This document shows, in pieces, positions 1-64,000 of a DNA stretch of 64,000 bases (within the stretch, counting starts at the first letter, position 1; the number at the start of each line of letters is the position of its first letter). A program made the translations under genes and the position numbers. Origin of the DNA: Leptotrichia wadei (GTDB taxonomy: Bacteria; Fusobacteriota; Fusobacteriia; Fusobacteriales; Leptotrichiaceae); assembly GCF_007990545.2 (NCBI RefSeq), contig NZ_AP019829.2:1-64000 (forward strand). Reading direction: 5' to 3'. Below the pieces are notes generated by a model. That model was given only the letters and a program-made list of their open reading frames with translations. It did no database searches and was not told the origin of the DNA.

Positions 1-121
1 ATGTATAAAATCCTATATAAAATTTAAAACTTATAAGATTTTGTTATTTTGTTGAATAGGTTATTTTAAAAATATAAGAAATTGATTTTTATGTAGTACT
101 TTTTTTTAAATAATATTTCAG

Positions 122-456
122 TTATCCACATTCCTATAATAACTAATATAATATATATATTTATATATATTATTATTATGCACTGTGGAAATGTGGGAAT
201 ATTGATGAATAAAGGGTTTGCTAGAGAATAACTTGTGGAAAACTTTTGTTGATTTTGTGGAAAACTTTTTTCAACAATATTATCCACACACTTATCAACA
301 TCAAATGTGGAAAACTAAATTAAATGTGGAAAAGCTGTGGAAAATCCCTAAATATAAGGATATAAATTTTTGTGGAAAAGTAAAAAAAAAATAACATAAC
401 TATTGTAAATATCAGATTAATAGATATTTTTTTCATGTGGAAAAGTATGTGGAAAA
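122..456. other. oriC: oriC upstream lobe: DnaA-box cluster
   Basis: About a dozen DnaA-box-like 9-mers occur here. TTATCCACA starts at 122 and 280, TTATCAACA at 292, and the complementary form TGTGGAAAA at 234, 256, 306, 325, 336, 371, 436 and 448; TGTGGAAAT at 184 is a near match. A nearly pure A/T stretch at about 147-180 is a candidate unwinding element. The cluster lies directly upstream of dnaA and has a twin after it. The boxes are seen directly; origin function follows from known bacterial origins and is inferred. No gene is seen in 1-570. Confidence 0.88.
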
Positions 457-471
457 CTTTTTCCCAAAATC

Positions 472-500
472 TTGATTATTTATTTTATATATGTTATAGT
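472..500 (+). promoter_or_regulatory. Candidate dnaA promoter
   Basis: TTGATT (472-477) and TATAGT (495-500) are separated by 17 bp and would start a transcript about 65 bases before dnaA. The -35 box lies just after the last DnaA boxes of the upstream cluster (436-456), so DnaA binding could repress its own gene, as in other bacteria. Motif match only. Confidence 0.45.
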
Positions 501-570
501 TAAATCAAATTAGAGGTTAAACGATAATGACTTTATTATAAATTGATAATATAAAGAAGGGAAATAGCAG

Positions 571-1920
571 ATGGATGTCGTGAAATTGTGGGAAAAAGTA
601 AAAAAAATTATGAAAAGGAAGATTAATGAAGGAGAGTTTGAACTTTTTTTTGAGAATGTAAAGGCAGTAAAAATAGAAGATAATGTATTTACACTTACTT
701 GTAATTCCAAATTAATAAAGGAAAGTGTGGAAAAGTATAAAAGCCAGATGGAAGAAATTGTGGAAATTGTGACAGATGAGGAAATTAAAATGAACTTTGA
801 AGTAAAAAAACAGGATGTAATGTTGTATAAATCTGAAACACACAGACTTCCAAAGGAAACAAGGGAAAAAGCTCCAATTCATACCGGATTAAATCCTAGA
901 CATCGGCTCGATAATTTTGTAGTTGGGGAAAACAGCAGGTTAGCATACAATGCATGTCTTGCAGTTGTGAAAAATCCGACTGTTTATAATCCGCTTTTCA
1001 TCTTTGGAAGTTCAGGGCTTGGAAAAACTCATCTTATGCAGGCTGTGGGAAATGCAATTTTAGAAAAGGATCCAACAAAACGAGTTTATTATTCCACTTC
1101 AGAAGAATTTGCAAATGAGTTTTTTAAAGTTTTAAATAGTGGACGGATTCAGCATTTTCGTGATACCTTTCGTGCTTTAGACGTGCTTCTTTTAGATGAT
1201 ATACAATTTTTTGAAAAGGTATTTGGACGTGGAGAAGGAACTGTGGAAGAGGAGTTTTTCCACACCTTTAATAAATTGCAGGAACTGGGAAAGCAAATAA
1301 TAATGATAAGCGACAAGTCGCCAAAAGAAATAAAGAATCTGTCAAAACGTTTAGAATCAAGATTTTTGTCAGGCTTAACTGTGGAAATACAAAGTCCAGG
1401 TTATGAAACTCGCATGATGATTTTAAAAAATATGGCTGAAGCACAAGGAATCGAGATAGATGACAGCATCCTAGAATATATTTCAGATTCTTTAAATACA
1501 AACGTAAGAGAGCTGGAAGGAACACTGACGAACCTTAATGCAAGGGCAAAACTTCTAAATGAACAAATAACATTGGAATTGGTACAGGAAATGCTTATGC
1601 ACAATGTAAAGCGGGAACAATCTAAGGTGACAGCCCAAAAAGTAATAGAAATGATTTCTACACATTATAACGTTAGCGTAGCCGATATGAAATCTAAAAA
1701 ACGTCAAAAAAAGATAGTTGAAACAAGACAAATCGCAATGTATCTCTTAAAAAATAACGATGATTTAGATTTAAGCCTAACTGCAATAGGTGGACTTTTT
1801 GGTGGAAAAGACCATAGCACAGTTATAAGCAGTATTAGAAAAATTGATAAAAAAACAAAAGAAGATATTGTTTTTAAGAAGGAAATTAATACATTAAATA
1901 AGAAGATATTCAAGAAGTAA
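571..1920 (+). CDS. dnaA: Chromosomal replication initiator protein DnaA
   Basis: DnaA binds the DnaA boxes and melts the origin as an ATP-bound oligomer. The 449-residue protein has the usual layout: N-terminal interaction domain (about 1-80), short linker, AAA+ domain with Walker A GSSGLGKTH (146-154) and Walker B VLLLDDIQFF (about 205-214), then the C-terminal helix-turn-helix box-binding domain with the signature around GGLFGGKDHSTV. A segment after Walker B (EKVFGRGEGTVEEE) looks a few residues longer than in common homologues. ATG 571 is preceded by an AAGAAGGG ribosome site. The gene is flanked on both sides by DnaA boxes, and further TGTGGAAAA matches occur inside it, for example near 726. 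Autoregulation is likely but inferred. Confidence 0.98.
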   Translation: MDVVKLWEKVKKIMKRKINEGEFELFFENVKAVKIEDNVFTLTCNSKLIKESVEKYKSQMEEIVEIVTDEEIKMNFEVKKQDVMLYKSETHRLPKETREKAPIHTGLNPRHRLDNFVVGENSRLAYNACLAVVKNPTVYNPLFIFGSSGLGKTHLMQAVGNAILEKDPTKRVYYSTSEEFANEFFKVLNSGRIQHFRDTFRALDVLLLDDIQFFEKVFGRGEGTVEEEFFHTFNKLQELGKQIIMISDKSPKEIKNLSKRLESRFLSGLTVEIQSPGYETRMMILKNMAEAQGIEIDDSILEYISDSLNTNVRELEGTLTNLNARAKLLNEQITLELVQEMLMHNVKREQSKVTAQKVIEMISTHYNVSVADMKSKKRQKKIVETRQIAMYLLKNNDDLDLSLTAIGGLFGGKDHSTVISSIRKIDKKTKEDIVFKKEINTLNKKIFKK

Positions 1921-1932
1921 TTGTGTAAAAGG

Positions 1933-2475
1933 TGTGGAAAACTTTGTGGAAAAGTCATGTAAAAAAATCTAAAATTTTCCACAGTGGAAAAAGTTTTCAA
2001 CAATGTTAATTTTTATAAATATTTATTATCAAGATAATTATATTATAATTAATTAAAAAAATAAATTTTAAGATTGTGGAAAAATAAAAATCAATTATCC
2101 ACAGTATATTGAAAAGTTTTCCACAAAAATTGTGGAAAAAAGATTGTTAAGATTATTGATTAATACTAGTATTGTGGAAAAGTAAAATTATATTGTGTAA
2201 AACTAAAATTTAGTTATCCACATTGTTAAAAAAAGTTATCCACATTTGTGTATAAACAGATTTAATTAATTTTTGATTAAATATAAGTGGTTGAAAAATT
2301 ATATAAATAAAAAATATAAAAAGTTTTCCACATAGATGAAAATTATATTCACAATATAATGTGGAAAAATGATTAGTCATAAAAGTTAGTAAAGATAAGG
2401 ATAAAATATAATTGTGGAAAAAATGTGGAAAAGATTGTGGAAAAAGTTTTCCACAAAAAAAATGAGTTTTCCACA
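1933..2475. other. oriC: oriC downstream lobe: DnaA-box cluster
   Basis: The 612-bp gap after dnaA holds no gene but about 19 DnaA-box-like 9-mers in both orientations. TGTGGAAAA starts at 1933, 1945, 2075, 2131, 2173, 2360, 2413, 2424 and 2436; TTTTCCACA at 1975, 2117, 2324, 2447 and 2467; TTATCCACA at 2095, 2214 and 2236; looser matches lie between. Several form back-to-back pairs, for example 2117/2131 and 2436/2447. Two box clusters around dnaA resemble the bipartite origins known in Bacillus subtilis and Helicobacter pylori. Which lobe unwinds cannot be told by eye. Confidence 0.85.
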
Positions 2476-2532
2476 GAAAAATTAACCATTAATTTTATTA
2501 ATGATTAAAAAAAAATAGAAGGAGAAAAGAAA

Positions 2533-2769
2533 ATGAAAAATATAGATAGTGAAATTGAAGAAATTACGATAAATACTGAGTTTATAAAATTGGATCAGCT
2601 TTTGAAATGGGCAAACTTTACAGGTTCTGGAGTGGAAGCAAAAATGTTTATTTTGAATGGAGAAGTGAAAGTAAATGATGCTGTGGAAACTAGACGTGGG
2701 AAAAAAATTTATGATGGGGATATTGTGGAGTTTGCTGGAGAAAAAGTTGTTGTAAGGGCAAGACATTAA
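2533..2769 (+). CDS. yaaA: S4-domain RNA-binding protein, YaaA family
   Basis: A 78-residue S4-like RNA-binding protein, the usual size for the small S4 protein encoded between dnaA/dnaN and recF in many low-GC bacteria. The S4 fold covers roughly residues 17-75, with the characteristic stretch IKLDQLLKWA followed by GEVKVNDAVETRRGKK and a C-terminal GDIVEF strand. ATG 2533 follows an AGAAGGAGAAAA ribosome site. Its RNA target is unknown; family members are thought to bind rRNA or ribosomal particles. Position next to the origin supports the family call. Confidence 0.88.
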   Translation: MKNIDSEIEEITINTEFIKLDQLLKWANFTGSGVEAKMFILNGEVKVNDAVETRRGKKIYDGDIVEFAGEKVVVRARH

Positions 2770-2841
2770 ATAGTTTGCTGATTTACTAAAAAGACAAATA
2801 GTTGTGAAAGTAGGCTGTGGAGAATATAAGGGGAGATTTTT

Positions 2842-4068
2842 ATGAAAAAAGGTATAGGAATTGGAGTAGAAGATTTTAGTGAAGTAATAAAAGAGAATTG
2901 TTATTATATTGACAAAACAAAATGGATAGGAGAAATTTTAGAGGATAAATCAAAAATAAAGCTATTCACACGTCCAAGAAGATTTGGGAAAACGCTTAAT
3001 ATGTCGATGTTAAAATATTTTTTTAATGTTGAAAATAAAGAAGAAAATAGAAAGTTATTTAATGGACTCGATGTTGAAAAGTCTGAATATATGTCTGAAC
3101 AGGGACAATATCCAGTGATTTTTATTTCATTGAAAAGCATAAAGGCGAAAACTTGGGAGGAAGCAATACAGGAAATTAGACTGCTAGTTTTAGAATTGTT
3201 TTCTGAATACAAGTATCTTTTGGAAGACTTGGATGAGTATGATTTGCCTAGATTTAAGAAGTATTTAATGGGCAATGCAGATTTTTCTGAATTAAAAAAT
3301 GCCTTGCTGTTTTTAACTAGAATATTATTTCAGAAGTATAAAAAAGAAGTTATCTTATTAATTGATGAATACGACAGTCCTTTAATTTCTGCTTATGAAC
3401 ATCATTATTATAGTGATGCCGTCGCATTTTTTAAAGTATTTTACGGAGAAGCACTGAAAACTAACCAATATTTAAAAATGGGAGTTATGACTGGAATTAT
3501 AAGGGTTATTAAGGCTGGAATATTTTCTGACTTGAACAATCTAAATGTTTATTCTATTTTAGAAAATGAATATTCCGAGTTTTTTGGTTTTAATCAGGGT
3601 GAGGTTGAAGAAACTCTTGAATATTTTGATGTAAAGTATGAACTTTTTGATGTTAAGGCTTGGTATGACGGTTATAAATTTGGTGATTCTGATGTGTATA
3701 ATCCTTGGAGTATTTTAAAATTTTTAAAATCTAAAAAAATTGGTTCTCACTGGATTGATACTTCTGGGAATTTCTTGATTAATCAGATTTTGAAAAATAC
3801 AGATTCTGAAATTATGGAAACTTTGGAAGCTCTTTTTAATGGAGAAACTGTTGAAGAAAATATCGGTGGTAATTCTGATTTATCTAGTTTATTGGGGCAA
3901 GAGGAAATTTGGGAACTTCTTTTATTTAGCGGATATTTGACTATTAATGAAAAAATTGGGGAAGACTATGAGGATGTGTATTCCTTGAGATTGCCTAATA
4001 GGGAGGTAAGGGAGTTTTTTAGGAAGAAATTTATTGATGTAAATTTTGGGGAAAGTAGTTACAGATAG
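2842..4068 (+). CDS. AAA-ATPase-like protein, C-terminally truncated (lacks nuclease domain)
   Basis: Belongs to the AAA-ATPase-like family (PF09820 type) that normally ends in a PD-(D/E)XK nuclease-like domain. The N-terminus has the nucleotide-binding loop TRPRRFGKTLNMSML (about 43-57) and a Walker-B-like LLIDEYDSP near 173. It parallels the 555-residue paralogue at 16407-18074 up to the REVREFFRKKF segment, then stops at 408 residues, so the roughly 150-residue nuclease domain is missing. recF begins 27 bp later, so no remnant of that domain is left. Family function is unresolved; mobile or defence roles have been suggested. It breaks the expected yaaA-recF adjacency, which suggests insertion with truncation. 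ATG 2842 follows AAGGGGAG. Confidence 0.85.
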   Translation: MKKGIGIGVEDFSEVIKENCYYIDKTKWIGEILEDKSKIKLFTRPRRFGKTLNMSMLKYFFNVENKEENRKLFNGLDVEKSEYMSEQGQYPVIFISLKSIKAKTWEEAIQEIRLLVLELFSEYKYLLEDLDEYDLPRFKKYLMGNADFSELKNALLFLTRILFQKYKKEVILLIDEYDSPLISAYEHHYYSDAVAFFKVFYGEALKTNQYLKMGVMTGIIRVIKAGIFSDLNNLNVYSILENEYSEFFGFNQGEVEETLEYFDVKYELFDVKAWYDGYKFGDSDVYNPWSILKFLKSKKIGSHWIDTSGNFLINQILKNTDSEIMETLEALFNGETVEENIGGNSDLSSLLGQEEIWELLLFSGYLTINEKIGEDYEDVYSLRLPNREVREFFRKKFIDVNFGESSYR

Positions 4069-4095
4069 TTATAGTGTGAAGGGAAAGAAATAGCG

Positions 4096-5187
4096 ATGTA
4101 TTTGGATCAGATTAGTTTTAATAACTTTCGTTGCCTTGTGGATGGGAAGTTGAAGTTTGACAGGTATTTTAATTTAATATATGGGAAAAATGGACAGGGG
4201 AAGACATCGCTTATTGAGGCTGTCCATTTTTTGGCTACGGGGAAAAGCTTTAGGACTAAGAAGGTTAAGGAGATTCGCAAGTATAATTTGAACAGGCTGA
4301 TTGTGTTTGGGAAGTATAGACATAAGGATTTGTCGGAAAATGCTATTGCTATTGATGTGAATGAGGATAAGAAGGACTTTTATATTGATAGGGAAAAAAA
4401 TAAATATATAAATTATGTGGGGCTACTTAACATTATTTCGTTTATTCCTGAAGATATTGAGCTGATTATTGGGAATCCTGGTGTTAGGAGAAACTTTTTT
4501 AATTATGAGATTTCGCAGGCAAAAAAGGAGTATTTACAGTCGATTGTGAATTTTGAGAAAATATTGAAGGTGCGGAACAAGCTTATAAAGGAAAAAAAGA
4601 CTGGCGAGGAAATTTATAAGATTTATAACGAAAAATTTATAGAGGAGGGGCTGAATATTGTTTTAAATCGGCAGGAGTTTATAAAAAAAATATCAATTTT
4701 ATTAAACTTGAATTATCGTAAGTTATTTGATGAAAATTCAGAATTAAAATTAAAATATGACTGTTTTCTTGGAGATGTGGAAAAGAAGACTAGGGAAGAA
4801 TTGAAGGAAAAATTTGAAATGTTATGTAAAAGGAAAAGCGAGAGGGAAAAGTTTCTTGGATACAGCCTGCTTGGCCCTCAAAAAGATGATTTTATCTTTG
4901 AGCTGAATGGGAAAAATGCAAAGGCATATTCTTCACAAGGGGAGAAAAAATCCATAATATTCTCGCTAAAAATTTCAGAAATTGATATTTTAATAAAGGA
5001 AAAAAAGGAGTATCCGATATTTATAATGGACGACATCGCTTCATATTTTGATGAAGTCAGAAAAAAAAGTATTTTAAGTTATTTTGCAAATAAAAAAATC
5101 CAGTGTTTTATAACTTCGACAGAGGATTTGGGAATAGAAGGGAAAAAATTTATTGTGGAAAAGGGAAAAGTTGTAGAAAAAAAATAA
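4096..5187 (+). CDS. recF: DNA replication and repair protein RecF
   Basis: RecF is an SMC/ABC-type ATPase that helps load RecA at gapped or stalled forks with RecO and RecR. The 363-residue sequence shows Walker A GKNGQGKTSLIEA (about 30-42), the ABC-type signature YSSQGEKKS (about 280), and Walker B PIFIMDDIASYFDE (about 312-325). Length is typical. ATG 4096 follows GAAGGGAAAG. The next gene starts 16 bp downstream, so the two are probably cotranscribed. Its place near dnaA is the ancestral arrangement, except that dnaN is absent and an ATPase gene lies upstream. Confidence 0.97.
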   Translation: MYLDQISFNNFRCLVDGKLKFDRYFNLIYGKNGQGKTSLIEAVHFLATGKSFRTKKVKEIRKYNLNRLIVFGKYRHKDLSENAIAIDVNEDKKDFYIDREKNKYINYVGLLNIISFIPEDIELIIGNPGVRRNFFNYEISQAKKEYLQSIVNFEKILKVRNKLIKEKKTGEEIYKIYNEKFIEEGLNIVLNRQEFIKKISILLNLNYRKLFDENSELKLKYDCFLGDVEKKTREELKEKFEMLCKRKSEREKFLGYSLLGPQKDDFIFELNGKNAKAYSSQGEKKSIIFSLKISEIDILIKEKKEYPIFIMDDIASYFDEVRKKSILSYFANKKIQCFITSTEDLGIEGKKFIVEKGKVVEKK

Positions 5188-5203
5188 ATAAAAGGGTTGA
5201 GAA

Positions 5204-6247
5204 ATGGAAGAAATTAAAGAATTAAAAAGTTTGGCATTAGAGGCGATTGAAAAGCAAAGTTCACTTTTAAAAAATGAGAAATATATTTTTTTGAAAATTA
5301 AGAAAAGTTGGAAGCAAATTGTAAATGGTCCAATTGGTGAAAAAACTTATCCGAAGGGACTATTTAATAGAAATTTGATTGTAGTTATTAATGATAATGT
5401 TATTTATCATACAACAATAATGTGTAAAGAAGTTATAAAGGAAAAAATAAATACTTTCTTGAATGGAGAATTTGTGGAAAATATAGAGTTTATGAAAATA
5501 AATTATAAAGTAAAACGTGATTTATTGGATGAACTTATTGAAAATGAGGAAAATAGAGGGACAATTCGAATTGGGGAGATTCCAAAAGGGAATGTTAGGA
5601 AAAAAGAAGTAAATATTGAAGCAGAAAATAAAATTACAGGAAGAATAGAGGATATTATACTTTCTTCAGAGGAAATTAAGGAAATTCATGAGAATATTGA
5701 TAAAATTGATGAAAAATATGAGGACATTGCTAGAAATTTGGAAAAAATTGCAATAAAATTGAAAAAAAGAGAAAAATATTTGAAAAGTATTGGATATATA
5801 GAGTGTGAGAATTGTAAAATTCTATTTTTGCAGGAAAGTAATGAAAAAATGTGTTTTGAGTGCAGAATGAATGAGAAAAATCAGAAATTTCAGAAAATAA
5901 CAGATTTAATAAGAAATAAACCGTATATTTCAGAAAAACAGGCAGTCCGAATGACAAATACCGATAAATCCACATATTATAAGGCACGGGATATTTTGGC
6001 ACAGCAGACTTACAATGATATGCTTTATTACTGCCTTGAAAAAAACAGGGAAATTTCTTTAAATGAGGATTATGAGTTTGAAATTCGGAGTGAGTCAAGG
6101 GAAGATGTGGAAAAATTTATAAAGAATTATGTGGATTATAAAGTCGGGAGTGATAATGAGGAGGTTTTTAAGATTGAGAGAAAGTGGGCTTTGAGAAGGT
6201 TAAGAAAGGATATGAAATTTAGGCTTGAGAATAGTAGGAGATATTGA
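5204..6247 (+). CDS. DUF721/DciA-like protein with C-terminal zinc ribbon
   Basis: Residues 1 to about 110 resemble DUF721, the family that includes DciA, the ancestral loader of the DnaB helicase: IFLKIKKSWKQIVNG, then a Leu/Val-rich core ending near NGEFVENIEFMKI. A charged middle region follows. From about residue 200 there is a CxxC...CxxC zinc-ribbon pattern (CENCKILF...MCFECRM). After it comes a helix-turn-helix-like stretch around EKQAVRMTNTDKSTYYKARD. At 347 residues it is about three times the size of minimal DciA proteins. It directly follows recF, a common place for DUF721 genes. The DUF721 call is fairly firm; a helicase-loading role is inferred. Confidence 0.75.
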   Translation: MEEIKELKSLALEAIEKQSSLLKNEKYIFLKIKKSWKQIVNGPIGEKTYPKGLFNRNLIVVINDNVIYHTTIMCKEVIKEKINTFLNGEFVENIEFMKINYKVKRDLLDELIENEENRGTIRIGEIPKGNVRKKEVNIEAENKITGRIEDIILSSEEIKEIHENIDKIDEKYEDIARNLEKIAIKLKKREKYLKSIGYIECENCKILFLQESNEKMCFECRMNEKNQKFQKITDLIRNKPYISEKQAVRMTNTDKSTYYKARDILAQQTYNDMLYYCLEKNREISLNEDYEFEIRSESREDVEKFIKNYVDYKVGSDNEEVFKIERKWALRRLRKDMKFRLENSRRY

Positions 6248-6341
6248 TTTTATAGCAAAATTTTTTTAAAACATATTTCAATATCATGATTTATTCGGAT
6301 TAATATTATTACTCATTTAGAGAGTAAATGTTTAATAAATT

Positions 6342-6539
6342 TTGAATTATACACTATTTATCAAGAAATTAAAACTTCTTGTTTTCAATACAGTTTCTAT
6401 TTTTTTATGGGATTTAGTATTAGATTATTTGTTTAATAACAGTTTTTACTATTTTTATTATGTTTTTTCTTTTATTTTCACAGGATTGCTCATTGCCGCA
6501 AATCCTTATCTTGCAATGAAGGTTCATTCTAATAATTAA
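6342..6539 (+). CDS. Small hydrophobic protein, possibly a remnant
   Basis: A 65-residue open frame starting at TTG (6342), with two likely membrane segments (about 12-34 and 37-56). No clear ribosome site precedes it: the nearby AGAGAG leads instead to an ATG at 6328 that meets a stop after five codons. No family recognised. It may be a real small membrane protein or the tail of a lost gene. Confidence 0.3.
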   Translation: MNYTLFIKKLKLLVFNTVSIFLWDLVLDYLFNNSFYYFYYVFSFIFTGLLIAANPYLAMKVHSNN

Positions 6540-6544
6540 AATTG

Positions 6545-6665
6545 TGGCAAGAATCGCTACGTAATACCTATGGCTAGACTCTGACTTTTATTTGCCCAAC
6601 TCTGAAATTCCTCATTCTAGTCATCAGGCAGTCGTAGTTGAACAAATAAGAGCTCCGTCGGTTTA
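6545..6665. other. GC-richer intergenic segment with inverted repeats
   Basis: This roughly 120-bp stretch is much richer in G and C than its surroundings and has no open frame. It contains complementary pairs CTACG (about 6558) with CGTAG (about 6645) and TTATTTG (about 6589) with CAAATAA (about 6652), consistent with a folded RNA or a mobile-element scar. No known RNA family was recognised. The spherulin-like gene starts 75 bp further on. Confidence 0.3.
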
Positions 6666-6740
6666 TTAAAACTAAAAAATATGTTAAAATGATATATCTT
6701 AACTATTTGATAAAAAAATTGAAAGAAGGTAAAAAAGGAA

Positions 6741-7541
6741 ATGAAGAAAATATTTTTAATGATTGGAATACTCTTGGGAATTAATGGATTTTCAGATAAG
6801 AATATTAATAAAGATAATGTGAAAATAAAACAGTCTGTGATTGCTACAACGTATACTTACCCAGATGGAAAAAATTCATTTTGGAATGATATTTTGATAC
6901 TGGGGAAAGAGAAGGTTCCTTATGTACTGATAAATCCAAATAATGGTGCAGGAAAAAAGGTAGAAGTGAATTATGCAGCTCAGATTAAAAAAAATAAGGA
7001 AGCTGGGATAAAAAATATTGCTTATATTCCGACAAATTATCAAAAGAGAAATATTGGGAAAGTAAAAGATGAAGTTGACAGATATTTGGAATTTTATGGC
7101 AAAGATAATATAAATGGATTCTTTTTTGATGAAATTGCTTCGGATACTTTGCAACAGGTAAATTATATGAAGGAAGTTTTTGATTATGTGAAAAATAAGT
7201 CTAAAAATAATTTCGTGATTGCCAATCCAGGAGCACCGATTACTGATGCGATTTCACCTTATGCGGATATTTTTGTAACAAGTGAGGTAAGTGCAAATGT
7301 GTATATTAACAAATTTGAGAAGCCGAAATCTAATTTTGAGAATAATAAGGCAAATGCAAAACATATTTGGCATATTGTGCATAGTGCTAATCCTAAGGAC
7401 TATGCGGAAATTATAAGGTTATCAAAAGAGAGAAATGCAGGATGGCTCATGATAACAGATGATGTTATGCCAAATCCTTATGACAGGAAGCCATCTAAAT
7501 TTGTGGAAATGGTAAATATGGTAAATATGGTTAATGATTAA
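6741..7541 (+). CDS. Secreted spherulation-specific family 4 (GH114-like) protein
   Basis: A 266-residue exported protein with an N-terminal signal peptide (about residues 1-18, KKIFLMIGILLGINGFS). The rest resembles spherulin-4-type TIM-barrel proteins related to GH114 polygalactosaminidases: YVLINPNNGAG (about 55-67), IAYIPTNY, a catalytic-barrel-like GFFFDEIASD (about 125-134) and VIANPG. The likely role is hydrolysis of a cell-surface or host glycan; the substrate is unknown. ATG 6741 follows GAAGAAAGGTAAAAAAGG. The C-terminus carries a small VNM repeat. It stands alone, with no obvious operon partner. Confidence 0.7.
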   Translation: MKKIFLMIGILLGINGFSDKNINKDNVKIKQSVIATTYTYPDGKNSFWNDILILGKEKVPYVLINPNNGAGKKVEVNYAAQIKKNKEAGIKNIAYIPTNYQKRNIGKVKDEVDRYLEFYGKDNINGFFFDEIASDTLQQVNYMKEVFDYVKNKSKNNFVIANPGAPITDAISPYADIFVTSEVSANVYINKFEKPKSNFENNKANAKHIWHIVHSANPKDYAEIIRLSKERNAGWLMITDDVMPNPYDRKPSKFVEMVNMVNMVND

Positions 7542-7656
7542 TTTTTATTATTGTTATTTAGGTTTTTTAAAAGAAAAAATATAAAAAATACTGTATTAAT
7601 GAAATTTTATAGACTTTTAAAAATTATAAAAGAATTTAAACATAAATGGAGAAAAA

Positions 7657-8685
7657 ATGTATATTAAAGAATTATTGAAGGAAGCGGATAAGTCAATAGA
7701 AAATTATAAGTATAATGATGCACTTGTGTATTTGAAGTCAGTGCTTGAAATTGATGAGAGCAACTATTCGGCACTCATGACACTTTCCAAAATTTATACA
7801 GATTTTGGGATGTTCGAGGAAGCGAAGGAGTATGCTGAAAAATTGTATAAAAAGTATCCTGAGAGTAAGGATACGCTTTTTACGTTGGGACTTATTTATC
7901 AGTCGCTTGGGAGACTGAAAAAGGCAATTTTGCTTTATAAAAAATTTCTGGAAATAGAAAAAAATTATTTTGTGTATCTTAATATGGGAATGTCCTATGC
8001 TTTGTTGAAGTATTATAGAAAGGCAATTGAAAATATTAATATTGCGATAGAAATGGAGCCTGAAAGCTCGGAAGCGTATGTTGAAAAGGGCGATTGCCTT
8101 ACAATGATGGGAAAATATGACGAGGCCATTTCTGAATATGAAAAATTGTTAAATTTTAAATTTAACGAAGTGGAGGAATTTTCACTTTATGCACGAATGG
8201 GCGATACAATGGCTTATGCGAATAATATAAAGGAAGTTATAAAATATTATAATATTGCTATAAATTGTGAAAATGTGGAAGATTATATATTTGAAGATTA
8301 TTTTGAGATATTATTTAGAGCTGGAGAGTATAGTGAAATAAAGATTTTGCTTTTAAATTATGAAAACGCAACAAATGAAAATAAAAAGCTTTCACGGATA
8401 AAAATGCTGAATTTGCAAGGAAGATTTTTTGTGAAAGTTGCAGATTATGAAAGTGCACAAAAAGTTTGTGATAAAATGATAATCCTAGAGCCTGAAAATT
8501 TTCGACATTATGTGAATTTAGCTTATATTCTGGAATTACAGCATAAATATGACAGGGCACTTGAATGTGTGGATAAAATGGAAAAAATTATGGAAGATAA
8601 GGAATTTCTAAAGGAATTGAGAAAAAGAATAAGAAAAAATAAGAGAAAATTTGAAAGAGAAAAAAAGAAAAATTCAGAAGAGTAA
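7657..8685 (+). CDS. Tetratricopeptide-repeat protein
   Basis: A 342-residue, mostly alpha-helical protein without a signal peptide. Several TPR units are visible, with the usual A/G at position 8, A at 20 and P at 32, for example NYSALMTLSKIYTDFGMFEEA (about 34-54), SKDTLFTLGLIYQSLGRLKKA and SSEAYVEKGDCLTMMGKYDEA. TPRs usually act as protein-docking scaffolds; no partner can be named. The C-terminus is very basic. It lies 28 bp upstream of the LPS-kinase-like gene, so the two may be cotranscribed. ATG 7657 follows ATGGAGAAA. Confidence 0.85.
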   Translation: MYIKELLKEADKSIENYKYNDALVYLKSVLEIDESNYSALMTLSKIYTDFGMFEEAKEYAEKLYKKYPESKDTLFTLGLIYQSLGRLKKAILLYKKFLEIEKNYFVYLNMGMSYALLKYYRKAIENINIAIEMEPESSEAYVEKGDCLTMMGKYDEAISEYEKLLNFKFNEVEEFSLYARMGDTMAYANNIKEVIKYYNIAINCENVEDYIFEDYFEILFRAGEYSEIKILLLNYENATNENKKLSRIKMLNLQGRFFVKVADYESAQKVCDKMIILEPENFRHYVNLAYILELQHKYDRALECVDKMEKIMEDKEFLKELRKRIRKNKRKFEREKKKNSEE

Positions 8686-8713
8686 AAAAAATTAAAAATT
8701 ATGGGGATTTCAA

Positions 8714-9628
8714 ATGGAAGAAAAAAAATATGAAGTTAATAGGAAATATGATGAAAAAAAATTGATAAATGTATTGAAAAATTTTGATAAAGCTGGGGAA
8801 TATGTTGTAGAATCTGGGAGAAATGAGATAAAAAGATTTGAAATAGATTTTGAAAATAATTTGGAAAGAGTGAATTTAAAAAGGAAAAAAAATAATAAAA
8901 TTGATGATTTTAAAGCAAAAAAAATGATAAATGTAAAAAAATTTAAGAGAAAGGATTTTATTACAAATTTTTTCTATAAATTTAAAGGCTCAAAGGCAAA
9001 ACGTTCTTATGAGTATGCAAAAAAATTATTGGAATACAAAATAAAGACGCCAGAACCAATTGCTTATTTTGACGATTTTATGAATGAAAATAATAAAAAA
9101 AATAGTTATTATATAAGTGAAGAGTTGAAATATGATTTTACCTGCAGGGAAGTTTTTTGGCCTGAAGATATTGAGGAGGAAAAGGCTAAGCAAGGGGGAA
9201 ATTACAAAATAAGCGAAGAAATGGAAAGAATGCTTACAAAAGTTGAAAAAAATCGTGAAAAAATAATAAAGCAATTTGCAAAATTTTCGTTTAATTTGCA
9301 TGAAAATGGAGTGGAATTTGAGGATTATTCGCCTGGAAATGTGCTAATTAAGGATAAAAGCGGGAATTATGAATTTTATCTTGTGGATTTGAATAGAATG
9401 AAGTTTAATGTAAAATTTAATTTAAATAGAAGAATGAAAAATGTTTCGAGAATGATGGAAAACGAAAAAATAGCTAGAATTTTTGCTAATGAATATGCGA
9501 AGTATTATAAACAGCGGGAAGAGACAGTTTTTAGATATTTGAGATATTATATTAGAAAACATAAGAAATATGTAGATTTTATGGATATTACACGTCCATT
9601 TAGAAATATTTTTAAAAGGAAAAAATAA
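8714..9628 (+). CDS. Lipopolysaccharide kinase-like protein (WaaP/Kdo kinase superfamily)
   Basis: A 304-residue protein with a protein-kinase-like fold of the LPS core kinase group. The catalytic-loop pattern is HENGVEFEDYSPGNVLI (about 196-212), with the acidic residue in EDYSPGN. A metal-binding DFG equivalent occurs at LVDLNRMKF (about 222-230). Upstream FKRKDFITNFFYKFKGSKAKRS resembles the glycine-poor N-lobe of these kinases. It would phosphorylate a core sugar of LPS at the inner membrane; the exact sugar is unknown. A distant relative lies at 40465-41136. It is spaced closely after the TPR gene and 25 bp before mnmG. Confidence 0.65.
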   Translation: MEEKKYEVNRKYDEKKLINVLKNFDKAGEYVVESGRNEIKRFEIDFENNLERVNLKRKKNNKIDDFKAKKMINVKKFKRKDFITNFFYKFKGSKAKRSYEYAKKLLEYKIKTPEPIAYFDDFMNENNKKNSYYISEELKYDFTCREVFWPEDIEEEKAKQGGNYKISEEMERMLTKVEKNREKIIKQFAKFSFNLHENGVEFEDYSPGNVLIKDKSGNYEFYLVDLNRMKFNVKFNLNRRMKNVSRMMENEKIARIFANEYAKYYKQREETVFRYLRYYIRKHKKYVDFMDITRPFRNIFKRKK

Positions 9629-9653
9629 GAGTAAATGAAAGGATAAATAAAAA

Positions 9654-11546
9654 ATGAGAAATTATGACATAATTGTTGTTGGAGCGGGTCATGCTGGGGT
9701 GGAAGCTGCTCTTGCTGCAGCAAGACATGGACTGAAAACAGCGTTGTTTACGATATATCTTGATAATATTGCGATGATGTCGTGTAATCCATCGGTTGGA
9801 GGTCCTGGAAAAAGCCATCTGGTATCGGAACTTGGAATGCTTGGCGGAGAAATGGCTAGACATATTGACAATTATAATTTGCAGCTGAAAAATTTGAATC
9901 ATACGAAGGGGCTGGCTTCACGAATTACTAGAGCACAAGCTGATAAATACTGGTATAGAATTAAAATGAGGGAAATTATTGAAAAGCAGAAAAACTTGGA
10001 ATTAGTTCAAGGGATTGTTGTGGATTTGATTGTGGAAAATAAGAAGGTTATGGGAGTGGAAGATAATCTTGGGATTAGATATGGGGCAAAGGCGGTTGTC
10101 TTGTGCACTGGAACTTTTTTAGGCGGAGAATATGTTATGGGGGATGTAAAGTATTCTTCAGGACGGCAAGGAGAGCCTGCAAGCGTGGATTTGCCAGATA
10201 GGCTTGCAGAATATGGATTTGAGCTGGACAGGTATCAAACTGCAACCCCTCCAAGAATTGCCAAATCTTCAATTGACTTTTCTAAAATGCAGGAATTAAA
10301 AGGAGAAGACAAACCACGATATTTTTCTTATGAAACAAAAAAAGAATATAACTCAACTTTGCCAACTTGGTTGACATTTACAACACCTGAAACTATTCGT
10401 GTGGGGCAGGAAATGCTTAAATATTCGCCCATTGTGACAGGAGTTGTAAGTACAAAAGGTCCTCGGCATTGTCCTTCGCTTGATAGAAAGATTATGAACT
10501 TTCCAGAAAAAACAAATCATCAGATATTTCTAGAGCAGGAATCTGTAGAATCAGATGAAATCTACATAAACGGATTTACGACAGCAATGCCTCCATTTGC
10601 ACAGGAAGCAATGTTAAAGACAATTAGCGGGCTTGAAAATGCCAAAATTGTACGTTACGGGTATGCTGTGGAATATAACTTTGTACCTGCATATCAGTTA
10701 AAATTAACTCTTGAAACAAAAGTTCTGGATGGACTTTATACAGCGGGAACGATTAATGGAACGAGTGGATATGAAGAGGCTGCCTGTCAAGGATTTATGG
10801 CGGGAGTCAATGCTGCAAGAAAAATTTTAGGAAAAAAGGAAATTGTGATTGACAGGAGTGAGGGGTATATCGGCGTTCTGATTGATGATATAATAAATAA
10901 AAAAACGCCAGAGCCTTATCGTGTATTGCCTTCAAGAGCTGAATACAGACTGACTTTGCGTCAAGATAACATTTTTATAAGACTTTTGGAAAAAGCGAAG
11001 GAAATTGGGTTATTAAATGCTGAAAAATTAGCCGAACTTGAAAATACGTGTAAGGAAATTGAAAATGAAATTGAAAGATTGAAAGGAATTACGGTTTATC
11101 CGACTAAGGAAAATAATGAAAAATTATTTGAAATTGTAGAAAAACAAAATCAATCTGAAAGTGCGGAAGTTGAAAAAAATAGTAAAAATAGTATGAACAG
11201 CCCTGTTTCAGCCTTTGAATTTCTTGCAAGAAAAGAAATCAATTATGATAATTTAAGTGAATTTGCGGAAACTGTGGAATTATCTGATTTGGTGAAGGAG
11301 CAAGTGGAAATAAATGCAAAATATAATGTGTTTATCGAAAGGGAAAAGGCGCAGATTGAGAAATTTAAAAAACTGGAAAAAATGATAATTCCAAAGGACT
11401 TTAACTATGAAAGCGTAAAAGGGCTTAGTAATATTGCTATTTCTGGGCTTATGTATGGACAGCCGGAAACAATTGGACAGGCTAGCAGAATTAGTGGAGT
11501 TACTTATAATGATATTTCACTTTTAATTGCGATTTTGAAGAATTGA
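9654..11546 (+). CDS. mnmG: tRNA uridine 5-carboxymethylaminomethyl modification enzyme MnmG
   Basis: MnmG (GidA) is the FAD-dependent subunit that, with the GTPase MnmE, installs the cmnm5 group on wobble uridine 34 of certain tRNAs. The FAD-binding motif is VVGAGHAGVEAALAAARHG (about 8-26), followed by the conserved SCNPSVGGPGKSHL block (about 43-56). The family signature AGTINGTSGYEEAACQGFMAG is near 363. The 630-residue length is normal. ATG 9654 is preceded by GAAAGGATAAATAAAA. mnmE is not in this window. Confidence 0.97.
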   Translation: MRNYDIIVVGAGHAGVEAALAAARHGLKTALFTIYLDNIAMMSCNPSVGGPGKSHLVSELGMLGGEMARHIDNYNLQLKNLNHTKGLASRITRAQADKYWYRIKMREIIEKQKNLELVQGIVVDLIVENKKVMGVEDNLGIRYGAKAVVLCTGTFLGGEYVMGDVKYSSGRQGEPASVDLPDRLAEYGFELDRYQTATPPRIAKSSIDFSKMQELKGEDKPRYFSYETKKEYNSTLPTWLTFTTPETIRVGQEMLKYSPIVTGVVSTKGPRHCPSLDRKIMNFPEKTNHQIFLEQESVESDEIYINGFTTAMPPFAQEAMLKTISGLENAKIVRYGYAVEYNFVPAYQLKLTLETKVLDGLYTAGTINGTSGYEEAACQGFMAGVNAARKILGKKEIVIDRSEGYIGVLIDDIINKKTPEPYRVLPSRAEYRLTLRQDNIFIRLLEKAKEIGLLNAEKLAELENTCKEIENEIERLKGITVYPTKENNEKLFEIVEKQNQSESAEVEKNSKNSMNSPVSAFEFLARKEINYDNLSEFAETVELSDLVKEQVEINAKYNVFIEREKAQIEKFKKLEKMIIPKDFNYESVKGLSNIAISGLMYGQPETIGQASRISGVTYNDISLLIAILKN

Positions 11547-11562
11547 TGTATAAAGTTAAATA

Positions 11563-11625
11563 ATACTAGAGTTTGAATAGCATGGTTATGGTTTTCAAGT
11601 TCAGTTTTGATTAATTTTATTATGA
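11563..11625. repeat. IS630-like miniature repeat, copy
   Basis: Roughly 60 bp starting ATACTAGAGTTTGAATAG and ending near AGTTCAGTTTTGATTAATTTT. It aligns along its length with 40336-40403, sharing CTAG, GTTTGA and AGTTCAGTTTT blocks in the same order. The ends resemble the IS630 termini at 48402 (CTAAACCCCGTTTAAATAG). Probably a decayed miniature element. It lies directly before the MATE gene. Confidence 0.45.
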
Positions 11626-11651
11626 TATTTGAAAATTTAGGAAGGAAAAAA

Positions 11652-13055
11652 ATGAAAGAAAGTATAAAAGAAAAAAATAGTTTAGCAGATAACAAAAAAA
11701 CAAGGTTTGGAACGGAATCAATCCCAAAACTTCTGATTTCACTTGCAATACCGGCAATTATTGCCAATCTTGTAAATGCACTTTATAATATTGTGGATCA
11801 AGTTTTTATCGGGCAAAAAATCGGATTTTTGGGAAATGCGGCTACGAATGTAGCTTTCCCGCTTACGACGATTTGCCTTGCGATTGGGCTTATGACGGGA
11901 GTTGGAGCTGCGACTAACTTTAATCTAGAATTAGGGAGAAAACGTCCAAAAAGGGCAAAAAGTGTAGCAGGAACAGCGGTAACGATGCTTCTTTTAGGTG
12001 GAATTGTCCTATGCGTATTAATTAATATTTTTTTAAAGCCGATGCTGACAGTGTTTGGTGCTACAAATCAGATTTTTGACTATGCAATTGAATATACTCA
12101 GATTACATCTTTAGGAATACCGTTTTTATTATTTGCAATAGGGGCAAATCCTTTGGTAAGGGCTGATGGAAATGCCTTTTATTCAATGCTTGCGATAGTT
12201 GTCGGATCACTTGTGAATACGATACTGGATCCACTGTTTATGTTTGGATTTGATATGGGAATGGATGGAGCAGCCTGGGCAACAGTAATTGGGCAGTTTG
12301 TGTCAGCAGTTATGCTTGCTTTGTATTTTTTCAGGTTTAAAAGCGTAAAATTTGAATTAAGGGATTTTAAGATAAGAATACGGGAAATAGGGATTTTATT
12401 TGCATTAGGAACTTCGCCTTTTATTTTCCAATGTTCCGCTTTAATTATTCAAATTGTAACAAATAATCTGCTAAAGATATATGGAGCAAAATCTATTTAT
12501 GGAAGTGAAATTCCTATTGCGGTTGCTGGAATTGTTATGAAAATAAATGTCATATTTATAGCAATTGTATTGGGGCTGACACAGGGAGCACAGCCTATTG
12601 CAGGATATAACTATGGTGCCAAAAAATATGGAAGAGTTTGGGAAATATTGAAATTAACGTTAAAAGTGGCATTTGTCATTTCATTAGTGGCATTTGCGGT
12701 ATTCCAGTTTTTCCCAGTTCAGATAATCTCCATTTTTGGCAGCGGAAGCGAGCTCTATTTTAAATATGGAACAAAATATATGAGAATATTTTTATTTTTT
12801 ATATTCCTGAACGGTGTACAAAGTGCCATTACAATGTTTTTAACATCAATTGGAAGAGCATTTCAAGGGGCTTTTTTGTCCCTTGTAAGACAAATTATAT
12901 CACTTTTGCCTCTGCTCATAATTTTACCGTACTTTATGGGAGTTGACGGGATTATGTTCGCATTTCCGGTAGCGGATCTGGTGGCATTTATTGTATCGGT
13001 AATTATTTTGAAAAAGGAAATGAAAAAAATTCCGAAAATAGATGAGGTTGATTAA
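11652..13055 (+). CDS. MATE family efflux transporter
   Basis: A 467-residue, 12-helix inner-membrane antiporter of the multidrug and toxic compound extrusion family, which exports drugs or metabolites using a Na+ or H+ gradient. The N-terminal half has IPKLLISLAIPAIIANLVNALYNIVDQVFIG and the second repeat has PFIFQCSALIIQIVTNN with GAQPIAGYNYGAKKYGR, both typical. ATG 11652 is chosen over the upstream in-frame ATG 11607 because GAAGGAAAAAA sits at 11641. Substrate cannot be told. A second, diverged MATE gene is at 51323-52669. Confidence 0.93.
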   Translation: MKESIKEKNSLADNKKTRFGTESIPKLLISLAIPAIIANLVNALYNIVDQVFIGQKIGFLGNAATNVAFPLTTICLAIGLMTGVGAATNFNLELGRKRPKRAKSVAGTAVTMLLLGGIVLCVLINIFLKPMLTVFGATNQIFDYAIEYTQITSLGIPFLLFAIGANPLVRADGNAFYSMLAIVVGSLVNTILDPLFMFGFDMGMDGAAWATVIGQFVSAVMLALYFFRFKSVKFELRDFKIRIREIGILFALGTSPFIFQCSALIIQIVTNNLLKIYGAKSIYGSEIPIAVAGIVMKINVIFIAIVLGLTQGAQPIAGYNYGAKKYGRVWEILKLTLKVAFVISLVAFAVFQFFPVQIISIFGSGSELYFKYGTKYMRIFLFFIFLNGVQSAITMFLTSIGRAFQGAFLSLVRQIISLLPLLIILPYFMGVDGIMFAFPVADLVAFIVSVIILKKEMKKIPKIDEVD

Positions 13056-13086
13056 AAAAGATTGAAATAAAGGAGAAAAGAATTTA

Positions 13087-13653
13087 ATGAAATTAATAGT
13101 GGGGCTTGGAAATCCTGGAGAAGAGTATAAATTAACAAGGCATAATATTGGGTTTATATTTATTGACGAATATTTGAAGAAAAATAATATAAATGATGTG
13201 AGAGAAAAGTTTAAATCGCTGTTTGTGCAGACAAATTATAATGGGGATAAAGTTTTTTATCAAAAGCCGACTACATTTATGAATTTGAGCGGAGAAGCGA
13301 TTGGAGAAGCTGTCAGATTTTTTAAGATTGATCCAAAAACTGAACTTTTTGTAATTTATGATGATATGGATATGCAGTTTGGAAAATTGAAAATTAAGCA
13401 AAACGGAAGTGCGGGCGGGCATAATGGGATAAAATCCATTATATCACATGTTGGAAATGAATTTGTACGGATAAAGTTTGGAATTGGAAAGCCGAAGACA
13501 AAGGAAGAGACATTGGGGTTTGTACTTGGGAAATTTTCACCAGAAGAAAAGGAAGTTTTAAAAGATTCAAGAGAAAAGATTTTTAATTTGATAGATGATA
13601 TAAAGGATGATATGACGGTTCAAAAGTTAATGAATAAATATAATACTAAATAA
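13087..13653 (+). CDS. pth: Peptidyl-tRNA hydrolase
   Basis: Pth cleaves the ester bond of peptidyl-tRNAs dropped by stalled ribosomes. The 188-residue protein shows the N-terminal GLGNPGEEYKLTRHNIGF (6-23) with the catalytic His, the FYQKPTTFMNLSGEA block (about 57-71), and YDDMDMQFGKLKIKQNGSAGGHNGIKSI (about 91-118) with the catalytic Asp and conserved GGHNG. Length is standard. ATG 13087 follows AAAGGAGAAAAG. It lies 31 bp after the MATE gene and may share its transcript. Confidence 0.97.
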   Translation: MKLIVGLGNPGEEYKLTRHNIGFIFIDEYLKKNNINDVREKFKSLFVQTNYNGDKVFYQKPTTFMNLSGEAIGEAVRFFKIDPKTELFVIYDDMDMQFGKLKIKQNGSAGGHNGIKSIISHVGNEFVRIKFGIGKPKTKEETLGFVLGKFSPEEKEVLKDSREKIFNLIDDIKDDMTVQKLMNKYNTK

Positions 13654-13677
13654 GCTGTTTAATATAGTAGTGGATCT

Positions 13678-13960
13678 GTTGCATTTTTTTTAAAAAGTGG
13701 AGTTGAAGATGAGATTTTATGGACTGATTAAGAAATAATTATCTGCATTTGTATATGATTAATATAAAATAATAAAAAAAGTGGAAAAAAATTCTAGAGG
13801 AATTTTGAATAAAATAAAATCAAATAAAAACAATTCAATAGAAAAAAGAAAAAATAATGGAGTGATTTTATGAGAGATAGATTGTATAATAAAATGCAAC
13901 AAATTTAAAATAAAATAGAACTCATGATACTTGTAATAATCAAAAAATATGCTAAAATAA
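13678..13960. repeat. IS30-type end remnants with 10-bp inverted repeat
   Basis: GTTGCATTTT (13678-13687) and AAAATGCAAC (13891-13900) form a perfect inverted repeat around about 200 bp without a gene. The right part, about 13876-13935, aligns with the left end of the IS30 remnant at 15766-15825: both carry GATTGTATAATA, a TGC.ACAAA core and ACTCATGATA in order. This is probably what is left after loss of an IS30-family element. The remaining DNA between pth and 14002 shows nothing else. Confidence 0.5.
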
Positions 13961-14001
13961 TAGAGATAAAAGTATTTTTTAATAAATGGAGGTTAGATGT
14001 T

Positions 14002-14574
14002 ATGGAAGATAATGATAAAAATTTTGAGATAGAAGTAGCAAGCAAAAGGGAAACTGAGTCACAAATAAAAGAAGCAGAACGAGTGGAAGATACAGAAAAT
14101 AGAATTGGTCATACAGATAATTCTAATCATGGAAATCAAGACTTAAATCATGATAATCAATACAACCAAAACAACCAATATGGAAATATAAATGGATATC
14201 AAGAAATAAACGAAATGGAATTTATGAGTTCTGTGAATTGGATTATAAATATCCATAAAATATTTGGAATATTAGGGATAATTCAAGGAGTATTAGCATC
14301 TTTAAGTATAGTAGGAGTAATAACAGGAATCCCAATGATTATTGCTAGTATGAAATTAATGGACACAAGTAAAATTTTATTCAATTATAAAATTACTAGA
14401 GAAGAGTCGAATTTAAAAATGTTTTTTGATGAATATAAAAAATACTGGGTAATTTTATTAGTATCAATGCTGATTTCAATTATATTAATAATAATTGGAT
14501 TTGTAGTATTTGCAGGAACAATAGCAGCACTTCTTGGTACTTTTTCAGGTGGACATACAGGATATGAATATTAA
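14002..14574 (+). CDS. DUF5362-like membrane protein
   Basis: A 190-residue protein. The first ~70 residues are hydrophilic and rich in N, Q and H (NHGNQDLNHDNQYNQNNQ). Two membrane hairpins follow: NIHKIFGILGIIQGVLASLSIVG...GIPMIIASMKL (about 90-125) and ILLVSMLISIILIIIGFVVFAG near the C-terminus. The helical pair with the GxPxIxxxxKL turn resembles DUF5362. ATG 14002 is chosen for the GGAGG at 13988-13992. The next gene starts 65 bp downstream and shares the same membrane module, so the pair arose by duplication. Function unknown. Confidence 0.6.
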   Translation: MEDNDKNFEIEVASKRETESQIKEAERVEDTENRIGHTDNSNHGNQDLNHDNQYNQNNQYGNINGYQEINEMEFMSSVNWIINIHKIFGILGIIQGVLASLSIVGVITGIPMIIASMKLMDTSKILFNYKITREESNLKMFFDEYKKYWVILLVSMLISIILIIIGFVVFAGTIAALLGTFSGGHTGYEY

Positions 14575-14639
14575 TATAAAATTAGGAAATTTACAGATAT
14601 AAGAGATACAAAAATAGTTGAAAATAAAGGGAGATAAAT

Positions 14640-15704
14640 ATGGATAATAATTTTTCAGATAACAGAAATAGTTTTTTAGATATGACATTTTTAAATTCGA
14701 TTAATTGGATATCGGTTATACATAAAATAATAGGAATTATTTTGATGATACAAGGAGTGCTTGCTTCACTTACAATAATAGGAGCAATAATAGGGGTTCC
14801 AATAATATTTGCAGGGAAAAATTTATTTGCATCAGGTGGGAATTTATCAGATTATAAATTTAGCAAAAGTATAAATGAGATTAAGAAATTTTTTATTAAT
14901 TACAAAAAATACTGGAAAGTAATATTTATGATATATATTGCAGGAATAGTTTCAATATTTTTGTTTATTGTTATTTTAGTATTTTCAGTAATTAATGCTT
15001 CAAAAGCATTACCAAAAAGTAATCCAAATGATGGAATGGCTTCGATTTCAACAACTAATGACAATAATACAAATACTACGAATACTACAACAGATCAATC
15101 AAGCAATGATCAATCAGCACCTGAATTAGACGAATTACATAAATTAATGGAAGAAGTTGTTACAAATGGTGATACAGATGCATTGAATAAATATTCAAAA
15201 GAACAATTAAGATTGTTGAGAAATACATTGTATGCAGAAAAAGGTTACATTTTCATAGGAGATTTGAAAAGTTATTTCGATTCAAAACCTTGGTATCATG
15301 GAACTGTAGCAGATCAAGATACAATTCGATTAACAGATTATGAAAAAGCCTTTATTAATGCGGTAAGAGAAAAAGAAGGATTACCAAATATTAATAATGA
15401 TGGTTCTGTATCACAAACACAGACATCAAATGATAGTGGAGAAGAATTAGATGAATTACATGAAGTAATGGATGAAGTAGTAAATGGAAATGAATCAGTA
15501 TTAGAAAATTATTCTAAAGAAAAACTTCGGTTATTAAGAAACACATTGTATGCAGAAAAAGGATACATTTTTACAGGAGATTTAAAAGGTTATTTTAATT
15601 CAAAATCTTGGTATCACGGACATATTTCGAATCAAGATTCAATACCTTTATCAAGTGAAGAAAAAGTGTTTGTAGATGCGATTAAAAAATATGAAAGTCA
15701 ATAG
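14640..15704 (+). CDS. DUF5362-like membrane protein with two YARHG-like domains
   Basis: The 354-residue protein starts with the same membrane module as its neighbour (about residues 15-120; SINWISVIHKIIGIILMIQG and GVPIIFAGKNL). An Asn/Thr/Ser-rich linker (about 125-160) leads to two tandem copies of a ~85-residue domain at about 161-250 and 268-352. Each has LRLLRNTLYAEKGYIF, then GDLK.YF.SK.WYHG, then an acidic helix, the pattern of YARHG domains (here YAEKG in place of YARHG). These are extracytoplasmic domains of unknown ligand in other bacteria. ATG 14640 follows AAAGGGAGATAAAT. Probably cotranscribed with 14002-14574. Confidence 0.75.
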   Translation: MDNNFSDNRNSFLDMTFLNSINWISVIHKIIGIILMIQGVLASLTIIGAIIGVPIIFAGKNLFASGGNLSDYKFSKSINEIKKFFINYKKYWKVIFMIYIAGIVSIFLFIVILVFSVINASKALPKSNPNDGMASISTTNDNNTNTTNTTTDQSSNDQSAPELDELHKLMEEVVTNGDTDALNKYSKEQLRLLRNTLYAEKGYIFIGDLKSYFDSKPWYHGTVADQDTIRLTDYEKAFINAVREKEGLPNINNDGSVSQTQTSNDSGEELDELHEVMDEVVNGNESVLENYSKEKLRLLRNTLYAEKGYIFTGDLKGYFNSKSWYHGHISNQDSIPLSSEEKVFVDAIKKYESQ

Positions 15705-15780
15705 AGATTTTATAATTTTTTTGGATTTCTATAAGTAGAAAGTGAATCATTCATTTTTTAAATCATAGATTGTATAATAT

Positions 15781-16366
15781 ATTGCGACAAACTAAAAAAA
15801 TATAAAAACTCATGATAATTTCGTGTTAAAATGTTAGTAACCACAAAAACATTAACGAAAAGAAATATATCATGAGCCATAATATTTTACCATAAATGAA
15901 AGAAATAAACCAGAGGTTCTGCTAAAAAAAAATTACAAAATTTCTAAAATTACTCAAATCCTTAACAGGCACAGGGCTGCCATTTACCGTGGGATAAAAA
16001 GAATTAATGGAGAATACTCTTCTGAAAATGCTCAGTCAGATGCCAATGCAAAAGCTGCTAATAAAAGAAGAAATTTAAAAATTACTTCCGAATTGAAAAA
16101 ACTAATAGAAGACAGGCTCTGTAAAACATGGTCTCCTGAACAGGATTCTGTAGTTTCGGCAAGAGGGGAAAGCAAAGCTTGCTTTGCAACATTTGTGGAG
16201 TTAAAGACAAGATTTTATGTAGCAATAAAGATGGAAGACAGAAGACTTGATAAGAACCTTAATGCTGATAAATTCAAGGCCAAGGAAATATTTAAACTAT
16301 GCAACGCCAATTGAAAAATTTTTACATGAAATTAGTTTAAAAAAAATTTGGTAAAATGTTGCAATT
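15781..16366. mobile_element. IS30-family element, internally deleted remnant
   Basis: About 586 bp bounded by ATTGCGACA (15781-15789) and TGTTGCAAT (16358-16366), a 9-bp inverted repeat with one mismatch. Intact IS30 elements are just over 1 kb, so roughly half is gone. The transposase fragment is listed separately. The right end lies 41 bp before the ATPase gene and may supply its leader. The family call rests on the protein fragment; the end assignment is by eye. Confidence 0.65.
15872..16314 (+). pseudogene. IS30-family transposase fragment
   Basis: Translating from ATG 15872 gives broken pieces of an IS30 transposase. After an early stop comes KNYKISKITQILNRHRAAIYRGIKRI (the N-terminal HTH), then GEYSSENAQ, then KKLIEDRLCKTWSPEQ. 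The sequence then jumps to a catalytic-domain scrap, ESKACFATFVELKTRFYVAIK, and to the C-terminal KEIFKLCNAN. At least two internal deletions and one stop disable it, and most of the DDE core is missing. Confidence 0.75.
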
Positions 16367-16406
16367 AATAATGCAATTTATGAAAAATAAAAGAGGGAGT
16401 GATTTT

Positions 16407-18074
16407 ATGAGAAAAAAAGCTGTTCCTGTGGGAATTGAAGATTTTGAAAGAATAATAAACGAAGATTATTATTATGTAGATAAAACGATGTTAATAGAAG
16501 AATTATTGATAAACAGAGCTCCTGTAACACTTTTTACAAGACCACGTAGATTTGGAAAAACATTGAATATGTCGATGTTAAGATATTTTTTTGATGTAAA
16601 AGATAAAGAAGAAAATAAAAAACTTTTTGAAAATTTGAAAATATATGATAGTGAATATATGAGTGAACAGGGTAAATATCCTGTAATTTTCATTTCACTG
16701 AAGGATTTGAAAGAAGATACTTGGGAAGAATGTCTTGAAAGCATTAAGGATATTATGTATAAAATTTTTAATGAGTACAGTTTTTTAAGAGAAAAATTAA
16801 ATATTGTTGAAAAAAGACAGTTTGATAAAATTTGGGAAATAACAGGAAATGAGAGAAATTTTAAAACATCACTCCTAGATTTATCAAATTATTTAAATAA
16901 ATATTATGGAGAAAAAGTCATAATTTTAATAGATGAATACGATGCTCCAATAATAAATGCTTTTGATAAAGGATATTACAATGAAGCGATAAACTTTTTT
17001 CAAACATTTTACAGTTCAGCACTAAAGACAAACAATTCCTTGAAATATGGTATTTTGACAGGAATAACAAGGATTATAAAGGAAGGGATATTCTCTGGTT
17101 TAAATAATTTAAAAGTAGATACAATATTGAATAAAAAATATTCAGAGTATTTTGGACTTCTTGAAAGTGAAGTGATTGAAATGCTTGATTACTTTGGGAT
17201 GAAATACAAAATTGAAGAGGTTAAAGAATGGTATGATGGATATATTTTTGGAGAAAGTGAAGTGTATAATCCATGGTCTATTGTGAATTATATTGATAAT
17301 GGAGAAATTAAGGCATACTGGGCAAATGTTTCAGGAAATACGCTTTTAGAGAATATGCTTGATCATGCTGGGGAAAGTGTTTATGATGATTTAAAACGGT
17401 TTACTGATGGAGAAAGTATTGAAAAATATATTTCGGATGGAACTACGATAAATAGTCTTTTAAGTAACGACGATGAGATATGGCAATTACTTTTATACAG
17501 TGGATATTTGACAAAGGATGAAAAGCAGAAGGAAATAGATGTAACTTCAGAATATACAGATGTTTATAACTTGAGAATTCCAAATAAGGAAATACGAAAA
17601 TATTTTGGGAATATGTTCTTGAACAGATTTTTTGGAACAGAAGTGAAAACAAATACTTTGATAAAAGCGCTTGAAAATGGAGACATTAAGAAATTTGAGA
17701 AAACATTGGGAGAGATAATGATAAATATGCTGAGCCATTTTGACTTGGACAAGGAAATGGAGAAGATTTATCAGGTATTTATGATAGGGCTTGTAGGATT
17801 TTTGATGGGGAAATATGAGATTATTTCAAATGATGAAAGCGGATATGGAAGATATGACCTTGCGATGATTCCAATAAAAAGTAACGAAAAAGCCTATCTT
17901 ATGGAATTTAAAATATCGAAGACGAAAAAGGGGATGGAAGAGAAAGCACAGAAGGCGTTGAAGCAAATTGATGAGAAGAAATATGATACGAAATTGAAGG
18001 CAAGAGGGATAAAGAATATTTTGAAGATTGGGGTTGCGTTTTATGGGAAAGAAGTGAAGGTTGTTTTTAAATAG
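16407..18074 (+). CDS. AAA-ATPase-like protein with PD-(D/E)XK nuclease-like domain
   Basis: A 555-residue full-length member of the family whose truncated relative is at 2842-4068. Nucleotide-binding loop TRPRRFGKTLNMSML lies near residues 46-60 and a Walker-B-like ILIDEYDAP near 175. The C-terminal domain (about 430-555) has a restriction-like core: GRYDLAMIP with the acidic residue, then AYLMEFKISK with the E-x-K pair. Family members often occur in many copies in anaerobes and are suspected mobile or defence-related genes; no function is proven. Start ATG 16407 is chosen over in-frame ATG 16356 because of GAGGGAG at 16393. It sits directly after an IS30 remnant. Confidence 0.88.
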   Translation: MRKKAVPVGIEDFERIINEDYYYVDKTMLIEELLINRAPVTLFTRPRRFGKTLNMSMLRYFFDVKDKEENKKLFENLKIYDSEYMSEQGKYPVIFISLKDLKEDTWEECLESIKDIMYKIFNEYSFLREKLNIVEKRQFDKIWEITGNERNFKTSLLDLSNYLNKYYGEKVIILIDEYDAPIINAFDKGYYNEAINFFQTFYSSALKTNNSLKYGILTGITRIIKEGIFSGLNNLKVDTILNKKYSEYFGLLESEVIEMLDYFGMKYKIEEVKEWYDGYIFGESEVYNPWSIVNYIDNGEIKAYWANVSGNTLLENMLDHAGESVYDDLKRFTDGESIEKYISDGTTINSLLSNDDEIWQLLLYSGYLTKDEKQKEIDVTSEYTDVYNLRIPNKEIRKYFGNMFLNRFFGTEVKTNTLIKALENGDIKKFEKTLGEIMINMLSHFDLDKEMEKIYQVFMIGLVGFLMGKYEIISNDESGYGRYDLAMIPIKSNEKAYLMEFKISKTKKGMEEKAQKALKQIDEKKYDTKLKARGIKNILKIGVAFYGKEVKVVFK

Positions 18075-18105
18075 AGGTTTAAAGTAAGATAACAGAGAGG
18101 TCAAT

Positions 18106-18954
18106 GTGGAACTTGAAATCAAAAGTAAAAAAATAGACTATCATTATAGTGAATTTAGAATGTTGTTAATTGCATATATTTGTGTATACTTTATGAGTCC
18201 TATATTTATTTTTTTTATAAAAAGTGATATAAAACATTATTATATTTTATTAATTAATGCTGTTTTTGTTATGATATTTTATATATTTGTAGTTATATTA
18301 CAAATTTTTTTTAAATTATTAATAAAATTAAAAAGAAAGAAAATAATATTTTCAGAAAATTATTTAGAAATTTTTTTTGGAACAGAAAGTAAAAAAATAG
18401 AATATGATAAAATAGAAATGATTTTTCTGAGAAAAAATTTATTGAATTCAGCAGATATAATAATAAATTTTCCAACCAATAATACAAGTTTATTTAATAG
18501 ACAAGAAGAATTATTTAAAGGCGATAAAAATAGTATAGTGATAAGTAATGTTATTAATTATGAAGAAATATTTAAAGAATTAAAACAAAGATTATTTTTC
18601 TTTGAAAGTAAAAATGAAAAAGTTTTAGAATATAAAAGTTTTATCGAAAATAAAATAGTAATAATATTTTTAATATTATTATTTTATTTTTTCTATAAAA
18701 TAAAAATATCAATATGTTTAATTATTATGTTATTCGTTAAAATAAAAAGGTATAATTATAAAATTAATTATTTAAATAATGACCAAATAAAAATTTTTAA
18801 TGCGAATAAAGAAATTTATATAAAAAACAACAACTATTTTTTTGACAAAGATGACTTAAAATTAAAAATTAAAAATGTTGATAGAATTTTATTGTCGAGT
18901 AATTCAGTGTTTTTACCTATGCATTATAAAATAAAAATAGATTCGGATGTGTAA
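18106..18954 (+). CDS. Membrane protein of unknown function, 3' end set by an IS256 terminus
   Basis: A 282-residue protein starting at GTG 18106 behind AGAGAGG. Two long hydrophobic segments lie near residues 20-45 and 46-70 and another pair near 185-215; the rest is Lys/Ile/Asn-rich and very AT-rich. No family recognised. Its stop codon (18952-18954) lies inside the GTGTAAAA terminus of an IS256-type remnant that begins about 18946, so the natural C-terminus has probably been replaced by a few residues. It lies 31 bp after the ATPase gene. Confidence 0.5.
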   Translation: MELEIKSKKIDYHYSEFRMLLIAYICVYFMSPIFIFFIKSDIKHYYILLINAVFVMIFYIFVVILQIFFKLLIKLKRKKIIFSENYLEIFFGTESKKIEYDKIEMIFLRKNLLNSADIIINFPTNNTSLFNRQEELFKGDKNSIVISNVINYEEIFKELKQRLFFFESKNEKVLEYKSFIENKIVIIFLILLFYFFYKIKISICLIIMLFVKIKRYNYKINYLNNDQIKIFNANKEIYIKNNNYFFDKDDLKLKIKNVDRILLSSNSVFLPMHYKIKIDSDV

Positions 18955-19036
18955 AAATTTTTGTGTAAACCTCTAAATAATATATGATAAAATAACTATA
19001 TAATATTTGGAGGTTTTTGTTATGTCTAAAAAGAAA
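18946..19036 (+). mobile_element. IS256-type element, left-end remnant
   Basis: Near-identical over about 85 bp to the left end of the element at 25497, including terminus, leader, GGAGGTTTTTG ribosome site and the first transposase codons (here MSKKKPIC then stop). The remainder of the element is absent. It has the same orientation as the copy at 25497, so the two left ends bracket the 6.5-kb accretion zone. Confidence 0.8.
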
Positions 19037-19320
19037 CCTATCTGTTAAGATATAGTTATAGAAATATTTAATAATCTGAACAGAAAAAGTGAAAGTTGCT
19101 TATAAATGGAGGTTTAAATAAAGATGTGGAAATGTAATGATAAAATTCCCATACAATCCATTTTAACAAAAAGATAACAAGAAATCTCCGACTTCTATAA
19201 GTGGTTGCTTTTTTTGTAAAAAAATTGAAAAAAGAGTATATCCATAATATAATTTTTGTATAAAATATTGAAGAGAAGTCATTAAAAATAATATTCAAAA
19301 TTAAAAGGAGGTGTAATTTC

Positions 19321-19371
19321 ATGAAATATAATTTAGTATTCAAGCATAGGATTTATCCAAATTTAAAATGA
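19321..19371 (+). pseudogene. TnpB (IS200/IS605-type) N-terminal stub
   Basis: Behind a strong AAAAGGAGGTG ribosome site, ATG 19321 opens MKYNLVFKHRIYPN, which matches the conserved start of IS605-type TnpB proteins, and stops after 16 residues. The homology ends at about 19362, where the plasmid rep fragment on the other strand begins, so a deletion joined the two. The DNA between 19037 and 19320 has no gene; a hairpin-like CGACTTCTATAAGTGG at about 19187 resembles IS605 right ends. Confidence 0.55.
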
Positions 19372-19547
19372 AACTCAAATCCGCTAACACTGCTTTTTCC
19401 ACGCCCTGTTTTCTTTGAATATTTTTTTATTATTTTTAAGTTACACTTCTCTCCACGCTCACTTAAAATAGGTTGAAAAACCCTTTTATCAATATCTGAT
19501 ATTTTATAGCTTTCAGAAATTCCTAATAGTCTATTAAAAATGATATT
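19353..19547 (-). pseudogene. Plasmid replication initiator (Rep_3 family) C-terminal fragment
   Basis: Read on the minus strand, 19547 down to 19353 encodes about 64 residues ending at a stop. They include LLGISESYKISDIDKRVFQP and ILSERGE, then KKTGRGKSSVSGFEFHFK. The SYK.SD.DKRV..PI and GR....GFEF blocks are typical of the second winged helix of Rep_3 (RepB-like) initiators. An in-frame stop lies at 19548-19550 and no start or N-terminal domain remains. This points to an integrated and decayed plasmid. No iterons were recognised in 19551-19770. Confidence 0.65.
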
Positions 19548-19770
19548 TCAATAATTTTGTTCTTCTTATTCTCTCTTTTTGTCCCTTTTATTTTCCTAAA
19601 AAGACCTTTTTATTCACAAATTTTATATTATTTTGGTACTTTTTCTAGTATTTATAAGGATTACAGAATACCTAAAAGGTATAAAAAAGGGAACTAAAAA
19701 CTAAAAAAAAATTATTTTAAATAAAAAATTTTGAAAATTGTAATTAATTTAAAAAATATTATTAAGAATA

Positions 19771-19798
19771 TTGACAAAATGATTTCAAATGATATAAT
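19771..19798 (+). promoter_or_regulatory. Promoter of the antitoxin gene
   Basis: TTGACA (19771-19776) and TATAAT (19793-19798) with a 16-bp spacer, the best promoter match seen in the window. The surrounding ATTTCAAATGATATAATTATTATAT is rich in short dyads, fitting autoregulation by a ribbon-helix-helix antitoxin. It lies 32 bp before the antitoxin ATG. Confidence 0.65.
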
Positions 19799-19829
19799 TA
19801 TTATATAAAATGAAAGGAATTGATGTTAT

Positions 19830-20084
19830 ATGGAAAAAGCAGTTGTTAATTTTAGAATAGACAAGACTACTAAGAAAGAAATGGAAGAAATTTGTGAAGA
19901 TATAGGAATTTCTATAGGGACAGCATTTAATATTTTTGCAAAAAAATTGATTCGTGAAAGAAGAATACCATTTGAGTTAGATTCAGATCCTTTTTACAGA
20001 AAAGAAAATATTGAAAGATTAAAAAAATCTATTGAGCAAATGGAAAAAACTGGTGGAACTGTTCATGAGGTTGATTATGATTAA
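19830..20084 (+). CDS. RelB/DinJ-family antitoxin (toxin partner destroyed)
   Basis: An 84-residue protein with an N-terminal ribbon-helix-helix: VNFRIDKTTKKEMEEICEDI then GISIGTAFNIFAKKLI, the standard RelB/DinJ pattern, followed by RIPFELDSDPFY and an acidic toxin-binding tail ending GGTVHEVDYD. It would bind and neutralise an mRNA-cleaving toxin and repress the operon with it. Its stop overlaps the start of the YoeB reading frame by 8 bases, but that frame is cut after ten codons. The antitoxin is therefore an orphan. GAAAGGAATTGATG precedes ATG 19830. Confidence 0.85.
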   Translation: MEKAVVNFRIDKTTKKEMEEICEDIGISIGTAFNIFAKKLIRERRIPFELDSDPFYRKENIERLKKSIEQMEKTGGTVHEVDYD

Positions 20085-20166
20085 ATCATGGAGTGATGAA
20101 GCATGGGCTTGCGGGGAATCAAGGAACAAGACAGGCTTATCACACAGGAAATTTAAGTCAAAGTGA
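20077..20166 (+). pseudogene. YoeB/Txe-family toxin, 10-residue N-terminal stub
   Basis: ATG 20077 overlaps the antitoxin's end and encodes MIKSWSDEAW, which matches the start of YoeB toxins. At about 20107 the sequence switches to haemagglutinin DNA read in another frame, and the frame stops at 20166. The catalytic residues of YoeB are all missing, so there is no toxin activity. Confidence 0.75.
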
Positions 20167-22181
20167 AGTAAGAAATGCGAGTGCAAACAATAATTTTTAT
20201 GCAAATATTGGAGTAAATGCAGGATATTCTACTTCTAAAAACAGTAACAACTCCCACAATGAAAGTGCCGTAGTTACGACAATGAAACCAATGAATGAAA
20301 ATTCTAGCATTACCTACAACAATGTAAACAACATAACTTATCAGGGAACACAGGCACAAGGCGGAACATATCTACAACAATGTTAAAAATATTTAGAAGG
20401 AAGCAGTAGAGCTTCATAACAGCTATAGTTCCAAAAATTCAGGATTTGGAGCAGGAGTAAGTCCAGGAATAGGTTCAAATGGACAAATTAAGCCAAGTAG
20501 TATAGGCGGAAACGTTTCTGCAAGTAGAAGTAATCAAAATACAACTGAAACTGTTTATCAAAATGGTAATTTTCAAAATGTAAATGAAGTTCACAATAAT
20601 ACTGGTACAATGACACTTTCAGGATTTAATCAGGAAGGCAGAAAAGTTACAGGTAATATTGGTAAACTGGTTGTAGAAAGCAGACAGAACACAAGCACAA
20701 CAACTGGAAGATCAAGCGGAGCAAGTATAGGAATAAGTGCAAATGGAGTTCCTAGTTCTTTAAATGTAGATGGAAGCAGAACAAGTGGAAGCAGAGCATT
20801 TGTAGATAATCAAAGCAGCTTTATTGTTGGAGAAGGAAGTAATCTTCATGTTGGTACAGTTGAAAATACTGGAGCAATTATTGGAAAATAGAGTGAAAAT
20901 GGTACTACATTTAAAGTTGATAAGTATGTTGGGCACGATATTCAAAACTACGATACAATGACAACAACAGGAATTTCAGTAGGGACTTCATTAGGAAAAT
21001 CTCCTAGGGTTACAAATATTGGATTTAATCAAGATGATAGGGATAAACAAGGAATTACTAGAAATACAGTAGTTGGCAATGTAGAAATAGGCGAAACTTC
21101 TGGAAGTCCAATAAATAGGGATGTTACAAAAGCTAATGAAGTTACAAAAGATGAACATCATTCTACGAATGTTAATGTTGAGACCCAGACTATTGAGTAT
21201 GCGACTAATCCAGCTAAACTGAAAGAGGATATTGGGAAAGCCAAAGAGGAAATAAATGACATAAAATGGGTAATAAAAGAGTCAATTCACGACAGAGGAG
21301 ATGACAACAGGAACTTCTTTGGGAAGCTTTCAGAAGTTAGACTGGACAAGAGTCTTGAAAATATAACGAGCGAAAGACTGATAGGTAAGACAGTAGATAC
21401 TGAAATAGCAGGTATTTTTAAGGATGCCTACAAGGATTTAGGATATGATATAAACATCATATTTTCAGATCCTAAAAATTCTCCACAATTATTAGATGAG
21501 AAAGGGAAACTAAAAACAGGGACAGCATATGTAGATGATTATGGAGTTAAGACAATAATAATCAATGCACAAGATTCAAAGAATACGACAAAGGCTGGAC
21601 TTATCGGAACAATAGTTGAAGAAGGAAGCCATGTAATAGGAAAAGTTGAAAGCAGACAGATAGAAACTGGAACAGATGAGAAAGGGCTAGAAAGCACAGG
21701 AAGAGCTTCAAATGAATACTTTGCTCAAAAATACAAAGATGATAATCCAAATATCAGTATCAAGTCGGATGGGAAGGATTATTCCAATGTTGATTTTGGG
21801 GAGAATGTAGGTAATATTGCAGTTGCAGATGATGCACTTATTATAGTAGCAGGAGTAACAATTGCATATATAGCTGGAGCATATATAGTACAATAAAATG
21901 GAAAGACTATAGGATCATATCCTGATTTAAAAACTGCACAAAAAAATGCACAATATTTATTAAATAAGGCTGGTGATGGATTAAAATGGATTTGGAATGG
22001 TTGAGCTTGGGTAGTTAAAAAAATTAGTAATGTATATAAGGCGGAACATACAAAAATTTCAGAAGATAAAAATACAAAAAATAAGCATGAAAAAGGGAAG
22101 GCTAGAAAACAAAGAGATCAAGGTGGAGAAAAGAAAAAAAAGAAAAAAGGATGGATACAAGGAGGAGGTAAGAAAAAATAA
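20107..22181 (+). pseudogene. Filamentous haemagglutinin/CdiA-like 3' end, decayed, with toxin tip
   Basis: Low-complexity G/N/S/T-rich beta-helix-type sequence of a two-partner-secretion exoprotein. It starts abruptly at the YoeB junction (GLAGNQGTRQAYHTGNLSQS), shifts frame between 20387 and 20399, and then stays in one frame to 22181 despite in-frame stops at 20889, 21894 and about 22002. After the repeats come a helical pretoxin module (about 21200-21800; LIGTIVEEGSHVIGKVE.RQ) and a short basic tip with NKHEKGKARKQRDQGGEKKKK. The final TAA overlaps the next gene's ATG by one base, the usual toxin-immunity coupling. The N-terminal TPS domain and a CdiB/TpsB partner are not in the window. 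Toxin activity of the tip is not identified. Confidence 0.75.
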
Positions 22182-23119
22182 TGATTGAATTTTTAAAAAA
22201 TATAAAAAGTAAAATTGGAATTTATCATTTGGAGGATGATGCTATTTCAATTGGAAAAATATTAAAAATTTCAGGTAAGTATTTATTTTTGGATTCTTAC
22301 GATTCAAATAATAAAAAAGAAGGTATAAAAGTTTTTTTAATAAGTGAAATAAAAAGAGTTATTTTAAAAAGCGATTATATTGAAAAATTAGAAAATAAAA
22401 AAAATTATACAGAATCTTTTTCTTTTTTAAAAGATAATAAAATAAATTCGTTTGATGATGTATGTCAAAAAATAATAGAAAAAAAGTGTATAGTGACATT
22501 AAAATTGAAAAATGATGATATAGAAAAAGGATATTTAACAAAAAAGATTGAAAAATATTACTATTTTGAAATATTAAATGATGAACTTAAAATAATATCT
22601 ACTGAAATTTTTGATGAACATTATATAGAAGAAATACAAATAGATACTAATGATAAAATTAATAAAAATGTTCCATTAAATATAATTAAATTATATTCGG
22701 ATAATATATATATTGGTAATGTATTGTTTGATAGGAAAGAAATAATTATTTTTAAAGAAATTGTAGAATTTTCGGAAGATAGTCGAATATTAATATTAAA
22801 AAAAGAGGATATTGAAGAAATATCCGAATTATACAAAGAAGAAAATATAAGATACAATAGTATAAATAAATATATTCAAAATATAAAAGATATTACATTA
22901 TTATTTCTTCTTGAAATTTGTTTGAATTTTAAATTTATAATATTTATAGATAATAAAAAATTTTCTGAAACTAAAGTAGGAATTATTGAAAAAATATTGA
23001 ACAATAGAATTTTAGAATTAAACACATTAAATGAAAATTACCATTTTATTGAAAAAATAAGAATCGAAATTTCTGAAATAGAAATTTTAAGAATAAAAAA
23101 TTATTCTCTTTTTGAATAG
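22181..23119 (+). CDS. Candidate cytoplasmic immunity protein
   Basis: A 312-residue soluble protein, rich in Ile, Lys and Glu, with no signal peptide. It appears to contain repeated beta-rich units: short segments with the pattern IYIGNVLFD..EIIIFKEI and GKILKISGKYLFLDSY recur, suggesting two or three copies of a small barrel or sheet. Its ATG overlaps the stop of the decayed haemagglutinin toxin tip (TAATG) behind AGGAGGAGG. Position and coupling suggest it neutralises that toxin; no family was recognised. It remains open although the toxin gene is broken. Confidence 0.55.
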   Translation: MIEFLKNIKSKIGIYHLEDDAISIGKILKISGKYLFLDSYDSNNKKEGIKVFLISEIKRVILKSDYIEKLENKKNYTESFSFLKDNKINSFDDVCQKIIEKKCIVTLKLKNDDIEKGYLTKKIEKYYYFEILNDELKIISTEIFDEHYIEEIQIDTNDKINKNVPLNIIKLYSDNIYIGNVLFDRKEIIIFKEIVEFSEDSRILILKKEDIEEISELYKEENIRYNSINKYIQNIKDITLLFLLEICLNFKFIIFIDNKKFSETKVGIIEKILNNRILELNTLNENYHFIEKIRIEISEIEILRIKNYSLFE

Positions 23120-23162
23120 ATAATAAAAAAGCTATTGAAGATACTCCTGAGATAAAATCAAG

Positions 23163-24491
23163 GTGGAAACAGCATATGTTTCAAAAGACGGAGTTCATAC
23201 AATGATAATAAATATAAATGCCAAAGAAAATAGTACAAAATCAGGATTAATCGGAACAATTTCGGAAGAAGGAAGCCATATAATTAATGGTGTCGAAGGA
23301 AGACAGATAGCAACTGGAACTGAAGAAAAAGGACTGGAAAGCACAGGAAGGGCTGCAAATGCTTACTTTCAGGAAGAGTACAAGGGAAGCAATCAGAATA
23401 TGACGTATAAGTCTGATGGGAAGATTGATACTAGCAAGCTGGGGACTAATGTCGGAGATAAGTTACTTTTGGATACTTCAGTAAGTTTAGAAGAAATGGA
23501 AGAATTATTACGATATGTTCAGTCAAAAACACAAGATACATTGGAATTAATAGATGCAAAAACCAAATCAAAATGTACGAAAGGTAGTGGTGATAATTGT
23601 GAAATAAAAGTAGTTCAAAAACATAAAGGCAAAGATACTCTAACAGGTACAAAAATGGTAAGAGAAATATTGGATAATCCTAAAAGAGTATTTATCACTA
23701 ACGAAAAAGGGAATAAAAGAGGGGATATTAGACGTGGATCTCATTATAATGCAAACACAAACACATTAACCATCGTTAGAAATCAGGAAGTTACAGTATT
23801 AGGAAAAGACTTAAACACTGGAGAAATAACTACTAAAAAACAGAACCTAAATGATACGGTTGGACATGAATTAGTGCATGTTCATAATGATATAAAAAAA
23901 TTTGTCCGAGATGAATATATTTCTAATTTTTTAAAAATTGGAGAACAAGTTTTTTATGATGGAGATAGTAAAGAAAATATCATTGATCAGAGAGTCTCTA
24001 ATATGACAGGAGGAGTACCCTGGAAAAATATTCAAGAAATTTCAGAAATGAAAAAACAAATTGAAGAAGAATGTAAAGGGAAAAAAGATTGCAATGTTGA
24101 AAATAAGTTATTAACTAAATTAGCTGAAAAAGGATATAGTAATCTTCAAGGACTTTCTCATATAAATCAGATAATTAAAAACGGCGAAGCAGAAAAAAAA
24201 CGAACAGAAAATGCTTTAAAAACTTGTGGTACAAACCTTTGTGTTTATCGAGAAGAAGCAGCTACTTCTGGAATTGAAAGATTTAGCTGGCCAAAACAGC
24301 TTACTAATGAAAATATATTAAGACAGGAGATGAAAAATAGATTAAAAGAGCTTCAAGATAAGGGAATAGTAGATAAAAATATAAAACCGGAAGATTTAAA
24401 TTATGAAAGAATATTTTACTATTCTCCTAGAAAAGAATTGATAGATTCTTTAAAAACTTCTAAACCAAATAAGGAGAATATAATAAAATGA
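23163..24491 (+). CDS. Orphan haemagglutinin C-terminal toxin module with HExxH motif
   Basis: The first ~90 residues repeat the pretoxin module of the upstream pseudogene (TAYVSKDGVHTMIININAKE, LIGTISEEGSHIINGVEGRQ), starting mid-domain at GTG 23163 with no good ribosome site; an in-frame stop lies at 23148. The next ~350 residues are a different domain with TVGHELVHVHND, an HExxH zinc-peptidase signature at about 235-239, resembling M91/NleD-like toxin peptidases. Four cysteines (C..C and two later pairs) are present. The stop overlaps the next start (ATGA). Orphan toxin-immunity modules downstream of CdiA genes are well known and are recruited by recombination. Metallopeptidase activity is inferred from one motif. 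Confidence 0.65.
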   Translation: METAYVSKDGVHTMIININAKENSTKSGLIGTISEEGSHIINGVEGRQIATGTEEKGLESTGRAANAYFQEEYKGSNQNMTYKSDGKIDTSKLGTNVGDKLLLDTSVSLEEMEELLRYVQSKTQDTLELIDAKTKSKCTKGSGDNCEIKVVQKHKGKDTLTGTKMVREILDNPKRVFITNEKGNKRGDIRRGSHYNANTNTLTIVRNQEVTVLGKDLNTGEITTKKQNLNDTVGHELVHVHNDIKKFVRDEYISNFLKIGEQVFYDGDSKENIIDQRVSNMTGGVPWKNIQEISEMKKQIEEECKGKKDCNVENKLLTKLAEKGYSNLQGLSHINQIIKNGEAEKKRTENALKTCGTNLCVYREEAATSGIERFSWPKQLTNENILRQEMKNRLKELQDKGIVDKNIKPEDLNYERIFYYSPRKELIDSLKTSKPNKENIIK

Positions 24492-25216
24492 TTAAAAAAA
24501 TATTGTTCATAATGATAATGATTAGTAATATTGTCTATTCAGAAGAATATTTTAGAGATTTAAAATATTTTGAATATGCTTATATTAATCCTCCAATAAG
24601 TATATCAGAACGAAATTATGTAATAAAGCATAAAAATGAAAATAAAACGGTGTTTTATTTTAGATTAAAGGGGTTGTATCGTGGAATAACACGTAGTAGA
24701 GATAAGGATGAAATACTAAAATATATGACATTAGAAAATTTAGAAAATTATTATTCAAGGTTTAACCCTAAAGATAAATCTTATTATGGACAGTTCCTAT
24801 ATGGTAAATGGACTATCACAAATAATAATAAAACTAATGTGGAATTGTATATAGTAACTGTAGATGAAAACGGAAATATACATGAAAATAGATATAATAA
24901 ATTTCCAAATTTAGGACAAGCGTATCACATACATTGGTATATAAATGAGATAGATGAAAATAATGCACAAGGTTACTATTCTGTACCAGATTATGGAGAG
25001 ATGATGACAATAATGACACCAAATAAGATAATTTTCAAAAATCCTGATTTTTTTGCACCAGAAGAGAACAGATTATACGAGGAGTTAATATCATTATTTT
25101 ATAATGAATTACCAGAAAGTTTTTTTAAACAAAGAAAGGAAAATCGAGCATACGAAATAAGAAGGATAATGTCTAAATATAATTTAAATTTAAAGGATAT
25201 AGAAAATATATACTAA
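24488..25216 (+). CDS. Candidate secreted immunity protein for the HExxH toxin module
   Basis: A 242-residue protein with a signal peptide (MIKKILFIMIMISNIVYS, cleavage likely before EEYF). No known domain. The mature part is rich in aromatic residues (NPPISISERNY, YYGQFLYGKWTI, AYHIHWYINEID). The ATG overlaps the stop of the toxin module by four bases (ATGA) behind AAGGAG, implying translational coupling. An exported immunity protein would fit a toxin acting in the periplasm; this is inference. It could equally be an accessory secreted protein. Confidence 0.5.
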   Translation: MIKKILFIMIMISNIVYSEEYFRDLKYFEYAYINPPISISERNYVIKHKNENKTVFYFRLKGLYRGITRSRDKDEILKYMTLENLENYYSRFNPKDKSYYGQFLYGKWTITNNNKTNVELYIVTVDENGNIHENRYNKFPNLGQAYHIHWYINEIDENNAQGYYSVPDYGEMMTIMTPNKIIFKNPDFFAPEENRLYEELISLFYNELPESFFKQRKENRAYEIRRIMSKYNLNLKDIENIY

Positions 25217-25240
25217 TTAAAATATTTTTCAAAAAAACTA

Positions 25241-25292
25241 AACTGCACCCAAAATCTTGGACACAGGATAAAAGGTGCAGTTATTATTTTTA
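25241..25292. terminator. Inverted repeat, possible terminator
   Basis: AACTGCACC (25241-25249) and GGTGCAGTT (25274-25282) form a perfect 9-bp stem with a 24-base loop, followed by an A/T-rich stretch with five Ts. It may terminate the immunity gene transcript. The stem with CCAAAATCTTGGACAC also recalls IS150-type ends, so it could be an element scar. The remaining gap to 25496 shows nothing recognisable. Confidence 0.45.
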
Positions 25293-25496
25293 TACATTTC
25301 AAATCATTAATGTAAAAAAATTTAATTATACAAAATTTGCCCATATAACCCCGCAAATTAAAATTTTTATTTAAGGCATAGAAAAATTTATACCAAAAAT
25401 CGATTTTTCAAGTTATATGGATGTTATATGGACTTTTTAAATGATATTTTTTTAATAAGTTAGATGGCATATTTTTTAAACCAATTTTCAAAATGA

Positions 25497-26022
25497 GGGT
25501 GTGTAAAAATTTTTGTGTAAACCTCTAAATAATATATAGTAAAATAACTATATAATATTTGGAGGTTTTTGTTATGGCTAAAAAGAAAATTGACAACAAA
25601 ATTTTTAAAACACTGATTGAGGATTACAATATTAAAGATACTAATGATATTAAGGATATACTTAAGGATTTGCTTTCGGGTACTATTCAAACTATGCTTG
25701 AAGCTGAAATTGAGCATGAACTGGGGTATGCTAAACATTCTATGAAAGATAAGATTACTTCTAATGCTAGAAATGGACATTCCAAGAAAACTGTTAGAAG
25801 TGAGTACGGCAATCTTGACTTAGATATTCCTAGAGATAGAAATGCTGAGTTTGAGCCTCAAATCATCCCTAAATGAAATCAGTATATCTAAGTTTAAAGG
25901 AAGCAACAAAGGGACTGGAAGAATACCGGGCTGGGGAGAAATATATTCTCAGTTAAGTATTTATTTTGAAGAAAGAATTTAAAAACAGGATGGTAGTTTT
26001 ATCATCCTGTTTTTACACACCC
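25497..26022 (+). mobile_element. IS256-family element, internally deleted (MITE-like)
   Basis: A 526-bp unit with perfect 13-bp terminal inverted repeats GGGTGTGTAAAAA (25497-25509) and TTTTTACACACCC (26010-26022). Intact IS256 elements are about 1.3 kb, so the middle is lost. It still has the transposase start and, before the right end, the C-terminal scrap LSIYFEERI in another frame. It cannot move by itself. Its last base is shared with the stop codon of tpx. No target duplication is visible. Confidence 0.85.
25574..25876 (+). pseudogene. IS256-family transposase N-terminal fragment
   Basis: ATG 25574 follows GGAGGTTTTTG and encodes about 100 residues that match the N-terminus of mutator-type transposases: KDLLSGTIQTMLEAEIEHEL, then RNGHSKKTVRSEYGNLDLDIPRDR. 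The frame stops at 25876, before the catalytic DDE domain. An upstream in-frame start at 25559 is less likely because it overlaps the ribosome site. Confidence 0.85.
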
Positions 26023-26540
26023 TATTTAGTTAATTCTTTTATTACTTTCAATGCTCTTTCATAATCTGGCTGTTCTCCAATTTCTGGAACGTATTCTACG
26101 TATTGAATAATTCCATTTTTATCAACAATAACGACTCCTCTAGCTAACAATCTTAATTCTTTTATTACAAATCCATATTTTATTCCAAAATCTAAATCTT
26201 TGTGATCTGAAGCTGTTAGAGCATTTGCAATTCCCTTGTCTGCACAATATCTTCCAAGTGCAAATGGCAAGTCAACTGAAATTGTAAGCAGTTGCACATC
26301 ATCTCCAAAACTTGCGGCTTCTTGGTTAAATCTAGCCAGCTGTAATGCACATACTCCAGTGTCAACTGATGGGAATACTGCGATTACAACAACTTTTCCC
26401 TTATAGTCGCTTAATTTTACTTCCTTTAATTCAGGTGATAAAACTGTAAAATCAGGTGCTGCTTGTCCAGCTTTTACTTCATTTCCCACAAGAGTTATGG
26501 GATTTCCCTTGAATGTCACTTTATTTTTTATTTCTGCCAT
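26022..26540 (-). CDS. tpx: Thiol peroxidase Tpx (atypical 2-Cys peroxiredoxin)
   Basis: Tpx reduces lipid and other hydroperoxides with thioredoxin. The 172-residue protein has the peroxidatic cysteine in FPSVDTGVCALQ (about residue 61) with the conserved Thr three positions earlier, and the resolving cysteine in GRYCADKGI (about 95). N-terminal VTFKGNPITLVGNEVKAGQAAPDF is typical. It is read from the minus strand with an AAAGGAG ribosome site. Its stop codon TAG ends exactly in the IS256-type terminus at 26022, so the insertion occurred at the very end of the gene without visible damage. The ArsR gene lies upstream in the same direction. Confidence 0.96.
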   Translation of the reverse strand: MAEIKNKVTFKGNPITLVGNEVKAGQAAPDFTVLSPELKEVKLSDYKGKVVVIAVFPSVDTGVCALQLARFNQEAASFGDDVQLLTISVDLPFALGRYCADKGIANALTASDHKDLDFGIKYGFVIKELRLLARGVVIVDKNGIIQYVEYVPEIGEQPDYERALKVIKELTK

Positions 26541-26628
26541 TTTTCTACTCCTTTATTTTAATTTTTTTGTATTTACAAGTATCTACTGTTTGTAATTATA
26601 ACATATTTAAAATTATTTGTACAGAAAA

Positions 26629-26649
26629 ATTATTTGATTTTCAAATAAT
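26629..26649. promoter_or_regulatory. Perfect 9-bp dyad between arsR-like gene and tpx
   Basis: ATTATTTGA and TCAAATAAT flank a 3-bp centre, two bases after the ArsR gene's stop. On the minus strand it is followed by five Ts, so it could be a weak AT-only terminator. It could also be an operator for the ArsR/SmtB protein, whose relatives bind dyads with TTTGA/TCAAA halves, or for a peroxide regulator of tpx. Sequence alone does not decide. Confidence 0.4.
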
Positions 26650-26651
26650 AA

Positions 26652-27026
26652 TTATCTTTTTTCTAAAATATGCGTCATTCCCTGTTCCACAATATGTTTT
26701 ATATGCTCATCTTCCAGCGAATAATATACTACTTTTCCCTCTTTTCTATATTTTACAAATCTTCCTTGCTTCAATACTCTCAACTGATGTGAAATAGCAG
26801 ATTGAGTCATTTTTAAAAGGTATGCAATATCACAAACGCACATTTCCTCTTGAAACAAAGCACTTAAAATTTTCATTCTAGTTGTATCTCCAAGTATTTT
26901 GAAAAAATCTGACAAATCATATACAACTTCTTCTTTTGGCATTGTCTTTTCCACTTTTTCCACAATGTCTTTATGTATAGCTTTTACTTCACAATTTTCA
27001 TTTTCTTCTTCCATTATTTTAGCCAT
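26652..27026 (-). CDS. ArsR/SmtB-family metal-sensing repressor
   Basis: A 124-residue winged-helix repressor that leaves DNA when it binds metal. HTH: MTQSAISHQLRVLKQGRFV (about 79-97). It keeps both known metal sites: CVCDIA in the ELCVCD-type alpha-3 position and, in the last helix, DEH followed by ten residues, then HILE, the D-x-H-x10-H-x2-E pattern of zinc sensors such as SmtB and CzrA. The N-terminus is His/Cys-containing. Start ATG 27026 is chosen over TTG 27038 because GGGAGAG precedes it. No metal transporter is adjacent; the closest downstream gene in the same direction is tpx. Confidence 0.9.
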   Translation of the reverse strand: MAKIMEEENENCEVKAIHKDIVEKVEKTMPKEEVVYDLSDFFKILGDTTRMKILSALFQEEMCVCDIAYLLKMTQSAISHQLRVLKQGRFVKYRKEGKVVYYSLEDEHIKHIVEQGMTHILEKR

Positions 27027-27415
27027 TTTCTCTCCCAAGTTTTAAAATATATGTTAACATTATATCACATATTGAAATAACGTGAAAGTGAACAATTCAC
27101 ATAATTTTTCTTTGATAATCTAAGATAAAAGAAGTGAAAAACTACTAAAAGATTGATAATATCTTGTTTCAAAAGAGAATACAGATGTTAAAATCATTCA
27201 TTTATTCAAACTTTTTAGTTTTTTTTATTATTGTCCAGTTGTCGGATAGTTCTATTGAAAAAAAAAGATATATATGATATAAATTATATACAAAATGAGA
27301 GTTGTTAAAATTGCCTGATAGCTTATTAAATATATAAGGTTAAAAGAAATACATTTTTTTAGCGACTCTTTTCAATATATTGAAAATAGATAATTTATAA
27401 AAAAGGAGAAATTTG

Positions 27416-28312
27416 ATGAAAAAAAATAAATGTAAATTATTAATTTTGACTAGTATTATGGTAATCTCTGTAGTCTCTTTTGGAATGTCTGGTAAAAATC
27501 CAGATAAATCACCTTCAAAACCAAAAACAGAGGATGCAGATACAGCTGTTAGCACTAATGATAATGTTAGTACCGTTGGAAAAAAAGCTGGACTTAAAAT
27601 TTCAAAGGCAGAATTAAATGCTGTGGCTGATAAAATTTTTAAAAATGAAGCTGGCGGGAAAAAGGAAGATATCGTATATTGGAATATTGGTGAAGATTTT
27701 CCATCACTTGGAATTGGACACTTTATATGGTATAGAGCAGGACAAAGAGGAAAATTTGCTGAAAGTTTTCCGCAGCTTGTGGCTTATTATAGGGCTCACG
27801 ATGTGAAGTTACCTAAAATTATTGAGGAAAACGATTATTCTCCCTGGGCAAATAGGGATGAACTTTTTAGATTAAAAAGAATTATGGATAATGATATTAC
27901 TGAATTAACTAATTTTTTATATGATACGAAAGATATTCAAGTTTCATTCATTTTTGAAAGATTAGAGAACTCTTTGGAAAAGATGATGGCAATTGCAGAT
28001 GATCCAGAAAATGTGAAAAAACAATTTTATCGTGTTGCACAGTCGCCAAATGGACTTTACCCTTTGATTGACTATGTTAATTTCAAAGGAGAAGGAACAA
28101 CAAGAACAGAAACTTATAATGGAGAAGGATGGGGACTTCTTCAAGTTTTGGAAAATATGAAGGGAACAGGGAGTGGAAAAGCTGCTCTTGAAGAATTTAG
28201 CAACTCTGCAAAAGCTGTTCTTGAAAGACGTGTAAAAAATGCTGATCCTGACAGTAATGAGAGAAAATGGCTGCAAGGCTGGTTAAATCGTTGTGATACT
28301 TATAAAAACTAA
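27416..28312 (+). CDS. Exported protein of unknown function
   Basis: A 298-residue protein with a signal peptide (KLLILTSIMVISVVSFG) and a Lys/Pro/Asp-rich linker (about 30-60). The mature domain begins at AVADKIFKNEAGG and has conserved-looking NIGEDFPSLGIGHFIWYRAG (about 85-104), YSPWANRDEL and GEGWGLLQVLENMKG. The E..G...W..GE....GIGH layout recalls lysozyme-like folds, but this is uncertain. Start ATG 27416 follows AAAAAGGAG; TTG 27413 is unlikely. The 389-bp gap upstream (27027-27415) shows no gene. A terminator follows at 28334. Confidence 0.6.
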   Translation: MKKNKCKLLILTSIMVISVVSFGMSGKNPDKSPSKPKTEDADTAVSTNDNVSTVGKKAGLKISKAELNAVADKIFKNEAGGKKEDIVYWNIGEDFPSLGIGHFIWYRAGQRGKFAESFPQLVAYYRAHDVKLPKIIEENDYSPWANRDELFRLKRIMDNDITELTNFLYDTKDIQVSFIFERLENSLEKMMAIADDPENVKKQFYRVAQSPNGLYPLIDYVNFKGEGTTRTETYNGEGWGLLQVLENMKGTGSGKAALEEFSNSAKAVLERRVKNADPDSNERKWLQGWLNRCDTYKN

Positions 28313-28333
28313 GTTTGAAAAAATTATATTAGG

Positions 28334-28365
28334 TAGTCTAAATTTTTGTTTAGGCTATTTTTTTT
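28334..28365 (+). terminator. Rho-independent terminator
   Basis: TAGTCTAAA (28334-28342) pairs with TTTAGGCTA (28349-28357) with one G-U pair and a 6-base loop, followed by eight Ts. It ends the transcript of the exported protein gene. Confidence 0.75.
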
Positions 28366-28473
28366 GGATTTTTTATAAAATTTCAGCATTAGTAAATATA
28401 TTATATTTAGAGAACTATTATTTGTTCATAAATAAAATTAATAGTAAAAAAATATTTTTATAGACAAAATTAC

Positions 28474-28503
28474 TTGCAAATATGACTAAATATAAGATAT
28501 AAT
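28474..28503 (+). promoter_or_regulatory. Candidate promoter of the oligopeptide transporter operon
   Basis: TTGCAA (28474-28479) and TATAAT (28498-28503) with an 18-bp spacer, 36 bp before the oppB start. No nearby dyad is obvious. Confidence 0.55.
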
Positions 28504-28538
28504 ATAAATATATAAAATTTTAGCGAAAGGAAGCGAGT

Positions 28539-29519
28539 ATGAAAAATATTTTAAAATTTTTATTTAAGAGAATTGCAATGGGACTTGTAACGTTGTGGTT
28601 AGTTATTACAATTACATTTTTTCTGATACATATGTTACCTGGTGACCCATTTCAAAGTGAAAAAGCAATTCCTCCTAAAGTAAAGGAAAACTTGATGGCA
28701 AAATACCATCTAGACCGTCCACTTGGGGAACAATATGTTGAATACTTAAAAAATATAGCAAAGGGAGATTTAGGATCGTCTATGAAAGTTCGGGGAAGAA
28801 CTGTTAACGATGTGATTAACCAGAGTTTTCTTACATCGGCTGATTTAGGAGCTAGATCCATTATATTTGCATTAGTTTTGGGTATTCCGCTTGGAATTAT
28901 TGCAGCCCTTAAAAGGGGGAAATATCAGGACAGGTTGGCTATGATTGTGGCTATAATTGGAATATCAGTGCCGAGTTTTGTGCTGGCGGGGCTTATGCAG
29001 AAGTACTTCGTTGATATACATAATGGATTTTTAATTGACAATGGATTTTTACCAGAATTTTTTAGAATTCGTTTGTCTGGATGGGACAGTCCAGAGAAAA
29101 AGATACTTCCAGTTGTGGCTCTTGGACTTTATACGGTTGCATTAATTGCACGTTTATTGAGGGATAAGATGATCGAAGTAATGGGACAGGATTATATAAG
29201 GCTGGCTGTTGCAAAGGGTGTAAAACCTAAAAACATTGTATTTAAGCACGCTTTAAGAAATGCGATTTTACCGATTATTACAATAATGGGACCAACAATT
29301 GCAGCAGTTTTGACAGGTTCATTTGTAATTGAAAAGATGTTTTCAATTCCAGGATTAGGAAAATATTTTGTAGACAGTATTAATGACAGGGATTATACAA
29401 TGGTGCTTGGAGTTACGGTGTTTTATGCGATATTTTTAATTATAATGATGATACTTGTGGATATTATTTATGTTTTAGTTGATCCTAAAATTAAACTTGG
29501 AAAAGGAGATGAAGTGTAG
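28539..29519 (+). CDS. oppB: Oligopeptide ABC transporter permease OppB-like
   Basis: A 326-residue inner-membrane permease with six predicted helices. N-terminal FKRIAMGLVTLWLVITITFFLIHMLPGDPF and the C-terminal EAA-type loop (DYIRLAVAKGVKPKNIVFKHALRNAILPIITIMG) are diagnostic of the DppB/OppB subfamily. With OppC it forms the channel for peptides delivered by the lipoprotein binding proteins. ATG 28539 follows GAAAGGAAG. The stop TAG shares its G with the GTG start of oppC. The narrower call (dipeptide or oligopeptide) rests on the companion ATPases and binding proteins. Confidence 0.94.
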   Translation: MKNILKFLFKRIAMGLVTLWLVITITFFLIHMLPGDPFQSEKAIPPKVKENLMAKYHLDRPLGEQYVEYLKNIAKGDLGSSMKVRGRTVNDVINQSFLTSADLGARSIIFALVLGIPLGIIAALKRGKYQDRLAMIVAIIGISVPSFVLAGLMQKYFVDIHNGFLIDNGFLPEFFRIRLSGWDSPEKKILPVVALGLYTVALIARLLRDKMIEVMGQDYIRLAVAKGVKPKNIVFKHALRNAILPIITIMGPTIAAVLTGSFVIEKMFSIPGLGKYFVDSINDRDYTMVLGVTVFYAIFLIIMMILVDIIYVLVDPKIKLGKGDEV

Positions 29520-30484
29520 TGGCAGAAAACATAGAAAAAGCTGTAACTGAAAATGATTATATACCAACACCTGAAGATTTTAAAATCGTAGGTCCAGATA
29601 CCACTCAAAGTGAAGAAATCTACAAACCAAGTTTAACATTTTGGCAGGATGGATGGAGAAGATTTAAGAAAAATAAGCTGGCTCTGACATTTTTAGGAAT
29701 AACAGTTATTTTTTTATTTTTAGCAATTTTTGGGCAACATATGACAAAATATTCCTACAGAGCTCAAGATTTATCAGCAAAATTTTTAAGTCCAACAAAA
29801 GGATTTGCAAAAGGGCATTATTTGGGAACAGATAACCTTGGTCGTGATTTATTTGCAAGACTTTCGCAAGGAATAAGAATTTCAATGGAATTATCAATAA
29901 TAACAGCTGCGATCTGTGTTGTTTTTGGAACAATTTATGGAGCTGTTTCAGCGTATTTTGGCGGAATTATTGATACAATTATGACTAGAATTGTGGAAAT
30001 TTTACTAATTATTCCATCAATGATTTACATAATCTTATTAATGGTTGTTATGGGAAATAGCGTAAAAACAATAATTATCGCAATGTCACTTACAAGATGG
30101 CTAAATTACTCATTGCTTGTGCGTGGAGAAGTTTTAAAAATCAAGGAAAATGAATTTGTATTGGCTTCAAAATCGCTTGGTGGAAATTTCTTGTGGATAA
30201 CTTTGAAGCACTTGATTCCAAATACGTTAAGTGTAATAATAATAAGACTTACAACAGATATACCAAATATTATCTTTACAGAAGCATTTTTAAGTTTCAT
30301 CGGGCTTGGAGTACCGATTCCACAGGCTTCATTAGGAAACTTGGTATTTGATGGTTTCGTAAATATGACTTCATATCCATATTTATTCGTTATTCCATCA
30401 GTTGTAATTTCATTAATTACATTGGCATTTAATATAGTTGGAGATGCTTTAAATGATGCATTAAATCCAAAATTAAGAGATTAA
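29519..30484 (+). CDS. oppC: Oligopeptide ABC transporter permease OppC-like
   Basis: A 321-residue partner permease. It has a cytoplasmic N-terminal tail, a first helix near WRRFKKNKLALTFLGITVIFLFLAIFG, the periplasmic HYLGTDNLGRDLFARLSQGIRIS block typical of DppC/OppC, and the EAA loop (EFVLASKSLGGNFLWITLKHLIPNTLSVII). GTG 29519 overlaps the oppB stop by one base behind AAAGGAGATG, so translation is coupled. A 379-bp gap containing a structured repeat separates it from oppD. Confidence 0.94.
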   Translation: MAENIEKAVTENDYIPTPEDFKIVGPDTTQSEEIYKPSLTFWQDGWRRFKKNKLALTFLGITVIFLFLAIFGQHMTKYSYRAQDLSAKFLSPTKGFAKGHYLGTDNLGRDLFARLSQGIRISMELSIITAAICVVFGTIYGAVSAYFGGIIDTIMTRIVEILLIIPSMIYIILLMVVMGNSVKTIIIAMSLTRWLNYSLLVRGEVLKIKENEFVLASKSLGGNFLWITLKHLIPNTLSVIIIRLTTDIPNIIFTEAFLSFIGLGVPIPQASLGNLVFDGFVNMTSYPYLFVIPSVVISLITLAFNIVGDALNDALNPKLRD

Positions 30485-30572
30485 AAATTTAAAATTTTAA
30501 AAATTTTATAAAATTTACTATTCTATAATTTAATATTATTTTTCTTAATTGCATTTATTTTAGTTTACTTAA

Positions 30573-30744
30573 GCAAGGGTATCAAATGCCATACCCTTGC
30601 ATCCCCGCTTTATGCAAAACTTTCTTATAAAGAAAAAATAAAACTCGATTTTGAATATAAGTTATTTTAATACGAATAATCGTATATAATTCAAAATATA
30701 TTTCAAAATCTCAAACAGTTATTTTTTCTTTAACGAAATTTTGC
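30573..30744 (+). repeat. Two-hairpin intergenic element, copy 1
   Basis: First hairpin: GCAAGGGTAT (30573-30582), loop CAAATGCC, ATACCCTTGC (30591-30600). A linker ATCCCCGCTTTAT leads to a long imperfect stem: 5' arm 30614-30641 (GCAAAACTTTC...AAAGAAAAAATAA) and 3' arm 30719-30744 (TTATTTTTTCTTT...TTTTGC). The apex begins AAACTCG and ends CTCAAACAG, with an extra AT-rich stem in between. Copies at 54188 and 54376 share the layout. It sits between oppC and oppD and could affect operon transcription. The rest of the gap 30485-30863 shows nothing else. Confidence 0.8.
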
Positions 30745-30863
30745 TTTAATAATTAAATAAAAAAGTTAAATGAATTAAAAATAAATAGAGTTAATAAAGA
30801 AAAAGTATTTAGTTATAAAAGTTATGAAAAAACAATCCATATTAATACAGAGAGGATTAGATA

Positions 30864-31901
30864 ATGGGAAAAAAATTATTAGAAGTGAAAGACTTGAGTG
30901 TTTCTTTTAATACGTATGCTGGGGAAGTGCAGGCTCTTAGAGGGATTAGCTTTTCTGTAGATAGAGGGGAAACACTTGCAATCGTTGGAGAGTCTGGTTC
31001 AGGGAAATCAGTTACTGTGCAGACGATTATGAGATTGATACCGATGCCTCCAGGAGAAATTAAAAATGGAGAAATTCTTTTTGATGGGGAAGACTTGGTA
31101 AAAGCTCCTCTTGAGAGAATGCGTGAACTTCGAGGCGGTAAAATTGGAATGATATTTCAAGATCCTATGACATCGCTTAATCCGACTATTAAAGTTGGAA
31201 AGCAAATTATGGAAGGGATTTTGATTCATAAAAAAGTAACAAAGGAAGAGGCAAAGCAAAAAGCAGTTGAAATGCTTAGAAAAGTTGGAATTCCTAAACC
31301 TGAAGAAAGATTTCATCAGTATCCGCATGAATTTTCTGGAGGAATGCGGCAAAGGGCTGTTATTGCGATTGCTCTTTCGTGTGAGCCAGACCTGCTAATT
31401 TGTGATGAGCCGACAACAGCTTTGGATGTTACGATTCAGGCACAGATTTTGGATTTGATAAATGAATTAAAAAAAGAGCTGAATATTGCAGTAATACTTA
31501 TAACACATGATTTGGGTGTAGTTGCCGAAACTGCTGATAGAGTAGTTGTTATGTATGCTGGAGAAAAATTGGAGGAAGCTCCTGTAAGGGAACTGTTTAA
31601 AAATCCAAAACATCCATATACTTGGGGACTTTTAAAATCATTGCCAAGATTGGATATGAAAATTGGAGAAAAGCTGGCTTCTATTCCAGGGACACCTCCA
31701 GATTTGCTTAATCCGCCTGTGGGAGATCCATTTGCAGCACGTTCTGAATATGCGATGAAAATTGACTATGAAAGAAAACCTCCGTTAATTGATTTGGGAA
31801 ATGGGCACTTTGTAAAGTCGTGGCTTTATATAAAGGGTGCTCCAAAAATAAAATCTCCTTTTGAATCGGAAGAAGAAAACAAAGGAACGGAGGGGAAATA
31901 A
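30864..31901 (+). CDS. oppD: Oligopeptide ABC transporter ATP-binding protein OppD-like
   Basis: A 345-residue ATPase with Walker A GESGSGKS (about 40-47), Q-loop FQDPMTSLNPT, signature FSGGMRQRAVIA, Walker B LLICDEPTTALD and the switch His in LITHDLGVV. The C-terminal oligopeptide extension contains GTPPDLLNPPVGDPFAARSEYAM; cysteines found there in some relatives are absent, as in many Firmicutes OppD proteins. ATG 30864 follows AGAGAGGATTAG. The stop TAA overlaps the oppF ATG by one base. Confidence 0.94.
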   Translation: MGKKLLEVKDLSVSFNTYAGEVQALRGISFSVDRGETLAIVGESGSGKSVTVQTIMRLIPMPPGEIKNGEILFDGEDLVKAPLERMRELRGGKIGMIFQDPMTSLNPTIKVGKQIMEGILIHKKVTKEEAKQKAVEMLRKVGIPKPEERFHQYPHEFSGGMRQRAVIAIALSCEPDLLICDEPTTALDVTIQAQILDLINELKKELNIAVILITHDLGVVAETADRVVVMYAGEKLEEAPVRELFKNPKHPYTWGLLKSLPRLDMKIGEKLASIPGTPPDLLNPPVGDPFAARSEYAMKIDYERKPPLIDLGNGHFVKSWLYIKGAPKIKSPFESEEENKGTEGK

Positions 31902-32851
31902 TGGCATCAAATGAAAATAAAAAAGAAAAATTAATAGAAATGAAAAATTTAAAAAAATATTTTCCAATGAAAAAAAGACAAGTTCTAAAGGCTGTGGAAA
32001 ATGTCACGATGGATATTTACAAAGGTGAAATTCTAAGTCTTGTGGGAGAGTCAGGTTCTGGAAAAACTACACTTGGAAGAACTGTGAGCAGACTTTATTC
32101 AAAGACAAATGGAGATATTTTGTTTAATGGAAAGCCGGTGGAATCTTATGGAAGAAAAGAATTTACAAAAAAAGTTCAGATGATATTTCAAGATCCGCAA
32201 GCTTCACTTAATCCAAGAATGACTGTTGGAGATATAATTGCCGAAGGAATTGACATTCATAAACTGGTAAGCTCAAAGCAGGAAAGAATGGAAAAAGTTT
32301 ATAAATTATTGGAAATTGTTGGGTTAAACAGAGAACATGCGAGCCGTTTTCCACATGAGTTTTCAGGTGGACAAAGACAGAGAATTGGGATTGCAAGAGC
32401 ACTTGCAGTTGATCCTGAAGTGCTTGTGTGTGATGAGCCGATTTCAGCTCTGGATGTGTCAATTCAGGCTCAAGTTGTAAATTTATTAAAGGAATTACAA
32501 AGTGAAAGAAATCTGACATTGTTATTTATTGCCCATGATTTATCGATGGTAAAATATATTTCAGACAGAGTGGCAGTTATGTATCGTGGAAAAGTGGTGG
32601 AATTGGGAACTCCTGAAGCTGTTTATGGTGATCCTGTTCATAGCTATACAAAATCACTTATTTCAGCTGTACCAATAGCAGATCCAGATTATAAAAAGAC
32701 ACAAAAAATTGATATGGATGAGTCGTATTTGAGAAGTCCAATGGGAGATGTGTCTGAAATAGGGGTTATTCCTGAAACGCCTGAATTAACTGAATATAGA
32801 CCTGGACATTTTGTGGAAACTTCCTTTTTGGAAGAAAAAGGGCTAATTTAA
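31901..32851 (+). CDS. oppF: Oligopeptide ABC transporter ATP-binding protein OppF-like
   Basis: A 316-residue ATPase that pairs with OppD. Walker A GESGSGKTTLGRT (about 49-61), Q-loop FQDPQASLNPRMTV, signature FSGGQRQRIGIA, Walker B VLVCDEPISALD and LFIAHDLSMVKYISDRVAVMYRG are all present. ATG 31901 lies behind ACGGAGGGGAAATA, inside the end of oppD, so the two are coupled. The first binding-protein gene begins 67 bp downstream. Confidence 0.95.
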   Translation: MASNENKKEKLIEMKNLKKYFPMKKRQVLKAVENVTMDIYKGEILSLVGESGSGKTTLGRTVSRLYSKTNGDILFNGKPVESYGRKEFTKKVQMIFQDPQASLNPRMTVGDIIAEGIDIHKLVSSKQERMEKVYKLLEIVGLNREHASRFPHEFSGGQRQRIGIARALAVDPEVLVCDEPISALDVSIQAQVVNLLKELQSERNLTLLFIAHDLSMVKYISDRVAVMYRGKVVELGTPEAVYGDPVHSYTKSLISAVPIADPDYKKTQKIDMDESYLRSPMGDVSEIGVIPETPELTEYRPGHFVETSFLEEKGLI

Positions 32852-32917
32852 GAGATTTTAAATATTTTTAAAAGAATTTTTATAAAAATTTATTACTTAG
32901 AAAGGAATTGTTGAGAT

Positions 32918-34519
32918 ATGAAAAAAACTTTTTTAATAATTTGCTTAATGTTATCAATGTTTGTTGTTTCTTGTGGAAAAGGAGGAAAAGGTTCGGGAAA
33001 TTCAGTATCATTTAATATGGAAGCTGAGCCGACTTCGTTGGATCCGCAAATTTTGACTGATATGAGTGGACTTTTTGTAACAAGTATGACTTATGAAAGT
33101 CTTGTAAGATTGAATGAAAAAAATGAAATTATTCCTGCTGGAGCTGAAAGCTGGACTAAATCAGACGATGGAAAAGTATGGACATTTAAAATTAGACAAG
33201 GGATGAAATGGTCAAATGGAGATCCAGTTACAGCTAAAGACTACTACAACGGTATAAAAAGAGGAATTGAACCAAAAACAGCCTCTGAGTATGCATTTCT
33301 TGCATATTATATTGAAAATGCAGAAGATTATAATACTGGAAAATTAAAGGATTTTGGAAAAGTTGGGATAAAGGCAAAGGATGATTATACACTTGAATTT
33401 AGATTGTCACAACCTGCACCATTCTTTTTAAAAACATTAATTATGCCAATTTATTTCCCAGTTAATGAAAAGGCATTGGCTACCAACGGAGATGGATATG
33501 CAACTGAAGCTAAAAAGTCTATCTATAATGGACCGTTTATAATAGAAAAATGGGTACACAACAACAAAGTTGTCATGAAAAAGAATCCTAACTACTGGAA
33601 TGCTAAAAATATAAAGGTTGATACACTTACAGGTTTAATTGTAACTGACTTTGAAGCTGCTACAAACCTATTTGAAAATAGAGAATTGGATTTGACAAAA
33701 ATTTCTGTGGAAAAAATGGCAAACTATGAAGGAAAACCTGAATTGCATAAATTCCCTAATGGAAGAGTTTACTATTTAGGATTTAATACATCAAATCCTG
33801 TGTTGAAAAATCAAAAGGTAAGAGAGGCATTATCTCTTGCAATTGATAGAAAAGAACTTGTAAGCAGTATTTTAAATGGAGCTGGAATTGTAGGTTCTGG
33901 AATTGTTTCAAATGGAACAGCTGGAGAAAAAGGCGATTTCAGGGCAGAAGCTGGAGACTTATTTGCTGGATTTGCAAAAGTTAATGCAAAACAATTGTTT
34001 GATGAAGGGCTGAAGGAACTTAAAATGACGCCTGCACAAGTTAAACTGCATCTTTTGGTAGATGAAAATGGAACTGGTAAAAAGGAAGCTGAATTTTACC
34101 AATCTCAATGGAAGGATAAACTGGGAATTGATGTGGATGTGGAAGTTCTTACTAAAAAAGAAAGAATTGCACGTGCAAAAGCTGGAGACTTTGAAATTGT
34201 AAGATATGCTTGGGGACCTGATTATGCAGACCCTATGACTTATTTGGAAATTTTCCATTCAAAGGCAAAGGATATTAACTTCGCTAAATATTCAAATCCT
34301 GAGTATGACGAATTAATCGACTTGGCTAAAGTTAATCAAGATAATAAAACTAGAATGGATGCAATGAAAAAAGCCGAAAAATTATTAGCGGATAACTTTA
34401 CATATTCAACACTTTATTATGAAGTGGGAGTTTATTTGATAAATCCTAAATTAAAGGGAGTTGTAATACGTTCAGTTGGAGATTCTATCGACTTTTATAA
34501 TGCATCTATAACAAAATAA
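32918..34519 (+). CDS. oppA: Peptide-binding lipoprotein OppA-like, paralogue 1
   Basis: A 533-residue solute-binding protein, family 5. Lipoprotein signal FLIICLMLSMFVVSCGK with lipobox VVSC puts it on the membrane surface facing the periplasm. Family features: EPTSLDPQI (about 38-46), WTFKIRQGMKWSNGDPVTAKDY (about 87-108) and VREALSLAIDRKELV. It delivers peptides to OppBC. It is the most divergent of the four tandem copies: it keeps extra segments such as GTAGEKGDFRAEAGDLF. ATG 32918 follows AGAAAGGAATTG. Confidence 0.93.
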   Translation: MKKTFLIICLMLSMFVVSCGKGGKGSGNSVSFNMEAEPTSLDPQILTDMSGLFVTSMTYESLVRLNEKNEIIPAGAESWTKSDDGKVWTFKIRQGMKWSNGDPVTAKDYYNGIKRGIEPKTASEYAFLAYYIENAEDYNTGKLKDFGKVGIKAKDDYTLEFRLSQPAPFFLKTLIMPIYFPVNEKALATNGDGYATEAKKSIYNGPFIIEKWVHNNKVVMKKNPNYWNAKNIKVDTLTGLIVTDFEAATNLFENRELDLTKISVEKMANYEGKPELHKFPNGRVYYLGFNTSNPVLKNQKVREALSLAIDRKELVSSILNGAGIVGSGIVSNGTAGEKGDFRAEAGDLFAGFAKVNAKQLFDEGLKELKMTPAQVKLHLLVDENGTGKKEAEFYQSQWKDKLGIDVDVEVLTKKERIARAKAGDFEIVRYAWGPDYADPMTYLEIFHSKAKDINFAKYSNPEYDELIDLAKVNQDNKTRMDAMKKAEKLLADNFTYSTLYYEVGVYLINPKLKGVVIRSVGDSIDFYNASITK

Positions 34520-34568
34520 TTTTTAATTTTGTCAAATTTATTTGATGAAAGAAAGGATGGATGTAAAT

Positions 34569-36158
34569 ATGAAAAAAATATTACTAGTATTTACAATATT
34601 GCTGGCTTTTATAATTTCATGTGGAAAAAGCAGCGATTCTGAAACATTGAAACTTAATTTGAAGGAGGAAGGAAAATCTTATGATCCGCAGCTTGCGAAT
34701 GATTCTACTGGAGAATTTGTGGATTCGCTTGTTACTGAAACATTGACAAGACAGTCGGATGATGGAAAATCTCTTCCTGGAGTGGCTGAAAAATGGGAAC
34801 ACAATGCAGATTCAACAGTTTGGACATTCCATTTGAGAAAAAATGCAAAATGGAGCAACGGGGATCCGATTACAGCAAAGGACTTTAGAGATGGCTGGGT
34901 TAGAGCACTAGATCCTAAGACAGCTGGAGAATATGCAGATAAATTATTTTACATAAAAAATGCTGAACAATTTAATGCTGGAAAAATTAAAGATGAAAAT
35001 CAATTAGGTATAAAAGTTATTGATGATTATACGTTGCAAGTAACATTAAATAATCCTCTTACATATTTTGATTCAATTGTAAGAATTCAAACTTATGCTC
35101 CGCTAAATAAAAAGTTCTATGAAAAAGTAGGAGATAAATATATGACATCTCCTGAAACTTCGATTTCATCTGGTGTTTATGTAATAAAATCTTGGACAAG
35201 GGATTCTGAAATTGTATTTGAAAAAAATGAAAATTACTGGAACAAGGATAATATTAAATTAAAATATGTAAAAATGTTATTTATAAATGATCCGTCTGCC
35301 AGTGTAAATGCCTTTAAAAACAAAGAAATTGATTCTACAAATATTTCAATAGAACAAGCAAAGGAATTTAAAAATGATAAACGTAAAATACTTACAAAAG
35401 ATGGTTCAGTATGGTATATGACATATAATATGAAAAATAAAGTACTTGCGAACAAAAAAATTAGACAGGCGTTGTCGCTTGCTGTAGACAGGGAAAAATT
35501 GATTACAGATGTGCTTGACAATACAGGGGAAGCTGCATATACTTATACGACAAAAGGTGTTGGAATAATCGGTATTTCAAAAGACTTTTCTGAAGAAGCA
35601 GGAAAAATTTTCCCAGCTTATAATCCACAAAAGGCAAAACAATTGCTAGCTGAAGGGTTAAAGGAACTAGGATTACAAAAATTACCTGAATTGACAATGA
35701 TTTTCAATGATTCTGGAAATAACAAGGTTATATCTGAATATATTCAAGAAAGTTTGAGAACAAATTTAGGAGTAAATATTAATATTGAAGGAATGACATT
35801 CCAATCAAGATTGGATAAAATGCAACATAGAGATTATGAAATTGCTCTAGCTGGATATAATGGAGATTATAACGATGCTATTACTTATTTGGATAGATTC
35901 TTGACAAAGGATGGAAATAATTATTCAGATTACTCAAATCCACGTTACGATGAACTTGTTAAAAAAGTTAAAAGTTCTGGAAATCAGGAAGAAAGAGTAA
36001 AAAATATGATTGAAATGGAAAAAATAATAGCTGAAGATATGCCTGTGGGATTGCTTTACTATAGACAAAATACTAAGCTGTTAAATCCAAGAGTTCATAA
36101 TATTGTATTTAGCCCAATAGGAAAAGACTTTGTGCTGGATAATACTTATATAAAATAA
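34569..36158 (+). CDS. oppA: Peptide-binding lipoprotein OppA-like, paralogue 2
   Basis: A 529-residue family-5 binding protein. ATG 34569 is chosen because it gives a standard lipoprotein signal (KKILLVFTILLAFIISCGK); the upstream in-frame ATG 34542 would add nine polar residues before it. Hallmarks: SYDPQLAND, WTFHLRKNAKWSNGDPITAKDF and IRQALSLAVDREKLI. It lies 49 bp after paralogue 1. The ligand-facing central region differs clearly from its neighbours, so a different peptide range is likely. Confidence 0.92.
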   Translation: MKKILLVFTILLAFIISCGKSSDSETLKLNLKEEGKSYDPQLANDSTGEFVDSLVTETLTRQSDDGKSLPGVAEKWEHNADSTVWTFHLRKNAKWSNGDPITAKDFRDGWVRALDPKTAGEYADKLFYIKNAEQFNAGKIKDENQLGIKVIDDYTLQVTLNNPLTYFDSIVRIQTYAPLNKKFYEKVGDKYMTSPETSISSGVYVIKSWTRDSEIVFEKNENYWNKDNIKLKYVKMLFINDPSASVNAFKNKEIDSTNISIEQAKEFKNDKRKILTKDGSVWYMTYNMKNKVLANKKIRQALSLAVDREKLITDVLDNTGEAAYTYTTKGVGIIGISKDFSEEAGKIFPAYNPQKAKQLLAEGLKELGLQKLPELTMIFNDSGNNKVISEYIQESLRTNLGVNINIEGMTFQSRLDKMQHRDYEIALAGYNGDYNDAITYLDRFLTKDGNNYSDYSNPRYDELVKKVKSSGNQEERVKNMIEMEKIIAEDMPVGLLYYRQNTKLLNPRVHNIVFSPIGKDFVLDNTYIK

Positions 36159-36193
36159 TCAAAAAAAATTTTTATAGAGGAAGGGAAGTTATT

Positions 36194-37783
36194 ATGAAAA
36201 AGATAATAATTTTATTGGCAATGTTAATTTTTGCCATTTCTTGTGGAAAAAATGGTGGAAGTGGAAAAACATTTACATTGAACCTAATAGATGAGCCAAA
36301 ATCTATTGATCCGCAAATATCGACGGATGTTAATGGTGGAACTGTTGATGACCTTGTAACGGAAGGATTGACCAGAAAAGGTAAAAATGGAACATTTGTG
36401 CCAGGACTTGCAAAAAGCTGGGATAAATCTGCCGATGGGTTAAAATGGACATTTCATCTAAGAGATGGAATAAAATGGAGCAATGGAGATCCAATTACAG
36501 CACAAGACTTTAAAAATGGATGGTTACGTGCGTTAAATCCTCAAACTGCTTCACAGTATTCGTATATGCTTTATCCAATAAAAAATGCTGAAAAATATAA
36601 TAAAAAGGCAGTTTCAGCTGAAAAAGTCGGAATAAAAGTTATTAATGACAAAACTTTGGAAGTGGAATTGGAAGCTCCTGTTCCATATTTTGACAGTTTA
36701 GTTGCATTTAAGACATATATGCCATTAAATCAGAAATTCTTTGACAAAACAGGTGACAGCTATTTTACTGAAGCTAATAAAACTTTGTCTTCTGGAGCAT
36801 ACACAATGGAAAAATGGACACATGGTTCAGAAATAGTATTTAAGAAAAATCCTAATTATTGGGATGCTGCTAATGTGAAAGTTGAAAATATTGTTTATAA
36901 AATAATTCCTGATAATAATTCTTCATTAAATGCATTTAACAATAAGGAAGTTGATGTAACTTCAATTACAGCTGAACAAGCAAAAGGATTTAAAGACAAT
37001 CCTAAAATGATTTCAAAAAATGATGGTTCAGTATGGTATTTGCTATTTAACTTTAATAATAAGACTTTAGCAAACTTGAAGGTAAGAAAAGCTCTTCTTA
37101 TGGCAATCGACAGAGAAGGATTGGTAAACAATGTATTAAATGGATATGGAACAGCTGCAAAAACTCTTGTACCAAAAGGAATCGGAATAAAGGGATTAGA
37201 TAATAAAGACTTTACAGAAGGTGTTTCTACTTCAACATTAGGATATAATCCTGTAGAAGCAAAAAAATTGCTTGCGGAAGGATTAAAGGAAGTGGGAGAA
37301 ACTAATTTTCCTAAGATGTCAATGCTGCTTAATGAAAGTGGAAATAATAAGGTTATTGCAGAATATATTCAAGAACAATTGAGAAAAAATTTAAATATTG
37401 ACTTGGATTTGGAACCTATGACTGCTCAAGAAAGATGGTCAAGAATGAGTCAAAAGAACTTTGATATAGTATTTGCTGGATGGTCTGGAGATTATCCTGA
37501 TGCAATTACATATCTTGATTTATTTGAATCATCAGGTGGAAATAACAATGGTTCATACAGCAATCCTCAATATGATGCATTAGTTAAAACTGTAAAAGGT
37601 ACAGATGACCAAAAAGTAAGAATGGATGCACTTGTAAAACTTGAAGGAATAATCGCACAAGATTTACCAGTAGGTGTACTTTTCCACAGGGAAAAACAAT
37701 ACTTAGTTGATAAACGTGTAAAAGGACTTGAATTTACACCAATTGGTGGAGAATATTATTTTGGAAACTTGTCATTAAAATAG
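36194..37783 (+). CDS. oppA: Peptide-binding lipoprotein OppA-like, paralogue 3
   Basis: A 529-residue family-5 binding protein with lipobox FAISC at residues 13-17. Shared blocks with paralogue 4 (WTFHLRDG.KWSNGDP, FKKNPNYWDA, NAFNNKEVDVT, IAEYIQEQLRKNLN) show that these two are the closest pair. ATG 36194 follows AGAGGAAGGGAAG. It starts 35 bp after paralogue 2. A hairpin at 37855 separates it from paralogue 4. Confidence 0.93.
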   Translation: MKKIIILLAMLIFAISCGKNGGSGKTFTLNLIDEPKSIDPQISTDVNGGTVDDLVTEGLTRKGKNGTFVPGLAKSWDKSADGLKWTFHLRDGIKWSNGDPITAQDFKNGWLRALNPQTASQYSYMLYPIKNAEKYNKKAVSAEKVGIKVINDKTLEVELEAPVPYFDSLVAFKTYMPLNQKFFDKTGDSYFTEANKTLSSGAYTMEKWTHGSEIVFKKNPNYWDAANVKVENIVYKIIPDNNSSLNAFNNKEVDVTSITAEQAKGFKDNPKMISKNDGSVWYLLFNFNNKTLANLKVRKALLMAIDREGLVNNVLNGYGTAAKTLVPKGIGIKGLDNKDFTEGVSTSTLGYNPVEAKKLLAEGLKEVGETNFPKMSMLLNESGNNKVIAEYIQEQLRKNLNIDLDLEPMTAQERWSRMSQKNFDIVFAGWSGDYPDAITYLDLFESSGGNNNGSYSNPQYDALVKTVKGTDDQKVRMDALVKLEGIIAQDLPVGVLFHREKQYLVDKRVKGLEFTPIGGEYYFGNLSLK

Positions 37784-37854
37784 TGATTTGAAATCTTTAA
37801 ATAAATTCTTTAATTAACAAAAAAATTGTAAAAATAAAAAGTTTAGAGAAGTAG

Positions 37855-37875
37855 CAAGGGATTTTTAATCCCTTG
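37855..37875. other. Hairpin CAAGGGATT/AATCCCTTG
   Basis: A perfect 9-bp stem with a TTT loop between paralogues 3 and 4. No T-run follows on either strand, so it is not a standard terminator; it may stabilise mRNA ends or dampen read-through inside the operon. Confidence 0.55.
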
Positions 37876-37963
37876 TGAAAAAAATAAAATTATTAAAAAT
37901 AATGATTTAAAAAATTTTTGCAAATAGTTATTCTTTAATTTGAAATAAGGAGGAAATAAATTA

Positions 37964-39547
37964 ATGAAAAAAATATTTCTAATATTGACATTGCTGGTAT
38001 TTGCACTTTCGTGTGGAAAAAAAAGTGGAAGAGGGAGTACATTCACTTTAAATATAGTTACAGAGCCATCGTCAATTGATCCGCAAATAACTACAGATAT
38101 TCCTGGAGGAACTGTTGATGAATTGATTTTGGAAGGGCTTTTAAGAAAAGACAAAACTGGAAAATCTGTAGCTGGAATTGCTCAAAAATGGGAAAAATCA
38201 AAAGATGGGCTTGTGTGGACATTTCATTTAAGAGATGGAGTTAAATGGAGCAATGGTGACCCTGTAACTGCAAATGACTTCAAAGCAGGATGGATTCGTG
38301 GATTGAATCCTGATACAGCAGGAAGCAATGCAAGCATGTTATTTGTAATAAAAAATGGAGAAAAATATAATGCTAAAAAAGTTTCAGAAAATGAAGTTGG
38401 AATAAAAGTTATTGATGATAAAACTTTACAAGTAACTTTGGAATCGCCTATTCCGTACTTTGATGATTTAGTCACATTTAAATCATTCATGCCATTAAAT
38501 CAAAAGTTCTATAACAAAGCAAAGGACAAATACTTTACAGAAGCTGAATATACAATTTCAAATGGTCCTTACACTTTGGAAAAATGGACTCATGACTCAG
38601 AATTAAAATTTAAGAAAAATCCTAATTACTGGGATGCAGGCAATGTAAAAACTGATAATGTTGAATTAAAAATAATTGCAACTGATTCAGCTGTTAATGC
38701 CTTTAAGAATAAGGAAGTTGATGTAACAGCGGTAACTTTCGAGCAAGCTAAGGAATTTGCAGGAAAACCAGAACTTGTAAAAGCAAATGATGGTGGAATC
38801 TATTATTTATTGTTTAATACAAAAGAAAATGTATTTAAAAATGCAAAAGTAAGACGTGCGATAACTATGGCAATAAATAAGGAAGAACTTGTAAATAAAG
38901 TGCTGGAAGGATCTGAAAAATTAACTAAGACATTTACTCCGTCTGGAATTGGATTAAACGGAGTTTCAAAAGATTTTCCAGCAGAAGTAGCAACTGACCA
39001 GCCTAAATTTAACGTGGCAGAAGCTAAAAAATTGCTTGCAGAAGGACTTAAGGAAGAAGGGCTATCAGAACTTCCAAGATTTGAAATTTTATTTAACGAC
39101 ACAGGAAGCAGAAAAGCTATTGCAGAATATATTCAAGAAAGTTTGAGAAATAACTTGGGTGCAAATGTTGAATTAGATATGGTAAGCGGTAAGGAACGTA
39201 TTGAAAGAACTAAGAAGAGAGATTACCAAATCTCACTACAAAACTGGACTGGAGATTTCCTAGATCCAATTACATATTTAGATCTATTTGACAGTACAAA
39301 TGCAAACAACCGTGGAGATTTCAAAAACGTAAAATATGACGAATTGACTAAAACTGTAAAAAGTTCTGCTGATCCAAAAGTAAGAGTTCCAGCAATGATT
39401 GAAATGGAAAAACTTATTTCAGAAGAACAACCAGTTACAATCTTATTCCAAAAACAAAAACTTTATTTAGTAAATCCAAAAGTTAAAAATTTGGGATTTG
39501 TGTCAATTGGTGGAGAATTCTTTATTAGAGATGTTGTAATGAACTAG
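37964..39547 (+). CDS. oppA: Peptide-binding lipoprotein OppA-like, paralogue 4
   Basis: A 527-residue family-5 binding protein, with signal FLILTLLVFALSCGK and lipobox ALSC. EPSSIDPQI, WTFHLRDGVKWSNGDPVTANDF and VRRAITMAINKEELV mark the family. It is last of the four tandem copies, 180 bp after paralogue 3, with its own TAAGGAGGAAAT ribosome site. The gap and hairpin before it suggest it may be expressed at a different level. Confidence 0.93.
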   Translation: MKKIFLILTLLVFALSCGKKSGRGSTFTLNIVTEPSSIDPQITTDIPGGTVDELILEGLLRKDKTGKSVAGIAQKWEKSKDGLVWTFHLRDGVKWSNGDPVTANDFKAGWIRGLNPDTAGSNASMLFVIKNGEKYNAKKVSENEVGIKVIDDKTLQVTLESPIPYFDDLVTFKSFMPLNQKFYNKAKDKYFTEAEYTISNGPYTLEKWTHDSELKFKKNPNYWDAGNVKTDNVELKIIATDSAVNAFKNKEVDVTAVTFEQAKEFAGKPELVKANDGGIYYLLFNTKENVFKNAKVRRAITMAINKEELVNKVLEGSEKLTKTFTPSGIGLNGVSKDFPAEVATDQPKFNVAEAKKLLAEGLKEEGLSELPRFEILFNDTGSRKAIAEYIQESLRNNLGANVELDMVSGKERIERTKKRDYQISLQNWTGDFLDPITYLDLFDSTNANNRGDFKNVKYDELTKTVKSSADPKVRVPAMIEMEKLISEEQPVTILFQKQKLYLVNPKVKNLGFVSIGGEFFIRDVVMN

Positions 39548-39588
39548 TTTTAACTAAAACAAAAATTTAAGAATAATACTTTATATTC

Positions 39589-39675
39589 CCCCATTTAAAT
39601 AGCAGATTTTTTTACAAGGGGTCATGACCCTTTGCCAGTAAATAAACAAATATAATTTCTGTTTTTTAAATGGGG
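39589..39675. repeat. IS630-derived miniature repeat
   Basis: CCCCATTTAAA (39589-39599) and TTTAAATGGGG (39665-39675) are perfect 11-bp inverted ends. The left end shares TTTAAATAGCAGA with the IS630 left end at 48412, and the right reads on into GGGGTTTAATATT, close to the IS630 end GGGGTTTAGTAT. A hairpin, CAAGGGGTCATGACCCTTTG (39615-39634), fills the middle. It is a plausible non-autonomous partner of the IS630 element. Confidence 0.6.
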
Positions 39676-39720
39676 TTTAATATTGTTAAACTAAAAAAAT
39701 AAAAAAGGAAATATAATTTT

Positions 39721-40284
39721 ATGAAAAATAAATTTGTCCTGCTGGACAGAGATGGTGTTATAAATGTGGAAAAATCGTATTTGCATAAAATTGAAGACTT
39801 TGAATATGAAAAAAATGTAGTGGAAGGACTTTTAAAATTGCGGGATTTGGGATATAGATTTGCGATTATAACGAATCAGGCAGGAATTGCGAGAGGATAT
39901 TACACAGAAGAGGATTATTTAAGATTACAGAGTTTTATTGAAGATGATTTATTTAAAAAAGGAATAAAAATTGAAAAGTCTTACTTTTGTCCACATCACC
40001 CAAATGTTAGCGGGAAATATGGAATAGAATGTAATTGTCGGAAGCCAAATACAGGGAATTTTGAGCTGGCGATAAAGGAGTTTGATATTGATGTTAAAAA
40101 TTCTTTTATGATTGGGGATAAGATAACTGATTTGATTCCTGCGGAGAAATTGGGGATTATGCCTGTTTTGGTAAAAACTGGATATGGTTTGAAGAGTTTG
40201 GAAGAACTTGGAGGAACAGGATTAGATCCGATGGTTGTGGACGATATTCTAGATTTTGCAGACAATATCGAAAAATATAAATAA
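39721..40284 (+). CDS. gmhB: D-glycero-D-manno-heptose 1,7-bisphosphate phosphatase GmhB
   Basis: A 187-residue HAD-superfamily phosphatase that removes the 7-phosphate from heptose bisphosphate in the ADP-heptose route to the LPS inner core. Motif I is LLDRDGVINVE (7-17), motif II the TNQAGIARGYY region (about 52-62), the zinc-binding loop has CPHHP and ECNCRKP, and motif III/IV is FMIGDKITDL. Length fits. The divergently placed LPS-kinase-like gene downstream supports a lipopolysaccharide role. ATG 39721 follows AAAAAAGGAAATA. The call could also cover histidinol-phosphatase relatives, but the zinc loop favours GmhB. Confidence 0.9.
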   Translation: MKNKFVLLDRDGVINVEKSYLHKIEDFEYEKNVVEGLLKLRDLGYRFAIITNQAGIARGYYTEEDYLRLQSFIEDDLFKKGIKIEKSYFCPHHPNVSGKYGIECNCRKPNTGNFELAIKEFDIDVKNSFMIGDKITDLIPAEKLGIMPVLVKTGYGLKSLEELGGTGLDPMVVDDILDFADNIEKYK

Positions 40285-40302
40285 AAAATAATATATACTC
40301 GA

Positions 40303-40403
40303 ACCCGTTTAAAATAGAATTGCTAAAAATTATATAAATCTAGGGTTTGAGTAAAATAGTCATAATTTTTGAGTTCAGTTTTAAAGCAGTTTTACTATAA
40401 ATT
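40303..40403. repeat. IS630-like miniature repeat, copy
   Basis: Left end ATACTCGAACCCGTTTAAAATAG and right end AGTTCAGTTTTAAAGC with GTTTTACTATA form imperfect inverted repeats that resemble the IS630 termini. The right 60 bp (40336-40403) aligns with 11563-11625, and GTTCAGTTTTAAA with GTTTTACTATA recurs, reversed, at 55398-55432. Confidence 0.5.
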
Positions 40404-40440
40404 TACGTTTGAATAATAGACTTAACGTGAAATTTTTTGG

Positions 40441-40466
40441 CAAGGGGTTAAAGCCCCTTGTTTTTT
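40441..40466 (+). terminator. Rho-independent terminator
   Basis: CAAGGGGTTAAAGCCCCTTG (40441-40460) gives an 8-bp stem with a 4-base loop and is followed by six Ts. It lies 157 bp after gmhB and directly faces the end of the minus-strand kinase gene. Confidence 0.75.
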
Positions 40467-41136
40467 ATCTGTTTAAAATCTTTTCAGTTTTTCTTATATC
40501 TTTTTCCCTTGAAACAACATGATATATTTTTTTTATTTCTTCTAACTTATCAATGATTCTTTTATTTTCTTCTCTGGAAAAATTTTTTACTGATAGAAAA
40601 AATTTCATAGAGCCTTCAAAACTTCTGATGGACTTTGTTAAATAAAGCCGTTTTCTAAAAAAAGGAGGCTTTCTGACAATATCATCAAAGTCAATAAATG
40701 CAATCTTCCCGCTATTTTTGTCTATAAAAAAGTTTCCCAAACTAAAGTCCATGTGATAGTATCCCTTTTCAAAAAAATTTTTTTCAAATTTATACCATAA
40801 GTCAATTGTCTTATATGTAAGCTCAAAATCATCCTTTCCCACAAGATAATCATAATAGGATATAAAATTTCCATTAAATGTTTTATTTATATTTTCCAAG
40901 ACAGTTTCTATCTTTATATGAAGCGGCATATATTTTATAACTTTATACTTCGTTATGTTCATAAAGTTCAGTTCTGGAAAATCCCTTTCCAAATATTTTG
41001 AAACCTTTAAGGAATTTTTCCCCTTTTCTCTTGTAAATCCAAAAAAAATCTTCAAAGCTTTTTTATTTTTATACTCATAAGTTTTATAAAAATAATTTTT
41101 TTCATTATCTGTATTTAAATTTTTACTTTCTTGCAT
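40465..41136 (-). CDS. LPS core kinase-like protein (WaaY/RfaY-like)
   Basis: A 223-residue kinase-fold protein of the LPS heptose kinase type. The catalytic loop reads YYHMDFSLGNFFID (about 141-154), giving H-x-D-x4-N, and the metal-binding loop is IAFIDFDDI (about 160-168). The N-lobe segment ENKKALKIFFGFTREKGKNSLKVSKYL is consistent with nucleotide binding. It would phosphorylate a heptose of the inner core. Encoded opposite to gmhB and end to end with it, which supports an LPS link. It is related to, but shorter than, the gene at 8714-9628. Confidence 0.65.
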   Translation of the reverse strand: MQESKNLNTDNEKNYFYKTYEYKNKKALKIFFGFTREKGKNSLKVSKYLERDFPELNFMNITKYKVIKYMPLHIKIETVLENINKTFNGNFISYYDYLVGKDDFELTYKTIDLWYKFEKNFFEKGYYHMDFSLGNFFIDKNSGKIAFIDFDDIVRKPPFFRKRLYLTKSIRSFEGSMKFFLSVKNFSREENKRIIDKLEEIKKIYHVVSREKDIRKTEKILNR

Positions 41137-41458
41137 TTTATTATTTTTCCTTTTGATTTATTTTCTTTATTAATTTTAGCATATCCCATTTTTTATTTCA
41201 ATCGCAGCATATCAAATTTTTTTTTAGAAATAAATAAAGCAAAATAATTAATTTGAAATTAGGTATTTTTGTTGCATTAGTACAAGGAATAATATTTTTT
41301 TGTAGAATATTTTTTATTTTGGTTTGTAAGATGGGTTAATTATTTAATTTTATTATACAATTTATCTAATAAAAAAAAGAGAAATAACAGAACTTCAAAA
41401 GTTTGTTGAAAAATATAAAAAATAATTTTTGTAATTATTGAAAACATAAATATTTTAG

Positions 41459-41494
41459 AATACCTGATTAAAGGGTATTATTTTTTTCTTTTTT
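41459..41494 (+). terminator. Terminator-like hairpin in the pheS leader gap
   Basis: AATACC (41459-41464) pairs with GGTATT (41474-41479), followed by seven Ts, a C and six Ts. It precedes the candidate pheS promoter, so it ends an upstream transcript rather than attenuating pheS. About 40 bases upstream, a plus-strand frame ends in EITELQKFVEKYKK then stop, possibly the tail of a lost gene. No other gene is seen in 41137-41605. Confidence 0.5.
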
Positions 41495-41512
41495 AGAAAT
41501 GAAATAAAAAAT

Positions 41513-41542
41513 TTGAACTTTTTTATATATTTAAAGTATGAT
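41513..41542 (+). promoter_or_regulatory. Candidate pheS promoter
   Basis: TTGAAC (41513-41518) and TATGAT (41537-41542) with an 18-bp spacer; the overlapping ATATAAT at 41541 is an alternative -10. It lies 64 bp before pheS. No T-box antiterminator sequence was seen. Confidence 0.45.
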
Positions 41543-41605
41543 ATAATTAAAACATAAATTTTTATGGGAAAAAATATTGAGATAGTAAAATAAATAGGAG
41601 GAAAA

Positions 41606-42625
41606 ATGTTAGAAAAATTAGCACACTTGAGAAAAGAAGTGTTAGAAAAACTTGATAAAGTTGGAAATCTTGAGGAATTGAATGAATTGAGGGTAAAAAT
41701 CCTAGGGAAAAAAGGGGAATTTACGGCGATAATGAAGGAAATGGGAAATATCGCTGCTGAGAAAAGAGCTGAGTTTGGAAAAACTACGAATGAAATAAAA
41801 AATGTGTTGTTGGCGAAATTTGATGAAACTACAACTGGCTTGAAGGAAATTGCTAAACAGGAAAGATTGAAAAATGAAACAATAGATGTGACTTTGCCGG
41901 GAAGAAAAGCTAATGTTGGATCGCTTCATCCACTTACTAAAACAGTTATGGAAATTAAAGATATTGTTTCTTCTATGGGATTTGACATTGTTGATGGACC
42001 TGAAGTTGAGTATGTAAAATATAATTTTGATGCATTAAATATTCCGAAAACACATCCATCGAGGGAAATTACTGATACATTCTATATTAAAGAAAATGAA
42101 GTTGTATTGAGAACGCAAACTTCTGGAATGCAAATTAGATACATGGAAGACAGAAAACCACCATTTAGAATGATTTCGATTGGAAAAGTTTACCGTCCAG
42201 ATTACGATGTATCACATACACCAATGTTTCACCAAATGGAAGGACTTATGGTTGGAGAAAATGTTTCTTTTGCTAATTTTAAAGCGATTTTGGAAAATAT
42301 TGTAAAGAAAATATTTGGAGAAGACAGAAGAGTAAGATTTAGACCACATTTTTTCCCATTTACAGAACCTTCTGCAGAAATGGACGTAGAATGTGGAGTT
42401 TGTAAAGGTGAAGGATGTAGAGTTTGTAAAGGGACAGGATGGCTTGAAATTCTTGGAAGTGGAATGGTAAATCCAAAAGTGCTTTCAGGTGTTGGAATTG
42501 ACCCACAAAAATATCAAGGATTTGCATTTGGATTGGGACTTGAAAGAATTACGATGTTAAAATATGGAATTGATGACTTGAGAGCATTTTTTGAAAATGA
42601 TGAGAGATTTTTGGATCAGTTCTAA
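41606..42625 (+). CDS. pheS: Phenylalanine--tRNA ligase alpha subunit
   Basis: The catalytic subunit of the class II alpha2-beta2 enzyme that charges tRNA-Phe. It has an N-terminal coiled coil (about 1-85), motif 1 near LHPLTKTVMEIKDIV, motif 2 in FRMISIGKVYRPDYDVSHTPMFHQMEG (about 191-217), and motif 3 in FAFGLGLERITMLKYGI (about 311-327). A CxxCxGEGCRVC cysteine cluster near 267-278 is common in this subfamily. At 339 residues it has the usual length. ATG 41606 follows ATAGGAGGAAAA. A DUF1963 gene separates it from pheT, which is unusual. Confidence 0.98.
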   Translation: MLEKLAHLRKEVLEKLDKVGNLEELNELRVKILGKKGEFTAIMKEMGNIAAEKRAEFGKTTNEIKNVLLAKFDETTTGLKEIAKQERLKNETIDVTLPGRKANVGSLHPLTKTVMEIKDIVSSMGFDIVDGPEVEYVKYNFDALNIPKTHPSREITDTFYIKENEVVLRTQTSGMQIRYMEDRKPPFRMISIGKVYRPDYDVSHTPMFHQMEGLMVGENVSFANFKAILENIVKKIFGEDRRVRFRPHFFPFTEPSAEMDVECGVCKGEGCRVCKGTGWLEILGSGMVNPKVLSGVGIDPQKYQGFAFGLGLERITMLKYGIDDLRAFFENDERFLDQF

Positions 42626-42711
42626 TAATTTATAATAGTATTTTTAGCTAAAATTTTTGATGGAAAATTTATTTGAATGTAGAATAGAAAAAATCAATTG
42701 GAGTGTTAAAA

Positions 42712-43575
42712 ATGGATGATAAAGAAATCAAAATTGATGATGAGTATGTGCAAAAATTTTACGAAGAAATTCGTGAAGATTATGAAAAAAAATCACCAAC
42801 GAAAACTTTTGCAAAAATAAAACTGGTAGAAGATAAGTTGAAAATAACAGACAGTAAAATTGTGGGATTGCCGTATCTTCCAAAAGGAGCAGAATTTCCA
42901 AAAGCACCTAATGGTGAAGAAATGCTGATGATTGCACAGATTAATTGCGAGGATTTGAAGGGACTAAAGGATTTTCCACAAAAGGGAATTTTACAGTTTT
43001 TTGTATTTGATGACGATGATGCTATGTTTGGACTTGACTTTGATAGTCCGACAGTTCAAGATACTTTTCGTGTGATTTATTACGATAAGATTGAAGAATT
43101 TTATGATGAAAAAGAGCTTGAAAACATTTATAAACCGCATAATTATGAGGAAAGTTTTCTTACAAACAATAATGAAAGCTATAAAATAGAGTTTGAGCTA
43201 CGAACAGAGAAGGAAAGATTTGAAGAGGCGATTTATAACGTGTTTGATAAGCTTTGTAAGGAGAAAAAGTTGGAGAAACATCAAGAAGATTGGCTTTATC
43301 GTAAAATATTGAATATTGAAATGGAATATTCAGAAGAACCTCATTCACAATGTGATGGATTTGCATTTTTTACACAAAGTGATCCGAGAGAATTTGAAGA
43401 AAAATATAAAAAATATGATACAGTACTATTTCAATTGGACAGTGAATATGATGAAAATACGAAAAAATGGAAAGTTTGCATTGGAGATGCTGGAGTATTA
43501 AATTTTTTCATAAACCGTGAAAAGTTGAAAAAAAAAGACTTTACAGAAATTCTCTACAATTGGGATTGTTATTAA
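42712..43575 (+). CDS. DUF1963 (YwqG-like) protein
   Basis: A 287-residue soluble protein of the DUF1963/YwqG family. Recognisable parts are GLPYLPKGAEFPKAPNGEEMLMIAQINCED (about 50-80), ILQFFVFDDDDAMFG, a QCDGFAFFTQSDPRE block and the C-terminal GDAGVLNFFINREKL and LYNWDCY. The family has a Bacillus structure but no established role. Start ATG 42712 is chosen over GTG 42703 because GGAG lies at 42700-42703. It has inserted between pheS and pheT and may be cotranscribed with both. Followed by two facing DnaA boxes. Confidence 0.85.
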   Translation: MDDKEIKIDDEYVQKFYEEIREDYEKKSPTKTFAKIKLVEDKLKITDSKIVGLPYLPKGAEFPKAPNGEEMLMIAQINCEDLKGLKDFPQKGILQFFVFDDDDAMFGLDFDSPTVQDTFRVIYYDKIEEFYDEKELENIYKPHNYEESFLTNNNESYKIEFELRTEKERFEEAIYNVFDKLCKEKKLEKHQEDWLYRKILNIEMEYSEEPHSQCDGFAFFTQSDPREFEEKYKKYDTVLFQLDSEYDENTKKWKVCIGDAGVLNFFINREKLKKKDFTEILYNWDCY

Positions 43576-43585
43576 ATAAAAAAAG

Positions 43586-43607
43586 TTATCCACATTATTG
43601 TGGAAAA
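43586..43607. promoter_or_regulatory. Facing DnaA-box pair in the pheS-pheT region
   Basis: TTATCCACA (43586-43594) and TGTGGAAAA (43599-43607) face each other across four bases. Both are exact matches to the box forms used at the origin. The pair could also fold as a one-mismatch hairpin after the DUF1963 gene, but a T-run is missing. A DnaA binding site away from oriC is plausible. Confidence 0.55.
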
Positions 43608-43646
43608 AACATAATTTATAAATTAAAGAAAGGAGAGTGTGATAAT

Positions 43647-43667
43647 CTATAAATTGAGAATTTATAG
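43647..43667. other. Perfect 9-bp palindrome in the pheT leader
   Basis: CTATAAATT and AATTTATAG flank GAG. It lies between a strong AAGGAGAG (43629) and the pheT ATG at 43688. It could be an RNA hairpin or an operator. Confidence 0.5.
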
Positions 43668-43687
43668 GTTTGTCATACAAAAATAGA

Positions 43688-46087
43688 ATGCTAATTTCGT
43701 TAAACTGGTTAAAGCAGTATATAGATTTAGATGGAATAGAAATAAATGAAATGGAAAATGCCTTGACTATGATTGGTCAGGAAGTAGAAAAAATCGAGGT
43801 TTTAGGGGAGAATTTGGAAAATGTCGTAACGGCACAAATTATTGAAAAAGAAATGCACCCTGATTCTGACCACTTGACAATTTGTAAAGTTGATAATGGG
43901 AAAGAAATTTTGCAAATCGTGTGTGGAGCGCCTAATCATAAGGCTGGAGACAAAGTTGCGTTGGCACAAGTTGGGGCAAAATTAGCTCCAGATTTTGTTA
44001 TTAAAAAAGGTAAAATTAGAGGTGTAGAATCGAACGGAATGTTGTGTTCTGAAGAAGAATTAAATATTGGGAAAGATTCGGATGGAATTATGATTTTGCC
44101 TGAAGATACGCCTGTTGGAGTGCCTATGAAGGAGTATTTAGGAATTAACGATACAGTTTTTGAATTGGAAATCACTCCAAATCGTCCTGATTGTTTGTCA
44201 CACATTGGGATTGCAAGAGAATTAGGGGCCTATTACAATAAAGAGGTTAAATATCCAGGTTTTGTGATAAATTCAGAAAGTTCTGAAAAAACGGCTGATA
44301 ACATTTCAGTTGAAATTGAAGACAGTAATTTGGCGAAAAGATATGTGGCTAGAATAATTAAAAATGTTACAGTTAAAGAAAGTCCGAAATGGTTAAAAGA
44401 AAGAGTGGAATCTATTGGAATTAGAAGTATTAACAACATCGTAGATGCTTCAAATTTCATAATGATGGAATTGAATCAACCTAATCATACTTTTGATTTG
44501 GATAAAATTGAAGGTGGAAAAATTGTTGTGAGAGCGGGACATGAAAATGAAAAATTGGTTACGCTTGATGAGCAAGAAAGAAAATTGAATAGCGATGATA
44601 TCGTGATATCTGATGGTGTGAAAGCCGTTGCGCTTGGTGGAGTAATGGGTGGACAAAATTCAGAAATTACTGAAAATACAAAAAATATTTTGTTGGAAGT
44701 AGCAAATTTCAATTCACAAAATGTTAGAAAAACTTCAAGAAGATTGACATTATTTAGTGAATCTTCATACAGATTTGAAAGAAGAGTCGATGAAGAAAAT
44801 GCAATTAATGTGATAAATAGACTTGCAAACATCATTCAAGAAGTGGCAGGTGGAGAAATTTTAGAAGGAGTAGTTGACAATTATCCTGTTCCATATAAGA
44901 AAAAAACAGCTACATTAAACTTTGAGAGATTGAACCGTTTTGTTGGGAAAAATATTCCACGTGAAACAGTTATCGGAATCTTGACTAGACTTGAAATAGA
45001 GGTTGTAGATAATGGGGAAACATTGACATTGACTGCACCTACTTATCGTGATGACTTGGAAAATGAGCAAGATTACTTTGAAGAAGTTATTAGAATGTAT
45101 GGTTTTGATAATATTGAAAATATTTTACCAAAATTAGATATTAGTGAAAAACCAGTTATTGACACAACAAAACTTTCTACACAAGTAAAATTGATTGCGG
45201 CAAATGCTGGGCTTAAAGAAGTTATTAATTATAGTTTCGTACCAAAAGATGCGATGGAAAAAATTAAATACACAAGCGTTGAAAGAGAAAATTTAATTGA
45301 TTTATTGAGACCAATTACAGAAGATTTTGTAACATTGCGTCCAACATTGCTTTATAGCTTGTTAAAAAATGCTAAAGAAAATATGAATAGAAATGCTACA
45401 AATATTAGATTTTTTGAAGTTAGCAGAACTTTTGTGAAAGCGGAAGAATTGGCGAAGGAAGAAGTGAAATTGGGAATAATTCTGGCTGGAGAAAATAATA
45501 AGACATTGTGGAATCCAAAACCAGTTCCTTATGATTTTTATGACTTAAAAGGAATTGTGGAAGAAATTTTCACACAATTAAAATTCAATAATTATATGAT
45601 AAAACGTTCTGAACAAAGCCAATACCATCCAGGTCGTTCAGTTGACGTATTTGTTGGTCGTGAATTGATTGGAAGTTTTGGGGAAATTCATCCAGACGTA
45701 TTGGAAAACTTTGATTTAGGAAAAACATCAGTTTTAGTTGGAGAATTTAATATTGACTTGATTCAGAAATATATCGGTAAAAAAATTAAATATCAAGGAA
45801 TCGTGAAATATCCAGCAGTACCAAGAGATTTTGCGTTCGTTATGAGAGAAGATATTTTGGTTGGAGATGTTTTAAAAACTATTCAAAAAGTTGATAAAAA
45901 GATTGAAAAAGTGGAATTATTTGACATTTATCAAGGTGCAGGAGTGCTGCCAGGAATGAAGAGTGTGGCAATTAGTGTAATCTTGAGAGATAAAAACAAA
46001 ACACTTGAAGAAAAGGAAATTGTTGATATTTCAAATAAAATCGTGGCTAAGGTTGAAAAAGATTATGGAGCGGTTTTGAGAAAGTAG
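43688..46087 (+). CDS. pheT: Phenylalanine--tRNA ligase beta subunit
   Basis: The tRNA-binding and editing subunit of phenylalanyl-tRNA synthetase, 799 residues from ATG 43688 (MLISLNWLKQYIDL is the normal start). Domains in order: tRNA-binding OB fold (about 39-150; GAPNHKAGDKVALAQVGAKL), B3/B4 editing domain (about 205-370), B5, the catalytic-like core, and the C-terminal anticodon-binding domain (about 705-799; KYPAVPRDFAFVM). TTG 43670 is an in-frame alternative. The ribosome site is odd: the strong AAGGAGAG lies about 50 bases upstream, before a palindrome, and nothing good lies closer. Confidence 0.96.
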   Translation: MLISLNWLKQYIDLDGIEINEMENALTMIGQEVEKIEVLGENLENVVTAQIIEKEMHPDSDHLTICKVDNGKEILQIVCGAPNHKAGDKVALAQVGAKLAPDFVIKKGKIRGVESNGMLCSEEELNIGKDSDGIMILPEDTPVGVPMKEYLGINDTVFELEITPNRPDCLSHIGIARELGAYYNKEVKYPGFVINSESSEKTADNISVEIEDSNLAKRYVARIIKNVTVKESPKWLKERVESIGIRSINNIVDASNFIMMELNQPNHTFDLDKIEGGKIVVRAGHENEKLVTLDEQERKLNSDDIVISDGVKAVALGGVMGGQNSEITENTKNILLEVANFNSQNVRKTSRRLTLFSESSYRFERRVDEENAINVINRLANIIQEVAGGEILEGVVDNYPVPYKKKTATLNFERLNRFVGKNIPRETVIGILTRLEIEVVDNGETLTLTAPTYRDDLENEQDYFEEVIRMYGFDNIENILPKLDISEKPVIDTTKLSTQVKLIAANAGLKEVINYSFVPKDAMEKIKYTSVERENLIDLLRPITEDFVTLRPTLLYSLLKNAKENMNRNATNIRFFEVSRTFVKAEELAKEEVKLGIILAGENNKTLWNPKPVPYDFYDLKGIVEEIFTQLKFNNYMIKRSEQSQYHPGRSVDVFVGRELIGSFGEIHPDVLENFDLGKTSVLVGEFNIDLIQKYIGKKIKYQGIVKYPAVPRDFAFVMREDILVGDVLKTIQKVDKKIEKVELFDIYQGAGVLPGMKSVAISVILRDKNKTLEEKEIVDISNKIVAKVEKDYGAVLRK

Positions 46088-46125
46088 AGTAGGATTTAAA
46101 AAGTTGAAATAAAAAAGGGGGAGGA

Positions 46126-47589
46126 ATGATTACAAATCAAGATTATTTGAAAAATCTGGTAAGAGAATTAACAAAATTACCTTATGAAACTGAATGGGTT
46201 GAATTTAAAGTGAATAATATTGAGCCTCAAATGATAGGAGAGTATATTTCAGCATTAAGTAATTCTGCGACTTTATTTGGAAGAACGAAAGGTTATCTTA
46301 TTTGGGGAATAGAAGATAAAAAACATGAAATAGTGGGAACTGATTTTGATTACAGAAATGCAAAAAAAGGGAATGAAGAATTAGAATCGTGGCTAACTAG
46401 AATGTTGGCACCAAGATTAAATATAAAATTTCATGAAATATTTTATGATAAATTAAAAGTAGTTGTATTGGAAATTCCTAATGCAGAACGGGAACCAACT
46501 AAATTTTCTTCAGAGGAGTATATAAGAATAGGTAGCAATAAGAAAAATTTAAAGGGATATCCTGAAAAAGAAAGAAGATTATGGCAATTATTTGATAATA
46601 CACCTTTTGAATTACATTATGCAAAAGAAAACATAAAAAAAGAAAAAATATTTGAATTTTTAAATTATATAGGTTATTATAATTTATTGAATCAGCCAAT
46701 ACCTAAAAATGAAGAAAAAATAATTGAAGATTTTATTAATGAAAAATTTATTGTAAAAAATGAAATTGGAAATTATAATATTAGTAATTTAGGAGCTTTA
46801 TTAATTTCAAAAGATTTTAAAAAATTTGATAAATTATCTAAAAAAAATGTGAGAGTGATTTGGTATAAAAAAAATAATCGATTGGAAACAATAAGAGAAC
46901 AGGTGTTTTCTGGAGGATATGCAGTAGATTATGAAAATATAATAAACTATATACTAACAATTATTCCACAGGAAGAAGTAATTGTCGATTCAATAAGAAA
47001 ATCATTTTTAGCATATCCTGAAATTGCTATTAGAGAATTAGTTGCTAATATTTTGATTCATCAGGCTTTAGATCAGACAGGAACAAGTCCTATGATAGAG
47101 TTATTTGAAAATAGAATAGAATTTTCTAATTTAGGAGCTCCATTAGTCCCTGTTGATAGGATAGTTGATACTGTTCCAATCTCAAGAAATGAAAATATAG
47201 CTGGATTTATGCATAAATGTGGAATATGTGAAGAAAGAGGAAGTGGATATGATAAAGTTATAGATGCCACGAATAAAAATATACTACTTGCACCTAAAAT
47301 AGAAAATCAAGATAATAATTTTACAAAAGTAACATTGTATTCAAAAGTTCCTTTTGAATTAATAAAAAAAGAAGATAAAATACGAACTTGTTATATGTTG
47401 TCGTGTTTAAAATATGTAAGTGAAGGAGCTATTTCAAATTCTGATGTCAGAGAAGTTTTTGGATTTTCTGAAAAAGATAAAGCAAAGGCAACAAGAATAA
47501 TAAAAGATACATTAAATGCAGGATTAATAAAAATAGTTGATAAAAATACAGCACCCCGATATGTGAAATATATTCCATTTTGGGGATAG
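46126..47589 (+). CDS. AlbA_2 (Schlafen-type) ATP-binding transcriptional regulator-like protein
   Basis: A 487-residue protein. An N-terminal AlbA_2/Schlafen domain (about 15-140) has ETEWVEFKVNN and LIWGIEDKKHEIVGTDFD. A GHKL-ATPase-like domain (about 290-400) has IRELVANILIHQALDQTG and IEFSNLGAP with GICEERGSGYDKVI. A C-terminal winged-helix-like segment (about 425-480) has NSDVREVFGFSEKDKAKATRII. Such proteins are common, often mobile, and assumed to be regulators or defence factors; the function is unproven. ATG 46126 follows AAAGGGGGAGGA. It is 38 bp after pheT. A C-terminal fragment of a similar protein remains at 60764. Confidence 0.8.
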   Translation: MITNQDYLKNLVRELTKLPYETEWVEFKVNNIEPQMIGEYISALSNSATLFGRTKGYLIWGIEDKKHEIVGTDFDYRNAKKGNEELESWLTRMLAPRLNIKFHEIFYDKLKVVVLEIPNAEREPTKFSSEEYIRIGSNKKNLKGYPEKERRLWQLFDNTPFELHYAKENIKKEKIFEFLNYIGYYNLLNQPIPKNEEKIIEDFINEKFIVKNEIGNYNISNLGALLISKDFKKFDKLSKKNVRVIWYKKNNRLETIREQVFSGGYAVDYENIINYILTIIPQEEVIVDSIRKSFLAYPEIAIRELVANILIHQALDQTGTSPMIELFENRIEFSNLGAPLVPVDRIVDTVPISRNENIAGFMHKCGICEERGSGYDKVIDATNKNILLAPKIENQDNNFTKVTLYSKVPFELIKKEDKIRTCYMLSCLKYVSEGAISNSDVREVFGFSEKDKAKATRIIKDTLNAGLIKIVDKNTAPRYVKYIPFWG

Positions 47590-47605
47590 AATTTAATTAA
47601 ATTTT

Positions 47606-47709
47606 AAGTATCGCTAAGTATCGAAAATTATAAAAAATACTAAAGATTTTATCTAAAAATGCAGTATTTAGGTTCAAATATAAGAAATTTTAAGTATCAT
47701 TAAGTATCG
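47606..47709. repeat. Paired AAGTATCG repeats
   Basis: AAGTATCG starts at 47606, 47616 and 47702, and AAGTATCA at 47692. Within each pair the units are exactly 10 bp apart, one helical turn, and the pairs are 86 bp apart. They fill the gap between the AlbA_2 gene and the HRDC gene. They may be a protein-binding site or element ends; see also TTAAGTATCCAT at 54091. Confidence 0.5.
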
Positions 47710-47744
47710 GATTAAAAAAATGAAACAAAAAGGGGGAAATTGAG

Positions 47745-48245
47745 GTGTTAAAAATTGTGACTCTGCCATTTAATGAGAGGACAGAAGAATTTGAGCAAGG
47801 GAAGCTGGAAAGGATATTAGGAAATGTCCAGATTGTGAAGTATCAGGCTGAGCTAGTGAAAATTGAGGGGAAATATTACTGGACAGCTTTTGTTGAATAT
47901 GAAAAGGTGGAGAATATAGATAAAAATTTAGAGAAAAATAATTTTTTGCAAAATGGAAGAGATATAGATATTAAAGAGGTTAACAAAAATCATGAAGAAT
48001 ATCTATCAGAGGAAGAAGCTGAACTGTATAAGATTTTGAAAGAATGGAGAGCTGGAGAAGCACAAATACTGGGCTATCCACCTTACATCGTCGCTTCAAA
48101 TCAGCTTTTAGTAGACATAATAAAGGCAAACCCTACAAATGTTGAAGAACTTTCGCAAATAAGAGGAATGGGGAAACGGAAAGTTAGAGATTATGGAGAA
48201 GAGCTTTTGCTGATTTTGGAAAATTTTTATGATATGAAAAGTTGA
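47745..48245 (+). CDS. HRDC-domain protein
   Basis: A 166-residue protein starting at GTG 47745 behind AGGGGGAAA. The N-terminal ~90 residues (LPFNERTEEFEQGKLERIL...) are a ferredoxin-like or unknown module. The C-terminal 75 residues form an HRDC domain: LYKILKEWRAGEAQILGYPPYIVASNQLLVDII and ELSQIRGMGKRKVRDYGEELL, as at the ends of RecQ helicases and RNase D. It probably binds nucleic acid as an accessory factor. No helicase domain is adjacent. A terminator lies at 48338. Confidence 0.8.
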   Translation: MLKIVTLPFNERTEEFEQGKLERILGNVQIVKYQAELVKIEGKYYWTAFVEYEKVENIDKNLEKNNFLQNGRDIDIKEVNKNHEEYLSEEEAELYKILKEWRAGEAQILGYPPYIVASNQLLVDIIKANPTNVEELSQIRGMGKRKVRDYGEELLLILENFYDMKS

Positions 48246-48337
48246 GTTTTTGAGATATTAAGATTTTTTTAAAGAAATTTATAAAACATAAATTTAAGAA
48301 TTGGAAAATTTTTGAATTATGCTTTTTTTATAAAATT

Positions 48338-48377
48338 GGCTGTTTCATAAAATGAACCTTATGAGACAGCCTTTTTT
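48338..48377 (+). terminator. Strong rho-independent terminator
   Basis: GGCTGTTTCATAA (48338-48350) pairs with TTATGAGACAGCC (48359-48371) with one mismatch, then six Ts. TTATGAGACA recurs in the terminator-like repeat at 51305, so the two hairpins may be copies of one element. Confidence 0.8.
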
Positions 48378-48412
48378 ATCTAATCAGATTTTTCACTTAT
48401 ACTAAACCCCGT

Positions 48413-48958
48413 TTAAATAGCAGAATAAATCCATTCACGAAGAGTTATGCTTTTTACTAGTTCATCTGTAAGTAAATTTATAGTGTCGCATAGCCTGTCA
48501 ACTACAGCTTTTAATGTACTGAATATCTTATTGCCGAACCCCATCTGTCTTATTTGTTTCCAAATTTGTTCAATGGGGTTCATTTCTGGTGTATATGGTG
48601 GTATATGTGTCATTATGATGTTTCCCGAAATTTCTAAGTTCTTTGATTTGTGCCATACTGCTCCATCACAGACTAGAATCACAATATCGTCATTATAGCT
48701 TTTAGATAATTCCTTTAAAAAAACACTCATGTTGTTTGTATCGCAGTTTTGCATAACTAAAAAAAATCTTTCCCCCGTTAAAGGCTCCACCGCACCAAAA
48801 ACATACCTGTACTCCCTTATATGATGACAGGGAACACAGGGTCTAAACTTATTGCTGCACCAGCAATACTTAGGCTTGTTAATTCTTCCAAAACTTGCTT
48901 CGTCTTCAAACATTAATCTTACTGTCTTGCCAGGATTTTTTATTTTTGTTTTCTGCAC
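48413..48958 (-). CDS. IS630 transposase, frame B (DDE catalytic half)
   Basis: About 180 residues. It supplies the catalytic triad of the IS630/mariner group: D in LMFEDEASFGR, D in ILVCDGAVWHKS, and E in PPYTPEMNPIEQIWKQIR. It has no good start of its own and is expected to be made by -1 frameshifting from frame A at the A9 run. All three catalytic positions are present, so this copy may be active. Confidence 0.87.
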   Translation of the reverse strand: MQKTKIKNPGKTVRLMFEDEASFGRINKPKYCWCSNKFRPCVPCHHIREYRYVFGAVEPLTGERFFLVMQNCDTNNMSVFLKELSKSYNDDIVILVCDGAVWHKSKNLEISGNIIMTHIPPYTPEMNPIEQIWKQIRQMGFGNKIFSTLKAVVDRLCDTINLLTDELVKSITLREWIYSAI

Positions 48959-49452
48959 CAGATCGGCGATTTTTTTTTAGACTGCTCAATCTCTTCATTG
49001 CTCGCTTTCTTTGGATGTCTGCTCCTAGGCATTATTTTTCTGTAGCCATGCCGTCTTAGAACTCTATATATTTGTTCGTGTCCAATGCTATGCCCAACTA
49101 ATTTAATATATTCCTGTTTTATTTCATTTGTGTTTAACAGTTCACCTTTTTTTGCTCGTTCCTCAAATTGCTTCAAAAACTTCTCTTCCTCTTCAAATGT
49201 CATATTTTTATGATTTCCACCTTTTGGCTTATTCATCAATCCTTGTATTCCTTGATTTGCAAATATGCATATCCATTTACTGACAACTTTTTCATGGACA
49301 TCTAAAATTTCAGCTATTTCCTTATTCTTTTTTCCTAAGCCTCTTAATTCTACTGCATGCAGTCTAATATCTTCACTTTTGTTTTTTATTGTTTTTCTAA
49401 TCATTCTTATCTCATTCGACATTTCTTCTGTTGTCTCATATGCTTTTGCCAT
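48940..49452 (-). CDS. IS630 transposase, frame A (DNA-binding half)
   Basis: About 170 residues. Two HTH regions: HAVELRGLGKKNKEIAEILD with VHEKVVSKWICIFANQG (about 25-65), and SIGHEQIYRVLRRHGYRKIM (about 125-145), which recognise the element ends. It ends in a different frame soon after the A9 run at 48970-48978. A -1 slip on that run joins it to frame B to give one ~340-residue transposase. Start ATG 49452 is chosen over GTG 49461 because AGGTGA precedes it. Confidence 0.85.
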   Translation of the reverse strand: MAKAYETTEEMSNEIRMIRKTIKNKSEDIRLHAVELRGLGKKNKEIAEILDVHEKVVSKWICIFANQGIQGLMNKPKGGNHKNMTFEEEEKFLKQFEERAKKGELLNTNEIKQEYIKLVGHSIGHEQIYRVLRRHGYRKIMPRSRHPKKASNEEIEQSKKKSPIWCRKQK

Positions 49453-49685
49453 TTTTATCACCTATTGTATTATACCACATTATACTCCATTAATTTAACG
49501 GGGTTTAGTATTACATTTCTAAAATCTTTCTTTTTTTGATTTCAGCTTTAATTATGGATTCCCTATTATTTAAATTTTTTATAAAATCATAATTTAAGTT
49601 TTTCATTACCAATCTAAATCCATTAAAATCTGAAAAAATTCAACTAATTTTGTTTTCTGTATAATCATAGATTTATAATATAATT

Positions 49686-50054
49686 CTATATACTTTTATT
49701 TTTTATGTATTCCTCAACATAAAAGTTACCAAATTCTTCCATTGTATCGAGGACAGGAATCAATTTTTTTCCTTTCTCTGTCAAAAAATATTCAACTCTA
49801 GGAGGAACTTCAGGATAAACTTTTCTTCCCACGATACCGTCTTCTTCAAGTTCCCTTAACTGTTTAGTAAGTGAACCTTGAGAAATATTCGATAAAAACT
49901 TTTTGATTTCACTATATCTTCTGACTTCATTTTTTAAAAACCAGATAATTGTTATTTTCCACTTTCCTGCAAAAATTTTTTGAGTATAATTTATTCCACA
50001 TATTCTATTATTCTTTTTTATATTTTCTATTTCAAATTTTTCAAAAATTTCCAT
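49686..50054 (-). CDS. HxlR-family transcriptional regulator
   Basis: A 122-residue winged-helix regulator. Typical blocks: GKWKITIIWFLKNEVRRYSEIKKFL (about 29-53), ISQGSLTKQLRELEEDGIV, and YPEVPPRVEYFLTEKGKKL. Cys20 (RICGINYT) is in the position used for redox or electrophile sensing in YodB/HypR relatives. Start ATG 50054 is chosen because AGGAGG lies just upstream; the in-frame start at 50075 lies before it. It is divergent from the flavin oxidoreductase gene, which it probably controls. Confidence 0.9.
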   Translation of the reverse strand: MEIFEKFEIENIKKNNRICGINYTQKIFAGKWKITIIWFLKNEVRRYSEIKKFLSNISQGSLTKQLRELEEDGIVGRKVYPEVPPRVEYFLTEKGKKLIPVLDTMEEFGNFYVEEYIKNKSI

Positions 50055-50190
50055 TATAAAACCTCCTAATATCACAAGAGTACATTTTTTAATACTATGT
50101 CATTTTTTATTGTCTACTTCAATATTTAGTGTAAATGTATTATAATATTTTAAAACAAAAAAATCAATAAAAATTGAGAGGAGAATAATA

Positions 50191-51165
50191 ATGAAAAAAA
50201 ATAGAATAACAGAAATTTTAGGAATCAAATATCCGATAATACAAGGGCCAATGGCATGGCTAACAGATGCTAAATTGGTAGCTGCAGTGAATAATGCTGG
50301 TGGACTAGGAATTTTAGGACCTAGTGCAGGTCAAACAACAATGACGCCTTCTCCACAGGAAACAATGGAAAGAATGAGGGAAGAAATTAGAAAAACAAGA
50401 GAATTAACTGATAAACCTTTTGGAGTTGTTATTTTAGTCGATACTGATATGAGATTTACAGAACCGTTATTAGATATGATAATTGAAGAAAAAGTTAATG
50501 TTGCATTGGTAAATGGGCTTGATGGAACGGATTATAACGGGACTTTTAAAAGATTAAAAGATGCTGGAATAAAAATTGTTTTTAGACCCTTAGACCCAAC
50601 TATTGAAAATGCTAGAATGGCAGAAAAACTAGGGGCTGATGTCTATGTAGCGACTGGATTTGATGAAGGTGGAACATTACCTGGAGCACAAATTGGAACT
50701 TTTTCAATAGTACCTTTAATAGTAGATTCTGTAAAAAATATTCCTGTTATGGCTGCTGGAGGAATTTCTGATATACGTGGTGTCAGAGCTGCATTTGCAC
50801 TTGGAGCTGAAGGAGTTTTTTTAGGAACTAGATTTTTAGCTACAGAAGAAGCAAGAACAGCGCAGAATGTAAAAGAACTGATGCTAAAAACAACCGCTGA
50901 AGATTTACATATTTTTAGAACATTGCCTTACTTTTACAGATCTATTCCTACAAAACTATCGGCAGAATTAGTTGAAATGGATAAAAACGGTGCTACAAGA
51001 GAAGAACTGTTCTTAAAACAGGGTGGAGGAAAAAATATGAAACTCGGAATGCTTAATGGGGATGAAAATGGATACATTTCGGTTGGTTTAGGAGTAAGTT
51101 TTATTAAGGAAATTAAATCTGTTAAAGAAGTTGTAAACGAATTAATGGCTGATTTTATTGATTAA
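50191..51165 (+). CDS. Nitronate monooxygenase-like flavin oxidoreductase
   Basis: A 324-residue TIM-barrel FMN enzyme of the nitronate monooxygenase/FabK family. The N-terminus has GIKYPIIQGPMAWLTDAKLVAAVNNAGGLGILG (about 11-43), and the phosphate-binding part IPVMAAGGISDIRGVRAAFALGAEGVFLGTRFL (about 186-218). At the place where nitronate monooxygenases and FabK usually have GGH, this protein reads GFDEGGTLPG, so the usual His is replaced by Thr. The substrate may therefore differ. It is divergent from an HxlR regulator with a 136-bp shared promoter region. ATG 50191 follows GAGAGGAGAAT. Confidence 0.85.
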   Translation: MKKNRITEILGIKYPIIQGPMAWLTDAKLVAAVNNAGGLGILGPSAGQTTMTPSPQETMERMREEIRKTRELTDKPFGVVILVDTDMRFTEPLLDMIIEEKVNVALVNGLDGTDYNGTFKRLKDAGIKIVFRPLDPTIENARMAEKLGADVYVATGFDEGGTLPGAQIGTFSIVPLIVDSVKNIPVMAAGGISDIRGVRAAFALGAEGVFLGTRFLATEEARTAQNVKELMLKTTAEDLHIFRTLPYFYRSIPTKLSAELVEMDKNGATREELFLKQGGGKNMKLGMLNGDENGYISVGLGVSFIKEIKSVKEVVNELMADFID

Positions 51166-51171
51166 TTAGAG

Positions 51172-51324
51172 AGGTGTCTCATAAGTTAGAAATAATCCCA
51201 AAAACATATATATTATATATTCTTAGAAATTAAAGATGTTTGTTTTTATTAATTTTATAAAAATAATCATATATATAATTTATGATTTTGTATTTTTATT
51301 CTCCTTATGAGACATCCTTTTTTT
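51172..51324. terminator. Long-loop inverted repeat between convergent genes
   Basis: TGTCTCATAAG (51175-51185) and CTTATGAGACA (51304-51314) are perfect 11-bp complements, 118 bases apart, with Ts after the right arm. It lies exactly between the convergent oxidoreductase and MATE genes. It may be a terminator with a long AT-rich loop or a small element sharing TTATGAGACA with 48359. Confidence 0.5.
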
Positions 51325-52669
51325 ATTTCATTTTTCTAATATACCCATTCCCATAAAACGCAATCCCTAGTTGCCCCACCATCACAATCCAAATCAGCGG
51401 CTCGCAAATCATTACACCAAAATAACCCAATTTCGGCACGATAAAAATTACGAAGATTATTTTTCCAAAAAATTCGATTATACTTGAAACAAGAGGGATT
51501 AATTTCTCTCCGAGAGCCTGTAAAGCGTATCGCAAGTTAAAGAGAATTCCCAGTATTGTGAAAAATGGGGAGGCAATTTTTAGGTAGGTTGAGCCGTTGT
51601 GGAGGACGATTTCAGATTCGGAGCCTGACATCATGTGAATCATGTTTTTGGAAAATAAATATACAAAAATTGTAATTCCGATTGCAAAAACTATATCCAT
51701 CATATTGGCGTAAAATACGCCTTTTCGGATTCTATCCACTTTGTTTGCACCTTTATTTTGGGAAACGAAAGTTGCCAGCGCGAGTGCTATTGTAGTTAGC
51801 GGAATGTTGCAAAATCCCATAAGTTTTCTTGCCGAAGTATGTCCAGCGATAATCAAGTATCCAAACCCATTTATCGCATACTGCAAAATCAGCGTTCCCA
51901 TAAGTACAATTGCAATCATAAATCCCATAGAAAGTCCCTGTCCAAGCAGTTCCTTGTACAATTTTTTATCAAATCTGAAATGTTTTTTTCTAGGAATTAA
52001 AATCGGTTCTTTTACGTAAATGTAGATAATACTCAGGATAACCGAAATTGCCTGTGCAATAACTGTTGCAATCGCAGCTCCGCCAATTCCCATTTTAAGG
52101 GAAGTTATGAAATAAATATCAAGAAAAATATTTAAAATTGAAGCAATTACCAAAAATACGAGCGACATAAAGCTGTTTCCGATTGCACGTAAAAGTCCTG
52201 ACGACAAGTTATAGGAAAAAGTTACGCCAATAAACATTGTTATTATGTTTATATATTCAAATGCTTCTTTTATAATATTTTCAGGCGTATGCAAGACTTT
52301 TAGCAACGGCATAAGAATAAACCGTGATAAAATCATTACTCCCACAGTAATCCAGATTCCAATAACAATTGAACCAGCTACAGACTTTTTCAAAAGATTC
52401 TTATTATTCGCCCCATAATTTCTAGCCGTAACCATACTAAGTCCGTTTCCGATTCCCAACGCAAATCCAAAAATCAGCTCAAAAATAGCTGCCGAAGCCC
52501 CAATAGCCGCAAGCGAATTATCTCCCAAAGTATGCCCCACAATGGCAATATCCGCCATATTGTAAAGCTGCTGAAAAATATTTGACACAAGTATGGGTAT
52601 CGAAAAAATCAGAAGCGACTTCAAAATATTATCATTTATCAAATCAACCGAAAAATTAAATTTTTTCAT
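51323..52669 (-). CDS. MATE family efflux transporter
   Basis: A 448-residue, 12-helix multidrug-type antiporter of the NorM/DinF class. N-terminal LLIFSIPILVSNIFQQLYNMADIAIVGHTLG (about 16-46) and GIGNGLSMVTARNYGANN (about 76-93) are characteristic, as is the internal repeat (FVSQNKGANKVDRIRKG, about 302-318). It differs clearly from the MATE protein at 11652. Substrate unknown. It is read from the minus strand with AAAGGAC as ribosome site. Confidence 0.93.
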   Translation of the reverse strand: MKKFNFSVDLINDNILKSLLIFSIPILVSNIFQQLYNMADIAIVGHTLGDNSLAAIGASAAIFELIFGFALGIGNGLSMVTARNYGANNKNLLKKSVAGSIVIGIWITVGVMILSRFILMPLLKVLHTPENIIKEAFEYINIITMFIGVTFSYNLSSGLLRAIGNSFMSLVFLVIASILNIFLDIYFITSLKMGIGGAAIATVIAQAISVILSIIYIYVKEPILIPRKKHFRFDKKLYKELLGQGLSMGFMIAIVLMGTLILQYAINGFGYLIIAGHTSARKLMGFCNIPLTTIALALATFVSQNKGANKVDRIRKGVFYANMMDIVFAIGITIFVYLFSKNMIHMMSGSESEIVLHNGSTYLKIASPFFTILGILFNLRYALQALGEKLIPLVSSIIEFFGKIIFVIFIVPKLGYFGVMICEPLIWIVMVGQLGIAFYGNGYIRKMK

Positions 52670-52752
52670 TTTTTGTCCTTTCTTTTTGTTTTTTAAATCG
52701 TAAGTTTTTATTCTTGCTTACAAAATAATTTTTTGTAAAAAATATAATTTTT

Positions 52753-53862
52753 CTATTTTTCCAAAAATTCTTTCATATCTGTAAACATTGGTATTTCCAG
52801 TTCAACTTCCTTTTTTGTTGCAGGATGTGTAAATTTTACCTTGTAGGCGTGCAAAAATTGTCTGTTTACTCCAAGTTCTTTGTTTAAACCATTTCCATAA
52901 AGTTCGTCTCCTACGATTGTGTGTCCAATGGATTTCAGGTGAACTCGAATTTGATGTGTTCTCCCTGTAAAAAGTTCACATTCTACCAATGTTGCATTTT
53001 TTTCAGGATAAGTTTTTAAGACTTTTACAGCCGTTTTTGCGTATTGCCCCCGCTCATCAATTATTCTTTCCAAATTATCTCCATCCCGAAAAATTCGTCT
53101 TTCAATAACTATTTTATTTATCCCATTTTTTTCCAAAATTTCATTATTAAAATCATTTTTATTTTTCAAATTTAAATTATCTTTTGTATTTTTGCTGTTA
53201 AAATTTGAATTATTTTCAATTTTCTCAATTTCATCATACTTTTTCATTTTTCCAAAATTAACTTTTTCAACTTCAGTTTTCAAATTTTCTTTCTCAAAAT
53301 CCTGAATTTTATGATTTTCTCCATCTTTTGTCAATTCATCTTTAATTCTACAAATTTCCTCATCATCAATAATTCCATTCACAATCGCCAAATATTTTTT
53401 CTCAAAAATCGAAAAATTTTGCAAAAATGCCTGTGTAAAACTGTTTTTCGCAATAATAATCAATCCAGATGTATTCATATCAAGCCTATTATAAAATCGT
53501 GGCACTCTCACTTCGCCATATTTTTCCAAAAAATGATTCACAATCCCATTTGCCAAAGTAAAATCAACCTTTTTCTGTGTCGGATGTGTTAACAAAAATG
53601 GCTCCTTATTCACAACCAAAATATTTTCATCTTCAAACACAATATCAAGCGGCAATTTAATCGGCTTAATATCAGTCCCTTTCTTCTTCTCCACAACCTT
53701 CAAATTTCCATGCGACGGCAATTTTTTCGTAAGCCTAACTTGTTTCCCATTCAAAAAAACTTCCACATTTCTCAAACTTCTCCCCGAATAATTCTGCACT
53801 TCCCGCAAATACTGCGAGATTTTCATCCTCTGATGTTCCTTTTCAATTCTAAATTTTTTCAC
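52753..53862 (-). CDS. RluA-family pseudouridine synthase with large insertion
   Basis: A 369-residue rRNA or tRNA pseudouridine synthase. The N-terminal S4 domain (about 10-65) is followed by the catalytic domain with YNRLDMNTSGLIIIAKN (about 122-138), where the Asp of RLD is the catalytic residue. The C-terminal block is TGRTHQIRVHLKSIGHTIVGDELYG. Between these lies an Asn/Lys/Asp-rich insertion of about 60-70 residues (about 195-258) that interrupts the core, so the protein is longer than usual. ATG 53862 opens MKKFRIEKEHQ. The exact RNA target cannot be given. Confidence 0.9.
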   Translation of the reverse strand: MKKFRIEKEHQRMKISQYLREVQNYSGRSLRNVEVFLNGKQVRLTKKLPSHGNLKVVEKKKGTDIKPIKLPLDIVFEDENILVVNKEPFLLTHPTQKKVDFTLANGIVNHFLEKYGEVRVPRFYNRLDMNTSGLIIIAKNSFTQAFLQNFSIFEKKYLAIVNGIIDDEEICRIKDELTKDGENHKIQDFEKENLKTEVEKVNFGKMKKYDEIEKIENNSNFNSKNTKDNLNLKNKNDFNNEILEKNGINKIVIERRIFRDGDNLERIIDERGQYAKTAVKVLKTYPEKNATLVECELFTGRTHQIRVHLKSIGHTIVGDELYGNGLNKELGVNRQFLHAYKVKFTHPATKKEVELEIPMFTDMKEFLEK

Positions 53863-54187
53863 TATCTATACACATCCTTTTTACAAATTTATTTTTTATA
53901 TTATTTGATAATTTAGTTTTTTAATAAACTTTTAGTTTAAAAAATAAGTTGCTAAACAAATCTATTATTCTACCATCTTCTAATTTAAATAATAAAAATC
54001 AGAAAATTCATTGAATTAAAGCTTTTTTTACAAGATTTTACTGTTTACAATCTATGTACTTATAAAATATCTTTTAATTAAACTTAATCATTAAGTATCC
54101 ATATAAAGGATTTTATTTAGAGTTATGAAAAACTACTTATTGTTAATAAATGTTTTTTCATAATTCTATGTTTTTTCTTTTTATAAA

Positions 54188-54298
54188 GCAAGGGAAATCA
54201 ATCGCCATTTCCCTTGCAACCCTGGCTTGTCTAAGCATTTTTTTGAAATAAAAACGAAACTCGCTGACGCTCAGACAATCGTTTTCATTCCAAAAAAA
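54188..54298 (+). repeat. Two-hairpin intergenic element, copy 2
   Basis: First hairpin GCAAGGGAAAT (54188-54198), loop CAATCGCC, ATTTCCCTTGC (54207-54217). Second stem: 5' arm TTTTTTTGAAATAAAAACGA (54238-54257) and 3' arm TCGTTTTCATTCCAAAAAAA (54279-54298). The apex AACTCGCTGACGCTCAGACAA matches the apex of copy 3, although the stems differ in sequence. Confidence 0.8.
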
Positions 54299-54375
54299 TC
54301 ACGACATTCTATGTTAAATTATAAAGATTATTATATTTAAATTTTAGGTTTTAACATTTTGAAAATATTAAATAA

Positions 54376-54500
54376 GCAAAATTTCGTTAAAGGAAAAATA
54401 ACTGTCTGAGCGTAGTTTTACGGAGCGAGTTTTATTTTTCCTTTATAAGAAAGTTTTGCGTAAAGCGGGGTTGTAAGGGCATGGCGTTTGATGCCCTTAC
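54376..54500 (-). repeat. Two-hairpin intergenic element, copy 3
   Basis: Read on the minus strand: first hairpin GTAAGGGCAT, loop CAAACGCC, ATGCCCTTAC (54500-54473). Long stem arms lie at 54459-54432 and 54401-54376, with apex AACTCGCT...GCTCAGACAG. It converges with copy 2 across 77 bp. It is closest to copy 1 in the long-stem sequence. Confidence 0.8.
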
Positions 54501-54627
54501 GTTAAAATATATAAATAAAATTAAAAAAGTCTTTAAGATGGATACTTAAAAATTAGATTTGATTTTTTTTACAAGGCTATCAAACTAATTATTATAAAAT
54601 TTTATTACTATTTTTTAAATGAGGGGA

Positions 54628-55293
54628 TTAGTATAAAATATTTTTATTATTATTTTTCAAAATAATTATCAGTTTCCCATTTTCAAATTCTACGCTAGCC
54701 TCATTTTCAAGAATAACATTGCTCACAAGTCTGGAACTTTCCCTTTTCACATCGATTTTATTCGTTTCAAACTTAAAGCCTTTCAAGGTTAATTTTTCAA
54801 CTTTTTCACTGATTGGAATGATTGAAAATTCACATTCCTTTTTATTTTTTAGGACAAAAGATTTTTCTGCATAAAAAATTTCTTCATTTTCCTGCAAAAA
54901 AACAAGATTTTTATACTTTTCCATTATGAATAGGTTACTCAAAGTCATGTCAATTCGTTTCCCAAGTCCACCAACAACAAATACTTGTTGCAAATAATTG
55001 TTATCTTTTTTAATTTTACGGATTTCCTCCAAAATTAACTCAAAGTCTGTAAAATCCTTATCCTTTGGGAATTTTTTTATCAAAATATTCTTACTTTTAT
55101 AATATTCCAAAACATTTTTCTCAACCGAATCCAGATCCCCAATAATCACTTCCGGCATTTTCCCATATTTAAATGCAAAATTTGCCCCGCCATCTGCACA
55201 AAAGCAAACTGCATTTTCCGAAACTAACTTATCCATAAATTCCTGCGAATACTTATATTCACCATTTAAAAAAATAACATATTTTTTCTCCAT
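54628..55293 (-). CDS. thiN: Thiamine pyrophosphokinase
   Basis: A 221-residue enzyme that transfers pyrophosphate from ATP to thiamine to give thiamine diphosphate. Key motifs: FCADGGANFAFKYGKMPEVIIGDLDS (about 31-56), FPKDKDFTDFELIL (about 75-88), and VFVVGGLGKRIDMTLSNLFIM (about 104-124). Length is typical. ATG 55293 follows GAAGGGAGAAAA on the minus strand. The first ~22 codons and the leader are duplicated at 56789-56921. Confidence 0.93.
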   Translation of the reverse strand: MEKKYVIFLNGEYKYSQEFMDKLVSENAVCFCADGGANFAFKYGKMPEVIIGDLDSVEKNVLEYYKSKNILIKKFPKDKDFTDFELILEEIRKIKKDNNYLQQVFVVGGLGKRIDMTLSNLFIMEKYKNLVFLQENEEIFYAEKSFVLKNKKECEFSIIPISEKVEKLTLKGFKFETNKIDVKRESSRLVSNVILENEASVEFENGKLIIILKNNNKNILY

Positions 55294-55397
55294 TTTTCTC
55301 CCTTCAGTTTAAGAAATACAATAATATTTACATTATACTTCGTTATCAGGTTATTTACAAGACAGTGACTGTAATTATTATTTTAAGATTGTGAACT

Positions 55398-55432
55398 GTA
55401 AATATAGTAAAACCTATTTAAAATTGAACTAA
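55398..55432 (-). repeat. IS630-like miniature repeat, partial copy
   Basis: Reverse complement carries GTTCAATTTTAAATAG then GTTTTACTATA, matching the right end of the repeat at 40372-40398. The 550-bp gap 55294-55843 otherwise holds only the short frame at 55645 and a hairpin. Confidence 0.4.
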
Positions 55433-55644
55433 TTTATCAAATAAAACAGAAGTAACTGCGTACCAGAGCTTATGCCGAGTTGAAATAACGGTTTTGTTTT
55501 TCCGTTTTTGTAATAAAAATTTAAAATTCTTTTTTTATAATCTTTTTCATATTCCATAATGTTATTATACCATCTTTCTAGGCCATTTTTATAGAAGTTT
55601 CACTATAAAATAAAAAGTATGATATTTATGAAATAGGATAATTT

Positions 55645-55761
55645 ATGAGCGAATTAACTACAGAAGAATTTAATGTGCTTTACAAAAAGAATTTTAAGGA
55701 ATATTTTGATAAATTAAAAAAAGGACTACAACATTTTTGTGTAAATAGTCCTTTTGAATAA
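55645..55761 (+). pseudogene. 38-codon frame running through a terminator hairpin
   Basis: ATG 55645 encodes MSELTTEEFNVLYKKNFKEY and stops at 55761. Its last third overlaps a hairpin, AAAGGACTA...TAGTCCTTT (about 55720-55757). No ribosome site of note. It is probably the start of a lost gene fused to terminator DNA rather than a working gene. Confidence 0.25.
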
Positions 55762-55843
55762 AATTCTGTTTTATTTTTTGAATTTTAAATATAATAATGA
55801 AAATGATAATTTTGACATATTCATTAATTATAGATAATATTTC

Positions 55844-56287
55844 TTATTCTTCGTTTAATCTGACAAGAAAATGTTTAAATTGTCCTTCATCAGTATCTAA
55901 CTTTTCGAAAAAATTTTCATCAATTTGCTCAACTAATGGAACGGCTTTTTGTAATATTTCTTCTCCTTTTTTGTTCAAAATAACAGCTTTAGCCCTTGTA
56001 TCTCTTGAATGTTCTTTTCTTTTTACAAAGTTATGTTTTTCCAATAAACTTAATATTTGAGATATTGTCATAACATCTATTCCTGAGAGTTTTGAAATCA
56101 TAACTTGTGTGACTTCGTTGCCGTTTTGCGATAAATAAGCAAGGGAAACTAAAACAACAAATTGAGGGTGTGTTAAGTTCATTTTCTTTAACTCTTTTTT
56201 TATCATAGAATGCCATTTGTTGTATACCCTCATAAATAACAATCCTGTTGATTTTTCTGAATTATCTTTATATTTTGATGTAAACAA
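55844..56287 (-). CDS. MarR-family transcriptional regulator
   Basis: A 147-residue winged-helix regulator with the MarR core: LTHPQFVVLVSLAYLSQNGNEVTQVMISKLSGIDVMTISQILSLL (about 39-83) and the wing RKEHSRDTRAKAVILNKKGEEIL (about 90-112). The only start is TTG 56287, supported by AAGGTGATT a few bases upstream. It lies 12 bp after the SRPBCC gene and is translated from the same transcript. This two-gene module lies between two copies of the thiN 5' end, suggesting acquisition as a block. Confidence 0.87.
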   Translation of the reverse strand: MFTSKYKDNSEKSTGLLFMRVYNKWHSMIKKELKKMNLTHPQFVVLVSLAYLSQNGNEVTQVMISKLSGIDVMTISQILSLLEKHNFVKRKEHSRDTRAKAVILNKKGEEILQKAVPLVEQIDENFFEKLDTDEGQFKHFLVRLNEE

Positions 56288-56299
56288 GTACCAATCACC

Positions 56300-56707
56300 T
56301 TATCTTTCCAAATAATTTTTTAGAATAAATATAGATTGAGGGACATCTGAAAAAACTTGGCTTAAAAATTCTAAATGCTGTTCATCTTCACTGTCTAAAA
56401 TTACAGTATGTTTTATATTTATGCTTCCATCGTTGTTATCAATTATTTGATGACTGAAAAGAATATCTCCAAGCGGAGTTTCTGTTTTATCCCAAAATTC
56501 TTCAAAAGGTTTTACAAGAGTAAGCTTATATTCCATAGGGGGCATTCCTTCAAGTTCCATAGTTCCATATGAACCCGTTTTAAATTCACCCTTTAATGTG
56601 ATATTTTTTAAGTCTTTTTCCCAATCATACCATTTTTCAATATTTGCATAGTATTCCCACGCATCTTCTTTTTTTGCTTTGATTTTTAAACTAAAACTAA
56701 ATTCCAT
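56300..56707 (-). CDS. SRPBCC-fold (polyketide cyclase/START-like) protein
   Basis: A 135-residue small protein with the helix-grip pattern: MEFSFSLKIKAKKEDAWEYYANIEKWYDWEKDLKNI at the start, GTMELEGMPPMEYKLTLVKPFEEFWDKTETP in the middle and a long C-terminal helix. Such proteins bind hydrophobic ligands in a deep pocket. It precedes the MarR gene by 12 bp, so the regulator probably responds to its ligand or controls it. AGGAGGAAATAA precedes ATG 56707 on the minus strand. Confidence 0.8.
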   Translation of the reverse strand: MEFSFSLKIKAKKEDAWEYYANIEKWYDWEKDLKNITLKGEFKTGSYGTMELEGMPPMEYKLTLVKPFEEFWDKTETPLGDILFSHQIIDNNDGSINIKHTVILDSEDEQHLEFLSQVFSDVPQSIFILKNYLER

Positions 56708-56788
56708 TTTATTTCCTCCTCATTATTATATGTATACTTATTATAAATTATTTTATAATATTTGTCAACAATATTTTTAGTATACTTC

Positions 56789-56921
56789 CTTATCCATAAA
56801 TTCCTGCGAATATTTATATTCACCATTAAAAAAAATTACATATTTTTTCTCCATTTTTCTCCCTTCAAACCAAGAAATTAAATATATTTATTATATTGTT
56901 TTATCTGATTATTTACGAGAT
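56789..56921 (-). pseudogene. Duplicated 5' end of thiN
   Basis: About 134 bp closely matching 55228-55362, covering the thiN leader, GAAGGGAGAAAA ribosome site and first ~22 codons (KYVIFFNGEYKYSQEFMDK-type), then breaking off. Read on the minus strand like thiN. It is a non-functional copy that forms a direct repeat on either side of the MarR/SRPBCC pair. Confidence 0.85.
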
Positions 56922-56936
56922 TATAAAAAAATCCCT

Positions 56937-58325
56937 TTAAATTTTAGGAATCTGCAAAGTTACTTTAAATCCACCATATTTACTATGTTTCATCATAACT
57001 TTACCATTATGGACATCAATAATCTGTTTTACAATGAGAAGTCCTAAACCGTGCCGCTGCTCTGTTGTGTTGGTGTCGCAAACCATATAATGTGGGGCAT
57101 TATTGAGTTTTTCCAGCTCTTTGTCAGAAACTCCTGTTCCATTGTCTTCAACGCAAATTATGCAATTTTTTTCATCTTCTTTTACCGAGATATAAATTAT
57201 ACATCCATTTTCGTTGTGATTGATGCTATTTTGAATTAAGTTAGCTAGAGCTCGTTTTATCAAATTACTGTCGATATTGGCAAAGCAAGATACAAGTTCA
57301 TTTTTCGTCTTCCACTCTATCGGAAATTTTTCATCGATATCCATATTCAAAAAATCAACGACAACTTGCCTAACGACTGCTACTAGATTTTCTTTTTTCT
57401 GCTCAAAAGGCTGCATATTGTATTCTAATTTTGAAGCAAGGTTCAAATCATTTATTAAATTTTTTATACGCTCACTTTGTTTCAAAATGACAGAAAGCTT
57501 TTTATCCATTTCATCTGATAGATTTAAAGATGTTTTCAATTGGCTTGTATAGCCCATTATCATTGATAGTGGAGTACGAATATCGTGGGAAACTCCTGCA
57601 ATCCAGTTGGCTCGTGCCGTATCTTTATTCCACAATTGTTCCCTTTGATTTTGCAAAATTTCAGAAGTTTTATTTATACTTTTTGCAAGTTCTGATAAAA
57701 CGCCTTTTTCTTTAACATGTACAGGCGTATCTTTATGCAAATTTTGTATGCCTTTTATTATTGGATTTACAGAACTTAAAAGTTTAGAGTTGGAAATAAT
57801 GTATATTAAAAATATGAAAATTATGTTTAGACAAAAAAGCATAAGTAAAAATTTTGGAATATTTTTAACAATTCCGTATTTCCAGTTGGCTACTGGGTAT
57901 TTCCAATAACTATTTTTAGGATAGCCTAGCACGAGTAAATTATTTTCAACTTTGGAAGTGAAAACAGGATAATTTTTTATATAGGCATGTGAAAATATGG
58001 CAATATCAGATATTGAGTATTCTTTTGGAATATTATCAGGTAAATTGTCTGTTTGCCATATAACTTTTTTTGAATCATTGTCAATCAAGATTGCCCATAT
58101 ATTTTGTTTTTTTAAGTCAGCAGTCACTTCATCAGGCAAAGTGTATTTGCCATTTTCAAATTTTAACATATCTGCTACTTTAAAAGTATAGTTCATGGGA
58201 GGATTTTTTGACACATATTTAAGAATCCATAATCCGTATAAAAAAATATTTAAGAATAGAAGTAGGACAAAACTTAATATTAAGGTTATTATAAAACGAC
58301 GTATTAGTTTTAGTATGCTTTTCAT
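56937..58325 (-). CDS. Sensor histidine kinase
   Basis: A 462-residue membrane kinase. First membrane segment about 8-33 (FIITLILSFVLLLFLNIFLYGLWI), an extracytoplasmic sensor of about 110 residues, second segment about 160-182, and a short linker. The dimerisation helix has the phospho-acceptor in GVSHDIRTPLSMIMGY. ATP-binding boxes: N box NLIQNSINHNENG, G1 VEDNGTGVSDKEL, G2 GLGLLIVKQIIDVHNGKV. ATG 58325 lies one base after the regulator's stop, behind GGAGGG; TTG 58343 is less likely. It forms a pair with the OmpR-type regulator upstream. Confidence 0.93.
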   Translation of the reverse strand: MKSILKLIRRFIITLILSFVLLLFLNIFLYGLWILKYVSKNPPMNYTFKVADMLKFENGKYTLPDEVTADLKKQNIWAILIDNDSKKVIWQTDNLPDNIPKEYSISDIAIFSHAYIKNYPVFTSKVENNLLVLGYPKNSYWKYPVANWKYGIVKNIPKFLLMLFCLNIIFIFLIYIISNSKLLSSVNPIIKGIQNLHKDTPVHVKEKGVLSELAKSINKTSEILQNQREQLWNKDTARANWIAGVSHDIRTPLSMIMGYTSQLKTSLNLSDEMDKKLSVILKQSERIKNLINDLNLASKLEYNMQPFEQKKENLVAVVRQVVVDFLNMDIDEKFPIEWKTKNELVSCFANIDSNLIKRALANLIQNSINHNENGCIIYISVKEDEKNCIICVEDNGTGVSDKELEKLNNAPHYMVCDTNTTEQRHGLGLLIVKQIIDVHNGKVMMKHSKYGGFKVTLQIPKI

Positions 58326-58326
58326 A

Positions 58327-59031
58327 TCATTTTCCCTCCACAATTAATTTGTAGCCTAATCCTTTCATTGTTATTAATGACACAGGATGGGAAGGATTAA
58401 TTTCAATTTTTTCTCTAATGCGTCTTATATGCGTCATCAGTGAATTTGTATAAACATAGGCATTTTCGCCCCATACAGCTTCACACAATGTATCAATGGT
58501 TACGATACGTCCTGCGTTTCGATAAAGAGTCTGTAATAATTCATATTCCTTTGCAGTTAACGGTATATTTTTATTATCTTTTATAATTTCTCCACGTGAA
58601 AAATCAATTTGACAGCCATTCAAATTCACAATTGGGCTTTCTTTTTTGTAAGTTCGCCGCAAAATAGCAGTAATTCTAAATAAAAGCTCCTTTGGCAAAA
58701 AAGGTTTTACAATATAGTCGTCCGCCCCCAATCCAAAGCCTTTGAATTTATCCTCATCCTCTCCACGTGCTGTAAGAAATAATATTGGATAATCACCAAC
58801 TTTTCTTAACTTTTCCAGTAATTCAAAACCGTTTCCATCTGGAAGCATAACATCCAGTATCGCTAAATCAGGCTGTTTTTCTTCAACGCATTTCATAGTT
58901 TCCTTCACGCTTTTTGCAGTCTGTATATTTTTATATCCGTAATCAGCTAAAATTGATATAGTCATATCTAAAATTTCCTGCTCATCATCAACAATTAAAA
59001 TACATTTATTTGTCAAATATTTTTCAATCAT
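58327..59031 (-). CDS. OmpR/PhoB-family response regulator
   Basis: A 234-residue regulator. The receiver domain has acidic residues DDEQE (about 15-19), the phosphorylated Asp in LAILDVMLPDGNGF (about 56), Thr in LFLTARGEDED and Lys in DDYIVKPFLPKEL. The C-terminal winged helix (about 135-230) includes LTAKEYELLQTLYRNAGRIVT and TNSLMTHIRRIREKI. GGAGAGTTGAA precedes ATG 59031. It is encoded just before its kinase. The 205-bp gap to 59236 carries promoters for both directions. Confidence 0.95.
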   Translation of the reverse strand: MIEKYLTNKCILIVDDEQEILDMTISILADYGYKNIQTAKSVKETMKCVEEKQPDLAILDVMLPDGNGFELLEKLRKVGDYPILFLTARGEDEDKFKGFGLGADDYIVKPFLPKELLFRITAILRRTYKKESPIVNLNGCQIDFSRGEIIKDNKNIPLTAKEYELLQTLYRNAGRIVTIDTLCEAVWGENAYVYTNSLMTHIRRIREKIEINPSHPVSLITMKGLGYKLIVEGK

Positions 59032-59236
59032 TTCAACTCTCCTTCCGTTGATGCTTAAAATTATATAATTTATTATACCATATAAATTAATTTTAATTTT
59101 TTATTTTTCAAAAAAGTAAGGTAAATGTAAAGTAAGGAGAATGTTGTTGTAAGGTTGATGTGGTAATATATGAGTGTAGGAAAGGAAGGGAATATAAAAT
59201 AAATATAAAAATTTAATAGATGAGAGGAAGATTATT

Positions 59237-59581
59237 ATGAAAATGGAACTAATAAAAAAATTAAGCGATGATGTTTTCGCAGATAAAAAACAACATTTAA
59301 TGGCTAGCAGAATAGCATTAATTATGAGCGTAGTACCTATTTTAAGTCAAATTATGTCAATATTTAAGGTAAATTATGTAATAGCGCATATGTTTGGTGC
59401 AGTAAATGCCTTGTGTATTCTAGGTTCTTTCGTGTTGTCCGTTTTATGCATAAAAAATCAAAAAAATCGTAATTTTATGAATGTTTGCTCAATAATAATA
59501 AGTGGATTTTTTATGCTTGTTGTTGCAGTGTTGATGGTTATAGGTTTAATTTATACTATTGCTTATGTAGTAAAACACTAG
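59237..59581 (+). CDS. Small four-helix membrane protein
   Basis: A 114-residue membrane protein with three to four hydrophobic segments (about 23-45, 46-70 and 82-110) and a short charged N-terminus (MKMELIKKLSDDVFADKKQH). No family recognised. ATG 59237 follows GATGAGAGGAAG. It is divergent from the two-component system, so it may be under its control; this is inferred from position only. An IS630 copy has inserted 59 bp after its end. Confidence 0.6.
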   Translation: MKMELIKKLSDDVFADKKQHLMASRIALIMSVVPILSQIMSIFKVNYVIAHMFGAVNALCILGSFVLSVLCIKNQKNRNFMNVCSIIISGFFMLVVAVLMVIGLIYTIAYVVKH

Positions 59582-59639
59582 AAGAATTAGGAATTTTTGT
59601 ATAATATTATTTCAAATATTTGAATTTCATATTATAATA

Positions 59640-60746
59640 CTAAACCCCGTTAAATTAATGGAGTATAATGTGGTATAATACAATAGGGTGATAAAAATGG
59701 CAAAAGCATATGAGATAACAGAAGAAATGTCGAATGAGATAAGAATGATTAGAAAAACAATAAAAAACAAAAGTGAAGATATTAGACTGCATGCAGTAGA
59801 ATTAAGAGGCTTAGGAAAAAAGAATAAGAAAATAGCTGAAATTTTAGATGTCCATGAAAAAGTTGTCAGTAAATGGATATGCATATTTGCAAATCAAGGA
59901 ATACAAGGATTGATGAATAAGCCAAAAGGTGGAAATCATAAAAATATGACATTTGAAGAGGAAGATAAGTTTTTGAAGCAATTTGAGGAACGAGCAAAAA
60001 AAGGTGAACTGTTAAACACAAATGAAATAAAATAGGAATATATTAAATTAGTTGGGCATAGCATTGGACACGAACAAATATATATAGTTCTAAGACGGCA
60101 TGGCTACAGAAAAATAATGCCTAGGAGCAGACATCCAAAGAAAACGAGCAATGAAGAGATTGAGCAGTCTAAAAAAAATCGCCGATCTGGTGCAGAAAAC
60201 AAAAATAAAAAATCCTGGCAAGACAGTAAGATTAATGTTTGAAGACGAAGCAAGTTTTGGAAGAATTAACAAGCCTAAGTATTGCTGGTGCAGCAATAAA
60301 GTTTAGACTCTGTGTTCCCTGTCATCATATAAGGGAGTACAGGTATGTTTTTGGTGCGGTGGAGCCTTTAACGGGGGAAAGATTTTTTTAGTTATGCCAA
60401 ACTGCGATACAAACAACATGAGTGTTTTTTTAAAGGAATTATCTAAAAGCTATAATGACGATATTGTGATTCTAGTCTGTGATGGAGCAGTATGGCACAA
60501 ATCAAAGAACTTAGAAATTTCGGGAAACATCATAATGACACATATACCACCATATACACCAGAAATGAACCCCATTGAACAAATTTGGAAACAAATAAGA
60601 CAGATGGGGTTCGGCAATAAGATATTCAGTACATTAAAAGCTGTAGTTGACAGGCTATGCGACACTATAAATTTACTTACAGATGAACTAGTAAAAAGCA
60701 TAACTCTTCGCGAATGGATTTGTTCTGCTATTTAAACGGGGTTTAG
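59640..60746 (+). mobile_element. IS630-family insertion sequence, copy 2 (decayed)
   Basis: 1107 bp, ends CTAAACCCCGTTAAATTAATG and AACGGGGTTTAG, flanked by TA (59638-59639 and 60747-60748). Inverted relative to copy 1. The transposase is dead: a CAG-to-TAG change ends frame A at about 60035, the slippery run is A8 instead of A9 (60171-60178), and there are small indels around 60300 and 60385. It lies inside a disrupted gene whose 3' end remains at 60749. Confidence 0.92.
59697..60735 (+). pseudogene. IS630 transposase pseudogene
   Basis: Starts like copy 1 (MAKAYEITEEMSNEIRMIRK from ATG 59697), stops after NEIK near 60035, and is then readable only in pieces. The C-terminal catalytic part with VCDGAVWHKS and TPEMNPIEQIWKQIR is intact from about 60394. 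A few amino acid differences from copy 1 occur (for example KNKKIAE for KNKEIAE). Confidence 0.88.
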
Positions 60747-60763
60747 TATAAATTCAAAAGATA

Positions 60764-60940
60764 ATGGAGTTTTTTGAAACTAATGATGAACTTACACGAT
60801 TGGAATTAGAAAAACTTTTGAATATAAAAGAAAGCCGTGCGAGAGATTTGTTAAGATATTTGGTGAAAAATGATATGTTACAAAAAATAGGGGCAACTAG
60901 AAATATCAGATATATAAAAACCGTCGGAAAAATGATATAA
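60764..60940 (+). pseudogene. C-terminal HTH fragment of an interrupted gene
   Basis: The frame enters from the IS630 end (IQKIMEFFETNDELTRLELE) and continues through LLNIKESRARDLLRYLVKNDM, a winged-helix pattern seen at the C-terminus of AlbA_2-type proteins. It ends at 60940. It has no start of its own apart from ATG 60764. The rest of the gene is not on the other side of the IS. After it, CCGTCGGAAAA occurs twice, about 90 bp apart (60921 and 61010). Confidence 0.55.
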
Positions 60941-61023
60941 ACAAATTGCTTCAAATACTTAAAGATAGCGATTTTTGAGAAAATATTATTAAATTCGATT
61001 GGTAAAAAAACCGTCGGAAAAAA

Positions 61024-61058
61024 ACTAAGCAACGAAAATCACTAAGAAACCGTTGCTT
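61024..61058. terminator. Hairpin between convergent transcripts
   Basis: TAAGCAACG pairs with CGTTGCTTA across a 17-base loop. It is followed by A/T-rich DNA rather than a clear T-run. It lies between the HTH fragment and the end of the minus-strand secreted protein gene and may end transcription from either side. Confidence 0.45.
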
Positions 61059-61092
61059 AAAAATTATTAATTATTTTTTGTATTTTGATAAT

Positions 61093-61506
61093 TTAATTTG
61101 TTATAAGACTGCAAAGTTTTTTGTTATCTGAAATACGATATAAATCCATTTTAGGTCTATTTTTTTTATCAAACGAATAAGATAATTTGTAATTTGAAAA
61201 AACTTGTGTTTTGTCATTCAAGTTTGTAAAATAGATAGAATTTTCATCTTCTTTTACTTCATAATCTAATTGTGAAAGTTCAAGGGTAACTTTTCCTGTT
61301 TTTAATGCTGCACGATTATCCAATATGCTAACTGAAATAGACGGCTTGCCATTTTCATTCAAGAATTTTATATAAGTAAGTCCCTTAAAAGTTCTGTCAA
61401 CAGAATGAGGACATCTCCAAACTTCAGAAGATATTTGGTCGATATTAGTGTCAGAAAAACTTAAACTGCAAATTAACAAAGAAAATAAAAATATAAATTT
61501 TTTCAT
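61093..61506 (-). CDS. Small exported protein of unknown function
   Basis: A 137-residue protein with a signal peptide (KKFIFLFSLLICSLSFSD). The mature part looks beta-rich (GLTYIKFLNENGKPSISVSI, KVTLELSQLDYEVKEDENSIYF) and has two cysteines, in WRCPHS and KKLCSL, that could form a disulphide. No family recognised. GGGAGTGATTTT precedes the ATG on the minus strand. It appears to be a single-gene unit. Confidence 0.6.
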   Translation of the reverse strand: MKKFIFLFSLLICSLSFSDTNIDQISSEVWRCPHSVDRTFKGLTYIKFLNENGKPSISVSILDNRAALKTGKVTLELSQLDYEVKEDENSIYFTNLNDKTQVFSNYKLSYSFDKKNRPKMDLYRISDNKKLCSLITN

Positions 61507-61581
61507 AAAATCACTCCCAAATAATAATTTTTTTATATTTTATAATATTTTTTTAGGAAAATCAATAATAAAAACTAATAT

Positions 61582-62361
61582 TTAAAAATTCACATTATTT
61601 TTAGAACTAAATGCATTTTGAAAAAATCCATCGGACAAGTCAAATTCAAAAGTTTCACGGCTGATGTAACCGACAGTTTTGTCGCTTTCGTAAAGTTGAA
61701 TGAGAAAATTTGCCATTTCTTCGGATGTATGATAGTTTGGATAAGATTTATCATAATCAAAATTAGTTTTACCAGTTGCGATATTTCCAAAGTTAGTTTT
61801 GGTTGCAGCAGGTGCTAGGACTTTTGCTTTTAATTGTGCGTTGTTTTGCTTTAATTCTAGTGCAAGTCCTTCTGTGAAGGCGTTTACGTAAAATTTGGTG
61901 GCACAGTAGACAATTGCGTTTGGGACAATTGTGTAGCCTCCTGCTGAGGAGATATTGATTAATTGGGAGCCTTTTTCGTTGTGGTAATCTTGCACGTATA
62001 AAGAAGATAGCAAAGTTAATGCTTCTACATTTAGATGAAGCATATCTAAAATTTTACTAAGAGATTCATCTTTCACATTGTTATACGATCCAAATCCAGC
62101 ATTATTTATCAAAGTTTCAATGTGATAATTGTTTAATTTTGAATATAGTTCAGGAATTTTATTGACATCGGTTAAATCAAAATCTATTGCAAGAATATCC
62201 AAATTAGGATGTTTCTCCAAAATTTCGCTTTTTAAGTCTTCTAGTAAATTCTTTCTTCGTGCAATCAAAATAAGATTTTTATTTCTTTCTGCAAATTTTA
62301 GAGCCACAGCTCTACCTATTCCCGAACTTGCTCCTGTTATAACAGTATATTTTGTTTTCAT
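61582..62361 (-). CDS. Short-chain dehydrogenase/reductase
   Basis: A 259-residue classical SDR. The nucleotide motif is TGASSGIGRAVAL (about 8-20), the structural NNAG is in LINNAGFGSY (about 85), and the active site has Ser in NISSAGG with YxxxK in YCATKFYVNAF (about 151-161). It would reduce or oxidise a carbonyl/alcohol with NAD(P)H; the substrate is unknown. Start ATG 62361 is chosen because GGAGG lies in front, overlapping the upstream in-frame ATG 62376. It is divergent from a MerR regulator and has a MerR-type promoter. Confidence 0.92.
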   Translation of the reverse strand: MKTKYTVITGASSGIGRAVALKFAERNKNLILIARRKNLLEDLKSEILEKHPNLDILAIDFDLTDVNKIPELYSKLNNYHIETLINNAGFGSYNNVKDESLSKILDMLHLNVEALTLLSSLYVQDYHNEKGSQLINISSAGGYTIVPNAIVYCATKFYVNAFTEGLALELKQNNAQLKAKVLAPAATKTNFGNIATGKTNFDYDKSYPNYHTSEEMANFLIQLYESDKTVGYISRETFEFDLSDGFFQNAFSSKNNVNF

Positions 62362-62391
62362 AGTTATTACCTCCATAAATTTGATAAATAA

Positions 62392-62422
62392 AGGATAGCA
62401 GTTAGAGTATAGTATAAGTCAA
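62392..62422 (-). promoter_or_regulatory. MerR-type promoter of the SDR gene (19-bp spacer)
   Basis: On the minus strand TTGACT (62422-62417) and TATCCT (62397-62392) are separated by 19 bp, the over-long spacer that MerR-family activators twist into shape. The spacer carries the near-dyad TATACTATACTC. The divergent MerR gene starts 26 bp away. Confidence 0.65.
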
Positions 62423-62448
62423 TAACTTTTTTGAAAGGAGAAAATAAA

Positions 62449-62838
62449 ATGAAAAAGAATGAACAAAAAATAATGCAAATAAAGGAATTTTCAGAAAAAA
62501 CAGGCTTAACTCCATACACAATAAGATTTTATGAAAAAAAGGAGCTGTTTCGTGTAAAAAGAGATGAGAAAAATAGAAGAATATATGATGAAACTGATAT
62601 TGAATGGATAAAAATGTTAAAAAGATTAAAAGATATGGGAATGAAATTAAGTGAAATTAAGAAATATTCAGATTTACGATATGAAGGAAACGGAACGATA
62701 AAAGAAAGAATGAAAATTTTGACAAATCATAAAAAATATGTAAACATAGAAATTGAAAAGTGGCAAAAATATTTACAAAATCTTGATGATAAACTTGAGA
62801 TTTATGAGAGTTTTTTAAAAAGTATTTCTGAAAAATAA
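62449..62838 (+). CDS. MerR-family transcriptional regulator
   Basis: A 129-residue regulator. The N-terminal HTH and wing are MQIKEFSEKTGLTPYTIRFYEKKELF (about 7-32) and RIYDETDIEWIKMLKRLKDMGMKLSEIKKY. A long dimerisation helix follows (about 85-125). There is no cysteine metal site, so it probably senses an organic or redox signal. ATG 62449 follows GAAAGGAGAAAATAAA; the TTG at 62431 is less likely. It most likely activates the divergent SDR gene. Confidence 0.92.
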   Translation: MKKNEQKIMQIKEFSEKTGLTPYTIRFYEKKELFRVKRDEKNRRIYDETDIEWIKMLKRLKDMGMKLSEIKKYSDLRYEGNGTIKERMKILTNHKKYVNIEIEKWQKYLQNLDDKLEIYESFLKSISEK

Positions 62839-62873
62839 AAGGGTCATAAATATATAGAAATTAAGGAGAAAAT

Positions 62874-63602
62874 ATGTTTGCGGATACAAATATAACTTGG
62901 GGATTTGTCTTGTTATCCCCTTTTATAATTCCAATATTAATTTTATTAACTTTCTGGTTTTTTGTTTCAAAACGAAAGTTTAATTTTCTTATCGCATTTA
63001 CAATTTTATCATTATTATTTGTTAGGTATCTTCGTTTTCCTTATGACACAGTTAACCGTAACAGTGAGATTAAAATATCACAAAATTTTTTGATAAAAAG
63101 AACTTTGAGTTCGGATTCAGAGCATGAAGTTTATAAACTTGTTGATAAGACGAAGCCTGAAGATTTGATTTTGTATTTAAATGGATTAGCTAAAATTAAT
63201 AATACTTGGGTTGGTTATATCGAGGAAACAGATTCTTACGAAGGAAAATATGGTGTCAAACCAGAAACATATTTTTTCATTAACGACAATAAAATTGAAT
63301 ATAACTTAGATGAGAAAACTTTAGAAAAAAGATTAGGTTTAAAAGAAATAAAATTACAGGATGCTGAATACTTTGTTGATAAATTTGGGAGTAAAAAAGA
63401 AATCTTATATCAATATCAATTAGATAAAACAGGAGATTTAGATGAAAATATTTCTTTAAATTCAGAATTAAGCAAGAAATTGGAAACAAAGTATAAAAAA
63501 GATAGAATATTTTATTTGATGTTTTGGAGTGTAGTGTTGCTTATGGAAATTATTTATCTGTTTATAAAAAATAGAAAAATTACAAAAAGTAATAAAGATT
63601 AG
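62874..63602 (+). CDS. Membrane protein of unknown function
   Basis: A 242-residue protein with two N-terminal membrane segments (about 8-29, GFVLLSPFIIPILILLTFWFF, and 36-50), a ~150-residue hydrophilic domain (LSSDSEHEVYKLVDKTKPED...), and a C-terminal segment (about 213-232). No family recognised. ATG 62874 follows AAGGAGAAAAT. It lies 35 bp after merR and 14 bp before the next membrane protein, so these form an operon-like row. Confidence 0.55.
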   Translation: MFADTNITWGFVLLSPFIIPILILLTFWFFVSKRKFNFLIAFTILSLLFVRYLRFPYDTVNRNSEIKISQNFLIKRTLSSDSEHEVYKLVDKTKPEDLILYLNGLAKINNTWVGYIEETDSYEGKYGVKPETYFFINDNKIEYNLDEKTLEKRLGLKEIKLQDAEYFVDKFGSKKEILYQYQLDKTGDLDENISLNSELSKKLETKYKKDRIFYLMFWSVVLLMEIIYLFIKNRKITKSNKD

Positions 63603-63616
63603 AAGGAGAAAAAAGG

Positions 63617-64000
63617 ATGGAAAAAAATGAAAATAAATTTACATTAAAACCAAAAGACTTTTTAGTATTGATTTTATATACAATAATCTATTTGTTCTTT
63701 CAGATAACAATATATCCAGCATTGGCATTTTTATTTTGGTTAATTTTTACAATGCGGATAGAAGAAATAATTTTTAATGCTTTAGAATTTTTAAATCTTT
63801 CAAAAGGAACCATAAGTATTATTGATATTGTGATTACAGGAATTGCTTTGCTAACAGTGCTTATGTTTGTATTTTACTTGGGATATTTATGCAGTAAATT
63901 TTTTAAAAAAATTAATAAAACTTTGTTAGGTAGTGTAATGATAGCAATTTTAATCTATTTTTTGTATAAAGTTTTTACAGAAACAGATGAAAGTACAGCA
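63617..64000 (+). CDS. Membrane protein, cut by the window end
   Basis: ATG 63617 follows AGAAGGAGAAAAAAGG and opens MEKNENKFTLKPKDFLVLIL. The frame is open to the last base: 128 codons with at least three membrane segments (about 17-45, 70-96 and 105-120). No family recognised. It lies 14 bp after the previous membrane protein, with which it is probably cotranscribed. The C-terminus is outside the window. Confidence 0.6.
   Translation, partial: MEKNENKFTLKPKDFLVLILYTIIYLFFQITIYPALAFLFWLIFTMRIEEIIFNALEFLNLSKGTISIIDIVITGIALLTVLMFVFYLGYLCSKFFKKINKTLLGSVMIAILIYFLYKVFTETDESTA

Follow-up and report, generated by a model that had tools for sequence, protein, structure and literature searches.

The DNA around dnaA in Leptotrichia wadei carries two dense clusters of DnaA boxes, one on each side of the gene, which raises the question of whether this locus is the chromosomal origin and, if so, in which of its two lobes the duplex would open. 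We analyzed the first 64,000 nucleotides of the 2,305,216-bp contig NZ_AP019829.2 (hereafter, the window). A preliminary description had placed about 12 boxes at 122–456 and about 19 at 1933–2475, flanking dnaA, and we reproduced their positions, orientations and counts. The upstream lobe, oriC1 (1–570), lies within the rpmH–dnaA intergenic region; its 10 exact TGTGGAWAA boxes comprise eight copies of TGTGGAAAA, all on the + strand, and two of TGTGGATAA, both on the − strand, rising to 12 under the looser TGT[G/T]GAWAA. The downstream lobe, oriC2 (1921–2532), fills the dnaA–yaaA gap, is specific to the Leptotrichia clade and holds 17 exact boxes, of which 14 are TGTGGAAAA (nine + and five −) and three TGTGGATAA (all −), with 18 under the looser pattern. 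Two further exact boxes fall within the dnaA coding region, at 726 (+) and 1256 (−).

The gene order is rnpA-rpmH / dnaA / yaaA-recF-dciA. The dnaA gene (571–1920, +) was recognized with TIGR00362 at 460 bits (cut-off 344) and is followed on the same strand by yaaA (2533–2769; S4 domain, TIGR02988), recF (4096–5187) and a gene for a DciA-domain protein (5204–6247; PF05258), a putative helicase operator, the role described for DciA (PMC5109545). The 347-aa product of the latter gene, directly 3′ of recF, has an N-terminal DciA domain and a long additional C-terminal part. A PF09820 predicted AAA-ATPase gene is located between yaaA and recF (2842–4068). The rpmH gene is located 697 bp upstream of dnaA, on the far side of the contig ends, with rnpA beyond it, so that the contig joins at the origin.

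Box density was far above background, which, like the nucleotide skew described below, was taken from sampled stretches of the contig. TGTGGAAAA occurs 41 times in the window versus 1.88 expected. The E. coli consensus TTWTNCACA (PMC7561715) has 10 exact matches in the upstream and 20 in the downstream lobe, 30 E. coli-type boxes in all, whereas Markov shuffles give 0.2 and 0.4; with ≤1 mismatch allowed, the counts are 16 and 25 versus 3.2 and 5.2. The peak density at the origin is 15 boxes per 500 bp, compared with ≤3 elsewhere in the ~570 kb of the same genome that was sampled. Equal density in other intergenic regions, which the preliminary description had raised as possible counter-evidence, was not seen in this sample, where 106 of the 110 non-origin exact boxes lie within ORFs of at least 100 aa. 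Its claim of an unusually box-rich origin also stands: the 41 boxes at ≤1 mismatch to TTWTNCACA compare with 22 by the same criterion in Clostridioides difficile (PMC7561715) and with 19, the highest count among studied origins, in Streptomyces coelicolor (PMC4285127). The S. coelicolor origin is similarly rich in boxes, although it is continuous, is not split by dnaA and has G or C at box position 3. Among the relatives of L. wadei, up to 36 exact boxes were counted in both lobes combined (genome G014).

A search for closely spaced TGTGGAAAA pairs elsewhere in the genome was set aside, nearly all sampled non-origin boxes falling in ORFs. Away from the origin, the ~570 kb hold a single intergenic box pair, the inverted TTATCCACA-TTAT-TGTGGAAAA (43586–43607). 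It precedes a pheT-like gene (43670–46087) and is possibly a DnaA-regulated promoter. No fixed 7-nt spacing pattern was found among the boxes. Helical phasing was weak in this genome, where 46 of 500 random layouts performed equally well, and suggestive in some other species (1–12 of 500).

A GC-skew inflection at this site, which the preliminary description had proposed looking for, was found. In samples covering about a quarter of the chromosome, the skew in the final 20 kb of the contig is for the most part ~−0.3 to −0.4, close to −0.35 as far as its end; past base 1 it is about +0.4, with values mostly between +0.2 and +0.45 from base 84 onward. This places the sign switch within ~2 kb of dnaA. 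The opposite switch lies near 1.13–1.25 Mb of the 2.305-Mb contig, half a chromosome away. Because the skew flips sign at dnaA, the dnaA region is very probably oriC; a box cluster above background adjoins dnaA, and clusters on both of its flanks correspond to a bipartite origin. An Rfam search of positions 1–6000 returned no match, and no report on a Leptotrichia oriC was found in the open-licence papers searched.

The preliminary description had also singled out TGTGGAAAA as the favored box form. It does outnumber TGTGGATAA, but it is not an odd form: it carries the other base that TTWTNCACA permits. At homologous boxes, A and T interchange at the seventh base between species, and since the consensus allows this interchange, the two forms are probably near-equivalent. 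In DnaA domain IV, the base-contact residues R399, R407, Q408, D433 and H434 are retained and two substitutions occur, P423 to T and T435 to S (E. coli DnaA numbering). A Leptotrichia-specific domain IV change behind the box expansion was considered and none was seen, as the nearest one-lobed genus also carries GGKDHSTV. The closest named relative found is Leptotrichia hongkongensis, with 91% DnaA identity.

The upstream lobe contains a compact candidate unwinding module. An R1-type box, TTATCCACA (122–130, −), faces from the left a candidate DNA unwinding element (DUE; 130–179), which is AT-only and, of all 50-bp stretches from −2000 to +3400, the least stable. Four DnaA-trios (3′-TAT-5′ on the + strand, 168–179) adjoin the tandem boxes TGTGGAAAT and TGTGGGAAT (184–200, +), which lie 60–62 bp from the R1-type box across the genus. 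The resulting block, TATTATTAT-NNNN-TGTGGAAATGTGGRAA (approximately 168–200), is the most highly conserved non-coding segment of the upstream lobe. To its right, a middle array (234–379) has exact + strand boxes at 234, 256, 306, 325, 336 and 371, and − strand boxes at 280 (exact) and at 268 and 292 (weaker). Two + strand boxes 12 bp apart (436–456) then adjoin a candidate dnaA promoter, TTGATT-N17-TATAGT with a TG element (472–500, +), in which AAAATCTTGATT is conserved. In a 13-genome alignment of this lobe, box columns were 0.90 conserved versus 0.64 for other columns, an excess that persists when G/C and A/T columns are analyzed separately, and box positions and orientations are retained across the genus.

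The described basal unwinding system comprises at least three trios (3′-NAN-5′) no more than 16 bp from a DnaA box (PMC8287927). The Leptotrichia module shares with it the tandem boxes, the 12-nt spacer, the trio number and the AT-rich DUE: its four trios are separated by 4 nt from the outer tandem box and by 12 nt from the inner one. It differs in using 3′-TAT-5′ rather than the commonest 3′-GAT-5′ trios, while elsewhere in the phylum families f4 and f5 have GAT trios. Weak trio matches arise easily in AT-rich DNA; under a strict definition (at least three consecutive [GT]AT), a run was found at a single place per genome, always upstream, in 14 of 14 two-lobed genomes, and beside no box of the downstream lobe in any of them. 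Trios, tandem boxes and DUE co-occur solely upstream, with the 4/12-nt spacing identical in all 14. The same geometry upstream of dnaA extends to genus g9 and, with GAT trios, to family f4; related trio–box arrangements are present in genus g10 and in family f5 (TAGTAGTAGAAGTAGTAGGGGC-TGTGGAAAT), and several other genera have the repeats without a box pair that passes the strict scan. Bipartite origins are defined as having the DUE in one sub-region (PMC4285127), and here, as judged from sequence alone, the candidate is in oriC1. The candidate melting site appears to lie in the upstream lobe (130–200), the mirror image of the familiar arrangement.

The layout of the boxes was next compared with related genomes, as the preliminary description had suggested; it is kept within the genus, including the terminal array of oriC2 (2413–2475; 2413, 2424 and 2436 on +, 2447 and 2467 on −), but the downstream lobe is absent from one-lobed relatives. 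Outside the clade, 0–12 boxes lie upstream of dnaA, and downstream there are none or at most 1–2 loose matches. The dnaA–yaaA gap measures 612–722 bp in the two-lobed genomes with a recognized yaaA (11 of 14) and 1–118 bp in one-lobed genomes where yaaA was recognized; in the remaining three two-lobed genomes the box array alone reaches at least 560 bp. All two-lobed genomes (13 of genus g1 and one of genus g3) form a single clade with 100/100 support in the DnaA tree. Since most other DnaA-bearing relatives have boxes upstream and essentially none downstream, the upstream lobe represents the ancestral origin. On this comparison, the downstream lobe was gained once, in Leptotrichia and one sister genus only, and is not an inherited half of an old bipartite origin. 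Its derivation as a duplicate of the upstream lobe was rejected, there being no similarity beyond the boxes.

We consider it probable that this oriC combines DnaA loading and melting in the upstream lobe, DciA-assisted helicase loading, autorepression of dnaA and a downstream array acting as a loop partner or a sink. DnaA would load onto the upstream array, and from the tandem boxes at 184–200 a DnaA oligomer would grow leftwards along the trio strand (168–179), the binding of DnaA to its boxes and trio-guided unwinding (PMC8287927) both being established. The oligomer would melt the AT-only stretch 130–179, which also faces the R1-type box at 122, and DciA, encoded 3′ of recF, may then assist helicase loading. 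The boxes at 436 and 448, beside the promoter-like sequence of dnaA, could mediate autorepression. The downstream array most likely binds many DnaA molecules beside the origin and would either loop to the upstream lobe or, as a DnaA sink, govern when initiation takes place.

The alternative that survives best, though we hold it to be the less plausible one, treats the downstream boxes as an adjacent DnaA-titration or transcription-control array, similar in function to datA or DARS and outside the origin proper. The array is indeed clade-specific, the relatives manage without it, and it contains no conserved unwinding module. However, the array preserves its box layout in detail and abuts the origin, which would ease cooperation with oriC1; datA and DARS are distant sites. 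This alternative overlaps the preferred explanation, which itself allows for a sink or a loop.

A conventional bipartite origin of the B. subtilis, H. pylori and C. difficile type, with melting downstream and a regulatory upstream lobe, is unlikely. Such an arrangement would fit the greater number of boxes in the downstream lobe, the tandem TTATCCACA pair there (2214 and 2236, −) that faces an AT-rich stretch (2260–2309), and the highly unstable stretch at 2007–2056, almost as unstable as the upstream element (−43.3 vs. −42.0 kcal/mol); moreover, mapped bipartite origins unwind in oriC2 (PMC5043019, PMC7561715). Yet none of the 14 genomes has a strict trio run beside downstream boxes, the tandem TTATCCACA pair is not retained in the group of G010, G012 and G014, and the one-lobed relatives must unwind upstream because they have no downstream lobe.

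The preliminary description is right on the likeness in layout to B. subtilis and H. pylori, gives box form and ancestry incompletely, and is probably wrong in the downstream melting lobe that it implies. With the oriC1-dnaA-oriC2 origins of B. subtilis and C. difficile, the Leptotrichia locus shares the two clusters flanking dnaA, the rnpA-rpmH-dnaA context, TTWTNCACA boxes and a DnaA-trio adjoining boxes; it differs in that dnaA is followed by yaaA rather than dnaN, and in that trio and unwinding are located in oriC2 in those species (PMC7561715, PMC5043019) but the module lies in oriC1 here. H. pylori and other Epsilonproteobacteria similarly have clusters up- and downstream of dnaA, but they unwind at oriC2 and use a TTCAC box core (PMC5043019), in contrast to the upstream module and E. 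coli-type boxes of Leptotrichia. The B. subtilis/H. pylori subtype is marked by a DUE and trios in oriC2; here no strict trio run was found downstream in the 14 genomes, and the conserved module is upstream in all of them.

A reading of the repeats as transcription terminators, or as the product of a simple repeat expansion, is highly improbable: back-to-back copies can form stems (e.g., TTTTCCACAATTTTTGTGGAAAA), and a scan found two such stems followed by T-runs, but most boxes are unpaired or tandem, they occupy both strands and both lobes, their A/T swaps at the seventh base preserve the box consensus, and they sit exactly at the skew switch. An origin elsewhere, with a merely coincidental skew switch near dnaA, is hardly credible given the ~2-kb distance, the opposite switch half a chromosome off and a box density that no other sampled stretch of the genome reached.

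The phylum-wide comparison revealed a second departure in replication initiation. Among 74 genomes of the phylum, each at least 95% complete, DnaA domain IV (PF08299) was present in 30 and absent from all 44 genomes of family f2. We assign f2 to Fusobacteriaceae on the strength of a Fusobacterium vincentii record that holds a protein with 49% identity. The DnaA of the window, used as a query, found no true DnaA in this family; matches to PF00308 and TIGR00362 were rejected as short DnaC/IstB-like proteins or sub-cut-off fragments, whereas positive controls were detected. In all eight f2 loci examined, the place of dnaA upstream of recF-gyrB-gyrA is occupied by a protein of 580–630 aa (alignment A1: L118:24–1862, L119, L120, L121, L122, L123, L124 and L126). 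Pfam RPA (PF10134, replication initiator protein A) matched five of the seven members aligned, one of them with a score of 29.0 bits where the cut-off is 27. The RPA profile hit 44 of 44 f2 genomes and none among the sampled genomes of families f1, f4 and f5. Family f3 has DnaA on the chromosome and an RPA gene on a second replicon, at base 13; the Haliovirga abyssi plasmid pHIC carries an RPA gene followed by parA and parB, and two Ilyobacter plasmids have RPA homologues near base 165. A search of solved structures for the RPA protein yielded no relative, just weak unrelated matches.

In the three f2 genomes tested (G043, G062 and G051), the 5′ end of the RPA gene coincides with a sign change in GC skew. 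DnaA boxes were looked for upstream of the gene and none were found; several genomes have ~30-bp repeats there (AATAATATT...TATACAT type), ~85–105 bp apart or at multiples of this distance, which are candidate iterons (L123:8936–10200, L122:8309–8700, L119:8376–8900, L121:2150–2598). The simplest reading is that a plasmid-type RPA initiator probably replaced DnaA throughout the free-living family Fusobacteriaceae, and no report of DnaA loss in this family was found in the open-licence papers searched. The 2.1-Mb record NZ_CP084075.1 (L147), titled Fusobacterium vincentii plasmid pSB055A, carries the RPA initiator gene and is evidently a chromosome.

Overall, the balance of these results leans towards a mirror-image bipartite origin in Leptotrichia, whose ~600-bp downstream array would have been gained once and kept for changed timing, as part of a phylum-wide rewiring of initiation that includes the swap of DnaA for a plasmid-type RPA protein at the same chromosomal place in a sister family. 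In the cited bipartite origins with mapped unwinding, melting is in the downstream lobe, whereas the Leptotrichia candidate is upstream. The reason for split origins has been stated as unknown (PMC4285127); close genera with and without the second lobe, with comparable DnaA and upstream lobe, make the function of that lobe directly testable. The RPA-for-DnaA result possibly outweighs the Leptotrichia origin in importance: if true, an entire free-living family would do without DnaA, which bears on the indispensability of DnaA in free-living heterotrophs.
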